Positions 1-64,000 of a stretch of 64,000 bases of DNA are shown here, one piece after another (the stretch's first letter is position 1; every line of letters begins with the position of its first letter). Both the position numbers and the translations under genes were made by a program. A model generated the notes under the pieces. The model saw only the letters and a list, made by a program, of their open reading frames with translations. It was not told the origin of the DNA and made no database searches. Where the stretch lies: NCBI GenBank assembly GCA_020444065.1, contig JAHLLQ010000011.1, positions 1 through 64,000 on the forward strand. The letters are read 5' to 3'. The DNA is from a bacterium (GTDB lineage Bacteria > Sumerlaeota > Sumerlaeia > SLMS01 > JAHLLQ01).

Positions 1-1
1 C

Positions 2-238
2 TCCGCACTCCACCGATGCAGTCACTTCAAGACGTGTGCCTCGTGGGACGGTTACATAGTTCCTTTCTACTTGAGAGGATTTGTGAAGGTTCAATCAATG
101 CTCGCACTGCGACAGGTTCGAATGAGCGGGCTGGAGGAGATCGCTTTGCCAAGTACTAGGAGTGCGATGAGTCAGTTGTTACCTTGGGAGCAGATTGAGC
201 CTAGAGTGCGCACCCACAAGAGCCTCTGGGTGGGATGA
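2..238 (+). CDS. Possible 3' end of an unknown gene
   Basis: Frame 2 is open from the left edge to a TGA at 236-238, about 78 codons, with no start needed inside the window. The peptide has ordinary composition (residues include FKTCASWDGYIVPFYL and LLPWEQIEPRVRTHKSLWVG near the end). I do not recognise it. An open frame of this length can occur by chance. Confidence 0.2.
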   Translation, partial: SALHRCSHFKTCASWDGYIVPFYLRGFVKVQSMLALRQVRMSGLEEIALPSTRSAMSQLLPWEQIEPRVRTHKSLWVG

Positions 239-674
239 GCAATACCTCAGGCGCATTGAATACACTTGCGTGCGATGTCCGGTTGCGATGAGCCCCAAGT
301 CCTCTGTCGATGGAGCGGTTTCTGACTTCAAGGGGACGGGTTGGGGTATCTCCTTACGGATGAGGCAAACTTTTCCCCGCAGAAAATGACGGTATATGTT
401 TCGTATTTCTCCGACTGCTGACGGTATCTATTTCGTATGTTCCAGATCGGATTCTCTCGCTTTTTCCCATTCCTCATCCCTCTCATACCGATTGCTTGAA
501 TCCGCGAACCCTATACTCGCGTGAGCCAAGGGTATGTACAACCATTCCTCAGTGGAGACGACTTCCTCGGATTTTGCATCGCCGGGAAAAGCCGATAAGA
601 ATGCTTTTTTCTTCCGCCGGTATGGCACCAAAAAGATACCCCCCCCTCCTTCCCTGGGCAAAAAGAAAGCTCCC
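239..674. other. Non-coding stretch with a direct-repeat pair
   Basis: No convincing coding frame on either strand. It holds one pair of 20-bp direct repeats (387-438, listed separately) and leads into the long repeat array. Short open frames exist but have no ribosome binding sites or recognisable peptide. Confidence 0.5.
387..438. repeat. Pair of 20-bp direct repeats, 32-bp pitch
   Basis: TGACGGTATATGTTTCGTAT at 387-406 and TGACGGTATCTATTTCGTAT at 419-438 match at 18 of 20 positions. Start-to-start distance is 32 bp, close to three helical turns, so a protein could bind both on one face. It lies upstream of the larger array and has a different sequence from it. Candidate operator or replication-initiator site; function unknown. 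Confidence 0.6.
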
Positions 675-1368
675 CACTCCGGGTTGGACTAAACACAACC
701 TTCCCCAATCGAATCTCACCAGGCGGGTGCGGACCACGCCAAAAACTCCGGGTTGGACTAAACGTACCTTCTGGCAATGCTGATCGCTACGTACTGGCTG
801 GCTGTGCAGATTCCGGGTTGGACTAAGTACCACGCTTTCGATTCGGTCCTTCGCAATGTGGTGGCTGGTCACTCGCTGAACTCCGGGTTGGACTAAACAG
901 GCACATTCTGAAAACTCCGGGTTGGACTAAACGTGCCCTCCGGCATCGATTGCCATCGTGAGCTGAAATACTAACCGAACTCCGGGTTGTACTAAACATG
1001 CCCATTGGTATTTATCGTCGTCATGCGGTGGCTGGCTATGCAAACTCCGGGTTGGACTAGACAGGCACACTTCGAAAACTCCGGGTTGGAGTAATTCGGC
1101 GCATCGCCGAGGATTGCCATCATGTGCTGGCTGGCACTCCTCCAACTCCGGGTTGGACTAAGCAGAACGCTCTCGATTCGGTTCTTCGGAATGCGGTGGC
1201 TGGCAACTCCGGGATCTCCGGGTTGAGCTGAACAGGTCTATTGGCATTGGTTGCTGTAAAGTGCTGGCTGGCACTCCTCGAACTCCGGGTTGGACTAAAC
1301 GTGCCTTCTGACATTGATTGCCGTCATGTGCTGGCTGGAACGCTTTGCCTCTCCGGGTTGCAGTAAAA
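675..1368. repeat. Diverged tandem array, 12 units, core AACTCCGGGTTGGACTAAAC
   Basis: A 20-bp core recurs at 675, 744, 809, 879, 913, 978, 1043, 1077, 1144, 1214, 1281 and 1349 (some copies with 1-5 mismatches; a 9-bp fragment also at 1205). Steps are 65-70 bp, except two of exactly 34 bp (879 to 913 and 1043 to 1077). The long inter-core segments are related: most carry a second block of the form GTGCTGGCTGGCA near their 3' end and a GTGCC-TTCTG-like start. The two short ones are nearly identical to each other (AGGCACATTCTGAA, AGGCACACTTCGAA). So this is a composite repeat, not a CRISPR. It ends about 50 bp before the start of the ArdC-like gene. Iterons of a replication origin or a multi-site regulatory region are the leading ideas; neither is shown. 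Confidence 0.9.
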
Positions 1369-1415
1369 AACCTTCCCACCGCCTCAAGTCATCTCACACG
1401 AAAGGAATCGTGACG

Positions 1416-2507
1416 ATGACGAAGGCGGCAAACACAAACTTCGAGGATGAGTTCCTGCTGAAGCTCATTCGGACTATCGAGAAACAGTTGGAGAACGGTG
1501 TAAAGCGACTCCCTTGGCACTCTACTCACTATCTGGTCAGCCATATTCCGACGAACGCTCTCAAGCACTTCTCCTACAGCGGCGAATCATGCCCCAATGG
1601 CGTGCCGTACACGGGAAATTTCAACAGGCTTCTCCTATTTCTCGTTTCGCAGATTGCGAGCGAACGCAGAGGGCTACCACTGGATTGCAGATTTGCCTGC
1701 CGATCAGATTTGAAGCGCTACTTCAACGCGGGCGTGCGCATCAAAAGAAATCCGTATGTCGGAGAGAAGACTGATCTATCGCACTACATAATGGTGAAGG
1801 TATTCCGACCGATCACATCCATTCGTGAGGTCCCGAACGAGGATTTCAACCCCGCTCTTCCCGAATCCACCAATAATGCGAGGGCAAAGAAGGTTTATGT
1901 TCCTACCGGGCGATATGCGTTAGGTGGCTCAGTTCTTTCCATTCTCGACACCAACCTACTTGAGATTGGGATGCTGGGAAAAGACCCGGCAACTATCAAG
2001 CGAGAGAATCCACCTCTGACCAAGGTTCAGCGTGTTATCGATTCTCTTCCGTGTTTGTGGAGGGAAGCAAATGAGACTCCGCATTACTCGCTCAGGACCC
2101 ACGAAATTACCATCCCTCCCAGATCCCAAGCGAAGAGCAGTCTCGTACACGCCCAGACCTGCCTCCATGAGATTGCCCATTTTCTGGGTCACTGCTTGGG
2201 CGAGTTCTCCGAAATCCGTGAAATCAAACAGCGATCATTCGAGGAGCTTGTCGCCGAGTTCACAGGCACCTATGTTCTCGGTCAACTAGGCTATCTCACG
2301 GATTGTGCGCCGGAGTATGCCAACTCTGTCAGCTACCTGAACAACTGGATGGCGGCGCTGCACGACCAGCCAAGTATGCTTCTCAAGGCGGCACAGCGAG
2401 CCGTGGTTAGGGGAAACATCATCTTGAGCGGGAAGATCGATCCCAAACTTGTTTACAATCTCAACGAGTTTCCGTTCTTGCGGGATTCTCTGCCAACCGC
2501 CGCCTAG
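1416..2507 (+). CDS. ArdC-like antirestriction/zincin protein
   Basis: 363-aa protein resembling ArdC: an N-terminal ssDNA-binding-type region (GVPYTGNFNRLLLFL near residue 70) and a C-terminal metalloprotease-like domain with HEIAH at residues 251-255, followed by a downstream glutamate in FEELVAEFTGTYVL. ArdC proteins of plasmids and ICEs protect incoming single-stranded DNA from host restriction; some cases are shown for conjugative plasmids. The start at 1416 follows GAAAGGAA; an upstream in-frame start at 1314 would run through the repeat array and has no binding site. The gene lies directly downstream of the array, and a hairpin follows its stop. Family assignment is from motif recognition, and activity is not shown. 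Confidence 0.7.
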   Translation: MTKAANTNFEDEFLLKLIRTIEKQLENGVKRLPWHSTHYLVSHIPTNALKHFSYSGESCPNGVPYTGNFNRLLLFLVSQIASERRGLPLDCRFACRSDLKRYFNAGVRIKRNPYVGEKTDLSHYIMVKVFRPITSIREVPNEDFNPALPESTNNARAKKVYVPTGRYALGGSVLSILDTNLLEIGMLGKDPATIKRENPPLTKVQRVIDSLPCLWREANETPHYSLRTHEITIPPRSQAKSSLVHAQTCLHEIAHFLGHCLGEFSEIREIKQRSFEELVAEFTGTYVLGQLGYLTDCAPEYANSVSYLNNWMAALHDQPSMLLKAAQRAVVRGNIILSGKIDPKLVYNLNEFPFLRDSLPTAA

Positions 2508-2514
2508 GCAGAGG

Positions 2515-2700
2515 GGCAGAGGAGGTCTTCACACGGGCTTCCTCTGCCAGCCAGGTCGTGACATCCCTGACATCATGACGTTCGGAGGCATTGCGTGAAT
2601 CCACGATGCCGGTCGCCTCCGTGTGCCCACGCATACGGACAACCAACAACTCATGGGCTCGTGCTCATGCGGGGGACTCGCTGCGTCGGGTCCCCCTTTC
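2515..2700 (+). promoter_or_regulatory. Three-hairpin leader before the serine recombinase
   Basis: Three stems lie in the 218-bp gap. 2515-2523 pairs with 2540-2548 (9 bp). 2587-2597 pairs with 2602-2610 (GGCAT and CGTG helices around a 4-nt loop), with a possible outer CGGA/TCCG helix at 2583-2621. 2671-2677 pairs with 2690-2696 (GGGGGAC/GTCCCCC) and is followed by TTTC, giving a terminator-like shape only about 30 bp before the start codon. This looks like an attenuator or a structured recombination site. Pairing was done by eye. Confidence 0.45.
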
Positions 2701-2725
2701 CATCTCAGATAAGGAAGACACCAAA

Positions 2726-3436
2726 ATGACCATTAAGGCGGTGTGTTACGGGCGGGTATCAATTGAAGAGCAAGCCCGTGAAGGAGTTTCCCTCGCGGCG
2801 CAGCGGGCGAAAATCGAAGCCTACTGCATGCTGCATGATATCGAGTTGGTTTCCTATCACGAGGATGCTGGAATCTCGGGCAAGGCAATGGACAATCGTG
2901 ACGGGCTCCAGACATGCCTGGCTGAACTCCGCGCAGGAAAGGCGAATGCCTGCGTTTGCTGGAAGCTTGATCGTTTGTCGAGGAGCACACGAGATGTCCT
3001 TGAGATGTCTGATCTCTTCCAGCGAGAAGGCTGGGCGCTTCACTCGATCAGCGAGAAGCTCGATACATCCAGTGCCGCCGGACGTTTCGTCCTGACGATT
3101 CTGGCCGCCTTGGCTCAGATGGAGCGCGAGCAGATCGGCGAGCGGACTTCGATGGCGCTGCAATTTAAGAAGTCCAGGGGCGAGAGACTCGGCACGACTC
3201 CTTTCGGATTCCGAACTGAATGCATAGACGGTGAGAACCAACTCGTTCCCATCGAGGAGGAGCAGGAGATCATCCGCCGGATGGCTCGACTCCGTTCATC
3301 CGGCGCCACGTTCCAAGCAATTGCCGATCTGCTGAACGACGAAGGAATTCCGACAAAGAGATCCGGCAGGTGGCACCCAGGCAGTGTGAGTTACGTGCTC
3401 AAAAATGTGCTCCCGAGGCTCGAAAATGCCGCCTGA
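2726..3436 (+). CDS. Serine recombinase (resolvase/invertase type), short form
   Basis: 236 aa. The N-terminal resolvase domain (about 1-145) has the nucleophile Ser12 in YGRVS and the arginine-rich motif KLDRLSRSTRD. Residues about 155-236 match the start of the Recombinase domain found in large serine recombinases (TPFGFRTE, then a helix-turn-helix-like ATFQAIADLLNDEGIPTKRSG). The zinc-ribbon and coiled-coil parts of large serine integrases are absent, so it is much shorter than the usual 450-550 aa. It should cut and rejoin DNA, for example to resolve multimers or invert a segment. The start at 2726 has AAGGAAG 8 nt upstream. It sits behind a leader of three hairpins and is followed by a clear terminator. 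Confidence 0.85.
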   Translation: MTIKAVCYGRVSIEEQAREGVSLAAQRAKIEAYCMLHDIELVSYHEDAGISGKAMDNRDGLQTCLAELRAGKANACVCWKLDRLSRSTRDVLEMSDLFQREGWALHSISEKLDTSSAAGRFVLTILAALAQMEREQIGERTSMALQFKKSRGERLGTTPFGFRTECIDGENQLVPIEEEQEIIRRMARLRSSGATFQAIADLLNDEGIPTKRSGRWHPGSVSYVLKNVLPRLENAA

Positions 3437-3501
3437 AGGATGTCAATTTCATAAAAACGGTCCTTTTTGATAAAGACCAACGCAGAATTCACCGAAATTG
3501 A

Positions 3502-3530
3502 CCCCTCTCGAATCACTCGGGAGGGGTTTT
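3502..3530 (+). terminator. Rho-independent terminator after the serine recombinase
   Basis: CCCCTCTCG (3502-3510) pairs with CGGGAGGGG (3518-3526), 9 bp with one G-T, 7-nt loop, followed by TTTT. It ends the recombinase transcript before the next gene at 3559. Confidence 0.75.
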
Positions 3531-3558
3531 CCAAGTTATCTCAGAAAGGAGACAGTCC

Positions 3559-3939
3559 ATGTCCAAGAAAGGACTTCAAGGGAGCCGCGGCTTCTTGGAT
3601 CATGACCTCCGGGTCAACCTCTCGCCGAAATTCATCTTCTGGTTCTGGTTCATCCCGGCGCTTGCCGTCTGGCTTTGGATCTCGGGAATGATGTTCTTTG
3701 GCGACACTTCAATCCGGCCGCCCGAATACGACGCGGCGGGCAACCCCGTGGATTTTGAGGCGTGGCAGCGATACATCCTCCTGGGCGAGCAAAGTGACAG
3801 CGATTTCCCATTCTGGTCCAAGGTCCTCGGATCTGGGACCATGTTCGCCTATCTGGTGTGGTGGGGGATTCGGCTTCAGGTCGAGATGTGGGCCCTCCGC
3901 AGAGTCAGCCGCAAAATGAGGCGCTGGCTGAATGACTAG
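3559..3939 (+). CDS. Small two-helix membrane protein, unknown
   Basis: 126 aa with a strong ribosome binding site (AAAGGAG 6-7 nt before the ATG). Two hydrophobic segments, about residues 25-47 (FIFWFWFIPALAVWLW) and 88-106, are joined by a short acidic, proline-containing loop; both termini are basic, so both probably face the cytoplasm. I do not recognise a family. Small membrane proteins of integrated elements may serve in exclusion or maintenance, but nothing here shows that. Confidence 0.65.
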   Translation: MSKKGLQGSRGFLDHDLRVNLSPKFIFWFWFIPALAVWLWISGMMFFGDTSIRPPEYDAAGNPVDFEAWQRYILLGEQSDSDFPFWSKVLGSGTMFAYLVWWGIRLQVEMWALRRVSRKMRRWLND

Positions 3940-4014
3940 TTCAGAATAGCAAGGTTGACTCCAGCGCTACTTAATTGTCCCATGCCTCATCCAAAGGATT
4001 GCTGCGTATGCACT

Positions 4015-4857
4015 ATGCCTCGTATAAACTTGAAGAGGTTGCTGGTCGACGACAAGGCGGCATTCGATTTCATCCGATGCTCCACAAAATCACCATGGCC
4101 TATCATTTGCAGCTGTGGTTCTCAAGATTTGAGATTGATCAAGAATCCTTCTCTTAGATTCCGATGCCGGTCATGCCGAAGATCTGTATCGTTATGGAAG
4201 GGCAGTCTCTTCTCGGGATTACGAATTCCTCCAACTCATTGGCTTGCCATTCTCAACGACCTTTCAGCCCCCCCGTTCGTTATCCGTTCCACGACAGCAT
4301 GCAAAGGAACGGCAGCGAGGGCGCGCCTCATTGTTGGCACTGCATTGGGGCGGGAGGAAGAGAAGTTCTGCGGAGACGCCCGCAAGACTCTGGCACTCTA
4401 CATGCGCATGCTATACTCCATGAAAACAGGCGCCGTCTGGGAGTTCATTCGGGACTATCGGGACTCCACCCGCATGGAATTCGTGCATGAGGGCAATGGC
4501 AGCGAGCGCAGACTTCCGAGGTTCATCCTCAGGGGTGCAGAGGTTATAAAGCCCCAGGCAGGAAGCCGGCGCATTGCCAACGTGGTGATAACGGCCGTTG
4601 AGGATCAGATCCATGCCGTGTGTGTTCGGCCCGATCACAGGTCACTCGAAGGTCTGGCCGCTCCTGACGACGGTTGGTTAAAAAGTTGCCCGGATCCAGT
4701 GCCGATCCAGATGCTCTGGGACTCCTTCGCGCGTCTGAAGGGAATTAGCCCGTGGGCTTTTCCCGTCTATTGCTTCCTGGTAAATGTCGATAGGGACGCC
4801 CGGAAATCCAGCACCTCACCACTGAGGCATCTCGTTAGAATATGTGCCACTAAATAG
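4015..4857 (+). CDS. Orphan IS1595-type zinc-ribbon protein without a transposase core
   Basis: 280 aa. Residues 1-80 look like the N-terminal part of IS1595/ISXO2 transposases: MPRINLKRLL-type start, a zinc ribbon with C32, C34, C51 and C54, then SLWKGSLFSGLRIPPTHWLAIL, matching the conserved stretch after the ribbon. The first knuckle is CxC rather than CxxC. The remaining 200 residues show no DDE/DDD transposase motif that I can see, and no terminal inverted repeats are evident around the gene. It may be a transposase-derived DNA-binding protein or a decayed transposase. An upstream in-frame ATG at 3955 exists, but the family start favours 4015. Confidence 0.5.
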   Translation: MPRINLKRLLVDDKAAFDFIRCSTKSPWPIICSCGSQDLRLIKNPSLRFRCRSCRRSVSLWKGSLFSGLRIPPTHWLAILNDLSAPPFVIRSTTACKGTAARARLIVGTALGREEEKFCGDARKTLALYMRMLYSMKTGAVWEFIRDYRDSTRMEFVHEGNGSERRLPRFILRGAEVIKPQAGSRRIANVVITAVEDQIHAVCVRPDHRSLEGLAAPDDGWLKSCPDPVPIQMLWDSFARLKGISPWAFPVYCFLVNVDRDARKSSTSPLRHLVRICATK

Positions 4858-5017
4858 ACCAATAAGAAAATTGTAAGTCCTTATTTTGCAATCTTATAGA
4901 AGTGTCCATCCCTGGGTTCAACACTAACCCAAGTTGATCCTTATATTCTGGATCAGCATATTGCTCCTGAGTTCGAGGACACCTCGGACCAAGATACCAA
5001 CTTCAGGAGCTAATCCT

Positions 5018-5644
5018 ATGAATAATTCAGAAAATGAGCCAGTCGAACAAGCAGCCAGTACGCCAGAATACACAGAAAATCCTCTGCCCAACGAAGAAAC
5101 TGCTCGTAGCGCGCATCACGAATGCTACCGAAGCTTCGAGATCCTCAAAGCCGAACTCAGGGACACTGAGATCATTCTCGGTGAAACCTACACTAGCCCA
5201 GAACACGCCAAGACAATTTCTGAACTTCTGTGCGCTACAACTGAGCACCTGAGGAGGATCAAGGATATGAGTTTCTCGATCTTCTGCTCTCAGAATCGGG
5301 ATGTGCGCACAATGTATCTGGAGGAACTCCTCTATTTTAGCGATCTAAAACTGGAAGCAGAATTGGAGAAGATCGACGGCCTGATGAAGGAAGAGGAAAA
5401 GGCGACAAACTCTGATGCTCAGGGGTATATGCCGAACCTCGAAGTACAGACTGAGTCAGAGCAATCGGCTGAAGACATTGGAGACCTGATTGATGGGGAC
5501 GAGGAAGAATCGGAAATGCGAAGCCTGCCGTCTGATGAAGATTCCCTGATAATACTAGCCGAAGAGATACTGGGAGACCTGGGCGGCGATGAGTGCGATC
5601 CATTCAACCCAGAGCAGGATGAAGAGGTTGATAATGAGGAATAA
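5018..5644 (+). CDS. Acidic protein of unknown function
   Basis: 208 aa with CAGGAG before the ATG. The central part (about 30-125) is predicted helical (RSFEILKAELRDTEIILGE, LEELLYFSDLKLEAELEKI); the C-terminal third is very acidic (DGDEEESE, DEEVDNEE). No cysteine or membrane motif. Acidic proteins of mobile elements sometimes mimic DNA (anti-restriction or anti-defence), but the ordered helical centre makes that only a guess. Two small inverted repeats precede it (TGGGTT/AACCCA at about 4913-4931; TGATCC/GGATCA at about 4933-4953). Confidence 0.6.
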   Translation: MNNSENEPVEQAASTPEYTENPLPNEETARSAHHECYRSFEILKAELRDTEIILGETYTSPEHAKTISELLCATTEHLRRIKDMSFSIFCSQNRDVRTMYLEELLYFSDLKLEAELEKIDGLMKEEEKATNSDAQGYMPNLEVQTESEQSAEDIGDLIDGDEEESEMRSLPSDEDSLIILAEEILGDLGGDECDPFNPEQDEEVDNEE

Positions 5645-6030
5645 GCGAACCTTCCTACCACTCATTGGGGCCGAATTGCTGGAAATTGGATTCAGCAGCG
5701 ACTTTGCCTATAGGTGCGGCCCATTTGCGAACAACGGCCTGTTCGGGATACCCCCCCCAGCGAGATGCCTCCGGCAGGTTCTGTGGCCTCGGGATCTTCC
5801 TGGAAACCGGAGGGCGCCATTCAACGTATGTCGCCTAGGCCCGTACAAAACATGATGTGCGGTTCAATATCCGGCGGGAGATTCTGGAACGGGACGATGA
5901 CGGCGTCTTCAGTCCAGAGAATCTACCCGAAGACAAGTATCTGCGCAAAGCACCGACCAAGGCCAGAAGGAAATCCACGAGGGACCTCGATGACGATGCA
6001 GAGGGAATCGTTGGGTTTCACGAACTCTGA
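5634..6030 (+). pseudogene. Decayed or frameshifted small gene after a C8 run
   Basis: An ATG at 5634 overlaps the end of the acidic gene and opens a frame (FLPLIGAELLEIGFSSDFAY...) up to eight C at 5751-5758. Skipping one C moves into another frame that reads RFCGLGIFLETGGRHSTYVA, meets a TAG at 5836-5838, and continues as charged, protein-like sequence (VRFNIRREILERDDDG, SPENLPEDKYLRKAP) to TGA at 6028-6030. Two lesions suggest a dead gene. The alternatives are a C-run sequencing error with a separate downstream ORF from GTG, or non-coding sequence. The function is unknown, and an excisionase-like origin is only a guess. Confidence 0.3.
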
Positions 6031-6050
6031 AACGGATAAGAGGCAGCACC

Positions 6051-6221
6051 ATGAAAACTCACACGCAAATCTGGCCAAGGGAGAGATCCCGAAATCCGTT
6101 ATCGTATTGGAATAGTGGGGATAGGCGGCGTTGCAGCCCGCCGAACGGAGACCCTCGCCTCCTTCCCCTTCCTTCTTACCAGCGAGGGCAAAGAATCTTA
6201 CATGCGAGGGAACAACAATGA
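6051..6221 (+). CDS. Possible 56-aa basic peptide coupled to the primase gene
   Basis: ATG at 6051, preceded by AAGAGG, runs to a TGA at 6219-6221 that overlaps the primase ATG (ATGA). The peptide is rich in Arg and Pro and starts MKTHTQIWPRERSRN. The overlap suggests translational coupling, but the composition is unconvincing. Otherwise the 5645-6217 gap holds only the decayed frame described above. Confidence 0.25.
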   Translation: MKTHTQIWPRERSRNPLSYWNSGDRRRCSPPNGDPRLLPLPSYQRGQRILHAREQQ

Positions 6222-7948
6222 CTATCAGCGAGGAAACCAGGCTCTGCGAAGCCTGCAACAAACAGCAGACAGAAGACGACTTCGGTAGCGCAGAGTCCAA
6301 TATCTGCAAGCGCTGTGCGAAGAAGGAACAACGGCAAAGGCTCCTGAAATCCGCTAACCTGCTTCAGACTACACGCACTGCTCCGGAGATCTACGGGATA
6401 TACAACCGCTTGTATCATCTTGATTACTCAGAGGATGATCCGGATCGCCCGTGGGTCGCAAATTACCCGAGACTTATCTACTCAACCCGTCACGGCAAGA
6501 AGGAATGGGTCACCGTTCCCAGCAAATGGGAGAAGACGCCTGAGAAGGCTCTCAAAATGGCGAGGAAATACGCTGGTGACGTTCAGTTCAAGATGGGCGT
6601 GGGAACACGGGACCTCGAAAGAAAATGGATCTATGCAATCGAGGTGGACGCGGACAAGGGACGGGTGGATGAGAAGAATATGTGGGCCCTCATTAATGAG
6701 AGAGTCCTGCGGCACTTCGAGAGACTCGGAATCCGGCCGCACCTCATGCTCACCGGGCGCCGCTCAGTACATGCTCAATGGTTCTTCAAAGAGCCGTTAA
6801 ACCGTGAGCAGATTCAGAGTTTCCGTCTGCTGGCAGGGAAGATATTCAAAGGGAAGGCGGATAAGGACACCGAGGTGAATTCATTGAGGGTGGCAGGCAT
6901 TATGCACTCAGGAACGGGTGAGATCTCCAGATACCCAGGCAACAGAACCCTGGATGATGTCCTTGATTACATGGAGAGCATAGAACCCGTCCGAGTGACA
7001 GATGAGATCATCGAGAGGTTGAAGAGGGAAATTGGCATCAAGGGACCAGTGGTGAAGGAGATTGTGGGAGTGGCTTTAAAGAGAGAAGAGGAGGAGAGGA
7101 GAGAGGAGAGAGATAATAATATAGTAGCTCTCACGAATATACCCTCTCCAGAGCCGTCAATCACTGAAGTAAAAGGACATACGCTTGATTCTGGCTTACA
7201 CCGTTTTGATTACCTCGACATTATTCCACCGCACAAGTCCTGTGAGGTTCTCTTCAAGACATCCCTCGTCTTTGATACTTACCGTGAGAACCATGGATGT
7301 ATCGAAGCCACACGCAAGGCACTGATCCCTCCCCTTCGGGCCGGGGCAAGATCCGAAGAGGTCTTCCAAGAGCGGCTGGAGAGATTAGAGGACTGCCTCA
7401 GCCATCTTCCCGAATACCGCCCGTCTGCACGTCCAAAGCTTGAATACACCTCCAAGGACGATTCACGCATAAAAAACGCCCTGAGAAGGCTCAGGCGGCT
7501 TCTGAGGAGGGGTACAGACTTCAAGGGCATGAACAAAGTCGCCCGCTACGTTTACCGCCAGATTCTCGATTACGGCGGGGAAGCAGACCTTGGGGTGAAT
7601 CAGATCGCCAAGGAGACCGGATACCCCACCTCAACCGTTGCCACGTGGATGAGGCAGCTATCGGGCATGGAGGGGAAGTCCGTCCGGCTGTTCCATTGTG
7701 AGGACGAGTTCTCACCGCCCATGGCTGACAACAGAACTCGTTGCTGGAGGATCAAAGGCGTCGAATGCCTGCGGAAGGATCAGGACCGCCGTTGGACAGA
7801 ACTCCAGAGGTGGATAAGGACCGGAGAGGGCACAGATGCCATCTTGGAAGAAATCATCGCTCGGAATGGAAAGCCAACATTCGAAACCCCGAAATACCCA
7901 GCGGCGAAGGAGGGAGAACAATGCTACGATGGATCAGCCGCAGGATGA
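6218..7948 (+). CDS. AEP-family primase/replication protein
   Basis: 576 aa. The N-terminal zinc knuckle pairs are C10/C13 and C30/C33. The core has the archaeo-eukaryotic primase signature: D144 and D146 in IYAIEVDADKG (motif I), S183 and H185 in RRSVHAQWFF (motif II) and a downstream NSLRVAGIMHSGTG block like the third motif region. A C-terminal helix-turn-helix lies near residues 480-500 (LGVNQIAKETGYPTSTVATW). AEP primases of plasmids and integrative elements make primers for their own replication; this suggests the element replicates autonomously at some stage. No helicase domain is visible in the same protein. Start 6218 follows GAGGG. A small gene overlaps its 3' end. Confidence 0.7.
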   Translation: MTISEETRLCEACNKQQTEDDFGSAESNICKRCAKKEQRQRLLKSANLLQTTRTAPEIYGIYNRLYHLDYSEDDPDRPWVANYPRLIYSTRHGKKEWVTVPSKWEKTPEKALKMARKYAGDVQFKMGVGTRDLERKWIYAIEVDADKGRVDEKNMWALINERVLRHFERLGIRPHLMLTGRRSVHAQWFFKEPLNREQIQSFRLLAGKIFKGKADKDTEVNSLRVAGIMHSGTGEISRYPGNRTLDDVLDYMESIEPVRVTDEIIERLKREIGIKGPVVKEIVGVALKREEEERREERDNNIVALTNIPSPEPSITEVKGHTLDSGLHRFDYLDIIPPHKSCEVLFKTSLVFDTYRENHGCIEATRKALIPPLRAGARSEEVFQERLERLEDCLSHLPEYRPSARPKLEYTSKDDSRIKNALRRLRRLLRRGTDFKGMNKVARYVYRQILDYGGEADLGVNQIAKETGYPTSTVATWMRQLSGMEGKSVRLFHCEDEFSPPMADNRTRCWRIKGVECLRKDQDRRWTELQRWIRTGEGTDAILEEIIARNGKPTFETPKYPAAKEGEQCYDGSAAG

Positions 7949-8145
7949 CAGATCATGAGTTTGAGCAAGCCAAGCAGGAGATCGAGAGAGCATTTGAAGG
8001 ACTTGACGAAGAAGAGCGCCACTGGGTTCGACATTTCTGCGGCTATACCCACCTGTATGGACGGATTCCCGAGAACGATTTGCGACGGCCGCGTCAGCAA
8101 GTGGAGTTATCTTGTTGCCAGAGGAACCGAAAGAGGCTATGTTGA
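7921..8145 (+). CDS. Small unknown protein overlapping the primase end
   Basis: 74 aa. ATG at 7921 lies inside the last codons of the primase gene with GGAGGG just upstream, which suggests translational coupling. The first 45 residues look like a compact helical protein (DHEFEQAKQEIERAFEGLDEEERHW). The last 25 residues look less natural, and another frame over 8100-8200 (GTERGYVDRCNHMYIDIF) is also protein-like, so a frameshift near 8050-8100 is possible. Confidence 0.45.
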   Translation: MLRWISRRMTDHEFEQAKQEIERAFEGLDEEERHWVRHFCGYTHLYGRIPENDLRRPRQQVELSCCQRNRKRLC

Positions 8146-8253
8146 CAGGTGCAATCATATGTACATTGATATTTTCAATCTCCCAAAGGCATCGTGGTTT
8201 CACGCAGTGTCGCCACGATAACAAAACCCAAATTCTAACGAAAGGAGGTGATA

Positions 8254-8532
8254 ATGGTGAGTAACAAGGAGGAAACGCAAGTTCCAGCAATGGAACTGAT
8301 CGTTACCGATGTTCACGTCGACGATCGGCGACAATTCGTGAAGATCTGGGCTGATCCGAGAGGCGGATACAACGTAACGATCAATCCGGCACTACCTCTC
8401 TACATAGGCGATGATTTCTGTGAGATCCCTATCGCTAGGGGAATCAGAGAAGAGTTGGCTACACAACTCTTCGCCCGAATCGACGCCGTGATCGAGGAAG
8501 TCATGAATAGTTGCACTGAGAACCAACCGTAA
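8254..8532 (+). CDS. Small unknown protein
   Basis: 92 aa with a near-perfect ribosome binding site (AAAGGAGGTG at 8241-8250). The first half looks like a short beta sheet (LIVTDVHVDDRRQFVKIWADPRGGYNVTI), the second half like helices. Not recognised. A 7-bp inverted repeat (8191-8197 with 8213-8219) lies upstream. Element cargo or a control protein are both possible. Confidence 0.6.
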   Translation: MVSNKEETQVPAMELIVTDVHVDDRRQFVKIWADPRGGYNVTINPALPLYIGDDFCEIPIARGIREELATQLFARIDAVIEEVMNSCTENQP

Positions 8533-8639
8533 CACCGGAGTCCCAGTGAACAAGAGATGTGTTCTCTCGACGCCAAGGGTTAGGCAGAGCCGTGCGTGAA
8601 TGGACGCCCCTGATCTTGTAACCGACAACCATTCTCCAG

Positions 8640-8678
8640 GCCGCCCGCATAGACGAAAGGGTCTGCGCAGCGGGCGGC
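8640..8678 (+). promoter_or_regulatory. Strong two-part hairpin before the excisionase-like gene
   Basis: GCCGCCCGC (8640-8648) pairs perfectly with GCGGGCGGC (8670-8678). Inside, AGAC (8651-8654) pairs with GTCT (8661-8664), leaving a 6-nt GAAAGG loop. No T run follows, so it is not a standard terminator. It ends 26 bp before the excisionase-like ATG. It may control that gene, be a protein-binding site for the recombination complex, or end the previous transcript by another route. Confidence 0.5.
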
Positions 8679-8704
8679 AGGAATGACCGGAAAGCCGCAG
8701 ATCC

Positions 8705-9103
8705 ATGTCACACCAGTTCAACCCCCACACCATCTACGCCACTTCCGAATTGGAGACCATCCTTAAGGGCTCGGTGAAAATCGAGACTCTTCGGGAGTAC
8801 GGCCTCGTTGGACTACCCGGTGCAGGCTACTGGGGAGGAAATGTGATTGAGGCGCTGGACCGTTTGTGCGAGGCCCGGCAACGTCAACGTGGACTGCGAG
8901 CATCGGAAAGGATACGCAACGATGCCTCGCAAGCAAGAAGCAAGGAGAACGCTCGTCGTCGCCGACTGGCACGTCGAGGAAAGGAGAGCCAAGAGGTTCA
9001 AAGTCATGGAAATCGACGGAAGCAGACAGTTCACCGTCCATCAGGCAAGCCCGAAGAAGTACCGTGTCAGCGGGAAAAACTCAAAGGGCTCCTTGGTGCG
9101 TGA
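8705..9103 (+). CDS. Excisionase-like / MerR-type small DNA-binding protein
   Basis: 132 aa. Residues 10-65 (IYATSELETILKGSVKIETLREYGLVGL, then GYWGGNVIEAL and a basic helix) resemble a winged-helix specificity domain like those of excisionases. The tail (about 65-132) is very basic and overlaps the integrase start by about 180 bp in another frame, so it may be a read-through product of a lost stop, or real. Position just before the integrase and motif style suggest control of excision. I cannot separate this from a generic HTH protein. Confidence 0.5.
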   Translation: MSHQFNPHTIYATSELETILKGSVKIETLREYGLVGLPGAGYWGGNVIEALDRLCEARQRQRGLRASERIRNDASQARSKENARRRRLARRGKESQEVQSHGNRRKQTVHRPSGKPEEVPCQREKLKGLLGA

Positions 9104-10265
9104 AAGGTTTGCATCCGACAACATTGAGACCGCCGTCCTGCATGCCGCCTCTGTGCTGTACGGCGATCCGATGCCAAACCTCCTCGATCCTCGGGAGATG
9201 GATCTAGCAGATGCTTTCGCTAGAGCCATTGCCGCAGGTCATGGGCAACCCGAGAACAAGAGGAACCAACTCCGCTACGCCCTCTACTTCGTCAAGTGGG
9301 CAGTGGGGGAGGGACTTGAAAGGTGGTGTCAGATTAGAAGGACCGATATCGATGGCTACGTGAATGAACTCGCCCGCCGCGGCCTAAAACGAAAGACCAT
9401 CCGGAATTATCTGGAGCCGGTTCGCACAACTGGAGCACGGATGCACGAGGACTTCCCAGAGTTGCACAATCCGCTCGCCTCCTTCCGTCTGCGGAAAGGT
9501 CTGGGTGACTCGTATCGCTATGATGACCACTTCGGGAACGAAGCCCTGTCCTTCGAAGAGGTACTGGCATTGTCGGAGTGGTTGAAGGCGCACCGGCACG
9601 GCCGCGTTCTCCGCCTTGGAGTCCTCTTATCCGGCCTGATGGGGTTACGTCAGCGGGAAGCGATCTTCCTCACGTGGAAGAATGTGGATCTCGAAGACGG
9701 AACTCTCACGATCCAGGAAGAGGACGGGCACAAACCGAAGAATACTTATTCGATTCGTCGGCTCCCAGTTCCCAAGATCATTCTGAGTGAGCTTCGGGGG
9801 ATTCCGAGTGCCCAGCGAACAGGCAGGGTAATCCGGCCGGAGGAACTGAAGAAGTTCCATCGCTGCAAGGACGAGAACTTCGCCTACGATCTCTCGCACT
9901 ACTACTCCCTGAGTCTTAATGCGGCGCTCAAGGAATGGAGGAAGGGAATCCGTTTATCGGCGAAGGATTTGAGGAGGACCATCCAGACCCACGCACTGGA
10001 TAATCCGGGAAACTGGAACCAGATGCTCGTGGATCGTTACTGTGGGCATGCCCCGACAACCATGATGGAGAGGCACTACTTCGCGGACCAGCGGAAGCGC
10101 CTCGTTGGGCTGTTTCGACGGCATGTGACACCCATGATCGATGCCGAAGTCGAGGCGGCTCTGGCAGCGAAATCCGAGGTACAAAAATGCATAAAAATGC
10201 ACAATCCCGAGGGAGCACCCCCGGGACAGCCATCAAAGATTATTGAAATTGCTGATCTTGCGTGA
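8922..10265 (+). CDS. Tyrosine integrase of the tRNA-Leu element
   Basis: 447 aa site-specific recombinase. The N-terminal SAM-like/arm domain spans about residues 60-180; the catalytic domain has R243 (GLRQREA), K348-D-L-R351, H376 in GH and the nucleophile Y386 in MMERHY. The usual His of HxLR is replaced by Lys, a variation seen in some phage and ICE integrases. A tail of 60 residues follows the Tyr. ATG at 8922 has GGAAAGG upstream; an earlier in-frame start at 8847 overlaps the excisionase-like gene more deeply. The stop is 7 bp from the tRNA 3' end, which places the gene at the attachment site and names its target. Confidence 0.9.
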   Translation: MPRKQEARRTLVVADWHVEERRAKRFKVMEIDGSRQFTVHQASPKKYRVSGKNSKGSLVRERFASDNIETAVLHAASVLYGDPMPNLLDPREMDLADAFARAIAAGHGQPENKRNQLRYALYFVKWAVGEGLERWCQIRRTDIDGYVNELARRGLKRKTIRNYLEPVRTTGARMHEDFPELHNPLASFRLRKGLGDSYRYDDHFGNEALSFEEVLALSEWLKAHRHGRVLRLGVLLSGLMGLRQREAIFLTWKNVDLEDGTLTIQEEDGHKPKNTYSIRRLPVPKIILSELRGIPSAQRTGRVIRPEELKKFHRCKDENFAYDLSHYYSLSLNAALKEWRKGIRLSAKDLRRTIQTHALDNPGNWNQMLVDRYCGHAPTTMMERHYFADQRKRLVGLFRRHVTPMIDAEVEAALAAKSEVQKCIKMHNPEGAPPGQPSKIIEIADLA

Positions 10266-10272
10266 AAAAGAA

Positions 10273-10360
10273 TGGTGCCCAGGAGAGGACTTGAACCTCC
10301 ACGGCCTTAACGGCCACTGGATCCTTAGTCCAGCGCGTCTGCCAATTCCGCCACCTGGGC
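10273..10360 (-). tRNA. tRNA-Leu, anticodon AAG; attachment site at its 3' end
   Basis: Minus-strand class II tRNA with encoded CCA: acceptor GCCCAGG/CCTGGGC plus A-CCA, D arm, anticodon stem CTGGA/TCCAG with loop CTAAGGA, long variable arm of about 16 nt, and T arm with TTCAAGT. The loop gives anticodon AAG (codon CUU), with G37 as expected. A34 is unusual in bacterial tRNA-Leu and would need conversion to inosine. The gene is intact, so the element regenerates its 3' part. The rest of the 10266-10623 gap shows no gene. Confidence 0.93.
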
Positions 10361-10623
10361 ACTTCCCGTCGCGGGATGTCCGCAACGGGGTTGAATGGGT
10401 AGGGCGAACCGGGAGCGCGCGCAAGCGGAAAATGCGGTTTGACGGATGTTTTTGTTCTGGTACCGGAAGAAGCACCACGAAACCAACTTCGGATGGCGCA
10501 AAACGCGCTTGAACTCGTTTCCCGCAACTGGCTAGCCTCTCCGCGATTTCACGAATTCCGCTCTTTGAGCCGGTGGGGGAGTGCCCTGCCGGTCATTTTG
10601 CTCCGAAGGGAGATCGATATCTC

Positions 10624-12078
10624 ATGGCGGACCAGCAATTCCATTCCCACGACCAACCCTATCCGATTGATCAGTCCTCGGTCCGTGGCAAGTTCGCGTC
10701 TAACATCGGCTTCCTCTTGGCAGCCGTGGGCTCTGCGATTGGCTTGGGGAATATCTGGAAATTCCCCTACATCATGGGCGAAAACGGCGGAGCGGCATTT
10801 ATGCTGGTCTACCTGGCTTGTATTATCCTGGTCGGAACTCCTGTTCTGATCGCCGAGTTTGCTGTGGGTCGTCAGGGCAAGACGAGTGCCGTGAGTTGCT
10901 ACAAGGTGATCGCCCCCGGGACGCCATGGTGGCTGAACGGACTGCTGGGTGTTCTGGCAGGCTTTGTGATCTTGAGCTTCTATAGTGCGGTCGCCGGCTG
11001 GGTCCTGAAGTACTTCATGATCGGAGTCTTCGAGGGATACGGCGCCTACAACGCTGAGACAAGTGGCGGACTGTTCGTCGGGCTGATTACGGGCTTCGAT
11101 CAACCGCTGATCTATCAGTTCATCATTATGGCACTGACGGCGCTGATTATCTATTTCGGCATCGAGAAGGGGGTTGAGCGAGCAGCTAAGATCCTCATGC
11201 CACTGCTGTTTGCCATTCTCGCCCTCCTGCTGATCCGCTCTCTGACGCTGAAGGGAGGAATGGCAGGCGTCGAGTTCATGTTCAAGCCTGACTTCACCAA
11301 GTTGTCTGGCAAGGGTGTGCTGGAGGCATTGGGCCATGCGTTCTTCACGCTTTCGGTCGGCATGGGCGCGATGATGACATATGCTTCTTACCTGGATGGG
11401 AAATCGAATCTCGCCACTGTCGGTGCGACCGTGGCGACGCTGGATACAGTGATTGCCATCATGGCTGGACTCGTGATCTTCCCGGCTGTCTTCGCATTCA
11501 ACATGGACCCCGGCCAGGGACCCGCGCTCATTTTCATCACATTGCCTCAGGTTTTTGCAGAGATGCCGCTCGGGCGACTCGTCGGGTCTTCCTTCTTCTT
11601 CCTGATCTTTGTCGCCGCGCTGACCTCGACAATCTCCATCCTGGAGCCTGTAGTGACCTGGTTGGTGGATGACGTGAAGGTGAACCGACACGTCTCCACT
11701 GCCATTGCCTCCTTCTTGATCTTTCTGGTCGGCATCCCCGCATGCCTCAGTGTTGCTGAAGGCGGAGCTCTTGACAGGGTGCTCTTCACTCTCGCGGAGG
11801 GGACTTATGCCGAGAAGCAGTATCGCTTCTTTGATATCCTGGATGACGCGAGCAGCAAGTTCATGCTGCCTATTGGCGGATTCATCCTCTGCCTGTTTCT
11901 GCTCATATCCTGGAAACGCCAGAGCGCGTTGCAGCAGGTGGCGGGTGAGAAGGGCAACCCTCGCAGTATCATCCTGAACGTGTGGTACTGGCTTGCCGTC
12001 ACGGTCGCCCCCCTTGGTATTCTGACCGTAATCATCTTTGGGATTCTCGATCTTATCGGGAAGAGTCCATTCCACTGA
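10624..12078 (+). CDS. Neurotransmitter:sodium symporter (NSS/SNF) family transporter
   Basis: 484 aa. The N-terminal signature GSAIGLGNIWKFPY with ENGGAAF marks the NSS (LeuT-type) family; 11-12 hydrophobic segments follow. These inner-membrane carriers couple Na+ entry to uptake of amino acids or related amines. Substrate cannot be read from sequence. The ATG at 10624 follows GAAGGGAG. The stop at 12078 lies just before the next gene, probably in the same transcript. Chromosomal gene beside the element's attachment site. Confidence 0.9.
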   Translation: MADQQFHSHDQPYPIDQSSVRGKFASNIGFLLAAVGSAIGLGNIWKFPYIMGENGGAAFMLVYLACIILVGTPVLIAEFAVGRQGKTSAVSCYKVIAPGTPWWLNGLLGVLAGFVILSFYSAVAGWVLKYFMIGVFEGYGAYNAETSGGLFVGLITGFDQPLIYQFIIMALTALIIYFGIEKGVERAAKILMPLLFAILALLLIRSLTLKGGMAGVEFMFKPDFTKLSGKGVLEALGHAFFTLSVGMGAMMTYASYLDGKSNLATVGATVATLDTVIAIMAGLVIFPAVFAFNMDPGQGPALIFITLPQVFAEMPLGRLVGSSFFFLIFVAALTSTISILEPVVTWLVDDVKVNRHVSTAIASFLIFLVGIPACLSVAEGGALDRVLFTLAEGTYAEKQYRFFDILDDASSKFMLPIGGFILCLFLLISWKRQSALQQVAGEKGNPRSIILNVWYWLAVTVAPLGILTVIIFGILDLIGKSPFH

Positions 12079-12091
12079 GAGGCTCACGGGA

Positions 12092-12760
12092 TTGCGTCCT
12101 CAACCACTTCCTGCCACGCCCCGCAAGGCGATTGCACATCTTCGTTCGGCCGACCCGGTGATGAAGAAGGTCATCGACCGGGTCGGCCGATTTCACCTTC
12201 CGCGGAAGCCCGCGGATCTCCATGCGCTTTGCACTGCCGTGATTGGTCAGTCGATTTCGATGAAGGCCGCTGAGAGCATCACGCGGCGATTCAACGAAAC
12301 CGTCGGACCTCGAGAGAAACTCACGCCTGCGCGACTCCTTCGACACTCGGAGGAGGATCTGCGCGCAATTGGTCTCAGCGGAACCAAGGCGTCGGCAATG
12401 CGTGGCTTGGCAGAGGTCTGGAAGTCTGAACGCTTGACCTCCGAACGCATGGCTCAGTTGTCAGATGCGGCACTCACAGATCTTCTCACACAAGTTCGTG
12501 GTATCGGTCCGTGGACGGCGAAGATGTTTCTGATCTTCTCGCTCGCACGGCCTGACGTAATGCCCCAGGAGGACTACGGTGTCCGGGCCGGATTGCGACT
12601 TGCCCACGGATTGCCAGAACTCCCAACTCAGAAAGAAACCAAGCAACTCACTGAATGTTGGGAGCCCTGGCGCACCGTGGGCACGGTCTACATCTGGCAG
12701 TTTCTCCTCAAGGCCGAAGGAGCCGACCTTGGCGAAGATAACGGTTGGTGGGGGAACTGA
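12092..12760 (+). CDS. DNA-3-methyladenine glycosylase II (AlkA-like)
   Basis: 222 aa. HhH-GPD base-excision glycosylase: helix-hairpin-helix QVRGIGPWTAKMFLIF and the catalytic Asp in PQEDYGVRAG. It removes alkylated purines from DNA. It lacks the Ada-like N-terminal domain of E. coli AlkA, as many bacterial forms do. Start is uncertain: a TTG at 12092 follows GAGAGG and keeps the full fold; a TTG at 12038 would overlap the transporter; the ATG at 12161 would cut into the fold. It converges with the cytochrome gene, 6 bp apart. Confidence 0.8.
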   Translation: MRPQPLPATPRKAIAHLRSADPVMKKVIDRVGRFHLPRKPADLHALCTAVIGQSISMKAAESITRRFNETVGPREKLTPARLLRHSEEDLRAIGLSGTKASAMRGLAEVWKSERLTSERMAQLSDAALTDLLTQVRGIGPWTAKMFLIFSLARPDVMPQEDYGVRAGLRLAHGLPELPTQKETKQLTECWEPWRTVGTVYIWQFLLKAEGADLGEDNGWWGN

Positions 12761-12766
12761 CTAAGG

Positions 12767-15115
12767 TCAGATGCTTCCCCGGTAAGCCAAGACAACAGCA
12801 TTCAGTTCCGCCAGATCCAAAACTCCGTCAGTGTTTGTATCGGCCGAGCTCGGTATCTCTCCGAGTCCACGGAAGCCCAGGATACAGGCATTCAGCTCTC
12901 CCAGAACAACCGTTCCGCTTCCATCCTCATCGCCCGGAAGCTCAATCGGCGTCGGGCTCGGCGAAGCCGTTGGTGTTGCGGACGGAGTCGCAGTGGGTGT
13001 GTCGGTCGGTGTCGGCGAAGGTGTTGCTGTTGGTGTAGGATCGCCATCGTTCCATTCGGCTTCGGTCATCAGGAATGGTGCCGCGCCGTCATCCGTACGA
13101 TTGTGCTTCCACAACGACCAGATCGTATCGCCCCACGCCCTCAACTGATCGAAGAACGGATCCGTCTGAATGATGTAGTCTTCCGGATCCAGCGTTTGAA
13201 CCGTACCGTTGATTTCGTCGCGCAGAAACTCGACATACTCGCGGCTCGTCGTCTGGTAGTACAACCGGACATGCACTTCATCCGCCCCGGTCGGCAATTC
13301 GATTCCGACTTCGTCGTAGCCTCCCAAGTACTCATCAGCCGTGTACATGTCTGCGGCATCGGCATTGTGATCGCGTGGCTGACACAAACGATCGCTGGAT
13401 TCTGCAATCCGGAAACCCTTCGGAGGAATGCGGTTGTCCTTGTACCGATCGGTGGCCAGAGCGAAGTGGAAAGTCTTGTCTTCGCCCGTCAAGCTGCTCG
13501 TCGGCTTCATCTCATAGACGAGTTCATCGACATGCTCTTCCGTCAGAGGATCGAGGGCGACGGGATCGGGGACATCGACATCAGGCTGATAGGCGTAATC
13601 CAATCCCTTCAGCGTGCAAGCCGCTGTATCGTACGGATTTACCGTGTATATCAGTGAATCGCTATTGTAGGCCTCTATCGAGACAAACATGCGGCGGCCC
13701 TCAGGGAATCCACTGATCAACTTGTGGCCTGTGTAGTTCTTGATCCGGAACGTCAGGTACCCTGTCGCCGGATTGTAGCCAATGTCCGTAATCGCGGCGG
13801 CATTCTGGAGATTCGCACGCGCCCGGTCCGCCCCAAGCAGAAGCGCATCGGGATCCACGCCGATGCCGGCCGACAAGTCCATCGTTAGAATCGATGGGTC
13901 CTGATTCAGCAGTCCATCATTGGTCGCATCGTAGTTCGGCGATCCGCTGATCGCGCTGGCGATGATTTCCGAAACCCAGATATTGCCGCCATTCTGCGTA
14001 TGCACGGGTTGGCCGCTGTTGGGGTGCTCCACACTGTCGGTTGGACGCAGGACGGCGTCGGCTTTATCTGCCCCCTTCCCAATCTGGTCCGTCATGTGGC
14101 AATCCTGGCAGGTCGCGATCTTATTGTCGGGATGAGACGTTGTGAACAAGAGGGGATCGTAGGGGCCCTCCCCTGAAGCACCGCCCTGCAGTCCAAAGTC
14201 GGACAGCATGAATTCGGAGAATGTACGCTCCACATGAAAGTACGAGTGCGCTGCGTTGAGTTCGGTCGGCAATGGATTCGCCGGATCCGCGCCCAGATTC
14301 GCCAACGCAGGGTTGGAAACATCGTGGCATGTCGCGCAGAAAAACTTGCTCTTGTGAAAGCGGCTGTAATGAAACTGGTGACGAGCCGTGGCATCTGCGA
14401 ATGACGCACGCTTCCCATTGTCCGCGCTGACGAAGTACTGCCCCGCTCCCGCTGCTGTGTAGTTCCCATTCACGGGGCGATTGTCTCCACCGAAGAACGC
14501 ATCGCCATTCATGTGCTTGATCGTTGCGGCATCCGCTGCATCAATCGTCAGAAGACTATCGGCGGCGGTCTGCGATGGCGTGTCGGAGGCATTCGTCTCG
14601 TCCCAGTAGTTGAGCCAATCGTTGCCTTCGCGATCGCCGTCGTACGTCGCGTCGAAGAAAGGATCGTAGGAGCGATGGCAGAAGTCGCACTGCACGCCAT
14701 TGAAGTCGCCGGTCGTCATAGCGCTGGCATTAGTGGGATCTGACCGCCCTTCGAGCCAACCTTTCGGGAAGTGGCACCGCAGGCAAATGTCTGTGGCATT
14801 CGGAGTTCCTACGGCGGCAATGCTGTCCTGTGCCGCCACCGTCAGGCACGCCCAGAAGAGTGGGTCGCGAGCAGCCTGAGCCATCATCGATCCCTGCCAG
14901 TTCGTTCCCGGATCGATGTACGGCGCGGTCGTGTCGTATCCCTGGTGGCAATTGAGGCATCGGCCGGGATCTTCCAGCGTTACGGAATTCTCTGTGGGTG
15001 GTTGGGTGCCGGGCATGCGAACCAGCGGATCGTCTTTCACGACCACCGGTGTCCAGGCTAGAAGGCTGCCTGTCAAACCAAGCAGCAGAACAAATGTCAG
15101 TATGGGGCGAACCAT
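12767..15115 (-). CDS. Secreted pentaheme c-type cytochrome with dockerin-like tail
   Basis: 782 aa. Signal peptide at 1-20 (TFVLLLGLTGSLLA). Five CxxCH heme motifs: residues 53-57, 111-115, 143-147, 260-264 and 336-340, followed by a beta-rich region (370-680), a Pro/Thr/Ser linker (about 695-728) and a C-terminal pair of EF-hand-like calcium loops (DEDGSGTVVLGELNA and DTNTDGVLDLAELNA) like type I dockerins. The heme part should carry electrons in the periplasm or outside. The dockerin-like tail may bind a partner or only stabilise the C terminus. ATG at 15115 has GGAGGAGAGG upstream. No cohesin or oxidase partner is in the window. Confidence 0.85.
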   Translation of the reverse strand: MVRPILTFVLLLGLTGSLLAWTPVVVKDDPLVRMPGTQPPTENSVTLEDPGRCLNCHQGYDTTAPYIDPGTNWQGSMMAQAARDPLFWACLTVAAQDSIAAVGTPNATDICLRCHFPKGWLEGRSDPTNASAMTTGDFNGVQCDFCHRSYDPFFDATYDGDREGNDWLNYWDETNASDTPSQTAADSLLTIDAADAATIKHMNGDAFFGGDNRPVNGNYTAAGAGQYFVSADNGKRASFADATARHQFHYSRFHKSKFFCATCHDVSNPALANLGADPANPLPTELNAAHSYFHVERTFSEFMLSDFGLQGGASGEGPYDPLLFTTSHPDNKIATCQDCHMTDQIGKGADKADAVLRPTDSVEHPNSGQPVHTQNGGNIWVSEIIASAISGSPNYDATNDGLLNQDPSILTMDLSAGIGVDPDALLLGADRARANLQNAAAITDIGYNPATGYLTFRIKNYTGHKLISGFPEGRRMFVSIEAYNSDSLIYTVNPYDTAACTLKGLDYAYQPDVDVPDPVALDPLTEEHVDELVYEMKPTSSLTGEDKTFHFALATDRYKDNRIPPKGFRIAESSDRLCQPRDHNADAADMYTADEYLGGYDEVGIELPTGADEVHVRLYYQTTSREYVEFLRDEINGTVQTLDPEDYIIQTDPFFDQLRAWGDTIWSLWKHNRTDDGAAPFLMTEAEWNDGDPTPTATPSPTPTDTPTATPSATPTASPSPTPIELPGDEDGSGTVVLGELNACILGFRGLGEIPSSADTNTDGVLDLAELNAVVLAYRGSI

Positions 15116-15318
15116 AGATCCTCTCCTCCATTCGGCCGAATATGCGCCGAAAGAATCTCTTACGCGGTTCTTCCCCAACCAACATAAAGACGATAATCAA
15201 ACCACCCTTTGTCTGCAATGCCAATATCCCCATTTACAGTCCGTTTTGGAGCGCTTTTCGTGATTGAACCTGACCGGATAAACAGTCGATTGTGCCTGTG
15301 ATTCGAAAAGGAGCAGCA

Positions 15319-17424
15319 ATGAACTCATCGCCCATCATCCCTTTCTTCATCCTTTGCGCCTCAGTTCTCGCGGCACCGGCTGCTTCATTCGCGAAGGAAG
15401 ATGCCACCGATCCCATCGAGCAGGCGCTGGAAGCACTCGATCTGGATCGGCACGATGTCACGCCGGATCCTTATCGGGTTCTGCTTCGTTCGCGCGATTC
15501 CCAGAATCTGACCTACTACCAGAGCCTCCTCATGCGTCCCTTCGAGGCTTCCTACTCGATCGGCATGGGTGAGGAGTATCTTCTGCGGTGGACGCAATCG
15601 CCGCATCGTCTATTGATGAACGCGGTGGGGAAGTGGGACGCCAACATCAGCCGCGGCTACATCGGCAACCCCTTCGCCACGGTGGATCGCGGACTGGCGG
15701 CCAGTCCGCGCCCCATCGAGACGGCGATGCGGATGATTGAAGGAGAAGATGCGCCGGATGGTCTCCTCGATTCAGCACAGGGATTGGACGATGTACCGAA
15801 GGAGTGGCGAATTGAAATCGCCCGCCTCATGACCGCTGCCGTGTGGGCAAAGCACTGGAATGAACGGGCATATCGGGATCTTGGTGATTTCGATCGATCT
15901 GCCGTACTGCACGATCTGCTCGATTCCCAACCGGTCGATTGGCAAAACGACTTCCGCTTCCTGGTCGATGATCTGGATCGCGCGGCCGTTGCAGGCGGCG
16001 GCCTCGATGTCACGATGCTTGTGGAAGATTTCGTGGACTTCGGGAGATCGCTCGAATCCGATCCCGAACCATTCCTTCTTGAAATTGAGACATCGTTGGG
16101 CAAGGTTCGCATCTCCACCATGCAATCCGATGACGTGATCGAGGGCGGGCCGTATCTGCTTTCAGTTGATTGGTTTGGAGACGATCGCTATGGAGGTGCC
16201 TTCACCGAAGGAGGCCCGGAGAATCCCGCCTCCATCCTCATCGACTGGTCGGGCGACGATCTCTATGAGGGCTCCCAGGATGGCCTCGCCCCCGGATCTG
16301 GCTTCTTTGGCACCGGCTATGTCCACGATGAATCGGGGGACGACACATACAGCGGCACCACCCTGGCCTCTGCAGGGGCCTACTTTGGCGTGTCGGTCCT
16401 TGTCGACAATGCCGGCGAGGACACTCACACTGGGCAGAATTACTGTCAGGCGGCCTCGGCGGTCGGCGTGGCGCTCTTGCTGGATCGGAGCGGCAACGAC
16501 CAGTACACGGCTCTGACAGCCTCCCAGGCCAGCGGTGGCCCCCTCGGCGTTGCGATGCTTCTTGATCTCTCTGGAAACGATACTTACACCATGGCTTCGG
16601 AACCATTGCTTTACCCTTCTCCACAAAGGCCATCTGTGAATAGTTCCCAGGGACAGGGCTGTGGATTCGGACTGCGGGCGGACCTTTCGGATGGGAAATC
16701 CGTTTCCGGCGGGATCGGCATTCTGCTCGATCGCGAAGGCGACGATCGATACACCGCCGGAGTATTCGCTCAGGGGGTCGGCTTCCTCGGTGGCGCCGGC
16801 ATCTTGCTCGATGATGCAGGGAATGATGTCTATGAAGGCATTTGGTACGTCCAGGCGGCCACGGCCCACCAAGCCTTCGGCTTCCTGATGGATCGCGCAG
16901 GCGATGATATCTACTACTGCGAAGAAATCATCGGCCAGGGGGGGGCTCACGACTTCAGCACCTCCGTGTTCCTCGATCTCACCGGAAATGACTCCTATTC
17001 TGTCAATCGCCTCGGGATCGGCGCATCCAACGAGAATTCACTCGGGATCTTCATCGAAGGCGGGGGAGACGACTCATACGAGGCTCGAAAGCAGAATGAC
17101 GCAGCATTCGGCTCTGCCCGAGTCGATATGTGGGGTGGACCGCGCGAAAGCGCCTTGGGGTTGGGCCTGTTCTTTGATCTCGGGGGCCTGGACGTATATA
17201 AAATGCCTCGCTCACGGAAAATCGGGAACAATTCGACATGGCGTAATGTCGAAACACACAAAGAGCTCGAATTGAAGGCAGAGTTGGGCTACGGAATCGA
17301 CTGCGTGACAAATGAACTCCCGGTCAAAACCGGCGCCATGACCGAGCCCGGCACGCTGGAGACGAAGTATTACGAGGAAGCGATTTCGGCTCGTCGGGAA
17401 TACCGCAGGAAAGCCAGCCAGTGA
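15319..17424 (+). CDS. Secreted 12-repeat protein, D-x-x-G-[ND]-D-x-Y motif
   Basis: 701 aa with a signal peptide (PFFILCASVLAAPAASFA). A helical-looking N-terminal third (30-275) is followed by twelve copies of a unit ending in D-x-x-G-N/D-D-x-Y (DRSGNDQY, DLSGNDTY, DREGDDRY, DDAGNDVY and so on) about 25-45 residues apart, each preceded by a G-hhh-L-L-D strand. This suggests a solenoid with Asp-rich turns that could bind calcium; it resembles but is not the RTX nonapeptide. The last repeats degrade (EGGGDDSY, DLGGLDVY). Probably exported. Function unknown. The start at 15319 is chosen for its binding site (AAAGGAGC) and signal peptide. Confidence 0.75.
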   Translation: MNSSPIIPFFILCASVLAAPAASFAKEDATDPIEQALEALDLDRHDVTPDPYRVLLRSRDSQNLTYYQSLLMRPFEASYSIGMGEEYLLRWTQSPHRLLMNAVGKWDANISRGYIGNPFATVDRGLAASPRPIETAMRMIEGEDAPDGLLDSAQGLDDVPKEWRIEIARLMTAAVWAKHWNERAYRDLGDFDRSAVLHDLLDSQPVDWQNDFRFLVDDLDRAAVAGGGLDVTMLVEDFVDFGRSLESDPEPFLLEIETSLGKVRISTMQSDDVIEGGPYLLSVDWFGDDRYGGAFTEGGPENPASILIDWSGDDLYEGSQDGLAPGSGFFGTGYVHDESGDDTYSGTTLASAGAYFGVSVLVDNAGEDTHTGQNYCQAASAVGVALLLDRSGNDQYTALTASQASGGPLGVAMLLDLSGNDTYTMASEPLLYPSPQRPSVNSSQGQGCGFGLRADLSDGKSVSGGIGILLDREGDDRYTAGVFAQGVGFLGGAGILLDDAGNDVYEGIWYVQAATAHQAFGFLMDRAGDDIYYCEEIIGQGGAHDFSTSVFLDLTGNDSYSVNRLGIGASNENSLGIFIEGGGDDSYEARKQNDAAFGSARVDMWGGPRESALGLGLFFDLGGLDVYKMPRSRKIGNNSTWRNVETHKELELKAELGYGIDCVTNELPVKTGAMTEPGTLETKYYEEAISARREYRRKASQ

Positions 17425-17531
17425 CACGGGTGCACAACGAACTTCACAGGCCCGCCGCATCTGCTTTTTCCTTGCCGACAACCCCGCTCGTGGACTGAAA
17501 TCAGACCGAATTTCAAGGGAGCCCGAAAAAG

Positions 17532-18860
17532 ATGCCAAAACGTTGGACTGCAAGCACCTGCGCCGCTTTGCTGACCGTTCTTGCCTTCACCGGCTCGTCC
17601 TGGGCCCAGGGTGATGATCCATTCGGCCAGGACCCGGCCTTTAATCAGCCCCCCACAGGCGATGATCCCTTCGGAGCTCCCGCGGGCGATGACCCGTTCG
17701 GCGGTTCGACCGGCGGCTCATTCGACCCGTTTGCCAGCGGCGGAGGCGGAGCCGATCCCTTCAGTGCCGCACCGGGTGGCGCACAGGGTGCGGATCCCTT
17801 CGTTGGCGGTGGAGCCGCGGACCCATTCGGTGGGGGAGGGGACGAGTTGTTTGGTGGAAGTGACCCCTTCGGTGGCGGTGAGCCCTTCGGCGGAGGCACG
17901 GGCGACGCACAGAATCCCTTCGGCGCCGCCGAGTCCGGCGAGATGGATGAGCAGAATCCGTTCGCCGATGCGGCGTCGCTCGATGAACAAACAGTGACTG
18001 AGGGTGCCGGCGGAATCAGCCAACTCTATGAGTTCCGTTATCGCACGGTGACTCGCTGGGATGGCAGCTCCGGCGTCGTGCGCCAGCGCATGACGGCAGA
18101 AGAAGCCGCCGCAATCGACCAGCAAGCGATTGACGCGATTCGCGAGATGGCAGACGGCGGAATGATCCGAGGATTCGAGCCCGGAAGCGATGCAAACTCA
18201 TACGCACAGTGGGCCTATTACTACGCGCAACTCAATCTGTGGAGCCAATACGTCGACGACGTCGTTCTCGCCGGAGGAGACACCGGTGACTCCGCGATCG
18301 AGCAGGTAAAATGGCCGGGCGCCCCACAGGAAGAACTCGGTCCCGACGGACAGCCTCTCGATCGTCAAGCCATGTACGACGAGAACATGGTCAATTATGC
18401 CAGCCAGACCAGCATGGACGATCAGGTCTCGGATATTTTCGTTTCGCCGTCGACAAATGAAGGGGGCGGCCCGCCGACCTTCCCGCCGTCGACGATCGAG
18501 AACCAGGTTATCCAAGTATACAACGATCAGCTTCAGAAGCTGCGCGACATGGAGAAGGACCAGAAGGACTTCATGGAGAAGTTCGATCGTCGACTTCTCG
18601 ACCGCAAGAATCAGCGGATCGCTTACGAGTATTGGAAAGACAATCAGGAGATGTTGCTGGAAGAATTCGTCCAGGACTGGAATCGTCGCTACGAAGGCCA
18701 GGTGGCTGTGATCGGCGGCGTTCGTTATGAGCTCTATCGCCCCGGCGAAGTGCCCGAGCGCGTGCGTCGCGACAGCAATGTCGTCGTGACCGATTACCGC
18801 CTGACGCCCTACGACATCCTGACTGACGAAGGAGAGTTGCGCGAAGCCGCACGCAACTGA
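17532..18860 (+). CDS. Secreted DPFG-repeat protein
   Basis: 442 aa with signal peptide (AALLTVLAFTGSSWA). Residues 25-150 are low-complexity Gly/Asp/Pro/Phe sequence with about ten copies of DPFG or close variants (DPFGG, NPFGA, DPFAS). The C-terminal half is ordered and charged, with a coiled-coil-like stretch (LQKLRDMEKDQKDFMEKFDRR). The disordered part could be a linker or a self-associating segment. Downstream of the repeat protein, same strand, about 107 bp away. No family recognised; the C-terminal half may be a scaffold. Confidence 0.65.
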   Translation: MPKRWTASTCAALLTVLAFTGSSWAQGDDPFGQDPAFNQPPTGDDPFGAPAGDDPFGGSTGGSFDPFASGGGGADPFSAAPGGAQGADPFVGGGAADPFGGGGDELFGGSDPFGGGEPFGGGTGDAQNPFGAAESGEMDEQNPFADAASLDEQTVTEGAGGISQLYEFRYRTVTRWDGSSGVVRQRMTAEEAAAIDQQAIDAIREMADGGMIRGFEPGSDANSYAQWAYYYAQLNLWSQYVDDVVLAGGDTGDSAIEQVKWPGAPQEELGPDGQPLDRQAMYDENMVNYASQTSMDDQVSDIFVSPSTNEGGGPPTFPPSTIENQVIQVYNDQLQKLRDMEKDQKDFMEKFDRRLLDRKNQRIAYEYWKDNQEMLLEEFVQDWNRRYEGQVAVIGGVRYELYRPGEVPERVRRDSNVVVTDYRLTPYDILTDEGELREAARN

Positions 18861-18894
18861 GTCGCCGGCCTTCAATCTGCTCAGAGTTTTTATG

Positions 18895-18921
18895 CATCCC
18901 GGGCCGTCATGGTCCGGGATG
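18895..18921 (+). terminator. Hairpin terminator after the DPFG protein
   Basis: CATCCCGGGCC (18895-18905) pairs with GGTCCGGGATG (18911-18921), 11 bp with one G-T, 5-nt loop. Followed by TCCGTTTC, a weak T tract. It sits 35 bp after the stop at 18860. Confidence 0.55.
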
Positions 18922-19011
18922 TCCGTTTCACGAATTACCGCCACCCGATCCCTGCCCGTCCGACAGGCCGGAGTCAGATCGCTTGATCGCCCAAGAGAAA
19001 GCCCACCGTCT

Positions 19012-20475
19012 ATGAAGAAGAAATCCCGCCAGAAACGCAGCGCGAGAAGCAGTTGGCAGATGCACGAAATGTCAGAACGTGCTCGTATCCAGCAAGCAGC
19101 CCCATCGCGCATGCCTGTGCCATTGCGTGAATTGCCTCGTGTCGAGAAGGGGAGCGTCAGCGTTGGTGAGATGGGACGCTGGGCCCTCCGCTACGTGGAG
19201 GAGAATCCCGGAATCCCGGATAAGGCGGATTATGAGGAGGTTGCGAATCGGTTCATCCGTCTGCAGGAAGCGACCGATGCCGTCCGGGACGGCAATCGCG
19301 ATACGGCTCGCTCAATTCTAGAAGAGATTGTTGCCTCGAAGCCGGAAGACCTGCGCTCGAAAATGAACCTCTCAACAGTTTATATCGACGACGGAGAGCA
19401 CGAAAAGGCGCTGTCTTTGTTGGATGAAATCGGCGATGCAATGAAACGCGAAGCACGCTATTATGCACTGCGCGCCCTCGCTTTGAAGGGGCTCGGAAAG
19501 CGCGAGGAGATGATCAAGTTCTTGTGGGAAGCTCAAGAGCTGTTCCCCCAGGACACTGCCATCATGGAGCAGCTCCAGAAGGCGGGCGAAATCATCCCGA
19601 TGGGTTCAGACCCGAACAACGCCCATTCGATTCAGTTCATGAAGCGCGAACACTATGAAAACGCGGTTTATGATCGGATCCAGAAGTTGGTGGCAGAGAA
19701 GAAGTGGAATGAGCTCGATGATTATGTCGTGTTCCAGCGATCCGATCAGAAGCCCAAACTCGCACTTGCTGCGGCTGAAGCCTACCGAAAGGCGCGCCCG
19801 AATGATTCGCGCTCCCTCTATCTCCTTGGACTATGCGAGTTGGATGTACACAACTGGGCAAAGGCAGAGAAGCTCTTGGGCCAGTATCTTGAGGAGAAGC
19901 CCGACGATCCGAAGGCAATCGTCGGCCGTGCCCTTGCCATCCGTCGACAGGAACGCAAAGAAGAGGCGATGGATATATTGCAGCATGCCATCAAAGCAGA
20001 CCCGAATAACTTGTCCGCGGTCGAACTCGCCACGCTCGGGCACGAGAAGCCGGAAGAACGGCTGGAGTTTGTCCAGAGACTTGAGAAGGAGTATCCCGAT
20101 GCCTGGGCTCCGCAGAAAGCTCTCGGCGATTTGATGTACGGCCAGGGGGCTTTCGAGACGGCTCGTGTTCACTTCGAGAGAGCCGTTGCCCAGGGCGGCT
20201 CCGATGAATGTTGGGTGATGTTGCTGAATGTGCTTGGCCGACTGGGTCAGGTCGCCGAGGCTGTGCAGCGGATCCAAACGATCACGCGACTTCACGAACG
20301 CAGCAGCCACGTGCGATGGAACGCAGCGAATCTGCTGCTTCAGGCTGGGCGCGTTCGAGCTGCAACCGATCTGTTCAATGGGCTTCTGAACGATCCCAAG
20401 CAACCTTGGGAAACCCGCCACGCAGCGCGCACGATCCTGCGGAATCTAACCGATGCCGTGAACAAGAACAAGTAA
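19012..20475 (+). CDS. Tetratricopeptide-repeat protein
   Basis: 487 aa. N-terminal basic stretch (KKKSRQKRSAR), then helical repeats from about residue 100 to the end (EEIVASKPEDLRSKMNL, LEEKPDDPKAIVGRALAIRR, LQHAIKADPNNLSAVELAT) that fit TPR/TPR-like pairs. No signal peptide, so probably cytoplasmic or membrane-associated. TPRs bind partner proteins; no catalytic domain seen. The start at 19012 is preferred over a longer frame from 18892 that runs through the terminator hairpin. Confidence 0.75.
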   Translation: MKKKSRQKRSARSSWQMHEMSERARIQQAAPSRMPVPLRELPRVEKGSVSVGEMGRWALRYVEENPGIPDKADYEEVANRFIRLQEATDAVRDGNRDTARSILEEIVASKPEDLRSKMNLSTVYIDDGEHEKALSLLDEIGDAMKREARYYALRALALKGLGKREEMIKFLWEAQELFPQDTAIMEQLQKAGEIIPMGSDPNNAHSIQFMKREHYENAVYDRIQKLVAEKKWNELDDYVVFQRSDQKPKLALAAAEAYRKARPNDSRSLYLLGLCELDVHNWAKAEKLLGQYLEEKPDDPKAIVGRALAIRRQERKEEAMDILQHAIKADPNNLSAVELATLGHEKPEERLEFVQRLEKEYPDAWAPQKALGDLMYGQGAFETARVHFERAVAQGGSDECWVMLLNVLGRLGQVAEAVQRIQTITRLHERSSHVRWNAANLLLQAGRVRAATDLFNGLLNDPKQPWETRHAARTILRNLTDAVNKNK

Positions 20476-20511
20476 TCCGCCCGCGTGACGCAGGGGAGCG
20501 AAGGAAGAGAA

Positions 20512-21672
20512 ATGGCAGAGTCGTTCTACTTCGACCACAATGCTACCACGCCTCTGGACGAAAGAGTCCTGGAAGCGATGCTCCCCCAACTTCGAGAGAC
20601 CTGGGGCAATCCGTCCTCTGTTCATTCATTCGGCGCGACTGCGCGCTATGAAATCGAGAAGGCCCGCCGCAGTATATCGAGGACGCTTGGCGCCGCCGAG
20701 CCGAGCGAGATCGTCTTCACCGGCGGCGGGACCGAGGCGGACAACATCGCGATCCGCGGAGCCGCTCTGTTCGCGCGAGAATCCCGCGGCGCAAATCATC
20801 TGATCACGAGCGCAGTCGAGCACAAGGCAGTGCTCGATACCTGCCACGATCTGCACGTCAGGGATGGCTTCGACCTGACGATCCTACACGTTGATGAGTG
20901 GGGGAGGGCTCGACCCGCCGATCTCCTCGATGCTCTGAAACCCAGCACGGCTGTTGTTTCAATCATGATGGCCAACAACGAAGTCGGGACCATCAATCCG
21001 ATCCGCGAACTGGCCGCGATGACCCATGAGCACACCAATGCCATCTTCCACACCGACGGGGTCCAGGCCGTTGGCCGGTGTGCATTGGACTTACAGTCGC
21101 TTGGAGTAGATGCATTCTCGACAACGGCGCACAAACTCTATGGTCCCAAAGGTGTAGGGGCTCTCTATGTGCGCAAGGGAACGCCCCTAGCCGCAGTTCT
21201 GACAGGCGGCGGCCAGGAGGGCGGCCTGCGCCCGGGGACCGAGAATGTCGCCTCCATCGCAGGATTCGCCAAGGCCATCGACCTGGCTGCCGAGGAGTTT
21301 GAGCGCGAGGATTCCCGTCTTCGTGCCTTGCGCGAGAAGCTGTGGCTGCAGATCTCCAGCATAATCCCGTTGGCCATCCGTAACAGCCCGACGGATCGAT
21401 GCTTGGCCGGCACACTCAATGTCTCATTCTCTGGCACCGACGCCCAGCGCCTGGTCATGGAGATGGATCGTCGGGGGTACGCCATCAGTACCGGGTCCGC
21501 CTGCAACAGCACCGGCAAATCGGCCAGCCATGTCCTCCAGGCGCTCTGCACCGACTTCGAGCGCGTCTCCAGCGCCATCCGGATCAGTCTCGGTAGAACG
21601 AACACTGCCGATCAGCTTCCCGAGTTTGTGGATGCGCTCCGACAAGCGATTGCCGCGCTGACTTCTCACTGA
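20512..21672 (+). CDS. Cysteine desulfurase (NifS/IscS family)
   Basis: 386 aa PLP enzyme that moves sulfur from cysteine to scaffolds for Fe-S clusters, tRNA thiolation or cofactors. FDHNATTPLD near the start, the PLP lysine in TAHKLYGPKG, a conserved GGGQEGGLRPGTEN loop and the active Cys in STGSACNSTGKS are all present. Starts at 20512 with GGAAGAG upstream. Neighbours are a TPR protein and a Xer recombinase; no IscU/SufU partner is in the window, so IscS versus NifS cannot be chosen. Confidence 0.93.
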   Translation: MAESFYFDHNATTPLDERVLEAMLPQLRETWGNPSSVHSFGATARYEIEKARRSISRTLGAAEPSEIVFTGGGTEADNIAIRGAALFARESRGANHLITSAVEHKAVLDTCHDLHVRDGFDLTILHVDEWGRARPADLLDALKPSTAVVSIMMANNEVGTINPIRELAAMTHEHTNAIFHTDGVQAVGRCALDLQSLGVDAFSTTAHKLYGPKGVGALYVRKGTPLAAVLTGGGQEGGLRPGTENVASIAGFAKAIDLAAEEFEREDSRLRALREKLWLQISSIIPLAIRNSPTDRCLAGTLNVSFSGTDAQRLVMEMDRRGYAISTGSACNSTGKSASHVLQALCTDFERVSSAIRISLGRTNTADQLPEFVDALRQAIAALTSH

Positions 21673-21763
21673 CTCACCAACCAACCAGAGCCTGACTCAG
21701 CTATAAGCCCTCTGTTGGCAGTTTCTTATGGTACTTGCCGGCTCCTCTTATTATTTCGTTAAA

Positions 21764-21792
21764 TTGACATTATTTACTCTAGGGCCAGATCA
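21764..21792 (+). promoter_or_regulatory. Possible sigma-70-type promoter of xerD-like gene
   Basis: TTGACA at 21764-21769 lies in an AT-rich stretch; a weak AGATCA follows 17 bp later. It is in the 172-bp gap before the recombinase start at 21845. The -35 match is perfect, the -10 is poor. Confidence 0.25.
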
Positions 21793-21844
21793 AGCACCTC
21801 CTCTCTTCTTGACGGTCTTTCGGCCTTCCAGGCACCAACTTCTC

Positions 21845-22735
21845 ATGAAGCTGTCAGAGGCCATCGATGAGTTCCTCCGTTTCCTGCGCGTCGAGCGCGG
21901 GTTGGCGGAGAATACGCTCAAGGCTTACGAGTCCGACCTCCGCCGACTGCAGTCTCACCTGCATCGCGACGATCGGCCGGAACTAAAATTGCACCAGATT
22001 ACTCCGCTTCATCTCAAGGATCACCTCGCAACGCTCCGCGACGATGAGCGTTTCAAGCCGCGGAGTATCTCTCGCGTCATGAGTACAATGCGGGTCTTCT
22101 TCGATCACCTCGTACGCGAGGAGTTCATGCCGAAGAGCCCGGCCTTGTCCCTCCACAATCCGAAGCTCCCCAAGAAACTACCGCTGTACCTAGTCGATGA
22201 GGAGATCGCTCGCCTGCTGCTGGCGCCGGATCGCAACAATCCCGAGGGATACCGCGACTACGCGATCCTTGTGACCTTCCTGTTCACCGGAATGCGCCTG
22301 TCGGAACTGGTTGGGCTGAACGTCGGAGACGTGGACTTCTCGTCAAACAGCATTCTGATCCACGGAAAGGGCTCCAAAGAGCGCCTGGTTCCCATGCACA
22401 GCCTGGTTTCGAGGACTCTGCGGGCCTATCTGGATGAGGTTCGCTCCCCCATCGACTCAGACCCGCAGGCGTTGTTTTACAGCCGAACAAAAACTCGGAT
22501 CACCTCCCGGGGCGTCGGATATGCCGTGGAACGAGCCGTCAAGGCGGCCGGCGTCAATCACCGCATTACGCCCCACAAGCTGCGCCATACTTTCGCAACG
22601 CAGTTGCTCCACAGAGGCGCCAGTCTGCTAGAAATCAAGGAACTCCTGGGGCACTCGCAGATTGCGACCACCAGTATCTACACGCACACCCACGTGGATC
22701 GCCTCCGTAAAGCGGTAGAGAAAATCGACAGTTGA
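21845..22735 (+). CDS. Tyrosine recombinase, XerC/XerD type
   Basis: 296 aa, the usual Xer length. N-terminal SAM-like domain (LRVERGLAENTLKAYESDLRRL) and catalytic domain with R (TGMRLSELVGL), HxLRHTFAT, GHSQIATT and Tyr in SIYTHTHVDRL. In cells it resolves chromosome dimers at dif near termination. Unlike the element integrase it sits among chromosomal genes with no att-like tRNA nearby. Start 21845 fits the family; a longer upstream extension lacks homology. Confidence 0.88.
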   Translation: MKLSEAIDEFLRFLRVERGLAENTLKAYESDLRRLQSHLHRDDRPELKLHQITPLHLKDHLATLRDDERFKPRSISRVMSTMRVFFDHLVREEFMPKSPALSLHNPKLPKKLPLYLVDEEIARLLLAPDRNNPEGYRDYAILVTFLFTGMRLSELVGLNVGDVDFSSNSILIHGKGSKERLVPMHSLVSRTLRAYLDEVRSPIDSDPQALFYSRTKTRITSRGVGYAVERAVKAAGVNHRITPHKLRHTFATQLLHRGASLLEIKELLGHSQIATTSIYTHTHVDRLRKAVEKIDS

Positions 22736-22821
22736 AAAATAATGCCACTCTTTTCCGTGGCGATTGGCACGTAATGCGTTACCCTTGAGGAAAAGGGACT
22801 CCACTTCAGGGGTTGTGGATT

Positions 22822-23259
22822 ATGAAATTCTTTCTCAGAGTGTTCGGCCTGCTGATCCTGCTCATCGCCGCTTATGTAGCGATCTTCAATCTCTGGCCCA
22901 GCAAAGATGCTCGTAACCGGATGGCACTCGACAAACTGACGGACGTCCATCACACGACGCCTCAGGAGCGATCCGCCCACCCAGTTCAGAATCAAGCTCC
23001 GAAGATCAATCTGAAGGAGCAGGTCGCTGCCGCAGCCAAAGACGCCCGCGTCGAGGTCCTTTCTTTCCAGGACACCGGCGGGCAAGCCTACGTGACGATC
23101 CAATGGAAGTCCGGGAACTTCGCGCAAGGTGGCGATTTCCTGGACTACCTGATCAACCATGGAGTGATTCGTGATTTTGAAGAGGGCGAATCGACGACCT
23201 ACACCAATAACTCCGGCCAATACGTGCACACAATGAAGCTAACGCTGATCCCCTACTGA
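22822..23259 (+). CDS. Small single-pass membrane-anchored protein
   Basis: 145 aa. N-terminal transmembrane helix (FLRVFGLLILLIAAYVAIF), then a basic/polar stretch and a compact C-terminal domain (VEVLSFQDTGGQAYVTIQWKSGNF). Not recognised. ATG at 22822 (a GTG at 22813 is possible). Its 3' end overlaps the opposing gene by 7 bp (convergent). Confidence 0.6.
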   Translation: MKFFLRVFGLLILLIAAYVAIFNLWPSKDARNRMALDKLTDVHHTTPQERSAHPVQNQAPKINLKEQVAAAAKDARVEVLSFQDTGGQAYVTIQWKSGNFAQGGDFLDYLINHGVIRDFEEGESTTYTNNSGQYVHTMKLTLIPY

Positions 23260-25145
23260 GGTTCAGGTGTCGGAGTCGCGGTACTCTTCATCAAGACCGA
23301 CACGGCCTGCTGTCCTGGCAACTTAAGCGGTGCTTCTCCGAACATCCGTCCGCCCTGGACGGAGATTTGAATACGATCTGCTTTCAACCCTTCGACAAGA
23401 ATCTCCGCTGAATTGTCCTTCAGTTCGGCGATTCCGATTCGCGAAGGCTTCTTCCCATCCATCATCGTGTACGTCACCCGACGTGGGAGCCTCATGCTTT
23501 CGTCCTCAACGGCGACACGCAAAAGGAGGGACGGAGCACTATGCACTTCGATCGTCAGTTCCTGCTCACTATCGCGATAGTCGGCGATTTCATCGACGCG
23601 CAGTTCTCCAACGAGACCGGCGTCCTTCTTCTCTGCGCGCAGCAACACTCCCCCGCTGCCGGATACCTGAAACGAGAACCACCCGACGGCATTCGTCTTC
23701 AATGAACCGCCGGCTCGGGGCAGGGCGTCGCTTCCCGGCAAAGGCTCGATTCGCACGGTTGCCCCCTCGACCGGATCGCGGCTTTCGGCATTCACGACAT
23801 AGCCCTCGACGGCAGGCAATGGCTCCAGTTGCACGACCAGATCGGTCTGGTCGGGATAACCGATCTCCACGGTGTTCGTCCTGTAATTCAGATGCCCGAC
23901 CTCAAGAACGATCGGCTGGAATGGCACGTTTTCAAAGATGAAGACGCCATCGTAGTCCGTCACCATACTGCCACCGCGCACCAGCGGACCGCCGCCTTCG
24001 GGCTTGGCCTGCCACGTCACACGTGCCCTTCTGATGGGTTCTCCTTCGGAGTTCTCGATCAACCCGAGCAGCGCGCTGGCGCGAGTCAGAATGAAGTTCT
24101 CTTCTGCGGGAATCTCGAGCAAGGCATCCCGATCGATCACGCGATCGGCGGGCCCAGCCCAGCCTTCCGGAAACTCACCCGATACCTTGGCGAGATAAGC
24201 AATTGGCGGAATGGAATCGGCCGAGTACGAGCCGTTCTCCCCCACCTGACTGGATTGCGTCGCGGCCTCGAAGAGGATCGTCGGCTGAAGCACAACGCGG
24301 ATGCTCGGACTGAGGGCAGGTACCGTCTTGCCACCTTCTTCAATCTCCAGCGCATTGCCCGAGATTTGAACGCGTTCCATCGGTATTGGTTCCCCGTCGG
24401 AATTCAACACGCTGCCAATGAGTTGACCGGGGGGATCGAGAATGACATCGATGCTCGTATCCACAGCAGGATTGAAAAGCTCGAAGACCTCGCTCTGGCC
24501 TGCACCGTTGTCCGCACCGATCGCCGCCGCGATGTATTCGCCTGGTGGCTGGTCGAGCGGGATACTGACAATGCCTGACTCATCCGCAGGGAGGTGGCGC
24601 CTCTCCCCACTTCCCATTCCTGCAAACAGGTCAATCCCACCCGTCGTATCCGCCGGCAAGATCTGTTCATCGTCTTGCACGAATGACTTCGCAGGAAGAA
24701 CCCAAACGCGCGCCCCGGGGGCCGGCTCGCCTGAGGACGAGAACACGTGGATCGTCAGCGCCGGCGGCTCTTCAGTCGCCTCGGCTGGAGACTCATCCGT
24801 ACCGGTGCCGCTCATCTCACCCGACTCGGGAAGTGGGGTTGCATCACCGGCGAGTTGGGAGTCCTCGGATACCGGCGTTGGACTCGTTTCGGGGATGTCA
24901 TTGGAACTGGTTGCACTGCCAGGTCGTTGCACTTGCTGTGGCGTAGCCTCGGGCGTCGCCAGGACACGCGGCTCTTCCGGACGATTCAGAAGAAGCTCGA
25001 GTGTCACCAAGACAACAATCACCGTCGCCAGAACTCCAGCGACGACTCCGAGTCCGATTCGATTTCCTTGTGGCATCTGTTCTGGCTCACCCTGGGCTTG
25101 ATGGAGCGCCTTTCCCGCGCTCACAGAATCCCTAGCCCAGGTCAT
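23253..25145 (-). CDS. Membrane-anchored protein with carboxypeptidase-regulatory-like repeats
   Basis: 630 aa. A helix near residues 30-55 (GVVAGVLATVIVVLVTLELLL), a Ser/Pro/Thr-rich stalk, then several beta-sandwich units of the CarboxypepD_reg type (GLIENSEGEPIRRARVTWQ, GYVVNAESRDPVEGATVRIEP, each followed by a TD-x-DG-x-F strand) to the C terminus. Expected outside the cytoplasmic membrane. The start ATG overlaps the kbl stop (ATGA), so it is probably translated with tdh-kbl. Why a scaffold-like protein is coupled to threonine catabolism is unclear. Confidence 0.7.
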   Translation of the reverse strand: MTWARDSVSAGKALHQAQGEPEQMPQGNRIGLGVVAGVLATVIVVLVTLELLLNRPEEPRVLATPEATPQQVQRPGSATSSNDIPETSPTPVSEDSQLAGDATPLPESGEMSGTGTDESPAEATEEPPALTIHVFSSSGEPAPGARVWVLPAKSFVQDDEQILPADTTGGIDLFAGMGSGERRHLPADESGIVSIPLDQPPGEYIAAAIGADNGAGQSEVFELFNPAVDTSIDVILDPPGQLIGSVLNSDGEPIPMERVQISGNALEIEEGGKTVPALSPSIRVVLQPTILFEAATQSSQVGENGSYSADSIPPIAYLAKVSGEFPEGWAGPADRVIDRDALLEIPAEENFILTRASALLGLIENSEGEPIRRARVTWQAKPEGGGPLVRGGSMVTDYDGVFIFENVPFQPIVLEVGHLNYRTNTVEIGYPDQTDLVVQLEPLPAVEGYVVNAESRDPVEGATVRIEPLPGSDALPRAGGSLKTNAVGWFSFQVSGSGGVLLRAEKKDAGLVGELRVDEIADYRDSEQELTIEVHSAPSLLLRVAVEDESMRLPRRVTYTMMDGKKPSRIGIAELKDNSAEILVEGLKADRIQISVQGGRMFGEAPLKLPGQQAVSVLMKSTATPTPEPQ

Positions 25146-26320
25146 GCCTTCGGCGGAACGATTTTCTTCAGTTCTTCCAGCACGCGTCGGAAATCGTCCT
25201 CGGTGTGCGCAGCGGAGACTTGAATTCTCAGGCGGGCCGTCCCTTCCGGGACAACCGGGAAGCCGAATCCTGTGATGAAGATGCCTCGCTTCAGCAGTTC
25301 CTTGCTGGCACGAATTGCATCCTTGGTCTCGCCCAAGATGACGGGGATGATCGCCGTCGGGTTATCGCTGACATCGTAGCCTGCCTCGCGGAACAGATCG
25401 CGCGCGAATTTTGTCAGGTTTTGAAGGCGATCGACTCGTGCCTGATCGGTCTTCAGAACGCGAACCGCCCGGAGCGCACTCGATGCAACCGTCGGTGGCA
25501 ACGCATTCGAGAAGATCTGCGGCCGCGACATCTGCTCCAGCACTCCGATCACGGCGGCGCTGCTGGCGACAAAACCTCCGGCTGCTCCCCCGAGGGCTTT
25601 GCCCAATGTGCTGGTCAACGCATCGATCTCTTCCTCGACGCCAAAGTGCTCGCCCGTGCCGCGCCCGTGTTTTCCAAGAACTCCTGTCCCGTGGGAATCG
25701 TCGACAATCAGCGATGCGTCGTGCTTCCGGCAAAGATCGACAATGTCATCGAGCGGCGCGACGGTGCCCTCCATACTGAACACACCATCGGTCACAACAT
25801 AGCGATTCTCTTTGTCTGCGTGGGCTTTCAGCAATTCTTCCAGATGCTTCAAATCCGCGTGACGATAGATCTCGCGAGTCGTCTTCTTGGCCAGGCGGCA
25901 AGCATCGATCAGACTCGCATGATTCAACTCATCGCTGATCAGTACATCGTTCGGGCCGGAAATCGTAGGAATCAGTCCCTCGTTGGCGCACCAGCAGGAC
26001 ACGTAGCTCAACGCACGCTCCTGTCGCGCAAGGCCCGCCAATTCCTTCTCAAGTTCCTCGTGGATATCGAACGTACCGCAAATGAAGCGAACGGATGCGG
26101 TGCCTGCGCCATAGGTTTCGAGCCCCTCGATGCCGGCCTCGATCACTTCGGGATGATTCGCCAGGCCGAGGTAGTTGTTGCTCGACATCACCAGCAGATC
26201 GCCAATATCGCGCGCTTTGACGGAGCGATCCATCGGCCCCTGCAGGTAGTTGAAGGACTTCATCTTCCCTTCCGCCTCGATCGCATCCAGGCGGGCTTGG
26301 CAAGTCTCTCGGAGGCTCAT
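25142..26320 (-). CDS. kbl: 2-amino-3-ketobutyrate CoA ligase / glycine C-acetyltransferase
   Basis: 392 aa PLP enzyme. It cleaves 2-amino-3-oxobutyrate with CoA to glycine and acetyl-CoA. Family motifs: NNYLGLANHPEV, DDSHGTGVLG, PLP Lys in STLGKALGGAAGG, SNALPPTVA. Length matches E. coli Kbl. It starts 2 bp after the tdh stop, so the two form an operon for threonine breakdown. Assigned by motif and by context with tdh, which separates it from other alpha-oxoamine synthases such as BioF. Confidence 0.92.
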   Translation of the reverse strand: MSLRETCQARLDAIEAEGKMKSFNYLQGPMDRSVKARDIGDLLVMSSNNYLGLANHPEVIEAGIEGLETYGAGTASVRFICGTFDIHEELEKELAGLARQERALSYVSCWCANEGLIPTISGPNDVLISDELNHASLIDACRLAKKTTREIYRHADLKHLEELLKAHADKENRYVVTDGVFSMEGTVAPLDDIVDLCRKHDASLIVDDSHGTGVLGKHGRGTGEHFGVEEEIDALTSTLGKALGGAAGGFVASSAAVIGVLEQMSRPQIFSNALPPTVASSALRAVRVLKTDQARVDRLQNLTKFARDLFREAGYDVSDNPTAIIPVILGETKDAIRASKELLKRGIFITGFGFPVVPEGTARLRIQVSAAHTEDDFRRVLEELKKIVPPKA

Positions 26321-26322
26321 GA

Positions 26323-27360
26323 TTACTCCTTCCCGATGTTCAGGATGATCTTTCCGGCCTTTCCCTGAAGGATGAGATCGAATGCCTTCTGGAAGTCTTC
26401 CAACTCCAGTTCGTGCGTCAAAATCGGCTCGATCTCATGGCCGTGGTGAACAAGGAACTGCTGGCTCTGGTACCAGGTATCGAACATCCGACGGCCGTTG
26501 ACGCCAAAGATTCGCAGAGCCTTGAAAATCACGTCGTTGGACCAATCGATTTCAATTGGTTTCGAGGGGATACCCAGCAGCACCGCCGCGCCGGCGCCGC
26601 GCACCGAGCGCAGGCCCTCGCGAAATCCCTCCGGGTGACCGGACATCTCAAGAAGCACTTCCACACCGCTCGGGTCGACATCGCTGTGAACGACGTCGCT
26701 GATCTTGTGTTTCGTCGGATCGATCAGAAGGTCCGCGTGGCACTTCTCTGCCAGCTTGCGCCGATAAGGATTGGGCTCGGCCACGATGATCTGCGAAGCA
26801 CCGCGAGCTCTGGCGATCGGAATCGCAAAGAGACCGATCGCACCTGCCCCAACGATCAGAACCGATTTTCCGGCCACCGGTTCGGTCGTCACGGTGTGCA
26901 TGGCGTTGCCCAACGGATCGAAGATCGAGGCGTGGCTGTCGGGAATCCGCCGATCGACGGGCCAGATGTTTGATGCGGGCATATTGATGAAGTCGGCGAA
27001 ACAACCGTCACGATCGATTCCGATGATCTTCACATCGGTGCAGATGTGCCCCTGGCCGGTGCGGCAATACTGGCACTGTCCGCAGGTGATGTGGCCTTCG
27101 GCACTGACGCGATCGCCGATATGAATGCCCTCGACTCCTTCGCCGATTTTTTCCACAATCCCCACAAATTCATGACCGGTTGTCAGGGGCGGTTTCAGGC
27201 GTCCGGCCGCCCATTCGTCCCAGTTCCAGATATGCACGTCGGTGCCACAAATACCTGCCTTGAGGACTCGAATCAGGACCTCCCCATAGTCGACTTTCGG
27301 CTTGGGAGCCTTCCTCAAAACCAGCCCTTCTTTGCGTTCCATTTTCCGTAAAGCGCGCAT
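26323..27360 (-). CDS. tdh: L-threonine 3-dehydrogenase (zinc MDR type)
   Basis: 345 aa. Oxidises threonine to 2-amino-3-ketobutyrate with NAD. Catalytic zinc ligand C38 in GICGTDVHIWNWDEW, structural-zinc CGQCQYCRTGQGHIC, Rossmann VGAGAIGLFAI, and GIPSKPIEIDW near the C terminus match E. coli Tdh along its length. ATG at 27360 fits the E. coli N terminus (MKALSK-like MRALRK). Divergent from the XRE-cupin gene, 105 bp apart; kbl follows directly. Confidence 0.92.
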   Translation of the reverse strand: MRALRKMERKEGLVLRKAPKPKVDYGEVLIRVLKAGICGTDVHIWNWDEWAAGRLKPPLTTGHEFVGIVEKIGEGVEGIHIGDRVSAEGHITCGQCQYCRTGQGHICTDVKIIGIDRDGCFADFINMPASNIWPVDRRIPDSHASIFDPLGNAMHTVTTEPVAGKSVLIVGAGAIGLFAIPIARARGASQIIVAEPNPYRRKLAEKCHADLLIDPTKHKISDVVHSDVDPSGVEVLLEMSGHPEGFREGLRSVRGAGAAVLLGIPSKPIEIDWSNDVIFKALRIFGVNGRRMFDTWYQSQQFLVHHGHEIEPILTHELELEDFQKAFDLILQGKAGKIILNIGKE

Positions 27361-27416
27361 TAGGGTTGCCTTCACGAGGGGGTTGAGTGGGAAATGGCCA
27401 CAAGGTGTTTGATATG

Positions 27417-27437
27417 TTGAACGCTTGAGGGCGTCAA
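27417..27437. promoter_or_regulatory. Inverted repeat between tdh and the XRE-cupin gene
   Basis: TTGA(A)CGC at 27417-27424 is mirrored by GCGTCAA at 27431-27437 with a 6-bp spacer and one unpaired A. It lies in the 105-bp divergent intergenic region, nearer the regulator gene. Candidate operator for the XRE-cupin protein, controlling both directions; inference from position only. Confidence 0.3.
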
Positions 27438-27465
27438 TGCTGACTAGAAGCAAAAAGAGGGGAAT

Positions 27466-28065
27466 ATGACCGCAAGCGGCAAACCTCCGGCAGTCGGCCA
27501 GATCCTGGCCGACAAACGCCATCAGCGCGGCCTCTCGCTGCAGAGTCTCGCCAAGCTGTCCGGCGTATCGAAGAGCATGATTTCGCAGATTGAAAACGGC
27601 CAGGTGAACCCCACATTGGCCGTTGTCTGGAAGCTCGCATCCGGCCTTGGCCTGAAGCTCCAGGATCTGCTCGAGGGCGAGATGGAATCTCGGGATTCCA
27701 TGTTCACCTTGCTCGGTGAGGCGAATTGCCCCACGCTCACCTCGAAGGAACACGGCCATAAGGTCCAGATTCTCTCGACCGTCGATTGGGTTGAGAAGGC
27801 CGAGCTGTACAAGATCGAGTTCGAGCCGAAGGGCGTCATGGACTCCGATCCTCACAGCAAGGGCACGATCGAGACACTGACCGTGATCCGGGGAGAAGTG
27901 GCGGTGAAGTTGGGCGATCGCACCAATATTGTGAAAGCCCTCGAAACAGCGCGCTATCACGCTGACGTGCCCCATGGAATTCACGCGCACGGCAACAAGG
28001 GCGCACTGTTTATGCTGGCTGTCAACTTTCAGCCCCCGAGTAAGAAGTCCTCCAACTGGGAGTGA
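27466..28065 (+). CDS. XRE-family regulator with C-terminal cupin
   Basis: 199 aa. N-terminal helix-turn-helix (LQSLAKLSGVSKSMISQIENGQVNPTL, about 25-55) and a cupin sensor domain (about 100-190) with PHSKGTIETLTVIRGEVAVKLG and a His pair (VPHGIHAH). Such proteins usually bind DNA as dimers and respond to a small ligand. Divergent from tdh-kbl, so threonine or glycine metabolism is the likely target (inference). The stop overlaps the next gene's leader. Confidence 0.85.
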   Translation: MTASGKPPAVGQILADKRHQRGLSLQSLAKLSGVSKSMISQIENGQVNPTLAVVWKLASGLGLKLQDLLEGEMESRDSMFTLLGEANCPTLTSKEHGHKVQILSTVDWVEKAELYKIEFEPKGVMDSDPHSKGTIETLTVIRGEVAVKLGDRTNIVKALETARYHADVPHGIHAHGNKGALFMLAVNFQPPSKKSSNWE

Positions 28066-28070
28066 TCCGG

Positions 28071-28526
28071 ATGGCGCAATTGCGGACAAAAGAAGGGCAA
28101 GTCATCGATCTCGGCACCTTGCCCGAAGACGAGAATGATCTCGTTGAAGCCGTGCTGGAGGTCGACGTCGTCCTGGACGATCTGGCCGAGGACGAGGCGC
28201 AAATCGCCGAGGAGACTTTCGTCGAAGATCTTCAGTCTTACATGAGCGATGTCTTCTCGCTGCGGAAGCCGCCGGAAGTCACGTTCGCCGACAAGGGAAT
28301 GATCGGCGATACAGCCTATTGGGTATTTGAATCTACACCAGTCGAAGAGCTCCCCCTCTATTTGTTCGTCATACGCAACCGAATGATCTCCGAAATCGTC
28401 TGCGGCGAACGTTCGGCCTTCTACGTCGATCAGGATTCCGGAACCATGTACGACCGCCTTCTGACACCCGCCCAAGCAGCCCTGCTGGAGTTCGTTTCCA
28501 CGGATTCTCACACAGTCCTCGAATGA
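28071..28526 (+). CDS. Unknown 151-aa acidic protein
   Basis: Starts 5 bp after the regulator gene (ATG at 28071, GGGAG upstream), so co-transcribed with it. N-terminal acidic helix-rich part (EDENDLVEAVLEVDVVLDDLAEDEAQIAEE), C-terminal alpha/beta part (YWVFESTPVEELPLYLFVIRNRMISEIVC). No family recognised. Confidence 0.6.
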   Translation: MAQLRTKEGQVIDLGTLPEDENDLVEAVLEVDVVLDDLAEDEAQIAEETFVEDLQSYMSDVFSLRKPPEVTFADKGMIGDTAYWVFESTPVEELPLYLFVIRNRMISEIVCGERSAFYVDQDSGTMYDRLLTPAQAALLEFVSTDSHTVLE

Positions 28527-28661
28527 GGATTGCCTCCCCGCCGCAGGCCCGGTGAAACTTACTGCTTGTAGCACCCCTTGGCAGCGTCGCATCTATTCGG
28601 GCGCTGGAGTGGAGCCGTGTATTGTTTCGGCTCCCGAATCTACTGGAATGATGTCTGGCTG

Positions 28662-31118
28662 ATGCTCGATTTTCAAGTGGGCGACGTTGTCGCGGGCAGG
28701 TACGAAATCAAGCAGGTCCTGGGCGCCGGCGGAATGGGCAAAGTCTACCGCGCCCGCCAGGTCGACCTTGGCCGCGATGTTGCGCTCAAAGTCCCGAGCC
28801 AGGCCGTGCTCGAATCGCCGGAGATTCTCGCGCGATTCTCGCGCGAGGCAAAGACCGTCGCCAAACTCCTCCACGAAAACATCGTTCAGGTCTACGAATA
28901 CTATCACAAGGACGACGCCGTCTTTATTGCGATGGAGTTCGTCGAAGGCCAGGATCTCAAAGAATTCTGTATCTATCCACCGACGGATCTGACTGTCGGC
29001 GATCTCTCGATGATCTTCGCGCTTTCCTGCGAAGGCCTCGCCCATGCGCACGAGCACGGCATCGTGCATCGCGATGTGAAGCCACACAACATCATGGTCG
29101 CGCGCCTGCCAAAGGGCAAGTGGCGCGTGAAGGTGATGGACTTCGGTATCGCGCACATTGATCCCGCCGGCCAGTACACCGGCATGGGCGATCAACTGAC
29201 CCAGACCGGTCAAGCGCTCGGCACCCCAAGTTACATGTCGCCGGAACAGATTCGAGGGACTGGCGTTTCCGCCCTCAGCGACATCTACTCGTTCGGTTGC
29301 GTGATGTATTATGTCTTCACGCGCCAGACCGTATTCACAGGCTCCGGCCTGACGGTTGCGGTTTCGCACTTGAATGAATCGCCGCCTTCGATTCGTTCGC
29401 ACAATCCGGCACTGACGGAAGAGTTCGATGCTCTGATCGCCAGTTGCTTGGAGAAGGACCCAAACAACCGTCCGAAGGATGCTTCAGAGCTGGCGGGACT
29501 GATCACAGATGCGCTCGAATCGATTGTCGACGTCCCGATGTCGGAGGTCTGGCGCCAATCTGGCCAGGCGCCGGAATCCACGATGCCAATTCCGTCGATT
29601 CGCGCAGACGACTCAGAAGACCCGACGGCGCCTCGTGATGGATTGATCGAAGTTCAGACGCAGGCAACGATCGCGCAGACAACGCCGACAGGCGAGTCGT
29701 ACGATGCGACAGCTCCGATGAAGCGCATCGACGAATCGCGCTCCTCGCAGCCGGCCACGAAGCCGATTCCGGCACCTGCTCCGACACCCTCGTCTGCTGG
29801 CGGCGGAAGGGCAGCGTCTCCTCCCCCGGCGACGCCAGCAACGCCTGCGATGGCGGGACCTGCGAAGAAGAAATTCAAGCTCGGGATTCCCGTCGTTTTG
29901 TCCATCATTGGAGCTTTGGCGCTGATCATCGGATTCTATGCAGTGGCAGTGCTGACGGGCGGCGATGATGAAGAAGGACCCGACGGAAACGGTCAAGTCG
30001 CCATGGTCGAACCGACTCCAACCGCGACGCCGACTCCTGCGCCGCAGGCAACGCCCCAACCCACTGCCACTCCGACGCCAGAGGCCACGACACCGCCGGT
30101 TGCAGCGACAGAGATCCCATCGACTCCGAAACCATCTCCGACTCAGAGGGTTGGCACTCCCCTGCCACCGACTCCGGAACCAAGCCCGACACCTCATCTC
30201 GGCCGTCGCCGCCTCGCACAGTTGGCCGATCAGGCCGCTGAGACGACAGACCTGCAGGAGCTCGCTCGAAGCTGGTCAGAGATCATGAACTTGAAGGCTT
30301 ATGAAGATCCTGCCTTCCAGGAAGCGATCATTCAGACGGCTGATGGTATCGCCCGCAAGATCGCCATGTCGCCGGAGATGGTGAAGATCGCCAGCGGCTC
30401 CTTCACAATGGGAGCCGATGATGGCGAGTTCGGTGAAGGGCCCGCGCACAATGTCCGCCTTACTGCGTATGATATTGGGAAATATGAAGTTAGCGCCATC
30501 GAGTTCTCAGCTTTCTTGAACAGCCGCCCGTCGGTGGATGAGGCGCGTGACCTATTCACCCCCACCGACCAGACAAACGTGATCTTCGACGAGAAGATCC
30601 AGCGATTCGTCCCGCGCGAAGGCCGCGAATTGCACCCCGCGAATGGGGTGGATTGGTTCGCGGCCGAAGCCTATTGCAACTGGCTGTCGAGTGAATCGGG
30701 CCGCCACTATCATCTCCCGACGGAAGCACAGTGGGAGCGCGCAGCGCGCGGCACGTTTGAGAGCACGTACCCGTGGGGCAACACGCCGCCGACACAGAGC
30801 AGCGCGAACTTCGCCAGCAACGAGACGCTGCCCGTGACATTCCTCCGTGACGGGGCAAGTGCCGCCCGGTGCCTCAATATGGCGGGCAACGTTGCCGAAT
30901 GGTGTTCCGACTGGTTCTCCGAAGACACGTACCAGTCGCCCGATCGCATCGATCCGACGGGGCCGGAATTGGGGCAGTCATCGCGCGATCGTCGTGTCTT
31001 GCGTGGTGGCAGTTACTTCTCGGTGACTCCGAAGGAGATTCGGACAACTTATCGAGAGCGCAGCGAACCGGACGAAGAGGAGCCGTATGTCGGCTTCCGC
31101 TTGGCCCGGACGGACTGA
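28662..31118 (+). CDS. Transmembrane Ser/Thr protein kinase with extracytoplasmic SUMF1 domain
   Basis: 818 aa. Kinase at about 12-270 with glycine loop LGAGGMGKV, K in VALKV, HRD (IVHRDVKPHN), DFG (VMDFGIA) and YMSPEQ. A juxtamembrane Ala/Pro stretch, transmembrane helix near 405-428, Pro/Thr linker (about 445-511), then a formylglycine-generating-enzyme-like SUMF1 domain (572-817: MVKIASGSFTMG, YPWGN, MAGNVAEWC, VLRGGSYF, VGFRLAR). It should phosphorylate cytoplasmic proteins in response to something sensed outside. SUMF1 in kinases is usually a binding module; copper-ligand cysteines of true FGE were not checked. Lipoprotein and FecR-like genes follow on the same strand. Confidence 0.9.
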   Translation: MLDFQVGDVVAGRYEIKQVLGAGGMGKVYRARQVDLGRDVALKVPSQAVLESPEILARFSREAKTVAKLLHENIVQVYEYYHKDDAVFIAMEFVEGQDLKEFCIYPPTDLTVGDLSMIFALSCEGLAHAHEHGIVHRDVKPHNIMVARLPKGKWRVKVMDFGIAHIDPAGQYTGMGDQLTQTGQALGTPSYMSPEQIRGTGVSALSDIYSFGCVMYYVFTRQTVFTGSGLTVAVSHLNESPPSIRSHNPALTEEFDALIASCLEKDPNNRPKDASELAGLITDALESIVDVPMSEVWRQSGQAPESTMPIPSIRADDSEDPTAPRDGLIEVQTQATIAQTTPTGESYDATAPMKRIDESRSSQPATKPIPAPAPTPSSAGGGRAASPPPATPATPAMAGPAKKKFKLGIPVVLSIIGALALIIGFYAVAVLTGGDDEEGPDGNGQVAMVEPTPTATPTPAPQATPQPTATPTPEATTPPVAATEIPSTPKPSPTQRVGTPLPPTPEPSPTPHLGRRRLAQLADQAAETTDLQELARSWSEIMNLKAYEDPAFQEAIIQTADGIARKIAMSPEMVKIASGSFTMGADDGEFGEGPAHNVRLTAYDIGKYEVSAIEFSAFLNSRPSVDEARDLFTPTDQTNVIFDEKIQRFVPREGRELHPANGVDWFAAEAYCNWLSSESGRHYHLPTEAQWERAARGTFESTYPWGNTPPTQSSANFASNETLPVTFLRDGASAARCLNMAGNVAEWCSDWFSEDTYQSPDRIDPTGPELGQSSRDRRVLRGGSYFSVTPKEIRTTYRERSEPDEEEPYVGFRLARTD

Positions 31119-31204
31119 TCGGTCCAGAATTCTTGCTTGCAGACTCTCATCAACTGGTCCGGCTTTGGCCCGGACTGTATTTTATTCCACTGAGGTTGGC
31201 GGAT

Positions 31205-32944
31205 ATGCGCCGTATTATCCCAGTTGCATTCGTTCTGTTGGGGCTGCTGGTAAATATCACCGGCTGCGGAAGCTCGAACAAGTACCGCGTCATGGAAACG
31301 CGTTCCGAGTACCCCGAAATCCCGATGAAGGTCGTGGTGACGCCGCTTGAGGATGCCCGGCCTTTTGATCGCGACCCGGCAATCCTCTATTGGATTCCCC
31401 TGCTCCCCTGGGCCACGTACAAGTTCTCTCGCCACGATGAAGTCTACCCCGGCTCCGTCGAGGCCTTCAATCAACTGTTTTCCCGCGACCTGGCGCAGCG
31501 ACTGAAGGAAGCGGAAGTGTTCTCGCAAGTCGAGTACACCCCGATCGAAGAACTTCCTCCCCTCGGCTCCTACGACTTGCTCATCACGGGAACACTCGAG
31601 GAAACGACCAGTCGAGGCGGTGTCTCGTATTATGGCCTTTCAATCTTTGGCGACCTCGTCTGGTTCCTGGGCCTGCCGAAGTTCACGCGCATCTGGGATC
31701 TGAAGGCTGACATCCAGGTGTTCGACGGCTACACCGGCGATCCCATCACAGATCCAATTCTCGTGCAGGAAACAACCAGTCGGCGTTTCTTCACGCGGTA
31801 TGCGAAAGAAGGCTCCACTAAAGACTTGATGGAGAAGATCACACCAATCTGGGATCAGTTCATCGTCGAATTGCGGGCGGAAGTCCCCCCCGCGGGAGAC
31901 AATTACTGGGCGCAGCTCCGCAAGGATGGCGAAGCTCACGTCGCGAAACTGGCTCGCGAAGCGGAACTCGCCCGCAAGGGCAGCCCGCCGACGTTCTCGT
32001 TCCTCTACCCCGCTGCCGGCGACATCGTTCGTGAACCGACAACGACGATTCGCTGGAGCGCTACCGCCCCCGGCGGTACGAAGAGCATCGCCCTCGTCGT
32101 CAACAACCAGGCGATCGATCTCGGAATCAATCCACTCGATCTGCTGCAAGAGGACAAGTCGCCGCGGAACTTCTCTGCACGCGATCTTGCCATTCCGCTC
32201 CATCTTGGGAAGAACACGCTCGAGGCGATGGTCGTCGACCATCGTGGAAATGAGACGCGTGCGAACTTCGAGATTCAGCGCATGCCCAAGCAGCTTTCGC
32301 CGACCGATCGGTTCGCTCTCCTGATTGGCGTGGGGTCGTCTGAGGCCACACGGACCGTCAACGAGTTGGCCTCGGTATTCGCCGATCCCTTGATCGGGCA
32401 ATTCGATTCGGAAGATGTCCAAGTCGTTGCGGAGAACTCACTCGACTCGGCAGCCCTGGGCAGTGCGATCAACAGCTTCGGAAAGAAGCCACTCGCCAAT
32501 CAGTTGGCCTTCGTTTACGTGGCTGCCTCCGGCAACGCCGACGGCCTGACAATCGGAAGCGGTGGCAATACCATGTCGATCGACGACCTGATGAGTACCA
32601 TCGAGCGCGCCATGGCGACCGAAGAGATCGTCGTCATACTGGACATCGACTGGTCCGGCCCGAAGCGCGAGTACATCGACGACCTTTCGAACCTGCCGAA
32701 GCGCTGGGCAGTGATCGCCTCCGCTGAAGAAACCGTGCCGGCGACCAAGAGCTCCGGTGGATTCCTCTTCGGAATGGCCATGGCCAGTGTCATGAAAGAT
32801 GGCCTGCCTGGCCGCGAAACGCTGACCCTGGAGAACGTCATGGACGCCGTGATGGATGAAGTGGAATCCCTGTCCGATGGCGAGATGGTGCCGGTCATGG
32901 AAGGCCGTTATCGCCCGGGAATCACAATGGTGGAACGGGAGTAA
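31205..32944 (+). CDS. Lipoprotein with degenerate caspase-like (C14) domain
   Basis: 579 aa. Lipobox ITGC with Cys21 after a short hydrophobic signal. Residues 30-230 form an alpha/beta region like the outer-membrane-lipoprotein N-domains; 250-360 is Ig-like (PTFSFLYPAAGDIV, TTIRWSATAPGG); 368-579 follows the caspase-hemoglobinase fold (DRFALLIGVG, then FVYVAASGNADG and VVILDIDWSGP). The catalytic His motif (normally YYSGHG) reads AASGN and the catalytic Cys motif (LDACHSG) reads LDIDWSG, so both catalytic residues appear lost. It may be a binding or scaffold protein. Start 31205 is set by the signal; longer upstream reading has none. Co-directional with the kinase. Confidence 0.75.
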   Translation: MRRIIPVAFVLLGLLVNITGCGSSNKYRVMETRSEYPEIPMKVVVTPLEDARPFDRDPAILYWIPLLPWATYKFSRHDEVYPGSVEAFNQLFSRDLAQRLKEAEVFSQVEYTPIEELPPLGSYDLLITGTLEETTSRGGVSYYGLSIFGDLVWFLGLPKFTRIWDLKADIQVFDGYTGDPITDPILVQETTSRRFFTRYAKEGSTKDLMEKITPIWDQFIVELRAEVPPAGDNYWAQLRKDGEAHVAKLAREAELARKGSPPTFSFLYPAAGDIVREPTTTIRWSATAPGGTKSIALVVNNQAIDLGINPLDLLQEDKSPRNFSARDLAIPLHLGKNTLEAMVVDHRGNETRANFEIQRMPKQLSPTDRFALLIGVGSSEATRTVNELASVFADPLIGQFDSEDVQVVAENSLDSAALGSAINSFGKKPLANQLAFVYVAASGNADGLTIGSGGNTMSIDDLMSTIERAMATEEIVVILDIDWSGPKREYIDDLSNLPKRWAVIASAEETVPATKSSGGFLFGMAMASVMKDGLPGRETLTLENVMDAVMDEVESLSDGEMVPVMEGRYRPGITMVERE

Positions 32945-33041
32945 ATGCCAAGGACACAGAATCGCCTTGGCACACATCGGCAATCATGCGAAGAGTGATA
33001 TGATTCCGAGAGCGACAATAATTCCTCGCGAGGACTAACTG

Positions 33042-33878
33042 ATGAAACGTGGGAAGCTCTACCTGCTGATCGCCCTATTCTCTGCTCTCCTGATGTCCGC
33101 CGGCGCATCCCCGTTCGGGACCGTCCAGTCGGAGGGCCCCTTCGAGATTCATCGTGGCCAGGATTCGGTGATCGAGCGCAGCAACACGACCCTAGTCGTG
33201 CAGACCGGCGATTCCATTGTATCGCGTGCCGAGATCCTTTCCCTGCGCACCACCGCTGGTGCCGCTCTGGCCATGGGACGCGATGCTCAAGTCGACTTGG
33301 TCGATTCGCAGACAATCCGCCTGACCAATGGGCAGGCAGCATTGTCCGCCACGGCGGCCTCCGGCATTGGGCTCGAAGTTGAGGACCTGGAGATTCGCCC
33401 CCTGCCAACCTCTGACGCCGAAGATCAGGCCCAGCCCGGTTTCTTCGCAGTCAGTCACACGACCGAAGGCCGAATCGTCGTCTACGCGGTGCAGCGCAGC
33501 TTCGAAATCCGCCCAGCCAATGGCGGCGATCCGGTCGCTATGATGACTGCCGGCGATACGCTCCGGCTGACGCGCGACGGCGAAATCTGGAAGACCTCGG
33601 CCGACAAGATTGGCCAGGCGACGGGCGATGGCTCCCAACTCTCCGATGACCAGAAGATCACGAACGATGACGATGACGACAAAGTCCTCTTCGGATTCCT
33701 GCGCCTGACGCCTGCAGTAATCGGCGGCGCAGCGGTGGCCGGTGGCGCCGCTGTTGTTGTTGGCGGCACGGTCTATTACAACGACCAGCAGGATGATGGA
33801 GACACGGGCGGCGGCGATGATGAGACCAGCCCTGTCGATCCGCATGAAGGCGACGGCGATTGGAACTGGGAAGAGTGA
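33042..33878 (+). CDS. FecR-like secreted protein with C-terminal hydrophobic helix
   Basis: 278 aa. Signal peptide at 1-22 (LLIALFSALLMSAGA), a FecR-type beta domain (GTVQSEGPFEIHRGQD, VQTGDSIVSRAEILSLRT, TIRLTNGQAAL), a Gly/Ala/Val-rich hydrophobic segment near 225-250 (IGGAAVAGGAAVVVGGTVYY), then an acidic tail. It is probably bound to a membrane by the C-terminal helix. Gap to the lipoprotein gene is 97 bp. FecR-like domains often sit beside caspase-like and kinase genes in envelope-stress loci, but no sigma factor is adjacent here. Confidence 0.65.
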   Translation: MKRGKLYLLIALFSALLMSAGASPFGTVQSEGPFEIHRGQDSVIERSNTTLVVQTGDSIVSRAEILSLRTTAGAALAMGRDAQVDLVDSQTIRLTNGQAALSATAASGIGLEVEDLEIRPLPTSDAEDQAQPGFFAVSHTTEGRIVVYAVQRSFEIRPANGGDPVAMMTAGDTLRLTRDGEIWKTSADKIGQATGDGSQLSDDQKITNDDDDDKVLFGFLRLTPAVIGGAAVAGGAAVVVGGTVYYNDQQDDGDTGGGDDETSPVDPHEGDGDWNWEE

Positions 33879-33908
33879 TCGAGTCCTTTTTCTAGTTTGA
33901 CTGATTGG

Positions 33909-33944
33909 GCCGCCGGACCGGAATGTCTGGCGGCTCTTCCTTTT
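33909..33944 (+). terminator. Rho-independent terminator after the FecR-like gene
   Basis: GCCGCCGGAC (33909-33918) pairs with GTCTGGCGGC (33925-33934), 10 bp with one G-T, loop CGGAAT, followed by TCTTCCTTTT. It separates the kinase-lipoprotein-FecR run from the flippase gene and argues against using the flippase start at 33923, which lies inside it. Confidence 0.75.
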
Positions 33945-33961
33945 CTGTCTCTGGCTTGCCG

Positions 33962-35485
33962 ATGACCTCCCCGAATTCACAGACCGAAGAAGCTGGCTCC
34001 AGTACCGACGTCCCTCTGCCCACCGGGGTGGGCCTGAAAGAGAAAGTTGCGTCTGGCGTCTCGGACTTCCTGATCATCCGTGTGGCGATGATGGGCATCC
34101 AGGTCGTGAACACGGCGGTCCTTGCGCGCCTTCTGCTCCCCTCGGACTTCGGCCTCGCCGCTATGGCGGCAACAGTCACGGGGCTGCTCGGAATCGTTGG
34201 CGATGGAGGAATCAGCACCGCCGTCATCCAACGCAAGGACCTGACGGACGACGACCTTTCCAGCGCTTTCTGGCTGAATCTTTGTGTCGGAGCGCTGCTG
34301 ATGGCAATCGCCTGGGTTGCCGCATGGCCCACCGCGGTGTTCTACGAACAGCCGGAGCTCCTCGTCGTTCTGCTCGCCGCAGGTCTTGCGTTCCCCCTCG
34401 GTGCATTCGTCAATCTACAAAGCGCACTCCTGGCCCGTCGCCTTGAGTTTCACAAGCAGGCCACACTCCAGGTACTTGGCGTGATCGCCACCGTCGCGGT
34501 TGGAATTACGCTCGCGCTTCTCGGCGCGGGATACTGGGCGCTGATCCTGGCTGCACCGGCAGGATCGATTTTGATGATCGTGCCGGCCTGGAGAAAAACA
34601 CGCTGGCTGCCGTCCTTCACGTTTCGTACAAAGCGAACCCGCGAATTGCTGCTCTTCGGCGGAGCCACGACGCTCTTTGCATTCCTTTGGTTTGGAGCCC
34701 GTCAGGGCGACAATGTCATGATCGGCAAGGCATGGGGCGAAGCCGATCTGGGCTTCTACGTAAAGGCCTATGGCCTGTTGATGCTTCCGATCATGACGAT
34801 CACCCAGCCATTCTCCTCGGCAATCCTGCCAACACTCAGCCGACTGCAGGATTCGCCATCGGAATTCGAGCGCGTCTTTCATCGCGCGACCGGACTGATT
34901 GTCTTTCTTGCAATGCCTGTTGCGGTGTTCTCAATCCTGTGCGCCGACGTTGCGATCCGCGTGCTCTACGGACCCGATTGGGGACCCAGCGTTCCGCTCT
35001 TTCGTGCGCTTGCGTTCAGCGCGCCCATCCAGCCCGTGCTGGCATGCTTGGGCTGGCTCTTCGTCGCGAAGGGAAACGTCTGGCGCCAGGTCGGCGTCGG
35101 CATCGCGAATTTGATCGTGTTGCTTGCAGCCTTTTGGTTCGGCCTGCCGCACGGACCGATCGGTGTAGCGATCGCCTACTCGATTGCGATGGTGGGGGTT
35201 CTCTTCCTGCCGAATGTCATCTATGCCTGTCGGGTTGCTCGAGTGCCGGTGGCTCCGATGGCGTTGCACTATCTGCGAACTCTTCCGCAGGCCACTGCAA
35301 TGGCGGCCATGCTGCTGGCCCTGCAATATGCCTTCGGCGACCGCGTTGCGAATGCCTACTTGTGGGGAGCGATTCTGCTTGGCAGCGGATGCGCGGTCTA
35401 TGCGGCGACGGGAATCGCCCTGAAAGATCGAACAACACTCCAGGTCATCCACTACGCGCGCGGACTTGCTCTGCGGAAGCGATAA
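33962..35485 (+). CDS. MOP-superfamily polysaccharide flippase (Wzx-like)
   Basis: 507 aa with about 14 hydrophobic segments and no signal peptide. LLPSDFGLAAMAATVTGLLGI and later PIMTITQPFSSAILPTLSRLQDS resemble lipopolysaccharide/exopolysaccharide exporters (WzxC type). It would move lipid-linked sugars across the inner membrane. No glycosyltransferase cluster is beside it. ATG at 33962 chosen because the earlier start at 33923 lies in the terminator hairpin. It ends 7 bp from the opposing ABC permease. Confidence 0.85.
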   Translation: MTSPNSQTEEAGSSTDVPLPTGVGLKEKVASGVSDFLIIRVAMMGIQVVNTAVLARLLLPSDFGLAAMAATVTGLLGIVGDGGISTAVIQRKDLTDDDLSSAFWLNLCVGALLMAIAWVAAWPTAVFYEQPELLVVLLAAGLAFPLGAFVNLQSALLARRLEFHKQATLQVLGVIATVAVGITLALLGAGYWALILAAPAGSILMIVPAWRKTRWLPSFTFRTKRTRELLLFGGATTLFAFLWFGARQGDNVMIGKAWGEADLGFYVKAYGLLMLPIMTITQPFSSAILPTLSRLQDSPSEFERVFHRATGLIVFLAMPVAVFSILCADVAIRVLYGPDWGPSVPLFRALAFSAPIQPVLACLGWLFVAKGNVWRQVGVGIANLIVLLAAFWFGLPHGPIGVAIAYSIAMVGVLFLPNVIYACRVARVPVAPMALHYLRTLPQATAMAAMLLALQYAFGDRVANAYLWGAILLGSGCAVYAATGIALKDRTTLQVIHYARGLALRKR

Positions 35486-35492
35486 GCGAAGC

Positions 35493-37025
35493 TCAGCCGG
35501 TTGGCATATCGAAGTGATAGTCGAATCCGCGCCAGCGCTTGAATCGCTTGTACTCGCCGACACCCAGGAAAATCAGGGCCAACAGGCCGTAACCGATGAT
35601 CTGGATCGATACGGGGTTTATGAAGAAGCTCGATGCGCTCTTGTACAGGGCTGCCTGCTCGATGCCTTCGATCATCACATAGAACGGAGAGAATCGCCCG
35701 ATCAGATCTCCGAGACGGGCCATGGCACCTTCCGAGTTAATCGCGGCGGCGTTAAACGCTCCCCCGATGATCGGCAGCAATATCCAGAAACCGGCAACGA
35801 CGCCCAGCGTAATTCGACCAGCTCCCATTCTCCCAACAGTCAGAGAAGTGGCAAAGCGGCCGAACGTGCAGAAGAATGCATAGCTCGCCAGGGAAAGAAG
35901 AACGGTGCTCTCGACCATTCCCGGTGGCGTTGGGCCGAGACTTCCGACGTGCCCGAGGAAGAACTCGCCCGCAATGTACCAGAGCAGACCGACAGCGATC
36001 AGGAACGGAACCGTCTGGTCGATCGGACGCAGGAATGGGATGAGGCGCTTCAGGTGCCAGATCTCGTCACCGACCTCCATGCGTCCAACTGAGAAGCAAC
36101 TGACCGCAACAACCAGCAACACGCACCCAACCGTCAGGAACCCGAGGATCGTATTGAATCCCAGTGTCTGGCCCGAAGTCGTCGCGAGATATATCCCCAC
36201 GATAATCGCAGAGATCAGCCCGAATTGCCAGTGGCTGAAGGCCCGCGTCTCAGTCGGCTCGAAGAGCTTTCGCGCCGCAAGCAACAGGAAGACGCCGGTC
36301 AGCAGAATCACTCCCCCGCCGACCATCGCCCAGACCGGAAGTCCAAGGCTGTTGGTCGAACTCAGGGTCATACCTCCTCCGGTTGTACCCAACCAGGCGG
36401 AAATCTGGCTCATTGCGAACATGCCGCCGAACAGCGTGATGAAGATCATGAAGACGACAATGCCCTGTGCGGTCCGCGTGCGCTCTCGAATCGACGAGAT
36501 GTAAAGGCCCAGCGCGGAAAGAATCATTGAGCCTCCGAGAAGCTCGCCAGCGGCACTCAACACATCGACCTTGCCGATGCCACCGTAGAGGAACGCGAGA
36601 CTGATTAGGGGCAAAGCGCACAGCAGCGCCAACGCGACATAGAAGACCGTCGAGAGGAAGCACCCCATGATGTACATCCAGGGGGTAATCGTCGTTACGC
36701 GCAAGAAATCGAACGTCTTCTTTTCCTTCTCACCCGTGGTCATACCGGCCGTGATGGTCGGAGCGATGATCAGAACGAGGAGCATCTGAATACTCGTGAT
36801 CCAGCGGTAAAGTCGCTGGCCCGTATCTGCCATCTGGGCGAGAGCCTCCTGCGTCATCTCCTGGTTCGAAATGGAGAAACTCGCCAGCAACACCAGCATG
36901 CTCGTGATGGTCATCAGGATGATGTAGCCGATCATGCTGTAGATCAGTGCCTTGCCCCGCATGCGGCGGCGCAGTTCACGCGTCAGGATCGGATTATCGA
37001 AGACGTTCTGCAGGAAGGCCTTCAT
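35493..37025 (-). CDS. ABC-2 family transporter permease
   Basis: 510 aa, polytopic (about 12 helices). MKAFLQNVFDNPILTRELRRRMRGKALI at the start and MTTGEKEKKTFDFLRVTTITPWM in the first loop are typical of ABC-2-type permeases (NatB/gliding/exporter type). No ATPase gene is in the same run, so its partner lies elsewhere. It starts 25 bp after the subtilase stop, probably one transcript. Confidence 0.8.
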   Translation of the reverse strand: MKAFLQNVFDNPILTRELRRRMRGKALIYSMIGYIILMTITSMLVLLASFSISNQEMTQEALAQMADTGQRLYRWITSIQMLLVLIIAPTITAGMTTGEKEKKTFDFLRVTTITPWMYIMGCFLSTVFYVALALLCALPLISLAFLYGGIGKVDVLSAAGELLGGSMILSALGLYISSIRERTRTAQGIVVFMIFITLFGGMFAMSQISAWLGTTGGGMTLSSTNSLGLPVWAMVGGGVILLTGVFLLLAARKLFEPTETRAFSHWQFGLISAIIVGIYLATTSGQTLGFNTILGFLTVGCVLLVVAVSCFSVGRMEVGDEIWHLKRLIPFLRPIDQTVPFLIAVGLLWYIAGEFFLGHVGSLGPTPPGMVESTVLLSLASYAFFCTFGRFATSLTVGRMGAGRITLGVVAGFWILLPIIGGAFNAAAINSEGAMARLGDLIGRFSPFYVMIEGIEQAALYKSASSFFINPVSIQIIGYGLLALIFLGVGEYKRFKRWRGFDYHFDMPTG

Positions 37026-37049
37026 CGGCGGCTCTGGTCTCCTCTTCTT

Positions 37050-39110
37050 TCAGTCCCTGCGCCAATCTTCTACAGAGGTCTTTCCTGTATTGTTGATCTG
37101 GCCGGTGATGGCAAGGGCGAACCCTTGTGGACCCTCCGGAATGTTCTCTGCCGAAACTCGAATCGTCCAGTCGCCAGCCATTGGCGTGAGGCGAACCTGC
37201 TCAACATTGTTCTTCTCGTCAGCCGCCCCTCCCGAGACCGAAACACCGCCTGAGAAGACATTGCCCAGATAAGTTGTGGCGTCTGGCGATTCGACCTCCA
37301 GATTCAGATCATTGATCCAAACCTGTGCAGCACTGTGCAGTGCCGGCGGATCTGCCCAGACCAGGGTGACATTGAGCGGTTCCGCCGTTCCTTGAACCTC
37401 AACGGTGAATTCGCGCGTCTCCCCCGTTTCCATTCCCTGAGCATTCCACACATCGACAATTTCCAGCCGCCGCGCATCTCCGCTGAAGTACAACGAATTG
37501 TCCAAGAGCAACCGCCCCCAACCTTCCCGGTCGCCTGGAAAGCCCGACACGCCAGTCATGTCTACGGTGCTGTTGAGGAGGACGGCTTTGATTAATGAAC
37601 CCGTCGGGATGTACTCATCCGCGGTATTTGCAGCCCCCGAGGGATAGAAGCCCTCCATGAAGTATTGTCGCACAAGTGCCGCATTTCCAGCGATCGCCGG
37701 CGCTGACATACTGGTTCCAGACACCTCCAGAAGGCCACACTCGCTTGTGATGCCGGCGCTTTGAATGAACCTGCCAGGCGCACCGATCTCGGGCTTGCGA
37801 CGACCATCATCGGTTGGTCCGCTACCGCCATAAGCGATCGAATCCTGGCTGGGGTTCTGGTACGTGGCAAATGTCGAGAGGCAGTTCTTTGCATTCTCTG
37901 GAGACTTCAATCCCGGCAAATTCGTCGCGGCAAAGACTACGAATGAATCCTCATTCTCCCAACTGAACTGGTCGATATCGCGGCACCAGTACGTGTAGTT
38001 CGTGCGGCTGTCGTCGCCCCAGGAGTTGGAGTGGATGAATGCCCCATCGCTCTTCGCGCGCAGGAACGCTGCAAGCAATGTCGAGGGAGTGTCGAGATAA
38101 CCTGCGACGTCAAGATCAAGCCCGTGAGCCAGCCGCGCAGCATAGGCGTGACCCACACCGATTGTGCTTCCGTTCTCCAGCGATCCCGCGATGGTACCGG
38201 CGGTATGAGTACCATGATATTCGGAAGCCTGGGGTTCGTAGTAGGCGACAATCTTCCTGTGTGACGGGCCTGGAATGTTGCCATTCAGAGTGTCCTCGAA
38301 GAAGCAAGAGTCCATGTCGATCTCGCCGTCCAGATGCCCGATGATCTGGCCTTCGCCGTGCAGTCCCTGATTCCAGATCGGCAGGGATCCGCTGACATTC
38401 GACTGAAGAACCCATTCCGTCGTGTTGTTGCGGCGAGTCAGAACGGGCGCCCGCTCAATCCATTGAACCTCGTCGAGCGACGCCAGCGCAGGAATGTCCC
38501 CGGGATCGATGCGACACAGGAGCCGCGCTCCTTCGCCGGCCGCGTTGAATGGCTTCACCGATTGCGCACCAAGCCGATCGAGTTCTGCACGGAGGCGCGC
38601 AGCACTCTCGCCCTTCCAGAGCCCGATCTCCAGATCGATTAGCTCGGTCGATTCCAGCTTCAGGAGATCGGGAGCGACTCGGAAGGCCGGCTGATACTCA
38701 CCCAGCCAGCGGGTTCGCTGGTTCTGCAGTACCTTGTTTGTGGCGTCCGGCGGCAGTTGGACGACTAATGCATCTTCCGGCAAGTAGCCGAGAATTCGCC
38801 CGCCCAGCCCCTCGATTTCCTGACGCGCAGAGGCATCGATCTGTCCCTGGAATTGCAGGATCATCGCCTTAGGTGCATCCGATTCGACTGCACGCTCTGC
38901 TGTCTGGAATCCCCTGAAGGAAGGGACGGAGTGCACAGGATCAAACTCCGCTGCCAGGAGGCGAAGGGGCTTCCCCGGCTCCTCGGAACGAGCCGCAGAC
39001 CCCAGCGACAATAACAGGATGATGAGTAGCAAAGAGGTGGAGATGAGGGGAACTCTGGAGAATCGCAACGCTTTAGGCACCTCGGGATTCGATTGAACTC
39101 TCTTGTTCAT
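37050..39110 (-). CDS. Secreted subtilisin-family (S8) protease
   Basis: 686 aa. Signal peptide after a basic N terminus (SLLLIILLLSLGSAARS). An N-terminal prodomain region spans about 30-240; the catalytic domain has Asp261 in IIGHLDGEID, His in YHGTHTAGTIAG (near 300) and Ser in VSGTSMSAPAIAG (near 463). A C-terminal beta domain (570-680; WADPPALHSAAQVWINDLNL) resembles the P-domain-like module of kexin/CARDB-type proteases. It should cleave proteins outside the cell. A start at 39149 is possible in the same frame. Confidence 0.88.
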   Translation of the reverse strand: MNKRVQSNPEVPKALRFSRVPLISTSLLLIILLLSLGSAARSEEPGKPLRLLAAEFDPVHSVPSFRGFQTAERAVESDAPKAMILQFQGQIDASARQEIEGLGGRILGYLPEDALVVQLPPDATNKVLQNQRTRWLGEYQPAFRVAPDLLKLESTELIDLEIGLWKGESAARLRAELDRLGAQSVKPFNAAGEGARLLCRIDPGDIPALASLDEVQWIERAPVLTRRNNTTEWVLQSNVSGSLPIWNQGLHGEGQIIGHLDGEIDMDSCFFEDTLNGNIPGPSHRKIVAYYEPQASEYHGTHTAGTIAGSLENGSTIGVGHAYAARLAHGLDLDVAGYLDTPSTLLAAFLRAKSDGAFIHSNSWGDDSRTNYTYWCRDIDQFSWENEDSFVVFAATNLPGLKSPENAKNCLSTFATYQNPSQDSIAYGGSGPTDDGRRKPEIGAPGRFIQSAGITSECGLLEVSGTSMSAPAIAGNAALVRQYFMEGFYPSGAANTADEYIPTGSLIKAVLLNSTVDMTGVSGFPGDREGWGRLLLDNSLYFSGDARRLEIVDVWNAQGMETGETREFTVEVQGTAEPLNVTLVWADPPALHSAAQVWINDLNLEVESPDATTYLGNVFSGGVSVSGGAADEKNNVEQVRLTPMAGDWTIRVSAENIPEGPQGFALAITGQINNTGKTSVEDWRRD

Positions 39111-39187
39111 GATGCCTGTCGGCTCCGACAAGTCGAAAGGTGACAACATTCCGTAATAATTGTGAATCTTGTGTCACACACAAAGGA

Positions 39188-39225
39188 AAGCCGGGCCGGA
39201 GAATGACCCTAATCCGGCCCGGCTT
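39188..39225 (-). terminator. Terminator of the HPF-sigma fusion gene
   Basis: AAGCCGGGCCGGA (39188-39200) pairs perfectly with TCCGGCCCGGCTT (39213-39225), 13 bp, 12-nt loop; on the minus strand it continues into TTCCTTTG. Lies between the fusion gene (stop 39262) and the subtilase start. Confidence 0.8.
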
Positions 39226-39261
39226 GGTTCTAGTTGGAGGTGAGGACGCAAAGACGAGAGA

Positions 39262-40356
39262 CTAGACCTTGGCCGCCGGCGGTCGTTGCTCCGACTCGCT
39301 TCCTCGCTCCATCTTCTGCCAGCCCTCTCGCAGGGCTACGGCACACTCGTCGATATCTTTCTTCACCTGGTCCTCGCTTCGATTCTGGATCATCGCAATC
39401 TCATAGATATCGAAGCCCTCGACGCGGTTCAGGAAGAACGCGGAACGCGCTTTGGCGTGGAAATTCGCCAGGTACTTCAAGATGACCCGATGCTCTTCTA
39501 CGTCGGAGAGCTGGTGTTCCGGATCGATGGCGTGCTCGTCGATCAGCACGTCTTCCATCCGCAGCGCTGCGAACGGCTGGTAGTACTCCACCTCTTCCTC
39601 TTCCGGCTGTCCCATTCGCTTGCGCTCGATCTCCTCGGGAGCCGGCTGCTCGATCGACATGACGCTGGAATTCTCCGGCTTCTGCCTTGTGATCTCGTCG
39701 GTCAGAATTGCATCGATGTAGCGGAACAGCTTCGTCTCAAGCACTTCCGGGTCCGTCAACACCTGGCCGTTACGCTCGGCAATCTGAACGATCGCCTGAT
39801 CGACCAGGTCATCCGGTGTGACGTAGTCGGCCGAAACTTCTCCGGCCAGTTCCGCAGTGCGGATCAACTCGCGGGCGTGATTATAGAGAGGGCCCAACAG
39901 CGGACGCAGTCGCGCGAAGAGCGGGCTCGTATCCGGCTGCATCTTCATGGCCTCTTCGAGCAGAGCCTCTTCGGTGCTTGCGACCTCCTTCGCGAAGTTA
40001 GAAAAAGCCTTCTTCTCGGAGGTCCGCTTCCGGCTGAGGTGCTCCTTGCGAATCTTAGCTGTGGAGCGCCGAAGTTCCTTCTTCAGCGCCGCCTCAGAAC
40101 TGCTGACGAGTTGGCGAGTGTCCGAAGAGTCCTTCTGGACCACAATATGGTGATCCGGAAGCTGGAGGCTGAGCGTGAGGTGGTAGGTGGGGTGTTCTTT
40201 CTTTCCGGCGACTGACAACCGGGCGCGCAACATTGGCAGATCGGGTCCAGTTCGGCCAAGACGGCGCTTTATCGAGGGAAGAGAGTCTTGCAGGTCATGT
40301 TCTACGGCTTTCCGAACTCGAGTTTCTACTCCAGGGGCGGCCATAATCAGTTTCAT
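39262..40356 (-). CDS. HPF/RaiA domain fused to sigma-70-like regions
   Basis: 364 aa. Residues 1-110 resemble ribosome hibernation factors (HPF/RaiA: LRARLSVAGKKEHPTYHLTL, LPDHHIVV, then a helix AALKKELRRSTAKIRKEH). The rest resembles sigma-70: a region-2-like helical bundle (PLYNHARELIRTAE, PDDLVDQAIVQIAERN, LETKLFRYIDAILTDEI) and a region-4-like HTH (ARSAFFLNRVEGFDIYEIAM...SEDQVKKDIDECAVALREG). Together this would link ribosome hibernation with transcription control. The sigma part is divergent; a promoter-binding role is inference. Single gene with its own terminator. Confidence 0.6.
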   Translation of the reverse strand: MKLIMAAPGVETRVRKAVEHDLQDSLPSIKRRLGRTGPDLPMLRARLSVAGKKEHPTYHLTLSLQLPDHHIVVQKDSSDTRQLVSSSEAALKKELRRSTAKIRKEHLSRKRTSEKKAFSNFAKEVASTEEALLEEAMKMQPDTSPLFARLRPLLGPLYNHARELIRTAELAGEVSADYVTPDDLVDQAIVQIAERNGQVLTDPEVLETKLFRYIDAILTDEITRQKPENSSVMSIEQPAPEEIERKRMGQPEEEEVEYYQPFAALRMEDVLIDEHAIDPEHQLSDVEEHRVILKYLANFHAKARSAFFLNRVEGFDIYEIAMIQNRSEDQVKKDIDECAVALREGWQKMERGSESEQRPPAAKV

Positions 40357-40590
40357 ATTGCCCTTCCTCGTTGATGGTTTGGTGGGGCAGTCTCTCCTTT
40401 TTCGGGGTCATTTTTTGTACTGCCCCTATCGAAAGAATCTACTCATTCCACCCCCGGATGCAAAGAGAAAAAGACAATGGCGAAAGTTGTCAGGTTCCGG
40501 TTGATTCCTTTCATCTGTCTCCGTAATCCTTTACAATTGTGGGCGTAGAGTCCGTGGATTCTGTCGCATCTGTAGTATGGCAAAAAGAGG

Positions 40591-40618
40591 ACCGGCGGAG
40601 GACTGCTCCCCCGCCGGT
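40591..40618 (-). terminator. Terminator of the FG-GAP protein gene
   Basis: ACCGGCGG (40591-40598) pairs with CCGCCGGT (40611-40618); on the minus strand it is followed by CCTCTTTTTG. Sits 27 bp after the stop at 40645. Confidence 0.8.
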
Positions 40619-40644
40619 TCCGGACAGTGCTCTGGCTGCAGGAT

Positions 40645-42942
40645 TTACTGCTGGTAGTAGACGATCAGCTTGTCGATAACCAGGATCGCGAGGTCCGGAT
40701 TGCCATCGCCGTTCAGGTCATCTGCGGCAAATTGTCTCGGCTCCGGCGAAGCGTCCATGTTCACCCGGCGGGCAATTGTGGACTCGCTCTCGAACACGCG
40801 GAATTCGTAGAGCGAAGTCAGAGTCAGGTCCGAACCCCGTCCGGCGCGCTCCAGGTTGAAGAATTCGAGCCTCTTCTCACGCATCTCGACGCAGACAATC
40901 TGGGGGTGATTGGGATTCCCAAGTAGAGGTATCGCCCGAACAAGGCCGTATCCCCCGTCCTCGATTTCCGTCTCGTAGCTGTCTATCGTCTCCAGGTCCC
41001 CATTCATGACGCGCGAGTACAGAACAGCGATTCGATCCAGCGCCACAAGAACCAGATCGTCCCGCTTGTCGCCGTCGAGATCGAAGGCTTCCATGCGCCG
41101 ATAGTTGACGTCTCCGAGTTCGATCTCCCGCAGGAGTTCGTAGCTCTTCTTGCCCTTCTTGACGCCATGGATCGAGAGGATGCCGTTTCCAACGTCGAGC
41201 ATCGCCACCTCGCGACTCCCATCCCCTCGCAGATCAGCCACAGCCGCCGCCCTAAGGCGCGTCCGATTGTTCCGCCCATTGAACTGCTGTGCGATGTGAA
41301 CGCTGCCGTCCTCCTCCAGGTAGAACGCCCGCACATAATCGTCCTTCACGCACATCACGAGCGGCCTGTCCTCGCCCTTCAATTGCGCCGCAAAAAGTTG
41401 GCTGGGATTGGTGTCCGCCAGAAGCCCCGAGAGGATTCCGCGAACTTCACGCTTCGTGAAGTGTCCGTCCTTGGTCTGCATGAGGAGCAGCGGCGATTCA
41501 TACTCGAAGTGCAGGATGATGTCCTCACGTCCATCCCGATCCAAATCCGCGATGGTCATCCCCTCGGGAGCTTCCGCATCATCCTCCAGGACGTAGACTT
41601 CTTCAGCGGCGGGAACCGAGTCGGCCGTCGGATCGAAGTCCTTGTAGACGACGATACTCTTCTTTTCCTCGGCGTCTTCCTGAACCACCAGCAGATCCGG
41701 AGTGCTGTTCTTCTCCGAGTGGAGAATCCCGGCGGCCAACGGCTGGGCGTCGAGAGCCAGCGGACGTGGGAATCCGAGGCGATTATCCTTGTCCTTATCG
41801 ACCATCGCGACCCCGAGTGCGTTCTCATCTTCGCTCAGCACAACGAGCGGCGCAGCAGTGCCACGCTCGACCGGCCAGGGCAGAATTTGATCCATGCCTT
41901 CCAAAGATGGTACGGTTTCCGGCACGAGCGCTCCCGTTCGCGTCTGGCTGAGCAGCCTCAAGGATGCCGAATTTGGCATTGCTGCGACGAGATCCTCGCG
42001 CCCGTCGCCATCGACGTCTGCCACGGCCGAGAAGGTGTCCTGATCCCATGTGCTGGGATCGAAACCGACAAATCGAGGATCGCTGATGGAGAGCGTGGAC
42101 TCTCCATCGACATGGTCTTCCATCGGCTCGGCCATCTGCATGATGACCAGGTGCCGCGTCTTGTTGTGAATGGCCGCGATTTTTGCGCGCTCGCGCGGCA
42201 TTGGAACCATGTCCACGGAACGCAGCAGACTCGTCTCCAGACTGAACTCTGCCGGAAAATCCCCCGTGGCCGATTGGAGTCGAACCATCAAGTGGTTGTA
42301 TGAATCGCCGGGCTGGAAGATGATGTCGTTCTTCCCATCGCCGTCGATATCGGCGATCATCGGCGGGTCGGAGACCTGTCCAGTCGTGTAGAACGTCTCA
42401 ACGGGCTCCAGCGAGATCCCTCGCGTTCCCGCCTGAAGAATCTGCATCTTCTTGCCGACGACCAGCAGGACATCTTCCCGCCCGTCCCCGTTGAGTTCCC
42501 CAAGCGTGAGATGATCGGCTTTCAGATCGGTCATTTCACCGCGCTGCAACCGTCCCTCATCTGTCTGGTACATGACAACCAGGCTGGCCGGCGCCTCGGC
42601 CATCAGCAGATCAGTCCGTCCGTCACCGTTGACGTCTGCGGCGATCATCGACTGCACGAGACCATCCAGAGTGATCTCTTCCTTGGTGAAGGGGGCCGCC
42701 TCGTTGTCCTCGCTCTGATAGAGAATTTCCAGCAGACCGGCGTCGTTCGATACGGATGCAATGTCCATGTGGCCGTCGCCGTTCAAATCGGCAACGGTTA
42801 GTCCCAGACTACGGCGATAGGCGTCGTAAATGTGCGGCCCATCCAGGTGGAACTCCACGGCGGATTCCGGCGCCGCCCAGCCGGCAACGGTGAGCGCGCT
42901 TGCAAGGGCAAGGGATTTAAGGACTATTCGATTTGAGAGCAT
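40645..42942 (-). CDS. Secreted FG-GAP/VCBS beta-propeller protein
   Basis: 765 aa with a signal peptide (LALASALTVAGWA). About nine D-x-[ND]-x-DGxx-D units (DLNGDGHMDIAS, DVNGDGRTDLLM, DVDGDGREDLVA, DLDGDKRDDLVL, DLNGDGNPDLAI) typical of FG-GAP/VCBS repeats, which form a seven- or eight-bladed propeller with calcium loops. Probably extracellular; it may bind carbohydrates or partner proteins. No catalytic motif. Single gene on the minus strand with its own terminator. Confidence 0.85.
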   Translation of the reverse strand: MLSNRIVLKSLALASALTVAGWAAPESAVEFHLDGPHIYDAYRRSLGLTVADLNGDGHMDIASVSNDAGLLEILYQSEDNEAAPFTKEEITLDGLVQSMIAADVNGDGRTDLLMAEAPASLVVMYQTDEGRLQRGEMTDLKADHLTLGELNGDGREDVLLVVGKKMQILQAGTRGISLEPVETFYTTGQVSDPPMIADIDGDGKNDIIFQPGDSYNHLMVRLQSATGDFPAEFSLETSLLRSVDMVPMPRERAKIAAIHNKTRHLVIMQMAEPMEDHVDGESTLSISDPRFVGFDPSTWDQDTFSAVADVDGDGREDLVAAMPNSASLRLLSQTRTGALVPETVPSLEGMDQILPWPVERGTAAPLVVLSEDENALGVAMVDKDKDNRLGFPRPLALDAQPLAAGILHSEKNSTPDLLVVQEDAEEKKSIVVYKDFDPTADSVPAAEEVYVLEDDAEAPEGMTIADLDRDGREDIILHFEYESPLLLMQTKDGHFTKREVRGILSGLLADTNPSQLFAAQLKGEDRPLVMCVKDDYVRAFYLEEDGSVHIAQQFNGRNNRTRLRAAAVADLRGDGSREVAMLDVGNGILSIHGVKKGKKSYELLREIELGDVNYRRMEAFDLDGDKRDDLVLVALDRIAVLYSRVMNGDLETIDSYETEIEDGGYGLVRAIPLLGNPNHPQIVCVEMREKRLEFFNLERAGRGSDLTLTSLYEFRVFESESTIARRVNMDASPEPRQFAADDLNGDGNPDLAILVIDKLIVYYQQ

Positions 42943-43036
42943 AGTGGGTGACCTTCGGAGATTGGGGCCACGCCCCGACCGTAAGATGACTCAGCCTACC
43001 CGGTAACGGCGACAGCGCGGCAATGGAAAATGAAAA

Positions 43037-43062
43037 TCCCAGGGGCGCAGAGGCCCCTGGGA
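43037..43062 (-). terminator. Rho-independent terminator of the DRR-motif gene
   Basis: TCCCAGGGGC (43037-43046) pairs with GCCCCTGGGA (43053-43062), 10 bp, 6-nt loop; on the minus strand it is followed by TTTTCATTTTCC. Ends the run of minus genes from 44856 to 43089. Confidence 0.85.
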
Positions 43063-43088
43063 AGACGAATCCTATGGTTTGGCGGCGG

Positions 43089-43796
43089 TCACTCGTCGCT
43101 TGCCGGTCGCGTGTCGGAGGGCGGCCAATTGGAGGGCGGCCAGTTCTTGCGGCGCTCTTTGTCGGCGCGGCGGTCACCACCAAAGCGGCGGTTCTTGAAG
43201 ATCACCTCAACACGTTCCCGTCGATCTTGCCCGGAGCGACGGTCCTGCCCAGTGCGGCGCTCTGTCACCCCATCCCACGTGCCGTCGGGCCGCGTGCCGG
43301 GTCTTGGGCCCGGGGCAGCGGGAGCTTCTGCCGGTGTCTGAGGGGCAACTTCTACGGCAACGGGGGTCGGTGCCGCTGCCGGTTCCTCTTCTTCAGCGGG
43401 TGCGGGTGTTACGCCCTTGGGGGCAGGAGATCGGAATTCCTGGGGCTCGTGATCGTGAGACTCACGGATGAACTTCCGCTTCAACATCTCCTTCTGCTTC
43501 TCTTCCAGCTCCCGCATCCGATTCCGATCGGTCTCGATCGTCGGACGGTACTCGACTTTGCCCTGGCCGATAGCAGCGAGGAACTTCTCTTCGCCGTTTT
43601 GCCGGAGATAGTTCAGGACAGCCGCATATTGATCATCCGGGTATCCAGGGTCCGTGATCCCCATGCGGCGGAGCAGGCGCTGCATGCCGCCTTGCTTGAG
43701 CAACTCGGCGTAGATCGTCTCCGACAACTCGTAGCCGAATTCGCGGAAGTAGTTGTGGACTGCCGATCGAATCTGTTGGTCCGATCCGGGACTCAT
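43089..43796 (-). CDS. Unknown protein with Ala/Pro linker and DRR motifs
   Basis: 235 aa. Residues 1-125 are helical and charged (QQIRSAVHNYFREFGYELSETIYAEL; EEKQKEMLKRKFIRE). An Ala/Pro/Glu-rich linker (145-190) follows, then a basic tail with repeated RR-x-x-x-DRR motifs (ERRTGQDRRSGQDRRERV, GGDRRADKERR), a style seen in the linkers of PilZ and response-regulator proteins. Start at MSPGSDQQ (43796) preferred over 43871. Not recognised. Confidence 0.55.
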   Translation of the reverse strand: MSPGSDQQIRSAVHNYFREFGYELSETIYAELLKQGGMQRLLRRMGITDPGYPDDQYAAVLNYLRQNGEEKFLAAIGQGKVEYRPTIETDRNRMRELEEKQKEMLKRKFIRESHDHEPQEFRSPAPKGVTPAPAEEEEPAAAPTPVAVEVAPQTPAEAPAAPGPRPGTRPDGTWDGVTERRTGQDRRSGQDRRERVEVIFKNRRFGGDRRADKERRKNWPPSNWPPSDTRPASDE

Positions 43797-43918
43797 ATCG
43801 TCGCGCTCCTGGGCCTTCGGGGGAAAAGCAGGCAGAAGGCATCTAGCAATTTGTTCGGGAGCTATGTTCAATCGCGACAGGTGCCGATGTCAAATCCCAT
43901 TGGACGTTCGAAGCGATC

Positions 43919-44263
43919 TCAAGTGTCGTCCGGGAGGATCTCATCCTGGAGCTCGCCGGCGTCGGCAACACTCTCGCCCGAGACGTCCTCCAGCTCCAGC
44001 AGGTCCTGGCGAGTCTTTGCCATGTATTCGCGGCGACGCTGACGGTACTCGTCTGCGCTCATCTTCATCTGCGGATTCTGTTCGCCGGCCCTGATCTCTT
44101 CGAAGAGTTTCTCGATGAAGGGAACGCACCACCCGCAGCCCGTCCCGGCCCCGAAACACTCGGAGCACTGAGACGGCACCTGCGGATTGTTCAAACGGAT
44201 GAACTTGGCGACTTTTTGAAACGGAACGTGGAAGCAGACACACAATTCCGTGGGGGATTCCAT
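43919..44263 (-). CDS. BFD-type [2Fe-2S] protein
   Basis: 114 aa. Residues 1-55 carry a C-x-C (ELCVCFHV) and a C-x-x-C (GTGCGWCVPFIEKLFEEI) with the helix arrangement of bacterioferritin-associated ferredoxin-like domains. This fold binds one [2Fe-2S] cluster and helps release iron or transfer electrons. The C-terminal half is a charged tail. It follows the TPR gene by 5 bp, so they share a transcript. No bacterioferritin is in the window. Confidence 0.75.
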   Translation of the reverse strand: MESPTELCVCFHVPFQKVAKFIRLNNPQVPSQCSECFGAGTGCGWCVPFIEKLFEEIRAGEQNPQMKMSADEYRQRRREYMAKTRQDLLELEDVSGESVADAGELQDEILPDDT

Positions 44264-44268
44264 GCGGT

Positions 44269-44856
44269 TCAGTCTTCCGCCTGGCCGCGGGCCTCGTCGA
44301 GGGCCTGGACGATTTCATCCTGATCAGAATTGATTTCGAGCGAACGTTCCCAGCACTCGATGGCCGAGTCCGGATTGTCCAGGACCATGAACAGCGCGCC
44401 CTGACCATTCAGAGCCGGGTAGTATTCTTCTTCCAACGACAGGGCCGCATCGAAGGCATTCTGTGCCTCCTCGTAGAAACCGACCAGATCGTCGTCGTCT
44501 TCCCAGTTCGGATTATCCTCGAGACCATCGGTGAACATCATCAAGGCCGTCTGGCCGAGATGGTAGAGGGCGAGCGGATTCTCTGGGAAACGCTCGCTGG
44601 CTTCCCGGAAAAGGTCGAGGGCCTCTTGATACTCGCCTTCCTCGATCAGGGCTTCGCCCTCCTCGATCAGCGATTCAAGGTCATCCTCTTCGTCTTCGGC
44701 ATCCGCATCATCGTCTCCGAATTCGAACTCGTCGTCCTCTTCAAACTCGTCGTCCTCGAAGTCGTCACCCTCGAACTCGTCGTCTTCATCTTCGAAGCCG
44801 TCGATCCAGCCAGAGGATTCCTCTTCCTCATCTTCCCATGGGGGGGGACAGACCAT
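44269..44856 (-). CDS. Acidic TPR protein
   Basis: 195 aa. Residues 8-60 are a run of Asp/Glu/Phe (FEDEDDEFEGDDFEDDEF-type, partly repeated). From 60 on there are TPR-like helices (ALIEEGEYQEALDLFREASERFPENPLALYHLGQTAL; NPDSAIECWERSLEINSDQ). Cytoplasmic scaffold of unknown partner. First gene of the three-gene minus run, divergent from buk. Confidence 0.65.
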   Translation of the reverse strand: MVCPPPWEDEEEESSGWIDGFEDEDDEFEGDDFEDDEFEEDDEFEFGDDDADAEDEEDDLESLIEEGEALIEEGEYQEALDLFREASERFPENPLALYHLGQTALMMFTDGLEDNPNWEDDDDLVGFYEEAQNAFDAALSLEEEYYPALNGQGALFMVLDNPDSAIECWERSLEINSDQDEIVQALDEARGQAED

Positions 44857-45221
44857 AACACTGCTCCTTGCAGGGTAGCCTTCCGGGTTTTTGTCTCCTG
44901 GGTGTTCCAGTCGTCGGGCTGACGGCTAGCGGGATATTGTTGGGTATGGCAAGGACAAAACGGCCGTTTCGTGGCGTTTTTTTTGAGCCGAAGCCGGGAA
45001 AGCGCCCGCCAAGGCCTCCAGTAACCTGAACTTCACACTAGATCGTTGCCGCTGGCCCACTTAGCTGTCAGTCCCTCGAATCGGCCCGGAAAGCCGACGA
45101 ATGCGGGGGGAAGAGGCGCCCCAAGCATGCAATTCCCGGTTTGTTCGGCTTGCAGCCCGCTTTCGGGTAGGCCATTCTATGACACAAGATTCTCGCGAGA
45201 ATCGCCACAGGAGGGGCTTTT
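44857..45221. other. 365-bp divergent intergenic region with palindrome and T8
   Basis: Between the acidic TPR gene (minus) and buk (plus), so it should hold promoters for both. AAACGGCCGTTT at 44958-44969 is a perfect 12-bp palindrome, followed 8 nt later by eight T (44977-44984). No gene, and no clear -35/-10 pair visible. The palindrome could be an operator, and with the T run it also has a weak terminator shape on the plus strand. Confidence 0.35.
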
Positions 45222-46316
45222 GTGAACCGACCATTGATACTCGTTATCAATCCAGGGTCCACGTCCACGCGTGCCGCTGTCTACGGAGGGGAGGAACTCC
45301 TGGCCGAACGTCATCTCATCTGCGATCCTGCCAAACTGGCCGGGTTCGCCCGCGTGATCGACCAGGCCGCATACCGCAAGGAACAGATTCTGGAAATGCT
45401 CAGGGAGATCGAAATCTCTCTGAGCGAACTCGATGCAATTGCTGCTCGAGGCGCGCCGCTTCGCTCCGTTCCGGGAGGCGTCTATCGCATCAATCGAGAG
45501 ATGCTGGCGGATGCAATCGACGATGGCTTCGTTGAGCATGCTTCGAAGGTCGCCTGCGTGATTGCGAACGAACTATCGAGAGAGGCTCAGAACATCCCGG
45601 CGTTCATTGTCGACCCGATCTCTACCGATGAGTACGACGAGATCTCCCGCATCAGCGGGCTGGCAGAACTCCCCCGCCAGTCATTGACGCACGCGCTGAA
45701 CATGAAGCGCGCAGCCCGCCATTGTGCCACAGAAATCGGAAAGCGCTATGAAGACGCGAACCTGATTATCGCGCACCTGGGAGGCGGCTGTTCGATCGCC
45801 GCACATCGTCACGGACGGATGGTCGATTCGGTCGATGCAAACGGAGAGGGACCTTTCTCTCCCGAACGCAGCGGCGGCCTGCGCGTTGACGACCTCGCGC
45901 GAATGGTCCTCGTGAGCGGCGATGATTATGCGCGCATTCGTCGACGCCTGACGCGCGAGGGCGGCCTGAAAAGCCACCTCGGAACAACCGATGCCAAAGA
46001 AGTCGAACAGCGCGTCGAAGACGGAGACGCGAACGCCCGCCTTGTCTTCCAGGCGATGGCATACCAGATGGCGAAGCACATCTGCGGTCTCGCCGCGGCC
46101 CTGTATGGAAGCGTGGACGCCGTTGTGCTGACCGGCGGCCTGGCGAATTCGAAGATGCTGACCGGGTGGATCCGCGATCGGTGCGGCTTCCTGGCGCCGA
46201 TGTACATCTATGCCGGCGAGTTCGAAATGGAGGCTCTGCGCGACGGCGTGGCCCGGGCACTGTCAGGTGAGGAAGCTGTCCGGATCTACCCCACCGGCGA
46301 AGCGGAGGATGCGTGA
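45222..46316 (+). CDS. buk: Butyrate kinase
   Basis: 364 aa acetate/butyrate-kinase family. LILVINPGSTSTRAAVY is the N-terminal nucleotide motif, HLGGGCSIAAHRHGRMVDS is the central loop, VVLTGGLANSKML is near the C-terminal. It would move phosphate from acyl phosphate to ADP. Start is GTG at 45222 with AGGAGGGG upstream. The stop overlaps the ptb start (TGATG), so coupled. With ptb and iorAB the substrate may be an aryl- or branched-acyl phosphate rather than butyrate only. Confidence 0.9.
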   Translation: MNRPLILVINPGSTSTRAAVYGGEELLAERHLICDPAKLAGFARVIDQAAYRKEQILEMLREIEISLSELDAIAARGAPLRSVPGGVYRINREMLADAIDDGFVEHASKVACVIANELSREAQNIPAFIVDPISTDEYDEISRISGLAELPRQSLTHALNMKRAARHCATEIGKRYEDANLIIAHLGGGCSIAAHRHGRMVDSVDANGEGPFSPERSGGLRVDDLARMVLVSGDDYARIRRRLTREGGLKSHLGTTDAKEVEQRVEDGDANARLVFQAMAYQMAKHICGLAAALYGSVDAVVLTGGLANSKMLTGWIRDRCGFLAPMYIYAGEFEMEALRDGVARALSGEEAVRIYPTGEAEDA

Positions 46317-47107
46317 TGAGGAGCTTCGAGGAAATCCTGCAGCGCGCGGCCGCCATGGGTCCGAAACGCATCGCAATCGCCGGGGCCATGGACGAGGCAT
46401 TGAAGGACGCGTTCGACGATGCGAAGAGACGGGGAGTTGCCCACACGGTCGAATTCACGAATCCGCTCTCCGCCGCTCGCGCCGTTCGCGAAGGCGAGGC
46501 CGACGTCCTTATGAAGGGAAAAGTAGATACGAAGGCCTTCATGGGTGCGGTGCTGGACAAGGAGAACGGTCTACGGAGCGGCAAGCTGATCAGCCATGCC
46601 TTCGTCTTCGAAGCATTCGGCCGGCTGATGATTATCACGGACGGTGGTATCGTCCTGAATCCGACACTTGAGGAAAAAGCCGAGATCGTCCGGAATGTCC
46701 TGCCGATCGCTCGGAAGCTCGGGATTGGGGAGCCACGAATCGCCGTCGTGACCGCCTACGAAAAAGAAAATCCCAAAATGCCGGAGACCGTCGATGCGGC
46801 TCAACTGGCAGCGATGAACATCGAAGGCTGCGTCGTGGAAGGCCCACTCGCGGTCGATGTCGCGATGAGCAAGGAAGCTGCGGCAGCGAAAGGTGTCGAG
46901 GGCCAGGTCCCGGGGAATGTCGACATCTTCCTCGCGCCGTCGGTCCTTGTTGGAAACATCCTCGCCAAGGGCATTATGTACTTCACTGGCTGCAGCGGCG
47001 GCGGAGTCGTCGCTGGAACATCCAGGCCGGTGACTTTTCTCTCAAGGTCGGACACGGCTCAAACGAAACTCCACACAATCGCTCTCGGGGTCCTGATGAG
47101 CGAGTAG
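46316..47107 (+). CDS. ptb: Phosphate butyryltransferase (Ptb family)
   Basis: 263 aa, Ptb/Pta family. It exchanges CoA of an acyl-CoA for phosphate, giving the acyl phosphate used by Buk. Motifs: EADVLMKGKVDT, ITDGGIVLNPTLEEKAEI, GNILAKGIMYFTGC. ATG at 46316 (GGAGG 6 nt upstream); an overlapping GTG at 46313 also exists. Next is iorA, 27 bp on. Confidence 0.9.
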   Translation: MRSFEEILQRAAAMGPKRIAIAGAMDEALKDAFDDAKRRGVAHTVEFTNPLSAARAVREGEADVLMKGKVDTKAFMGAVLDKENGLRSGKLISHAFVFEAFGRLMIITDGGIVLNPTLEEKAEIVRNVLPIARKLGIGEPRIAVVTAYEKENPKMPETVDAAQLAAMNIEGCVVEGPLAVDVAMSKEAAAAKGVEGQVPGNVDIFLAPSVLVGNILAKGIMYFTGCSGGGVVAGTSRPVTFLSRSDTAQTKLHTIALGVLMSE

Positions 47108-47134
47108 GACTTGATACTCAGAAGGGGGTCAAGA

Positions 47135-48886
47135 ATGGCAATCAAACGTGAGCTGATGACGGGCAACGAGGCAGTCGCCCGCGGAGCATGGGAGGCGGGA
47201 GTCGTGGTTGCCACGAGCTATCCCGGCACGCCCAGCACGGAAATCACCGAGGCGCTTTCCCATTACGAGGAAGTCAATGCCGAGTGGTCTGTGAACGAGA
47301 AAGTGGCGCTGGAAGTCGCCATCGGGGCCGCCTTTGCAGGCGTTCGGGCGATCGCGACAATGAAGCACGTCGGTGTAAACGTCGCTGCGGATCCGCTCTT
47401 CTCGCTGGCTTATGCCGGCGTGAATGCGGGACTGGTGATCGTCACGGCCGACGAGCCGGGACTGCACTCCTCGCAGAACGAGCAGGACAACCGCATCTAC
47501 GCCAAGTTCGCCCAGATTCCGATGCTTGAGCCCTCTGACGCGCAGGAAGCAAAGGAGATGACGAAGCTCGCATTCGAACTGAGCGAAGAGCACGACACGC
47601 CCGTCATGCTGCGACTGACGACGCGCATCTGCCACACCGATAGCCCGGTGCGCCTGGGGCGTCGCGAAGAAGTCCCTCGACGGCCCTACCAGAAACAACC
47701 CCGCAAGTACGCCATGTTGCCGCCCCACGCGTACGGACGACATCTCGTTCTGGAGAAGCGCCAGGCCGTCCTCGAAGCCGTCTCGAACACATTCGACGGA
47801 AACCGCGTCGAGATGCGGTCATTGGAGTACGGCGTTGTCACCAGCGGCATCAGCTATCTGAACGTGCGCGAGGCGCTTCCCGAGTTCTCCGTGCTGAAGA
47901 TCGGGATGACGTATCCTGTGCCGCATCAATTGATTCGCAACTTCGCGCAGCGAGTCGAGTACCTCTACGTTGTGGAAGAGAATCGGCCGTTCCTTGAGGA
48001 AGAGATCAAGGCCCTCGGAATCAAGGTCGAAGGCAAGGAGCAATTACTCTCGGTCGGTGAGCTTCCGGCAGAAGCACTACGCGAACGCATTCGCCATCGG
48101 CCGAGTCCCCAAAAGCCTCCCGTGCAGGATCTTCCTCCCCGACCGCCGCAGTTCTGTCCGGGGTGCGGACACCGCGGTGTCTTCCATGTGTTGTCGAAGA
48201 ACCGCATCACGGTGAATGGTGATATTGGCTGCTATTCGCTAGGAGCGCTCGCGCCGTTCAACGCGATGGATACGTTGATTTGCATGGGAGCCTCTATCGG
48301 CATGGATCACGGTTTCCGCAAGGCAGCCGAGCCCAACGAACGCAGCGTTTCCGTCATCGGCGATTCCACGTTCTTCCACAGCGGCATGACGAATCTGCTT
48401 AACATGGTGTACAACAACGGCACCGCGACAACGATCATTCTGGACAACCGCATCACAGCCATGACCGGCCATCAGCCCAACCCCGCATCGGGTGTGCTGG
48501 CCGCCGGTGAGCAAGTTCGCCCGGCAAACATGGTGGAGATCTGCAAGGCCCTTGGCGTGAAGCACGTTCGCGAACTCGACGGCTTCGACATGCAAGGCAT
48601 CGAGAAGGCCCTGAAGGAAGAGATGGATCGCCAGGAGCCCTCGGTGCTCGTCATCAATACACGTTGCGTGATGGTGGAGCGCGAACGCTTCGGTTCGGCC
48701 CGCGTGGTGGACGAAGATCTCTGCACGAAGTGCCGCCTCTGCTTGAAGTTGGGCTGTCCGGCGCTGACCATTGAAAACGATAAGATCGTCGTCACGGACT
48801 TCCTCTGCGATGGCTGTGGACTGTGCGAAGACGTTTGCCGCTTCGATGCGATCAAGTGCGAAGAACCCCAGGAGGTGAAGACATGA
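47135..48886 (+). CDS. iorA: Indolepyruvate ferredoxin oxidoreductase, alpha subunit
   Basis: 583 aa. Oxidatively decarboxylates 2-oxo acids from aromatic amino acids to acyl-CoA, reducing ferredoxin. N-terminal pyrimidine-binding domain (ATSYPGTPSTEITEAL, VGVNVAADPLFSLAY), ThDP domain near 335-520 (GDIGCYSLGALAPF, GDSTFFHSGMTNLLN), and a C-terminal pair of [4Fe-4S] sites (CTKCRLCLKLGCPAL, CDGCGLCEDVCRFDAI; about 530-575). Start 47135 has AAGGGGG upstream. Overlaps iorB by 4 bp. Confidence 0.93.
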   Translation: MAIKRELMTGNEAVARGAWEAGVVVATSYPGTPSTEITEALSHYEEVNAEWSVNEKVALEVAIGAAFAGVRAIATMKHVGVNVAADPLFSLAYAGVNAGLVIVTADEPGLHSSQNEQDNRIYAKFAQIPMLEPSDAQEAKEMTKLAFELSEEHDTPVMLRLTTRICHTDSPVRLGRREEVPRRPYQKQPRKYAMLPPHAYGRHLVLEKRQAVLEAVSNTFDGNRVEMRSLEYGVVTSGISYLNVREALPEFSVLKIGMTYPVPHQLIRNFAQRVEYLYVVEENRPFLEEEIKALGIKVEGKEQLLSVGELPAEALRERIRHRPSPQKPPVQDLPPRPPQFCPGCGHRGVFHVLSKNRITVNGDIGCYSLGALAPFNAMDTLICMGASIGMDHGFRKAAEPNERSVSVIGDSTFFHSGMTNLLNMVYNNGTATTIILDNRITAMTGHQPNPASGVLAAGEQVRPANMVEICKALGVKHVRELDGFDMQGIEKALKEEMDRQEPSVLVINTRCVMVERERFGSARVVDEDLCTKCRLCLKLGCPALTIENDKIVVTDFLCDGCGLCEDVCRFDAIKCEEPQEVKT

Positions 48887-49503
48887 AGACCGCCGTGAAA
48901 CCAGTTACGAATGTTCTCGCCGTAGGCGTTGGCGGCCAGGGCATCATCCGACTGTCGAATATTCTGGCCGAGACGGCATTCCGATCCGGCTTGGATGTGA
49001 AGAAATCGGAGATCCACGGCCTGTCCCAGCGAGGCGGCAGTGTCTACAGCCACATCCGCTGGGGTGAAACCGTCTTCTCACCAGTCATCATGGACGGCGA
49101 GGCGCACTTTGTTCTGGCCCTGGAGGAACTCGAGGCGCTCCGCTTCGCGCACACCGTGCGACCCGACGGGCTGATTCTCATCAACGACTTCCGTCTGCTG
49201 CCTGCGACCGTGGTGAATCGCCAGGCGGAGTATCCCGACGACATCGATGAGCAATTGCTTGAGTATGCCAGATTCGAGCGCATCCCAGCCACGAAGATGG
49301 CGGCGGATCTTGGGAATGTGCGGGCGGCGAACATAATCCTGATCGGGGCGCTTGCCAGGCACCTGGAACTGGACGTTGACACATGGAAGGCGGTTGTCCG
49401 CGACTCCTTCGCATCCAAGTTCGCCGAAATCAACGAACACGCGTTCGAGGTCGGATACAACTTCGCAGAAGCGGGAAAGGCGGAGCCTGAACCGGCAACA
49501 TGA
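48883..49503 (+). CDS. iorB: Indolepyruvate ferredoxin oxidoreductase, beta subunit
   Basis: 206 aa gamma-type subunit of 2-oxoacid oxidoreductases. NVLAVGVGGQGIIRLSNILAETA and KKSEIHGLSQRGGSVYSHIRWG are family motifs. Pairs with IorA; ATG overlaps the iorA stop (ATGA). Ends the buk-ptb-iorA-iorB run. Confidence 0.92.
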   Translation: MKTAVKPVTNVLAVGVGGQGIIRLSNILAETAFRSGLDVKKSEIHGLSQRGGSVYSHIRWGETVFSPVIMDGEAHFVLALEELEALRFAHTVRPDGLILINDFRLLPATVVNRQAEYPDDIDEQLLEYARFERIPATKMAADLGNVRAANIILIGALARHLELDVDTWKAVVRDSFASKFAEINEHAFEVGYNFAEAGKAEPEPAT

Positions 49504-49613
49504 CAGCTTCGGGTTGAGCCTTCATCCGGGTTGACCTCTCCGTCCCGCGGCGCGAGAATAGCGCTGGGAAGAAGTCTGGGAGGGAGGAGAAGAGACTCAT
49601 TTAGGAGGCTGAT

Positions 49614-50300
49614 ATGCCCGGCGATCCGATTCGACTCGTGCAAGCCCTGGTTGGGGCCGAATTGTCCAGCCACGACGAAGTGGCTGTCAGCGCTGTTCCG
49701 AAGGGACCGGTGGTCACGCTCTCGCGCGACTACGGATCCGGCGGAGAGGATGTGGCTCACGAACTCTCGATGGCCCTGCACGTCGGGTGCTTCGATCGTG
49801 AGATTCTGGACGCCATCGCAGATAGCGCAAAAGTCGATCGCTTCCTCATGGAGCGCCTCGACGAGCAGGTTCGAGGGATCATGGACGCGTGGGCGTTCTC
49901 GATCATCAGTGGCAAGAGCGCCTTCAAGGAGGATTATCGGCGGCACCTGGTTAGCGTGATCCTCGGCATTTCGCAGCGTGGCGGCGTGATCGTGGGCCGC
50001 GGGGCCCACCTGATCCTCTGGGATCGAAAGGCCTTCCGCGTAAGGATTGTGGGATCGCTCGATCGCTGTGCCAAGCGCGTGGCCGAGAAGGAGAATATCT
50101 CCCAAGAGGAGGCGGAGAAGAAGATCCAACACATCAACCAGGAACGCGCATCCTTCATCAAGAACCTGTATCGACACGATTTGTCCGATTGCTCCAGCTT
50201 TGACATGGTCCTAAATTCCGACCGCTACACGCCGCAAGTGCTGGCGAGAATGATCGCAAACGCCATGCGACTGGCGGGTTTCGCGGTTCCGGTCGAATAG
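49614..50300 (+). CDS. Cytidylate kinase-like protein
   Basis: 228 aa. VVTLSRDYGSGGEDVAHELSMAL is a P-loop of the cytidylate-kinase-like family (not a canonical GxxGxGK loop; the first part resembles GSGG), with later VIVGRGAHLILWD and RVRIVGSLDRCAKRVAEKENI (LID-like). This family phosphorylates small nucleotides or unknown substrates; it is distinct from Cmk. Preceded by GGAGGCTG at 49600-49612. Located after iorB, 110 bp on; possibly the same transcript. Confidence 0.75.
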   Translation: MPGDPIRLVQALVGAELSSHDEVAVSAVPKGPVVTLSRDYGSGGEDVAHELSMALHVGCFDREILDAIADSAKVDRFLMERLDEQVRGIMDAWAFSIISGKSAFKEDYRRHLVSVILGISQRGGVIVGRGAHLILWDRKAFRVRIVGSLDRCAKRVAEKENISQEEAEKKIQHINQERASFIKNLYRHDLSDCSSFDMVLNSDRYTPQVLARMIANAMRLAGFAVPVE

Positions 50301-50407
50301 CCGACCGCCCCGAGACCAAGGCATCCCCATTTCGCCCCTTGCGCTCCGCGCCTGGGACTGTGGGGATGATTTGAACACAATGACGAGCAGGAGCCTTCTG
50401 ACCGAGC

Positions 50408-52684
50408 ATGGAGCACAGCCCCACTCACGACATGTTGATCACGATGGTGACGGCGATTTCCGCCGGCGTGATCCTGATTGCCATCTCGAAGCTGATCCGG
50501 ACCTCGGCCATCGTTCTGCTCCTGATCGGTGGGATGCTGCTTGGACCGGAATTCCTGGACATCATCAAACCGGAGAGCCTCGGCGATGGCCTGCGAGTAA
50601 TCGTCTCGCTCGCCGTTGGCCTGATTCTCTTCGAGGGCGGCCTGACACTCGACCTGGAGGGCTATCGCTCGGCCAGCAAGCTGATTCGCCGCCTGCTCAG
50701 TCTCGGCATCCTGACGACGCTGCTGGCAACGGCGGTGGCCATCCATCTGACGTTCGATAAGCCATGGAACATAAGCTTCCTGGCCGCGAGTCTGGTCATC
50801 GTGACTGGACCCACCGTCATCGCTCCCCTGCTGAAGCGCATCAAGATCAACACGAAGCTGCACAACATCCTCCATTGGGAAGGCGTCTTGATCGATCCGC
50901 TCGGCGTGTTCGTCGCGCTGCTGTTCTTCGAGTGGATTATCGGCCAGGGAAGCACCGAGGTGCTCTCGAACTTCATCCTGCGGTTCATCTCCGGTATCGC
51001 CATCGGCCTGGCCGGCGGATTTGGCATCTATCAACTGCTTAAGAGCCGCCTGATCCCCGAAGACATGATGAACGTGACGTCCCTGGCTCTGGCCGTCCTG
51101 ATCTTCGGAATTACCGATACACTCTTCACCGAGGCAGGCCTGCTGGCGGTCACAGTCGCGGGGTTTGTCCTCGGAGTGAAACGGCCGGTCGAGTTGAAGC
51201 AGATCCGGCACTTCAAGGCCGAGATCACAGATCTCCTGATCGGCATGCTTTTTATGCTGCTCGCCGCGCGACTCAAGCTCTCGCAGTTTTCCGACTTCGG
51301 CTGGCAGGGCGTTCTTCTGGTCGCCATCGTAATGATCGTCGTTCGACCACTGAATATCCTCATCTCCTCGGTCGGGTTGGATTTCAACTGGCGCGAGAAA
51401 GCCTTCCTGGGTTGGGTCGCTCCGCGCGGAATTGTCGCCGCATCGATGGCTTCGTACATCACGATCCGGCTGCAGGCCATGGGCCGCTTCGAACAACCGC
51501 AATTCATTGAGACATTCACCTACTCCGTGATCACGGCCACGGTCTTGATTCAAGGATTCACCGCCGGTCCATTCGCGTCATTGCTGCAGTTGAAACGCCC
51601 GGCACCAACCGGCTGGATGATCATTGGGGCGCATCCTCTCGGGCGGCGAATTGCGCGCTTTATCGAACGTACCGCAAAGTTGCCGGCAGTTCTGATCGAT
51701 ACAAACCCGCGCGCAGTGAACGAGGCGCGCAACGATGGGCTAAACGCGTTGATTCTGGATGCCCGCGAGGCCGAGGTGGAAGACCGCGATGATTTCCAGT
51801 CGGTGGGCAACTTGATCGCACTGACCGATAACGAGGAGCTCAACGTCCTGCTATGCCAGCGCTGGGCCGCGGTCGTCGGTCGCGATCATGTTTATCGTTG
51901 GACTTCCGGCAAGACGAAGGCCCGCGAAGCCCAGGAGACGCCTGGACGTGCCGTCTGGACAGGCCTGCCGAAGCCTTCGCTTCTGAGTGCCGAATTGCAG
52001 CGCGGCGAGGCTTCGATCATTCACTCCCACGGTGACATCATCGATCCGGGCAACCTGACGACTCCTCTTCTCGCAGCTCAGAATAAGCAACTCATAATCG
52101 ATCCCGGCGCGGCAAAGAAAGACGCCAGTGGGCAAGCTCAGGGCGAGCGCCTGTACCTGCGGCGTGAGGCCGATTACCTGGTCCGCAGCTTGCGGCCGGA
52201 ATTGGTGACGCGCGTTGAGGCAAAGGACATCGATCACCTCTTCGAGCAAATGATCGAAATCGTGATTCGCCTTTTTCCCAAGGTGCCCAAGGACGAGACA
52301 CTGAGCGAGTTACAGGAACGCGAGAAGTCCTTCCCAACGGCCCTTGGTCACGGCATCGCGGTGCCGCACGCATACAGCCATGCGCTTGAAAGCCGCGTGT
52401 GCGCCGTCGCTCAGATTCCTGGCGGCGTCGACTTCAACGCCCCCGATGGCGAGCCCGTGCGGCTGGCGTTCCTTCTACTCAGCCCGACAGGCGATCCGGA
52501 AGGGCACCTGGCCACCATGGCGGAAATTGCGCGCCTCGTTGTCGACAAGCAAACCCGCCAGCGCCTGATGGATGCGGAAGATCCTGCCGATGTCCTGATC
52601 ATCGTCAATCGCGTGAATACGCTTCTGTCGCAGCCGCCCGGCTCGCGTTCAGGCTCCAGCAGCGAGGTCGCCAAGAAGCGATGA
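50408..52684 (+). CDS. Cation:proton antiporter fused to RCK and PTS EIIA-type domains
   Basis: 758 aa. Transmembrane part (1-400, about 12 helices) of the CPA1/NhaP-like type with [15 protein letters not shown] and [14 protein letters not shown]. Next an RCK/TrkA-N-like Rossmann domain (about 402-510; [36 protein letters not shown]), an intervening stretch, and a C-terminal PTS fructose-type EIIA domain (about 600-745) with the active-site-like His654 in GIAVPHAYS. It should exchange Na+ or K+ for H+, gated by nucleotide and perhaps by phosphorylation. No other PTS gene is in the window. The stop overlaps the trmD start. Confidence 0.88.
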
Positions 52685-53400
52685 AGATCACCGTTCTGAC
52701 TTTGTTTCCGCAGTGGTTCGAGGGCCCGTTTGGCGAGAGCATCCTTGCCCGCGCCCAGCAACGCGGCCAGGTGGAACTCGTGGTTCGCAACTTCCGCGAC
52801 TGGGCCACAGACCGCCACAACACGGTGGACGATGCGCCGTATGGCGGCGGCGGTGGGATGCTGCTGAAAGCCGAGCCGATCTCTGCGGCGCTCGATGAAG
52901 TCGCCGGCGCGCCGGGCACGGAAGGACGCGCGTATGTCGTTTACACCTCGCCGCGCGGGAAGACTTATGATCAGGCACGTGCGCGCGAGTTCGCATCCAC
53001 CGACCAGGACATTGTCATCATTTGCGGCCATTACGAAGGCCTCGACGAGCGCGTCATCGAAACGCGCGTGGACGAGGAGATTTCTCTTGGTGATTTTGTT
53101 CTGACTGGAGGAGAGATTCCAGCATTGGCTATCGTCGACTCGATCGTACGGCTGCTTCCCGGTGTGCTGGGGTGCGCGGAAGGTGCCGAGCGCGATTCCT
53201 TCTCCGACGGGCTCCTGGAGGCGCCACACTACACGCGCCCGGAGGAATTCGAGGGCCTGCGCGTGCCGGATATTCTTCTCTCCGGACATCATGCCCGCAT
53301 CGAGGAATGGCGCCGAGAGATGGCAATCGATGTGACTCGGCTGCGCCGCCCGGATTTGTACGAAGCCTGGAAGGATAAGCAGAAGAAAGCGAAAGACTAG
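52681..53400 (+). CDS. trmD: tRNA (guanine-N1)-methyltransferase TrmD
   Basis: 239 aa SPOUT enzyme that methylates G37 of tRNAs next to the anticodon. [15 protein letters not shown] at the start, [10 protein letters not shown], and the knot motif [20 protein letters not shown]. Usual family length. ATG overlaps the previous stop (ATGA), so coupled with the antiporter. It is not in the usual rimM-rplS context. It converges with a kinase gene, overlapping 4 bp. Its substrates include tRNA-Leu with G37, such as the AAG gene of this window. Confidence 0.95.
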
Positions 53401-54866
53401 CGCGGCGATGAGTTCACGCGCGTGAGCAGATTCAATCCATTCGCCCGAAGCGTCGGCAAGTCTCTCTCCTCGGGTTCATGTTTCGCCTCGGTCACATCGG
53501 CCAGGAACTCCTGCACTTGGTCCCGAAGGGCGCCATCCTCGATTGTCGACCCTTGCAATGCCATCGCCAACTGCTCGATCTGCTGCATCTCGATCTGCGC
53601 AAGCGCATACTCCCCCACCTGACGCGCATCTTCGGTCCTGTGTGCGGCAGTCATCGCCTGGATTTCCGCAAGCCAACCGGCGTACATTGCCTGCCACTTC
53701 GGATCCAGATCGGTGCGGTCAAGCTGCAGTTGGATTTCTCGCGTGTAGCGACCAAGGTCCATCTCCGTCGCTTCGCCAGATGAGGCACTACTGTGAGCTG
53801 ATTGGTGTGTTTGAAGCCAGTACGTTGCGCCTGCCGCAACGATAACCAACGCCAAGGCAATCATGGCATTTCGCAGCAGTTTGGTGGGCGACCTTTTCTT
53901 CGGAGTGGTCAGTTCGAGATAGACTGATTCCAGACGACGGCGAAAATCGGCAATACTCGGCGGACGATCATCTGCCGAGGATGCGAGCATCGCACGAACC
54001 AGCCGCCTTAGTGAAGCTGGCGTCTCAGGAGGCAGCGCATCCCAACAATCCTGGGCGACCGCGTCCGTCCCTTCCTTTGCATGGCGCGCGATTCGAGAGA
54101 GACTCGCGCCCGAGTTCGGAGGAAGCCCCGTCAACAGATAGAGCGTCAGGCCACCAAGCGCATAAATGTCCGCCCGATGATCGACAGGACGACCTCCGGC
54201 CTGCTCCGGTGCCATGAAGGCGGGCGTCCCTGCCGCCGGCATTGCACTGTCTGACTCATCACGCAGGATGGCGATTCCGAAATCCATCAATCGAGCACGT
54301 CCATCCGCCTCGATCAAAACGTTTTGTGGCTTGATGTCTCGATGAATGATGCCCTTGGAGTGAGCCAGTTCAAGAGCATCGCAGAGGTCGAAAAGAACTC
54401 GGAATGCCTCGGAAATCGAACGCCTCCCGCCACGTCGACGCTTCTCGATGAACGGACCGGTCTTCTTGACGAGTTGATCGAGCGTCTGCCCTTCGACAAG
54501 TTCCATCACAAAGAAAAGGCTGCCATCGCTCAATACGCCGGCTTGATACACCTGGACGATGCCCGGATGACGAAGCTGTGCGCAGGTCTGGGCCTCCCGC
54601 AGGAAGAGCTTCCGATGAAACTCGTTTCCCGCAACCGCCGGCGGCATTACCTTGATCGCAACATCGCGATTCAGACTCACTTGATGCGCGCGCAGAACAA
54701 CTCCCATTCCGCCACGACCAAGTACCTCGGCGATCTGGAATTCGTCCGGCATGAACCAGTTATTCTGCATGTTTGGAATGCTGCCGCCCGAGCCCTGCCC
54801 CCTTGGGTGCGTGATCGCCTCGGTTGTGTGGCATGCTGTATCGGCAGTGGGTGGCGTGGGTTGCAT
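53397..54866 (-). CDS. Transmembrane Ser/Thr protein kinase
   Basis: 489 aa. Kinase domain about 40-310: [13 protein letters not shown] in [29 protein letters not shown]. Helix at 329-349 ([17 protein letters not shown]), then a 140-residue coiled/helical C-terminal domain outside the membrane ([26 protein letters not shown]). First ATG at 54866 begins 1 bp after the pseudopilin stop, so they share a transcript; ATG at 54770 ([11 protein letters not shown]) is an alternative start. Confidence 0.88.
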
Positions 54867-54867
54867 G

Positions 54868-55479
54868 TCAGTGCTCCCGCGCGTTGGAGAACGTGCCGGC
54901 GCCGATCATGCCTTCCTGCGTCCGGAACATGTCCCCTCCCGAGATCGTCCCATTCGTTGGGTCGTACACCGAGTTCGCCGTATCGTTCTGGAAGTCATTG
55001 AGCATGCCACCGAGCGTCGAGTTATTTGCATCGAAGTCCCCGTCAGGTCCCCGGCAGACAAAGAAGTAGGAATGCTCGAAGAGATCGCTGAGTTCCGTGA
55101 TCCCCATGTCGTAAATAACGTACATGTTAATGTAACCGAACGTGCCAGCGGTCGGATCGTTCAAGTCCCCCTGCTCCTTGCGCCAAAAAACATCATCGGG
55201 GAGCGAGGAGAGATAAGCGATGGGAGTCGTCAGGCGACTCATCGTTTCCTGACTGAAGATTGGTGAAGAAGCATCCGGCGGCAGGAGATGATTCGTGTCG
55301 CTATGGTAGCTTGCCAGCCCCACTACCAGGGACCGCATATCGGCCTGCGCTCGCGATGTCTTCGAGCGCGTCTGCGCCGTCAGGAAATTCGGAACTGCGA
55401 TCGCGGCCAGAATAGCAATGATTGCGACAACGATAAGCAACTCGATCAGTGTGAATGCACGGGACCTTCGGGGAATCAT
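54868..55479 (-). CDS. Type IV pilin-like pseudopilin (major-type, GspG/H-like)
   Basis: 203 aa. A classical N-terminal methylation motif: short basic leader, then AFTLIELLIVVAIIAILAAIAVPNF, cleaved before F by a PilD-type peptidase, and a hydrophobic helix. The C-terminal part ends with VYDPTNGTISGGDMFR, the same motif as the pseudopilin gene at 62391-63065. Start at MIPRRS (55479) with GAGGAG upstream. Located inside a kinase run, which is unusual for secretion pseudopilins. Confidence 0.9.
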   Translation of the reverse strand: MIPRRSRAFTLIELLIVVAIIAILAAIAVPNFLTAQTRSKTSRAQADMRSLVVGLASYHSDTNHLLPPDASSPIFSQETMSRLTTPIAYLSSLPDDVFWRKEQGDLNDPTAGTFGYINMYVIYDMGITELSDLFEHSYFFVCRGPDGDFDANNSTLGGMLNDFQNDTANSVYDPTNGTISGGDMFRTQEGMIGAGTFSNAREH

Positions 55480-55662
55480 ATCCGACTCCTCACTCCAAGA
55501 AATCTCCACAGGACAACCAGCAGGTACCCGACCCAGAAATTCCTACAACCCCTATCGCTAATGTCCGGCACTTCTTTCCCTGACTTGCTTGGGAATGCCG
55601 TCCATTCCTGCTGTTGCAGCGGGTTCTGTGATGTGAGGAGCAAGATGAGGACCCTGAATGGG

Positions 55663-56496
55663 TCAGTTGCCGGCGCCCATTCCCTGCGCACCGACCGCAG
55701 GCGACACAGCGGAGGCCGGGAGGAGATCGTGACGGATCAGGCGGCGGCGGAATTCATCGATGGCAACGATTTCCTGTTCGCCCAATCGGAATCGGATCGC
55801 GCGTCCCAAGTAGTTGACCAGATCCTGAACAGGTCGATCAGAGGCATCTGCGGCCTCCTGGGCGATCGTCCATACCTCGCGCTCGCCACGTTGGCGTGCC
55901 TCGACGAAGGCCTCGAGATCGGCCGGCGAGAGATCCACGTCCTGCCGGGCCACCCAGGCGGCAAAAACGAAAGGCAGACCGGTCAGATCTTTCCACCCCT
56001 GACCAAAATCGAGTGTGTGCTCGAAGCGATCTTCCCAGTCCAACGCCACATCGCCGATCACGACGGCCGCATCGAAACCACTGGCAGCCAAGTCGAATTC
56101 ACGAGGAAGCGGCTCTGAAGAGGTCTCCAGCACCGGATCGATTTCTAAAAGCTCTTTCGTGAGAATCTGCGCCAAGTGGACTGAAGTCAGCGAGCTACGA
56201 TCAAGCAAGAGGCTTCGAATCTGGGTCAGCGGCTTCAGAGAGACGATCCGCACACTTCGCACAGGGCCGTCGCAGGCAATCGCACAGCCGGGCACAATCC
56301 AGTAGGTCTGAGCTCTGAGGGCTTCGAAGATCGGCAATGTCGCAACGTCGATTTCGCGCGCAGCCATCTGTCCGCCGAGCTCACGCGGCGTTGCCCGAAT
56401 CCAGTTCTCCTGTGGAAAACGGTCGTCAAGGCCGCGGAGAAGCGGAAGAACATTGAGATATGGGACGATACCGAGTCTGAGGTTGGAGTGGGACAT
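55663..56496 (-). CDS. mqnA: Chorismate dehydratase (menaquinone/futalosine pathway)
   Basis: 277 aa, MqnA-type periplasmic-binding-protein-like enzyme that dehydrates chorismate to 3-[(1-carboxyvinyl)oxy]benzoate, first step of the futalosine route to menaquinone. RLGIVPYLNVLPLLRGL at the start, EIDVATLPIFEAL and GDVALDWEDRFEHTLDFGQGWKDLTGLPFVFAAWVA in the core are characteristic. Start at MSHSN (56496). No other mqn genes are in the window. Confidence 0.88.
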   Translation of the reverse strand: MSHSNLRLGIVPYLNVLPLLRGLDDRFPQENWIRATPRELGGQMAAREIDVATLPIFEALRAQTYWIVPGCAIACDGPVRSVRIVSLKPLTQIRSLLLDRSSLTSVHLAQILTKELLEIDPVLETSSEPLPREFDLAASGFDAAVVIGDVALDWEDRFEHTLDFGQGWKDLTGLPFVFAAWVARQDVDLSPADLEAFVEARQRGEREVWTIAQEAADASDRPVQDLVNYLGRAIRFRLGEQEIVAIDEFRRRLIRHDLLPASAVSPAVGAQGMGAGN

Positions 56497-56588
56497 GATG
56501 TACGACCTCGTGGGGTCAGTTGCCAAGACATTCATGGCAATTTCTGGGCCCACGTGTCATACAGCGTCAAGAAAATGTGCTTGCGAGG

Positions 56589-57266
56589 TCACGAAGGAGG
56601 CTGATCCGAGCGCTTGGCTGTAACCTTCTGGCGGATTGTCTCTTCGCGGCGAATCTGGGTCAGAATCCATCCCAGACTCTGCTTCTCTTCCTTTCGCGCG
56701 CGGGCGAATACCTTTTTTATCAAGTCCAGCGGATACCGCGCGGCGATCAGGCGAAGCTCATCCAGAATGAAAGCATTCATCTTCATGGAGACGGTGTTGA
56801 AGTACTCGTCGATCACGGCCTTCAGCTTGGGATCGGGCTTGTCACCGTCCGGAGCCGGAAGATCCTCGGCGGCAAGCGCGTACCGAAACTCCTCCACCGC
56901 CAGATTGCGCAGACGGATTTGCTCCTGACGAACCTTCTCCCAGGACTTCGGTGTCGAGAGCGGCGCGATGACCTGAAACAGCCCCGGCTCCTCATCATTG
57001 TCTGGAACGAAGGCGCGCAGGACAGCGCACTTGCGGATCTTCTTGAGTGTCTTCCGAAGTTGGTCGGCCGGTATCCCGGTCAACTCTTCCAACTCAAGCA
57101 GTGAAATCTCCACAGTCCCGGGGGTGGAGTTCCTCTCGCAATCCAGTTCGACGATCTTGCGGAAAACGAAGTACGCGTGCGGACTCTTGGCCGTCTCGTT
57201 CATCTCGCGCGGCAGGCCGCTCCGCTCTATCCACAGTGGAAACTCGCAGCGGCTCTCGGGAAGCAC
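56589..57266 (-). CDS. DnaD-like/replication-initiation-type helical protein
   Basis: 225 aa. N-terminal winged-helix-like region (AYFVFRKIVELDCERNSTPG...LLELEELTGIPADQLRKTLKKIRKCAVL) and a C-terminal helical domain (LIAARYPLDLIKKVFARARKEEKQSLGWILTQIRRE) that resembles the DnaD/DnaB-II fold. DnaD-type proteins act in replication restart in Firmicutes; here the role is unknown. Lies between the kinase-CNB gene (34 bp) and mqnA. Start could be MNETAKSPH at 57203. Confidence 0.5.
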   Translation of the reverse strand: MLPESRCEFPLWIERSGLPREMNETAKSPHAYFVFRKIVELDCERNSTPGTVEISLLELEELTGIPADQLRKTLKKIRKCAVLRAFVPDNDEEPGLFQVIAPLSTPKSWEKVRQEQIRLRNLAVEEFRYALAAEDLPAPDGDKPDPKLKAVIDEYFNTVSMKMNAFILDELRLIAARYPLDLIKKVFARARKEEKQSLGWILTQIRREETIRQKVTAKRSDQPPS

Positions 57267-57299
57267 GGCGAAGGTCCTTTCATTCGTGTGTGAGGTTGA

Positions 57300-58724
57300 T
57301 CAGTCGCCGGACAACTCGCTCTCGATCATCCGGAAGTGCTTCCGAACAGTCGCCAGGCGGCGCTGAGAGTCATTCAGCTTCTGGTTGGTCTTGTCAAGCC
57401 GCTCTGCCAGCGAACACGCCAGCACATAGCACATATCGGGGTGGCGATTGTTGAATTCGCGGAAGTGCTTCTCCTCCACGCGCAGCAAGACAGATCGCCC
57501 GGTGGCGCGGATCGTTGCCGTTCGAGGCGCATCCAGCAAGGTCGACATTTCACCAAGCCAGTTTCCGGACTCATTGATGGTCGCGATCTGTCGGCCTGAC
57601 TTCAGGACTTCCAACTCGCCGTTCAACAGGATGTAAGCGTCACGCGATGTGTCGTCCTCGTAAAACAACACCTCGTTTTTCTCGAGCGTGATCGGTGCGG
57701 ACTCCAGCGACGTATCTTCGACCAACGTTTTCAGGACAGGATTGTCCTCTGCGTAAGGACCTAGCTCAGTCGGGCTCGGAGCTATTGGCCGCTTCTTCAC
57801 CGGGCGGGAATCGGAGAGTTCTGCCGTCGTGATCTGTCCGTGCATGATGCCTTCGAGAAGCTCAATCGCTTCACGCGGCGTGGTCGGACGACTCGTCCGT
57901 TCCCGCTCGCACAGCCGCCGGATCAGAAACGCCATCCCCGCCGAGACGTCGGGCGCGAAATGGCGCACGTCCGGAACATCGTCGGTGATCTTGCGCGTCA
58001 GCAGCAGCGAGGTGTTCATCTCGCTGAATGGGACCTCGTTGCTGACGAGATGGAACAGGGTGATCCCGAGAGAATACAGGTCGCTGCGGATGTCGACATT
58101 CAAGTCGCCGCGCGCCTGTTCTGGCGACACGTACACCGGAGTGCCCAACACCGTTCCCAACATTGTGACGCTGCGATCGGACTCTTCCTTCGCGAGGCCG
58201 AAGTCCATCAGCTTCGTCACACCGTCCGGATCGATCACGATATTGGAGGGCTTAATGTCCCGGTGAATAATCCCATTTTGGTGGGCAACATGCAGGGCTT
58301 CGAGCACCGCACGACTGATTGCAAAAACCTCTTCTTCGGGCAGCCTCCCGATTCGCCTCAGGCGATTGCTCAGGGGTTCGCCCTGAACGTACTCCATAAC
58401 GAAGTACGGCCGCCCTTCCACGACTCCGTGGCGAAGACCCTCGACGATGTTCGGGTGCCTGAGGCGTTCCAGAGTCCCCGCCTCGCGCTCCCATCGTGCC
58501 AGCGCTTCTTTGTGTCGGCAGTAGAAGGCGGCGAGGACCTTGATAGCGACTTCTTTGTCGGTCTCCGTCTCACGGGCCAGGTAGACAGTGCTGCTCGCAC
58601 CGGCACCAAGCTGGCGCAGCAGGAGCAGCCCTTCGATCGCATCAACCGGGAACGGATGGACGCGCTCGATGTCGCCAGCGATTTGGCGAGTGGCGGTCAG
58701 TTCCGTCTCGGTATTTGGGTCCAT
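57300..58724 (-). CDS. Ser/Thr protein kinase with C-terminal cyclic-nucleotide-binding domain
   Basis: 474 aa, no transmembrane helix. Kinase about 30-295: [46 protein letters not shown]-terminal cNMP-binding-type beta roll about 350-445 (NEVLFYEDDTSRDAYILLNGELEVLKSGRQIATIN, NWLGEMSTLLDAPRTATIRATG), with GEMSTLLDAPRTA matching the phosphate-binding cassette. A cyclic-nucleotide-regulated kinase is a plausible reading; no cyclase is in the window. Confidence 0.9.
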   Translation of the reverse strand: MDPNTETELTATRQIAGDIERVHPFPVDAIEGLLLLRQLGAGASSTVYLARETETDKEVAIKVLAAFYCRHKEALARWEREAGTLERLRHPNIVEGLRHGVVEGRPYFVMEYVQGEPLSNRLRRIGRLPEEEVFAISRAVLEALHVAHQNGIIHRDIKPSNIVIDPDGVTKLMDFGLAKEESDRSVTMLGTVLGTPVYVSPEQARGDLNVDIRSDLYSLGITLFHLVSNEVPFSEMNTSLLLTRKITDDVPDVRHFAPDVSAGMAFLIRRLCERERTSRPTTPREAIELLEGIMHGQITTAELSDSRPVKKRPIAPSPTELGPYAEDNPVLKTLVEDTSLESAPITLEKNEVLFYEDDTSRDAYILLNGELEVLKSGRQIATINESGNWLGEMSTLLDAPRTATIRATGRSVLLRVEEKHFREFNNRHPDMCYVLACSLAERLDKTNQKLNDSQRRLATVRKHFRMIESELSGD

Positions 58725-58801
58725 GAACGCCTGAACCTTCGGGAGGATAAGATGTTCTCCCCGCCAATAGCACGTGGGTCAACTGCTGAATCGAACGGTT
58801 G

Positions 58802-60832
58802 CTACTCGCTGTCGCCGCCTTCTTCCGTCGACGACGACGTATCGAATCGTGGATCGAAAGGCTGGTTTGCCCAGTCATTATTATCCTGGCGGCTGCCTGT
58901 ATTCGCATTGCGCGACCAGTTGCCCGTCGACATGCGTTCCTGTGCTTCGATGGCCTCGCGCATCATCATCTGCTGGTCCATTGCCTTGTTCATGACATCG
59001 TTCAATTGGCGATTTACATCGCCAATGACCGGGCTGTTCTCGGGCAGATCGAACTTCGGCTCATAGCCGCCGATTTCCTCGGCACGGCAATCGTACCAGA
59101 AGTCATCCTTGTTGTCCCACTTCCCATCTTCGCCCGCACAGACGACGAATTCATCTCGAATATCGAATTCACGCCCCCAGGCATCCGTCACCGCGGGCAT
59201 CTCCGCGCCTTCTGCGATCAGGTCGTCGACAGAGCTTGCCCAGACACCATTCCTGGCAATGAACTGCCGATTGAAATCGCCTGCGCGACGCAGCTTCATC
59301 ACTGTGTCCTGGTAGTTCTTCGATGCCAACAACTCTGCCTGATATTGAGCCTGGAGACCAACCGGTCGATTCGAGTTTTGTTTTGGAGCGGGTGCCTTGG
59401 TAAGAACACCGATCACAGTTGTGATCGCCCAAATGAATAAGGCGAGAAGAACCAGGCCACCACTGACCGCCATGAGAAGAATGCGATTCTTTCTCTCCCC
59501 TGGCGATTCGTGTTCCTCTTCCAGAACGGCGAGGTACTCAGCTTCCTGCTTTGCCGGTGCTGTCCCAGTCGCATACTGGCCAGACCCCAGAGGCTCAGCA
59601 GCGGGCATCGCAGTGAAACCCGTCCCACTTCGTTCCGCGGCCTGTCGTTGCGCTTCGATGGACTGATTCGGACTGTTGGGCTCCGGGGCGGGCTGCTGCT
59701 CGACAATCTGGTCGGCCAGCGAATGCGGCGCGGCTTGATAATTCTGACTGAGTGGTGGCAGCTCCTCTGCTCGCTGATAGCCTTCCTGAGGCGCCGGCTC
59801 ATCGGGGTAATCGTCACTCAGATGAGAGACTTGCTTAATCGTGGAGTCATCGCCGCCAGCGCCGCGTTCGACCGGAACCTCCACGGTGGTCAGTTGATCG
59901 TTCGGAACTTCGTCGTTTCCCGCAACGTACTGTGCGTAAATCTCTCCTGCACTCAGGCGCTGCCCATCCACTCCATCTTCCGGATTGAATTGCTCTCCGG
60001 AAATAAGCCACGCAGCCAGGGAATCGAGTCGGCCAAAGAGAGCCTCAAGATTGACCGGGCGGTCATCCGGATCCGGCTGCAGCATCTCCTCCACAACCTG
60101 GATGACCTCGCCGGGAACAATCTCCTGCAAGGGACTCAGGTCGACGGCTTCCGTTTGAATCTGTTGCAGCAGTTGCGGCGGATCGCTTGCCCAATGGGTC
60201 GGGCGGCCTGTCAAAAGGAAGTACAGATTCGCGCCGAGTGAGTAGACGTCGGAGGCCTCATCGCCTTCGCCGCCAAAGGCCACTTCTGGAGCCAGAAATG
60301 GAAGGTTGCTGAGGAATGCAGGGTTGGCCGCACCATCTGCCACGCCAAGCAGCAAACCGCCCCAACCGGCATGCATCAACTTCACCTTCTCGATGTCGTT
60401 AATCATGATCGACGCGGGAGTGACCAATCGATGCGGCACCTGGTGACTATGCATCACCTTGAGGGCTTCGACACTCTGGGCAATCAAATCGACCGAACGC
60501 CCGGGAGTCGGAAGCCCTTCCTCGCGGACGAAATTCCCAAGATGGCGCCCTTTCACATACTCGTAAGAAGCCCAGTGAAATCCTGCATCCGTGCCAAAAC
60601 GCAGGGGCTGGCAAACGCGGCTGGCAGGCGCTTGGACAAGGGAAGAGAACTCATCCGTAAATCGAGTAAAAGCGCCGGCATTCTGGAGCGCGGACTGCTC
60701 GATGACGACCACACAGGCCAACATCTCGGTTTCTTTTTCGAAGGCCTTGTAGGTCGCAACGACACCGTTGAAGCCCAGCCTCTCGGCCAGGTGATAAGGT
60801 CCTGCGCTCTGGAGGGAATGAACGATCGTCAT
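58802..60832 (-). CDS. Transmembrane pseudokinase with pseudopilin-like (T2SSG) C-terminal domain
   Basis: 676 aa. Residues 10-275 follow the kinase fold, but the catalytic elements are lost: VVVIEQ in place of the VAIK lysine, PHRLVTPASI in place of HRDxKPxN and LMHAGWGG in place of DFG; the PFLAPEV region remains. An acidic/Pro-rich linker is followed by a helix near 450-480 (LLMAVSGGLVLLALFIWAI), and residues about 510-590 (VWASSVDDLIAEGAE, DAWGREFDIRDEFVVCAGEDGKWDNKDD) resemble the C-terminal part of GspG-type pseudopilins. First gene of the minus-strand run, 78 bp from the kinase-CNB gene. Confidence 0.75.
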   Translation of the reverse strand: MTIVHSLQSAGPYHLAERLGFNGVVATYKAFEKETEMLACVVVIEQSALQNAGAFTRFTDEFSSLVQAPASRVCQPLRFGTDAGFHWASYEYVKGRHLGNFVREEGLPTPGRSVDLIAQSVEALKVMHSHQVPHRLVTPASIMINDIEKVKLMHAGWGGLLLGVADGAANPAFLSNLPFLAPEVAFGGEGDEASDVYSLGANLYFLLTGRPTHWASDPPQLLQQIQTEAVDLSPLQEIVPGEVIQVVEEMLQPDPDDRPVNLEALFGRLDSLAAWLISGEQFNPEDGVDGQRLSAGEIYAQYVAGNDEVPNDQLTTVEVPVERGAGGDDSTIKQVSHLSDDYPDEPAPQEGYQRAEELPPLSQNYQAAPHSLADQIVEQQPAPEPNSPNQSIEAQRQAAERSGTGFTAMPAAEPLGSGQYATGTAPAKQEAEYLAVLEEEHESPGERKNRILLMAVSGGLVLLALFIWAITTVIGVLTKAPAPKQNSNRPVGLQAQYQAELLASKNYQDTVMKLRRAGDFNRQFIARNGVWASSVDDLIAEGAEMPAVTDAWGREFDIRDEFVVCAGEDGKWDNKDDFWYDCRAEEIGGYEPKFDLPENSPVIGDVNRQLNDVMNKAMDQQMMMREAIEAQERMSTGNWSRNANTGSRQDNNDWANQPFDPRFDTSSSTEEGGDSE

Positions 60833-61047
60833 AGTCGGGTCACTTCTCTCCGCGTCCTTGATGACTAACGGCTTAGATTACCCCATCGAACCGCCATCGG
60901 GCAACTGCCAATCCGCCGAAATCGGGGAAGAGAGGCGCAAACCAACGCGACCGAAGGGAATCGCCCATCGAATGGGCGTCCTGAACCTGCCGTTCCTTTT
61001 CTCTACGGTGGGTTTTCGCGGATATTTCCACAAGGCGAAATTCGCCC

Positions 61048-61437
61048 TCAGTCGCCGAATGGGTGCTCTCGGAGCCAACTGGATGTCTCCTCATCGACTT
61101 GCGTCAAACGGAATCCCAGTTCGGCGTGAGCGCGCTCCTCGGGCGTCTCCGGGTGGTAGCGCACCCAGAAAAGCTCGCCTTTGAGCTTCGGCGACTTGTT
61201 GCGCCCAGTCTGGCTCAGTTCTATCTTAGCCAGACACGTATCGCGCCCAAGTTCTCGACACTCGCCCTCTCCAATGAGCGGCGTCTTAACCCTCATTCCC
61301 GACTCACAGAAGTCCGTGGCGACTCCCTTGATGACCAACGGTGTGAAAGAGTCGTTCGGGCGCAAGAGATAGAGCGTCACCCGTGCGCGGATCGGAATTC
61401 TGTCGTACTCCCTCTGGTGCTCCTGCTGCGATTCCAT
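61048..61437 (-). CDS. PilZ-domain protein
   Basis: 129 aa. Starts with REYDRIPIRARVTLYLL (RxxxR), then DFCESGMRV where the usual D/NxSxxG motif has Cys in place of Ser. PilZ domains bind cyclic di-GMP and control motility, exopolysaccharide or pili. The Cys change may weaken ligand binding. ATG at 61437 with GGGAAGG upstream. Downstream of the secreted 200-aa gene, upstream of the pseudokinase by 216 bp. Confidence 0.75.
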   Translation of the reverse strand: MESQQEHQREYDRIPIRARVTLYLLRPNDSFTPLVIKGVATDFCESGMRVKTPLIGEGECRELGRDTCLAKIELSQTGRNKSPKLKGELFWVRYHPETPEERAHAELGFRLTQVDEETSSWLREHPFGD

Positions 61438-61538
61438 GGACCGCCTTCCCAAGCGTTCATCAGTTTATTACCCCAAGGTTATTGAGTTAGGGCCGACCAT
61501 GTGCCTGAGGCAAGGCAAAGGTGCCCAATTCAATGGAA

Positions 61539-61566
61539 CGGGGCCCGGCAATTACGCCGGGCCCCG
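61539..61566 (-). terminator. Terminator after the 200-aa secreted protein
   Basis: CGGGGCCCGGC (61539-61549) pairs perfectly with GCCGGGCCCCG (61556-61566), loop AATTAC. On the minus strand it is followed by TTCCATTGAATT. It lies 27 bp after the stop at 61593. Confidence 0.75.
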
Positions 61567-61592
61567 AATTACGGCGATATCTTGTCCGAGAA

Positions 61593-62195
61593 TCAGAAGA
61601 TCGTCCAGAACTCTTTTCCGACCGCTTCCGCTCCGACTTCGAGGTACGCAGGTCCATTGTAGGTCGATCCTCCACTCAGGTCCACGTCCTCAAGAAAGTA
61701 GGCGCGGACGCCTGAGCCATAGATATAAACGTTGGGATCGGTGAAAGAGTAATCTGCGCCGGAGGTCGGACCGCCCTCAGCCGGGATCATGGTTGTGTTG
61801 AGCTTCTCTCCGGGGAACCAGGTTCCGCCGACCAACTCACCGGTGTAGACGTTGAAGCCGACATTGGAGACTTCGGCAGCAGTATTCCACTGCAGGAGTG
61901 GGCTGACTCCGTTGCCCTTGTTCACGGCTTCGAAGTTCAGGAGATTAACGTAGAGAGGAGATCCAAAGCCGGGGTAGTAGAATCCATGGAACAGACTCAG
62001 CGTGGAAGCCGTCGATGGTGTAGAAGCCTCCGGCTGGCCAACGACGCTGCCGAGCGAAAGCGTGCCGCCTGCGGACGAACCGGCCGGTTCGAAGGTGCTG
62101 CCGCTGATGGTGATCTGAGCAACGAGCGCCAGTGGAATCATCAGGACAGCAATGATAAGGGCTCGAACGACTGAATTGCGCTTCGTGGAAGTCAT
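61593..62195 (-). CDS. Secreted beta-sandwich protein, unknown
   Basis: 200 aa. Signal peptide (VVRALIIAVLMIPLALVA), then a short Gly/Ser region and a C-terminal domain (about 90-200; FEAVNKGNGVSPLLQWNTAAEVSNVGFNVYTG, then YFLEDVDLSGGSTYNGPAYLEV) common as a terminal module in many secreted proteins of Planctomycetes-like bacteria. Start 62195 chosen by GAAGG spacing; ATG at 62204 is too close. Has its own terminator. Confidence 0.65.
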   Translation of the reverse strand: MTSTKRNSVVRALIIAVLMIPLALVAQITISGSTFEPAGSSAGGTLSLGSVVGQPEASTPSTASTLSLFHGFYYPGFGSPLYVNLLNFEAVNKGNGVSPLLQWNTAAEVSNVGFNVYTGELVGGTWFPGEKLNTTMIPAEGGPTSGADYSFTDPNVYIYGSGVRAYFLEDVDLSGGSTYNGPAYLEVGAEAVGKEFWTIF

Positions 62196-62322
62196 GAAAT
62201 GCATCCTTCACGGACTGGAGCAAATCCAGTAAATTGACACGTGAATCCGATTGGATGCAATTTCTACGCCTCCGCGCATAGAGTCAAGGTGAACCCCGTG
62301 AGCGGCGGGTCTGGCAGCCCCT

Positions 62323-62370
62323 CCGGCCTCAAAGGGGTGTGTCACCGCACACCCCTTTGAGCTTGGCCGG
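62323..62370. terminator. Long perfect hairpin between pilin operon and secreted-protein gene
   Basis: CTCAAAGGGGTGTG (62328-62341) pairs perfectly with CACACCCCTTTGAG (62348-62361), 14 bp, loop TCACCG; an outer CCGGC/GCCGG helix extends it (62323-62327, 62366-62370). No T run on the minus strand, so perhaps a processing or bidirectional barrier. Downstream of the pilin run's last gene. Confidence 0.5.
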
Positions 62371-62390
62371 GGTACTCCCCCTCCCCCACC

Positions 62391-63065
62391 CTATTGGAAA
62401 CCATCCCGGAAGACATCTCCCGAAGAGACGGTCCCATTCGTCGGATCATAACTGATGTAAGGCCCCAACATCGGATTCGCCACATCCGAGGGACTCCACT
62501 GATCTGTATCCGGGCCGTACGAGAGCAAAACGTAACGGGGGTAGTTCGACTGCCCCAGAATCTCTGGAACGCACTGGGGCGGGTTGAAGTACACGAATGG
62601 CAGATCGCGAGTATCTGCGAACGGATCTGGCCTCAGGCCCCCAATCACGTACGCCACCGGCGTAGTCAGTACGGCCAGATCGTATCCCGATTCAAAGAAA
62701 ACGGCCTTATCCTGCTGATGTGCACGCCAGAACTCGGATTCAAAATCGGTCGTGTGAGAGTACCAGCCTGCCCCCCAGGGGTCGTTCACGGGAGCCGTCG
62801 TCGAGCTTGTCGCAGCGTCTTCGTCTCGGAATGTCCATGCAGAGCGCATCAGATCAACGACCGGAGGGGTGCTCTGAGGATACGTCCGGTAGTCCGCATA
62901 GTAGGCATGGAGTGCCGCTTCGACGACGCTGAGGTCTGCCGTCGTCCGCGACATCTTTGAACGGACCTGCGCCTCGAGGAAGTTCGGAACGCCGATCGCG
63001 GCCAGAATCGCAATCACGACGACAACGAAGAGGAGTTCAATGAGTGTGAAGCCTCGACGTCTCAT
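62391..63065 (-). CDS. Pseudopilin (PulG/GspG-like)
   Basis: 224 aa. Leader MRRRG, then FTLIELLFVVVVIAILAAIGVPNF with the expected cleavage before Phe and Glu at +5. The C-terminal half includes YDPTNGTVSSGDVFR, shared with the pseudopilin at 54868-55479. Start overlaps the previous stop by 4 bp (ATGA). Part of a pseudopilin run of at least four genes; no ATPase or secretin in the window. Confidence 0.9.
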   Translation of the reverse strand: MRRRGFTLIELLFVVVVIAILAAIGVPNFLEAQVRSKMSRTTADLSVVEAALHAYYADYRTYPQSTPPVVDLMRSAWTFRDEDAATSSTTAPVNDPWGAGWYSHTTDFESEFWRAHQQDKAVFFESGYDLAVLTTPVAYVIGGLRPDPFADTRDLPFVYFNPPQCVPEILGQSNYPRYVLLSYGPDTDQWSPSDVANPMLGPYISYDPTNGTVSSGDVFRDGFQ

Positions 63066-63454
63066 GATTTCTTCTCCAATCGCACGAATCGCACGCTGCC
63101 ATCCTCCTTGGATTCCAGAACTGCCTCGTAGGCAAACCCGGCGATCAGCGAGTCTTCGCTGCCCAGCACCTCGACCGTGAGAGGAAGCAAATCAGAGTCG
63201 GAAGTGGCCTGGTAGTTCACTCGGCATCGGCCAATGGTGAAGTCCTTCGGGGCTCCTGGCGCGACCGCGATCGCTGTAGCAACTGCTCCTTCAGCGGCCG
63301 CTCGCGCCTGAAGTCGAACCTCAGTCATTGCCGATGCGCGGTAGGCGTCAAAGGAACGCATCGAGATGATGGCGCACATTGTCCCGAGCAGAATCACGAG
63401 TGGGATGAATCCCAGCATGAGCGAACCGCGGTCCTTGCGGGGGCGAATCATCAT
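63062..63454 (-). CDS. PilX-like minor pilin/pilus-assembly protein
   Basis: 130 aa. N-terminal basic stretch, then a hydrophobic helix (LMLGFIPLVILLGTMCAIISMRSF) without the canonical prepilin cleavage site but with the PilX/PilV-style helix and an amphipathic RLQARAAAEGAVATAIAV. C-terminal beta part. Overlaps its neighbours by 4 bp, so translationally coupled in the operon. Confidence 0.6.
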   Translation of the reverse strand: MMIRPRKDRGSLMLGFIPLVILLGTMCAIISMRSFDAYRASAMTEVRLQARAAAEGAVATAIAVAPGAPKDFTIGRCRVNYQATSDSDLLPLTVEVLGSEDSLIAGFAYEAVLESKEDGSVRFVRLEKKS

Positions 63455-63924
63455 TTCACTCCTCCGATCCAGTCATTGCCGACTCTCAATGGGATGCGCC
63501 GATCCAAACGGACCTCTCGCTCTGCGATCACGATGCTGGACACGACGTGAATCTGTTGCAGGCCATCTTCGCTCGACCGATCCATGGTGAACTCTCTGAC
63601 ATGAGGAAGCAAAGCGGCGCCTGCGGTATCATCTCCAACTGAACGCCGAAGGACACGCGCACCATCGACATAGTACCGTGCGATCCCGGGAAACTCTATC
63701 GACTCCGTCCCCACTTTTGCTTTATCCGAATCATGAGCGTCGGCGACAATCTGCGCAGCCAGCGTCGAGAAGCCGGCCTCCTGTTCCATTCGGATATTCG
63801 CTCGGACATGCTCTTTCATTGGTTCGGTGATAATTGCCAGAGAACCGGCAGCCATGATCGAAATGATCGCGATCACGATGAGAAGCTCGATGAGCGTCAG
63901 GCCTTGATAGCGGTTCCTGATCAT
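63451..63924 (-). CDS. Minor pseudopilin (GspH/J-like)
   Basis: 157 aa. MIRNRYQG leader then LTLIELLIVIAIISIMAAGSLAII (prepilin motif, cleavage after G, Glu at +5). The body is beta-rich (IEFPGIARYYVDGARVLRRSVGD). Overlaps the upstream partial gene by ATGA and the downstream gene by 4 bp. Confidence 0.85.
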   Translation of the reverse strand: MIRNRYQGLTLIELLIVIAIISIMAAGSLAIITEPMKEHVRANIRMEQEAGFSTLAAQIVADAHDSDKAKVGTESIEFPGIARYYVDGARVLRRSVGDDTAGAALLPHVREFTMDRSSEDGLQQIHVVSSIVIAEREVRLDRRIPLRVGNDWIGGVK

Positions 63925-64000
63925 GATGCATCTCCCAGTCGAAGGGTTGTCAGGCGAACGGGTTGAACGCCCTCGAGAGTCGCTCGCGTGACGAGGACAT
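63921..64000 (-). CDS. Partial pseudopilin-operon gene (3' end only)
   Basis: The right edge cuts this gene. The last residues in frame are VLVTRATLEGVQPVRLTTLR (then LGDAS and TGA). The stop overlaps the next start (ATGA), so it belongs to the same run; by position a minor pseudopilin such as GspI/PilV is likely, but the leader is not in the window. Confidence 0.6.
   Translation of the reverse strand, partial: VLVTRATLEGVQPVRLTTLRLGDAS

Follow-up and report, generated by a model that had tools for sequence, protein, structure and literature searches.

Twelve copies of a 16-bp core (motif CTCCGGGTTGGACTAA), all in the same orientation on the forward strand, form an array at positions 677-1366 of the window, i.e., the 64,000-nucleotide stretch of DNA that was analyzed. 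In the whole genome (5.2 Mb, 14 contigs), a cluster of cores occurs at this locus only. Its location is the non-coding part of the left arm of an element integrated at a tRNA-Leu gene, and neither the element nor much about its phylum has been described. Conservation is concentrated in the core, and the pattern suggests that the array is probably protein-binding. Judged by position and precedent, an iteron-like role appears most likely, and we tentatively favor the reading that the array is an iteron-like replication or maintenance-control locus of the integrative element. The features concerned are as follows.

1..55, no strand: end of a multi-copy insertion sequence, probably IS66-like, with an assembly break at the window start
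387-406 and 419-438, + strand: short direct repeat TGACGGTATnTnTTTCGTAT, absent elsewhere in the window
677..1366, + strand: array of 12 same-orientation cores, consensus aaCTCCGGGTTGGACTAAac
794..1338, + strand: block 2 (TGGCTGG), in 7/9 long units, 8-11 bp ahead of the next core
811..1236, + strand: second duplication, a "type B" unit (812-901 and 1147-1236), 82% identical at 335-bp spacing
881..1145, + strand: duplicated block with two 34-bp units (881-914 plus the next long unit, and 1045-1078 plus the next long unit)
1401..1406, + strand: ribosome-binding site AAAGGA, read from the sequence, between the array and the ArdC-like gene
1416..2507, + strand: ArdC-like zincin metallopeptidase gene (PF18818, E 2e-13; phrog_7245 anti-restriction, E 1e-16)
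2726..3436, + strand: serine recombinase, C-terminally short (Resolvase domain and first half of the Recombinase domain)
6218..7948, + strand: AEP/PrimPol-like protein with DxD and SxH motifs (TGRRSVHAQWFF / LRVAGIMHSGTGE) and a C-terminal HTH-like stretch
8705..9103, + strand: Xis-like small protein, conserved beside Int in two relatives
8922..10265, + strand: tyrosine integrase
10271..10295, no strand: attR core (25 bp), the 3' end of tRNA-Leu
10273..10360, - strand: tRNA-Leu (aag), the integration target

Cores, units and duplications

The cores start at 677, 746, 811, 881, 915, 980, 1045, 1079, 1146, 1216, 1283, and 1351, giving core-to-core steps of 69, 65, 70, 34, 65, 65, 34, 67, 70, 67, and 68 bp. 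When scanned with a tolerance of <=3 mismatches, the window held 12 matches, versus 0.44 expected from dinucleotide shuffles and a shuffle maximum of 3. The remaining matches in the genome were scattered three-mismatch sites, as frequent as those of a reversed-pattern control. The core array is real and local. Thus, the twelve diverged cores at 65-70 bp steps described in an earlier note on this DNA were all located, and repeats widespread in the host chromosome, a finding that by the earlier note would count against its reading, were not seen, as the genome scan finds no second cluster. A second, shorter direct repeat, TGACGGTATnTnTTTCGTAT, occurs in the same non-coding left arm as two copies 32 bp apart.

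The units between successive cores are long (65-70 bp) in nine cases and short (34 bp) in two. The long units are of two kinds, one reading GTGCC...GATTGCC...TGGCTGGC and the other (u3 and u9) CGATTCGGT..TTCG..GGTGGCTGG. In an alignment left-anchored on the core, 10/16 core columns were invariant across the 12 copies versus 0/38 columns in the flanks, and the invariant run TCCGGGTTG was contiguous, with sharp edges. Among five pairs with no unit in common, mismatches numbered 9/90 in the core and 68/211 in the filler (Fisher p 2.5e-5), i.e., a filler divergence ~three times that of the core, a contrast that is inflated because the core was picked post hoc. This unevenness is the strongest evidence of function and suggests that a protein recognizes the core. 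Since conservation is concentrated in the core and the filler has diverged ~3x as far, a protein-binding array fits better than a neutral minisatellite. The earlier proposal of a protein-DNA array maintained by selection is therefore favored by the pattern of conservation, while its other part, a maintained phasing, found no support.

The second conserved block that had been reported for most long segments was also recovered, its heart TGGCTGG being present in u2, u3, u6, u8, u9, u10, and u11 and missing from u1 and u5. Block 2 is real and looser than the core; an exact 13-mer, GTGCTGGCTGGCA, is found in u8 and u10 only. We rejected block 2 as a diverged core, its score not exceeding that of shuffles and a 23-bp sub-period reaching a z of only 3.1.

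Each of two segments 164 bp apart, 879-965 and 1043-1129 (79% identical), holds one of the 34-bp steps. Since both steps lie inside copies of one duplicated block, they represent one event plus duplication, not two independent events. The earlier observation of two exact 34-bp half-steps with near-identical fillers was correct in that both exist and their fillers match at 15/18 bases, but the two go back to a single event. The short unit resembles a long unit minus about 33 bp, as the unit alignment suggests. Autocorrelation peaked at lags of 164, 67, 65, and 137, with a z of only 1.3 at lag 34. Multiples of 33.6 bp describe the core starts well (R 0.96), and the 65-70 bp steps set neighboring cores 69-240 degrees apart, so that helical phase is lost. 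The 34-bp register is mostly ancestry, and the argument that its phasing is an independently maintained register was overstated, considering the one duplication, the weak signal at lag 34, and the lost helical phase.

The integrated element and its relatives

The array sits inside roughly 1.3 kb of DNA that holds no convincing gene and ends 50 bp before the ATG of the ArdC-like gene (array end 1366, RBS 1401, ATG 1416). The claim of an ArdC-like neighbor was borne out, in that the array adjoins the ribosome-binding site of a gene with matches to both PF18818 and phrog_7245. What had been called an AEP primase is less secure: the DxD/SxH motifs are present, but database support consists of a weak match to the PrimPol AEP domain of PDB 6zp9 (E 0.7 / 0.09), the sole structural hint. 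The HTH match of this protein has an E of 0.08, and its structure model (pLDDT 42) was unusable. Among the main element proteins scanned (small ORFs partly covered), no match was found to a relaxase or to the ParA/ParB families.

The attR 25-mer recurs once in the source genome, as an exact copy on another contig (G000:C1:560-584) and in the orientation expected for attL. The insertion sequence that opens the window's contig (C11) also begins contigs C1 and C10, and we infer a C1-C11 junction across this insertion-sequence break. Ends of the insertion sequence are present at several contig ends (G000:C1:1-231, C10, C12, and C3); on C1, one copy appears to lie inside another, beside attL.

When 40 genomes of the phylum were searched, both with the core pattern and with a profile built from the unit sequences, the array was recovered from the source genome only. 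Plasmid and phage collections gave no match to the array DNA, and scans of viral and GTDB-scale genome contigs for two-core patterns retrieved only unrelated tandem repeats. Of the searches that had been proposed, those of plasmids and of phylum genomes, along with a search for the same array in related elements, found no relative. The AEP-like protein and a zinc-ribbon-like protein of the element (4012-4857) likewise had no relatives in the 40 phylum genomes. A related element (L060, on G020:C64) does carry an integrase (38% identical) and an Xis-like protein (47% identical) beside tRNA-Leu, and this element had no array and no core. Since the array is absent from this Int/Xis-like relative, it is either of recent origin or moves together with that part of the element which varies. 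At 10723-12380 of L060, the Xis-like protein, integrase, and tRNA-Leu have the same layout, with different cargo.

Function of the array and rival explanations

If the array is an iteron-like locus, its twelve sites would be bound by one sequence-specific DNA-binding protein. The candidate binder would be a protein of the element, with the AEP/PrimPol-like protein and its HTH-like segment as first candidate. Binding to the cores on the excised circle would mark the replication origin, and titration by the cores would set copy number, as at the direct-repeat origins of other integrated elements. The 67-bp units may have spread by segmental duplications, with selection retaining the 16-bp core. 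The context is consistent with this scheme, as int, attR, and a matching attL bound the element and an AEP-like protein is encoded within it; moreover, the array consists of direct repeats within the ~16-22 bp range and single orientation typical of iterons (12 x 16 bp).

Precedents exist in several mobile elements. Repeats in a non-coding region serve as the origin of the satellite PLE (PMC7145576), the putative origin of SCCmec relies on direct repeats and a primase-helicase pair (PMC7581432), and SGI1 has an iteron-based oriV (PMC7433901). Like these, the array combines direct repeats in a non-coding part, an int-bearing element, and a replication-type protein; however, here 12 repeats of 16 bp recur every ~67 bp, DnaA box and AT-rich region are absent, and the candidate gene is far off. 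Within 1-1500, no 60-bp window exceeded 58% AT and no DnaA box matched within 2 mismatches. Further points against an origin are the 65-70 bp spacing, far above that of the 22-23 bp iterons beside the Rep gene in L121, the distance (~5 kb from the array) and weak identity of the AEP-like gene, and the loss of helical phase between cores. Array and AEP-like gene were found together in no relative. In Deinococcus, eleven 18-bp iterons in 445 bp provide both ori and parS-like function (PMC7671480). The D. radiodurans cisII/cisMP repeats, upstream of parAB, resemble the array in that a similar number of direct repeats of similar length, set widely apart, precedes a gene, but DnaA boxes and parAB occur there and are absent here, and no sequence relation was seen. 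Hence, the array resembles known iteron arrays and lacks part of what defines them, and the earlier remark that it could not be matched to a known origin type holds. It is improbable, though conceivable, that it represents a new type of origin or control locus of an AEP-led element, at which single sites, set wide apart at multiples of about 33.6 bp, would organize a nucleoprotein fiber with neither DnaA nor a neighboring initiator. Should it prove to be an origin or control locus, the array would mark integrative elements in a phylum whose mobile DNA has hardly been studied, and its iteron-like sites would lie about three times as far apart as usual.

The main rival reading, possible but doubtful, is that the array controls the ArdC-like gene as a long regulatory region of repeated operators or anti-readthrough sequences. 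These would silence the gene other than upon arrival in a new cell, in the manner of plasmid establishment genes. The array stands directly ahead of the ribosome-binding site, all cores face the gene, and no sigma-70-type promoter was found in 1-3600, in a scan that was weak (fewer sites than shuffles, unstudied phylum). In pLS20, a repeat-rich region of ~600 bp right upstream of the ardC RBS has no strong promoter and blocks readthrough (PMC8708921), and the present array matches this region, EGeRS1, in place and approximate size. However, EGeRS1 has inverted repeats with single-strand folding and lies ahead of five operons, whereas here the repeats are direct, fold no better than shuffles, and have no second copy ahead of another operon in the genome. 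A comparable array was also absent upstream of ArdC-like genes at ten plasmid loci, one of which has upstream repeats that are Rep-side iterons, and on these loci we rejected the idea that such arrays generally accompany ArdC-like genes. If the array did control the gene, it would represent a variant, built of direct repeats, of the repeat-rich leaders that precede establishment genes. An unlikely alternative is that functionless tandem duplications of a 67-bp segment produced a neutral or selfish minisatellite in a decaying left arm, which would make the array ordinary. The segmental duplications are clear (164- and 335-bp-spaced blocks), no relative has kept the array, and the insertion sequence at the window start together with the C-terminally short recombinase suggests that the element may be decaying. 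Neutral decay, however, should be even along the unit, and the invariant columns and the slower divergence are confined to the core.

Two further readings carry little weight. Direct repeats can be parS-like (PMC7671480), and L060 encodes a nearby ParA-like protein, as read from its translation; yet a centromere-like partition site of the excised element, which the earlier note had listed as an option, is quite improbable, given that the scanned element proteins include no ParA/ParB family match and that the ParA-bearing L060 has no such array. Least probable of all, and very unlikely, are arm-type or accessory integrase/excisionase sites near attL. Judging from the broken assembly, the array does occupy the arm beside attL, but 12 sites over 690 bp are far above the usual, no core-like site occurs near attR or in the attL arm, and L060 has neither array nor core despite its related Int and Xis-like proteins. 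A GGGTTGGAC-like site near attL fell under the score threshold and was rejected.

Other repeat classes

We also compared the array with other classes of repeats. An RNA or single-stranded DNA structure was rejected: the whole array folded with z of -0.5 and -1.3 relative to shuffles, single units folded like shuffles except for u8, with no RNA fold in common, and Rfam had nothing at the array. CRISPR, integron attC sites, and coding tandem repeats share short repeats and regular spacing with the array, but here the fillers are related, the steps are not multiples of three, and the frames are stopped. As the earlier note had held, the array is not a CRISPR, since its fillers are homologous to each other and are not unrelated spacers; cas and integron genes were not found among the proteins scanned. 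A coding repeat was dismissed because the steps mod 3 are mixed and every frame holds 3-10 stops. In one frame, the core translates as TPGWTK, and 33-bp coding repeats (TPGWTE) occur at the C-terminus of a phage protein (L070 3177-3301; also L068, L069, and L072) and in a contig binned as Legionellales. We rejected the phage repeat as a relative of the array, as it is coding and its match was preselected by the pattern. In Proteobacteria contigs (L082 264-500, and L077), 68-bp tandem fragments of a tRNA 3' end lie beside a seemingly complete tRNA. The L082 repeats share an 11-mer with the array, but an origin from tRNA T-arm fragments was rejected, as the array's own genome has no such tRNA match. 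Finally, plasmids of Thioclava and Phaeobacter carry dense repeats spaced at 14 bp, likely partition sites, next to ParA genes (L127 7187-7530 and L129 7179-7501).
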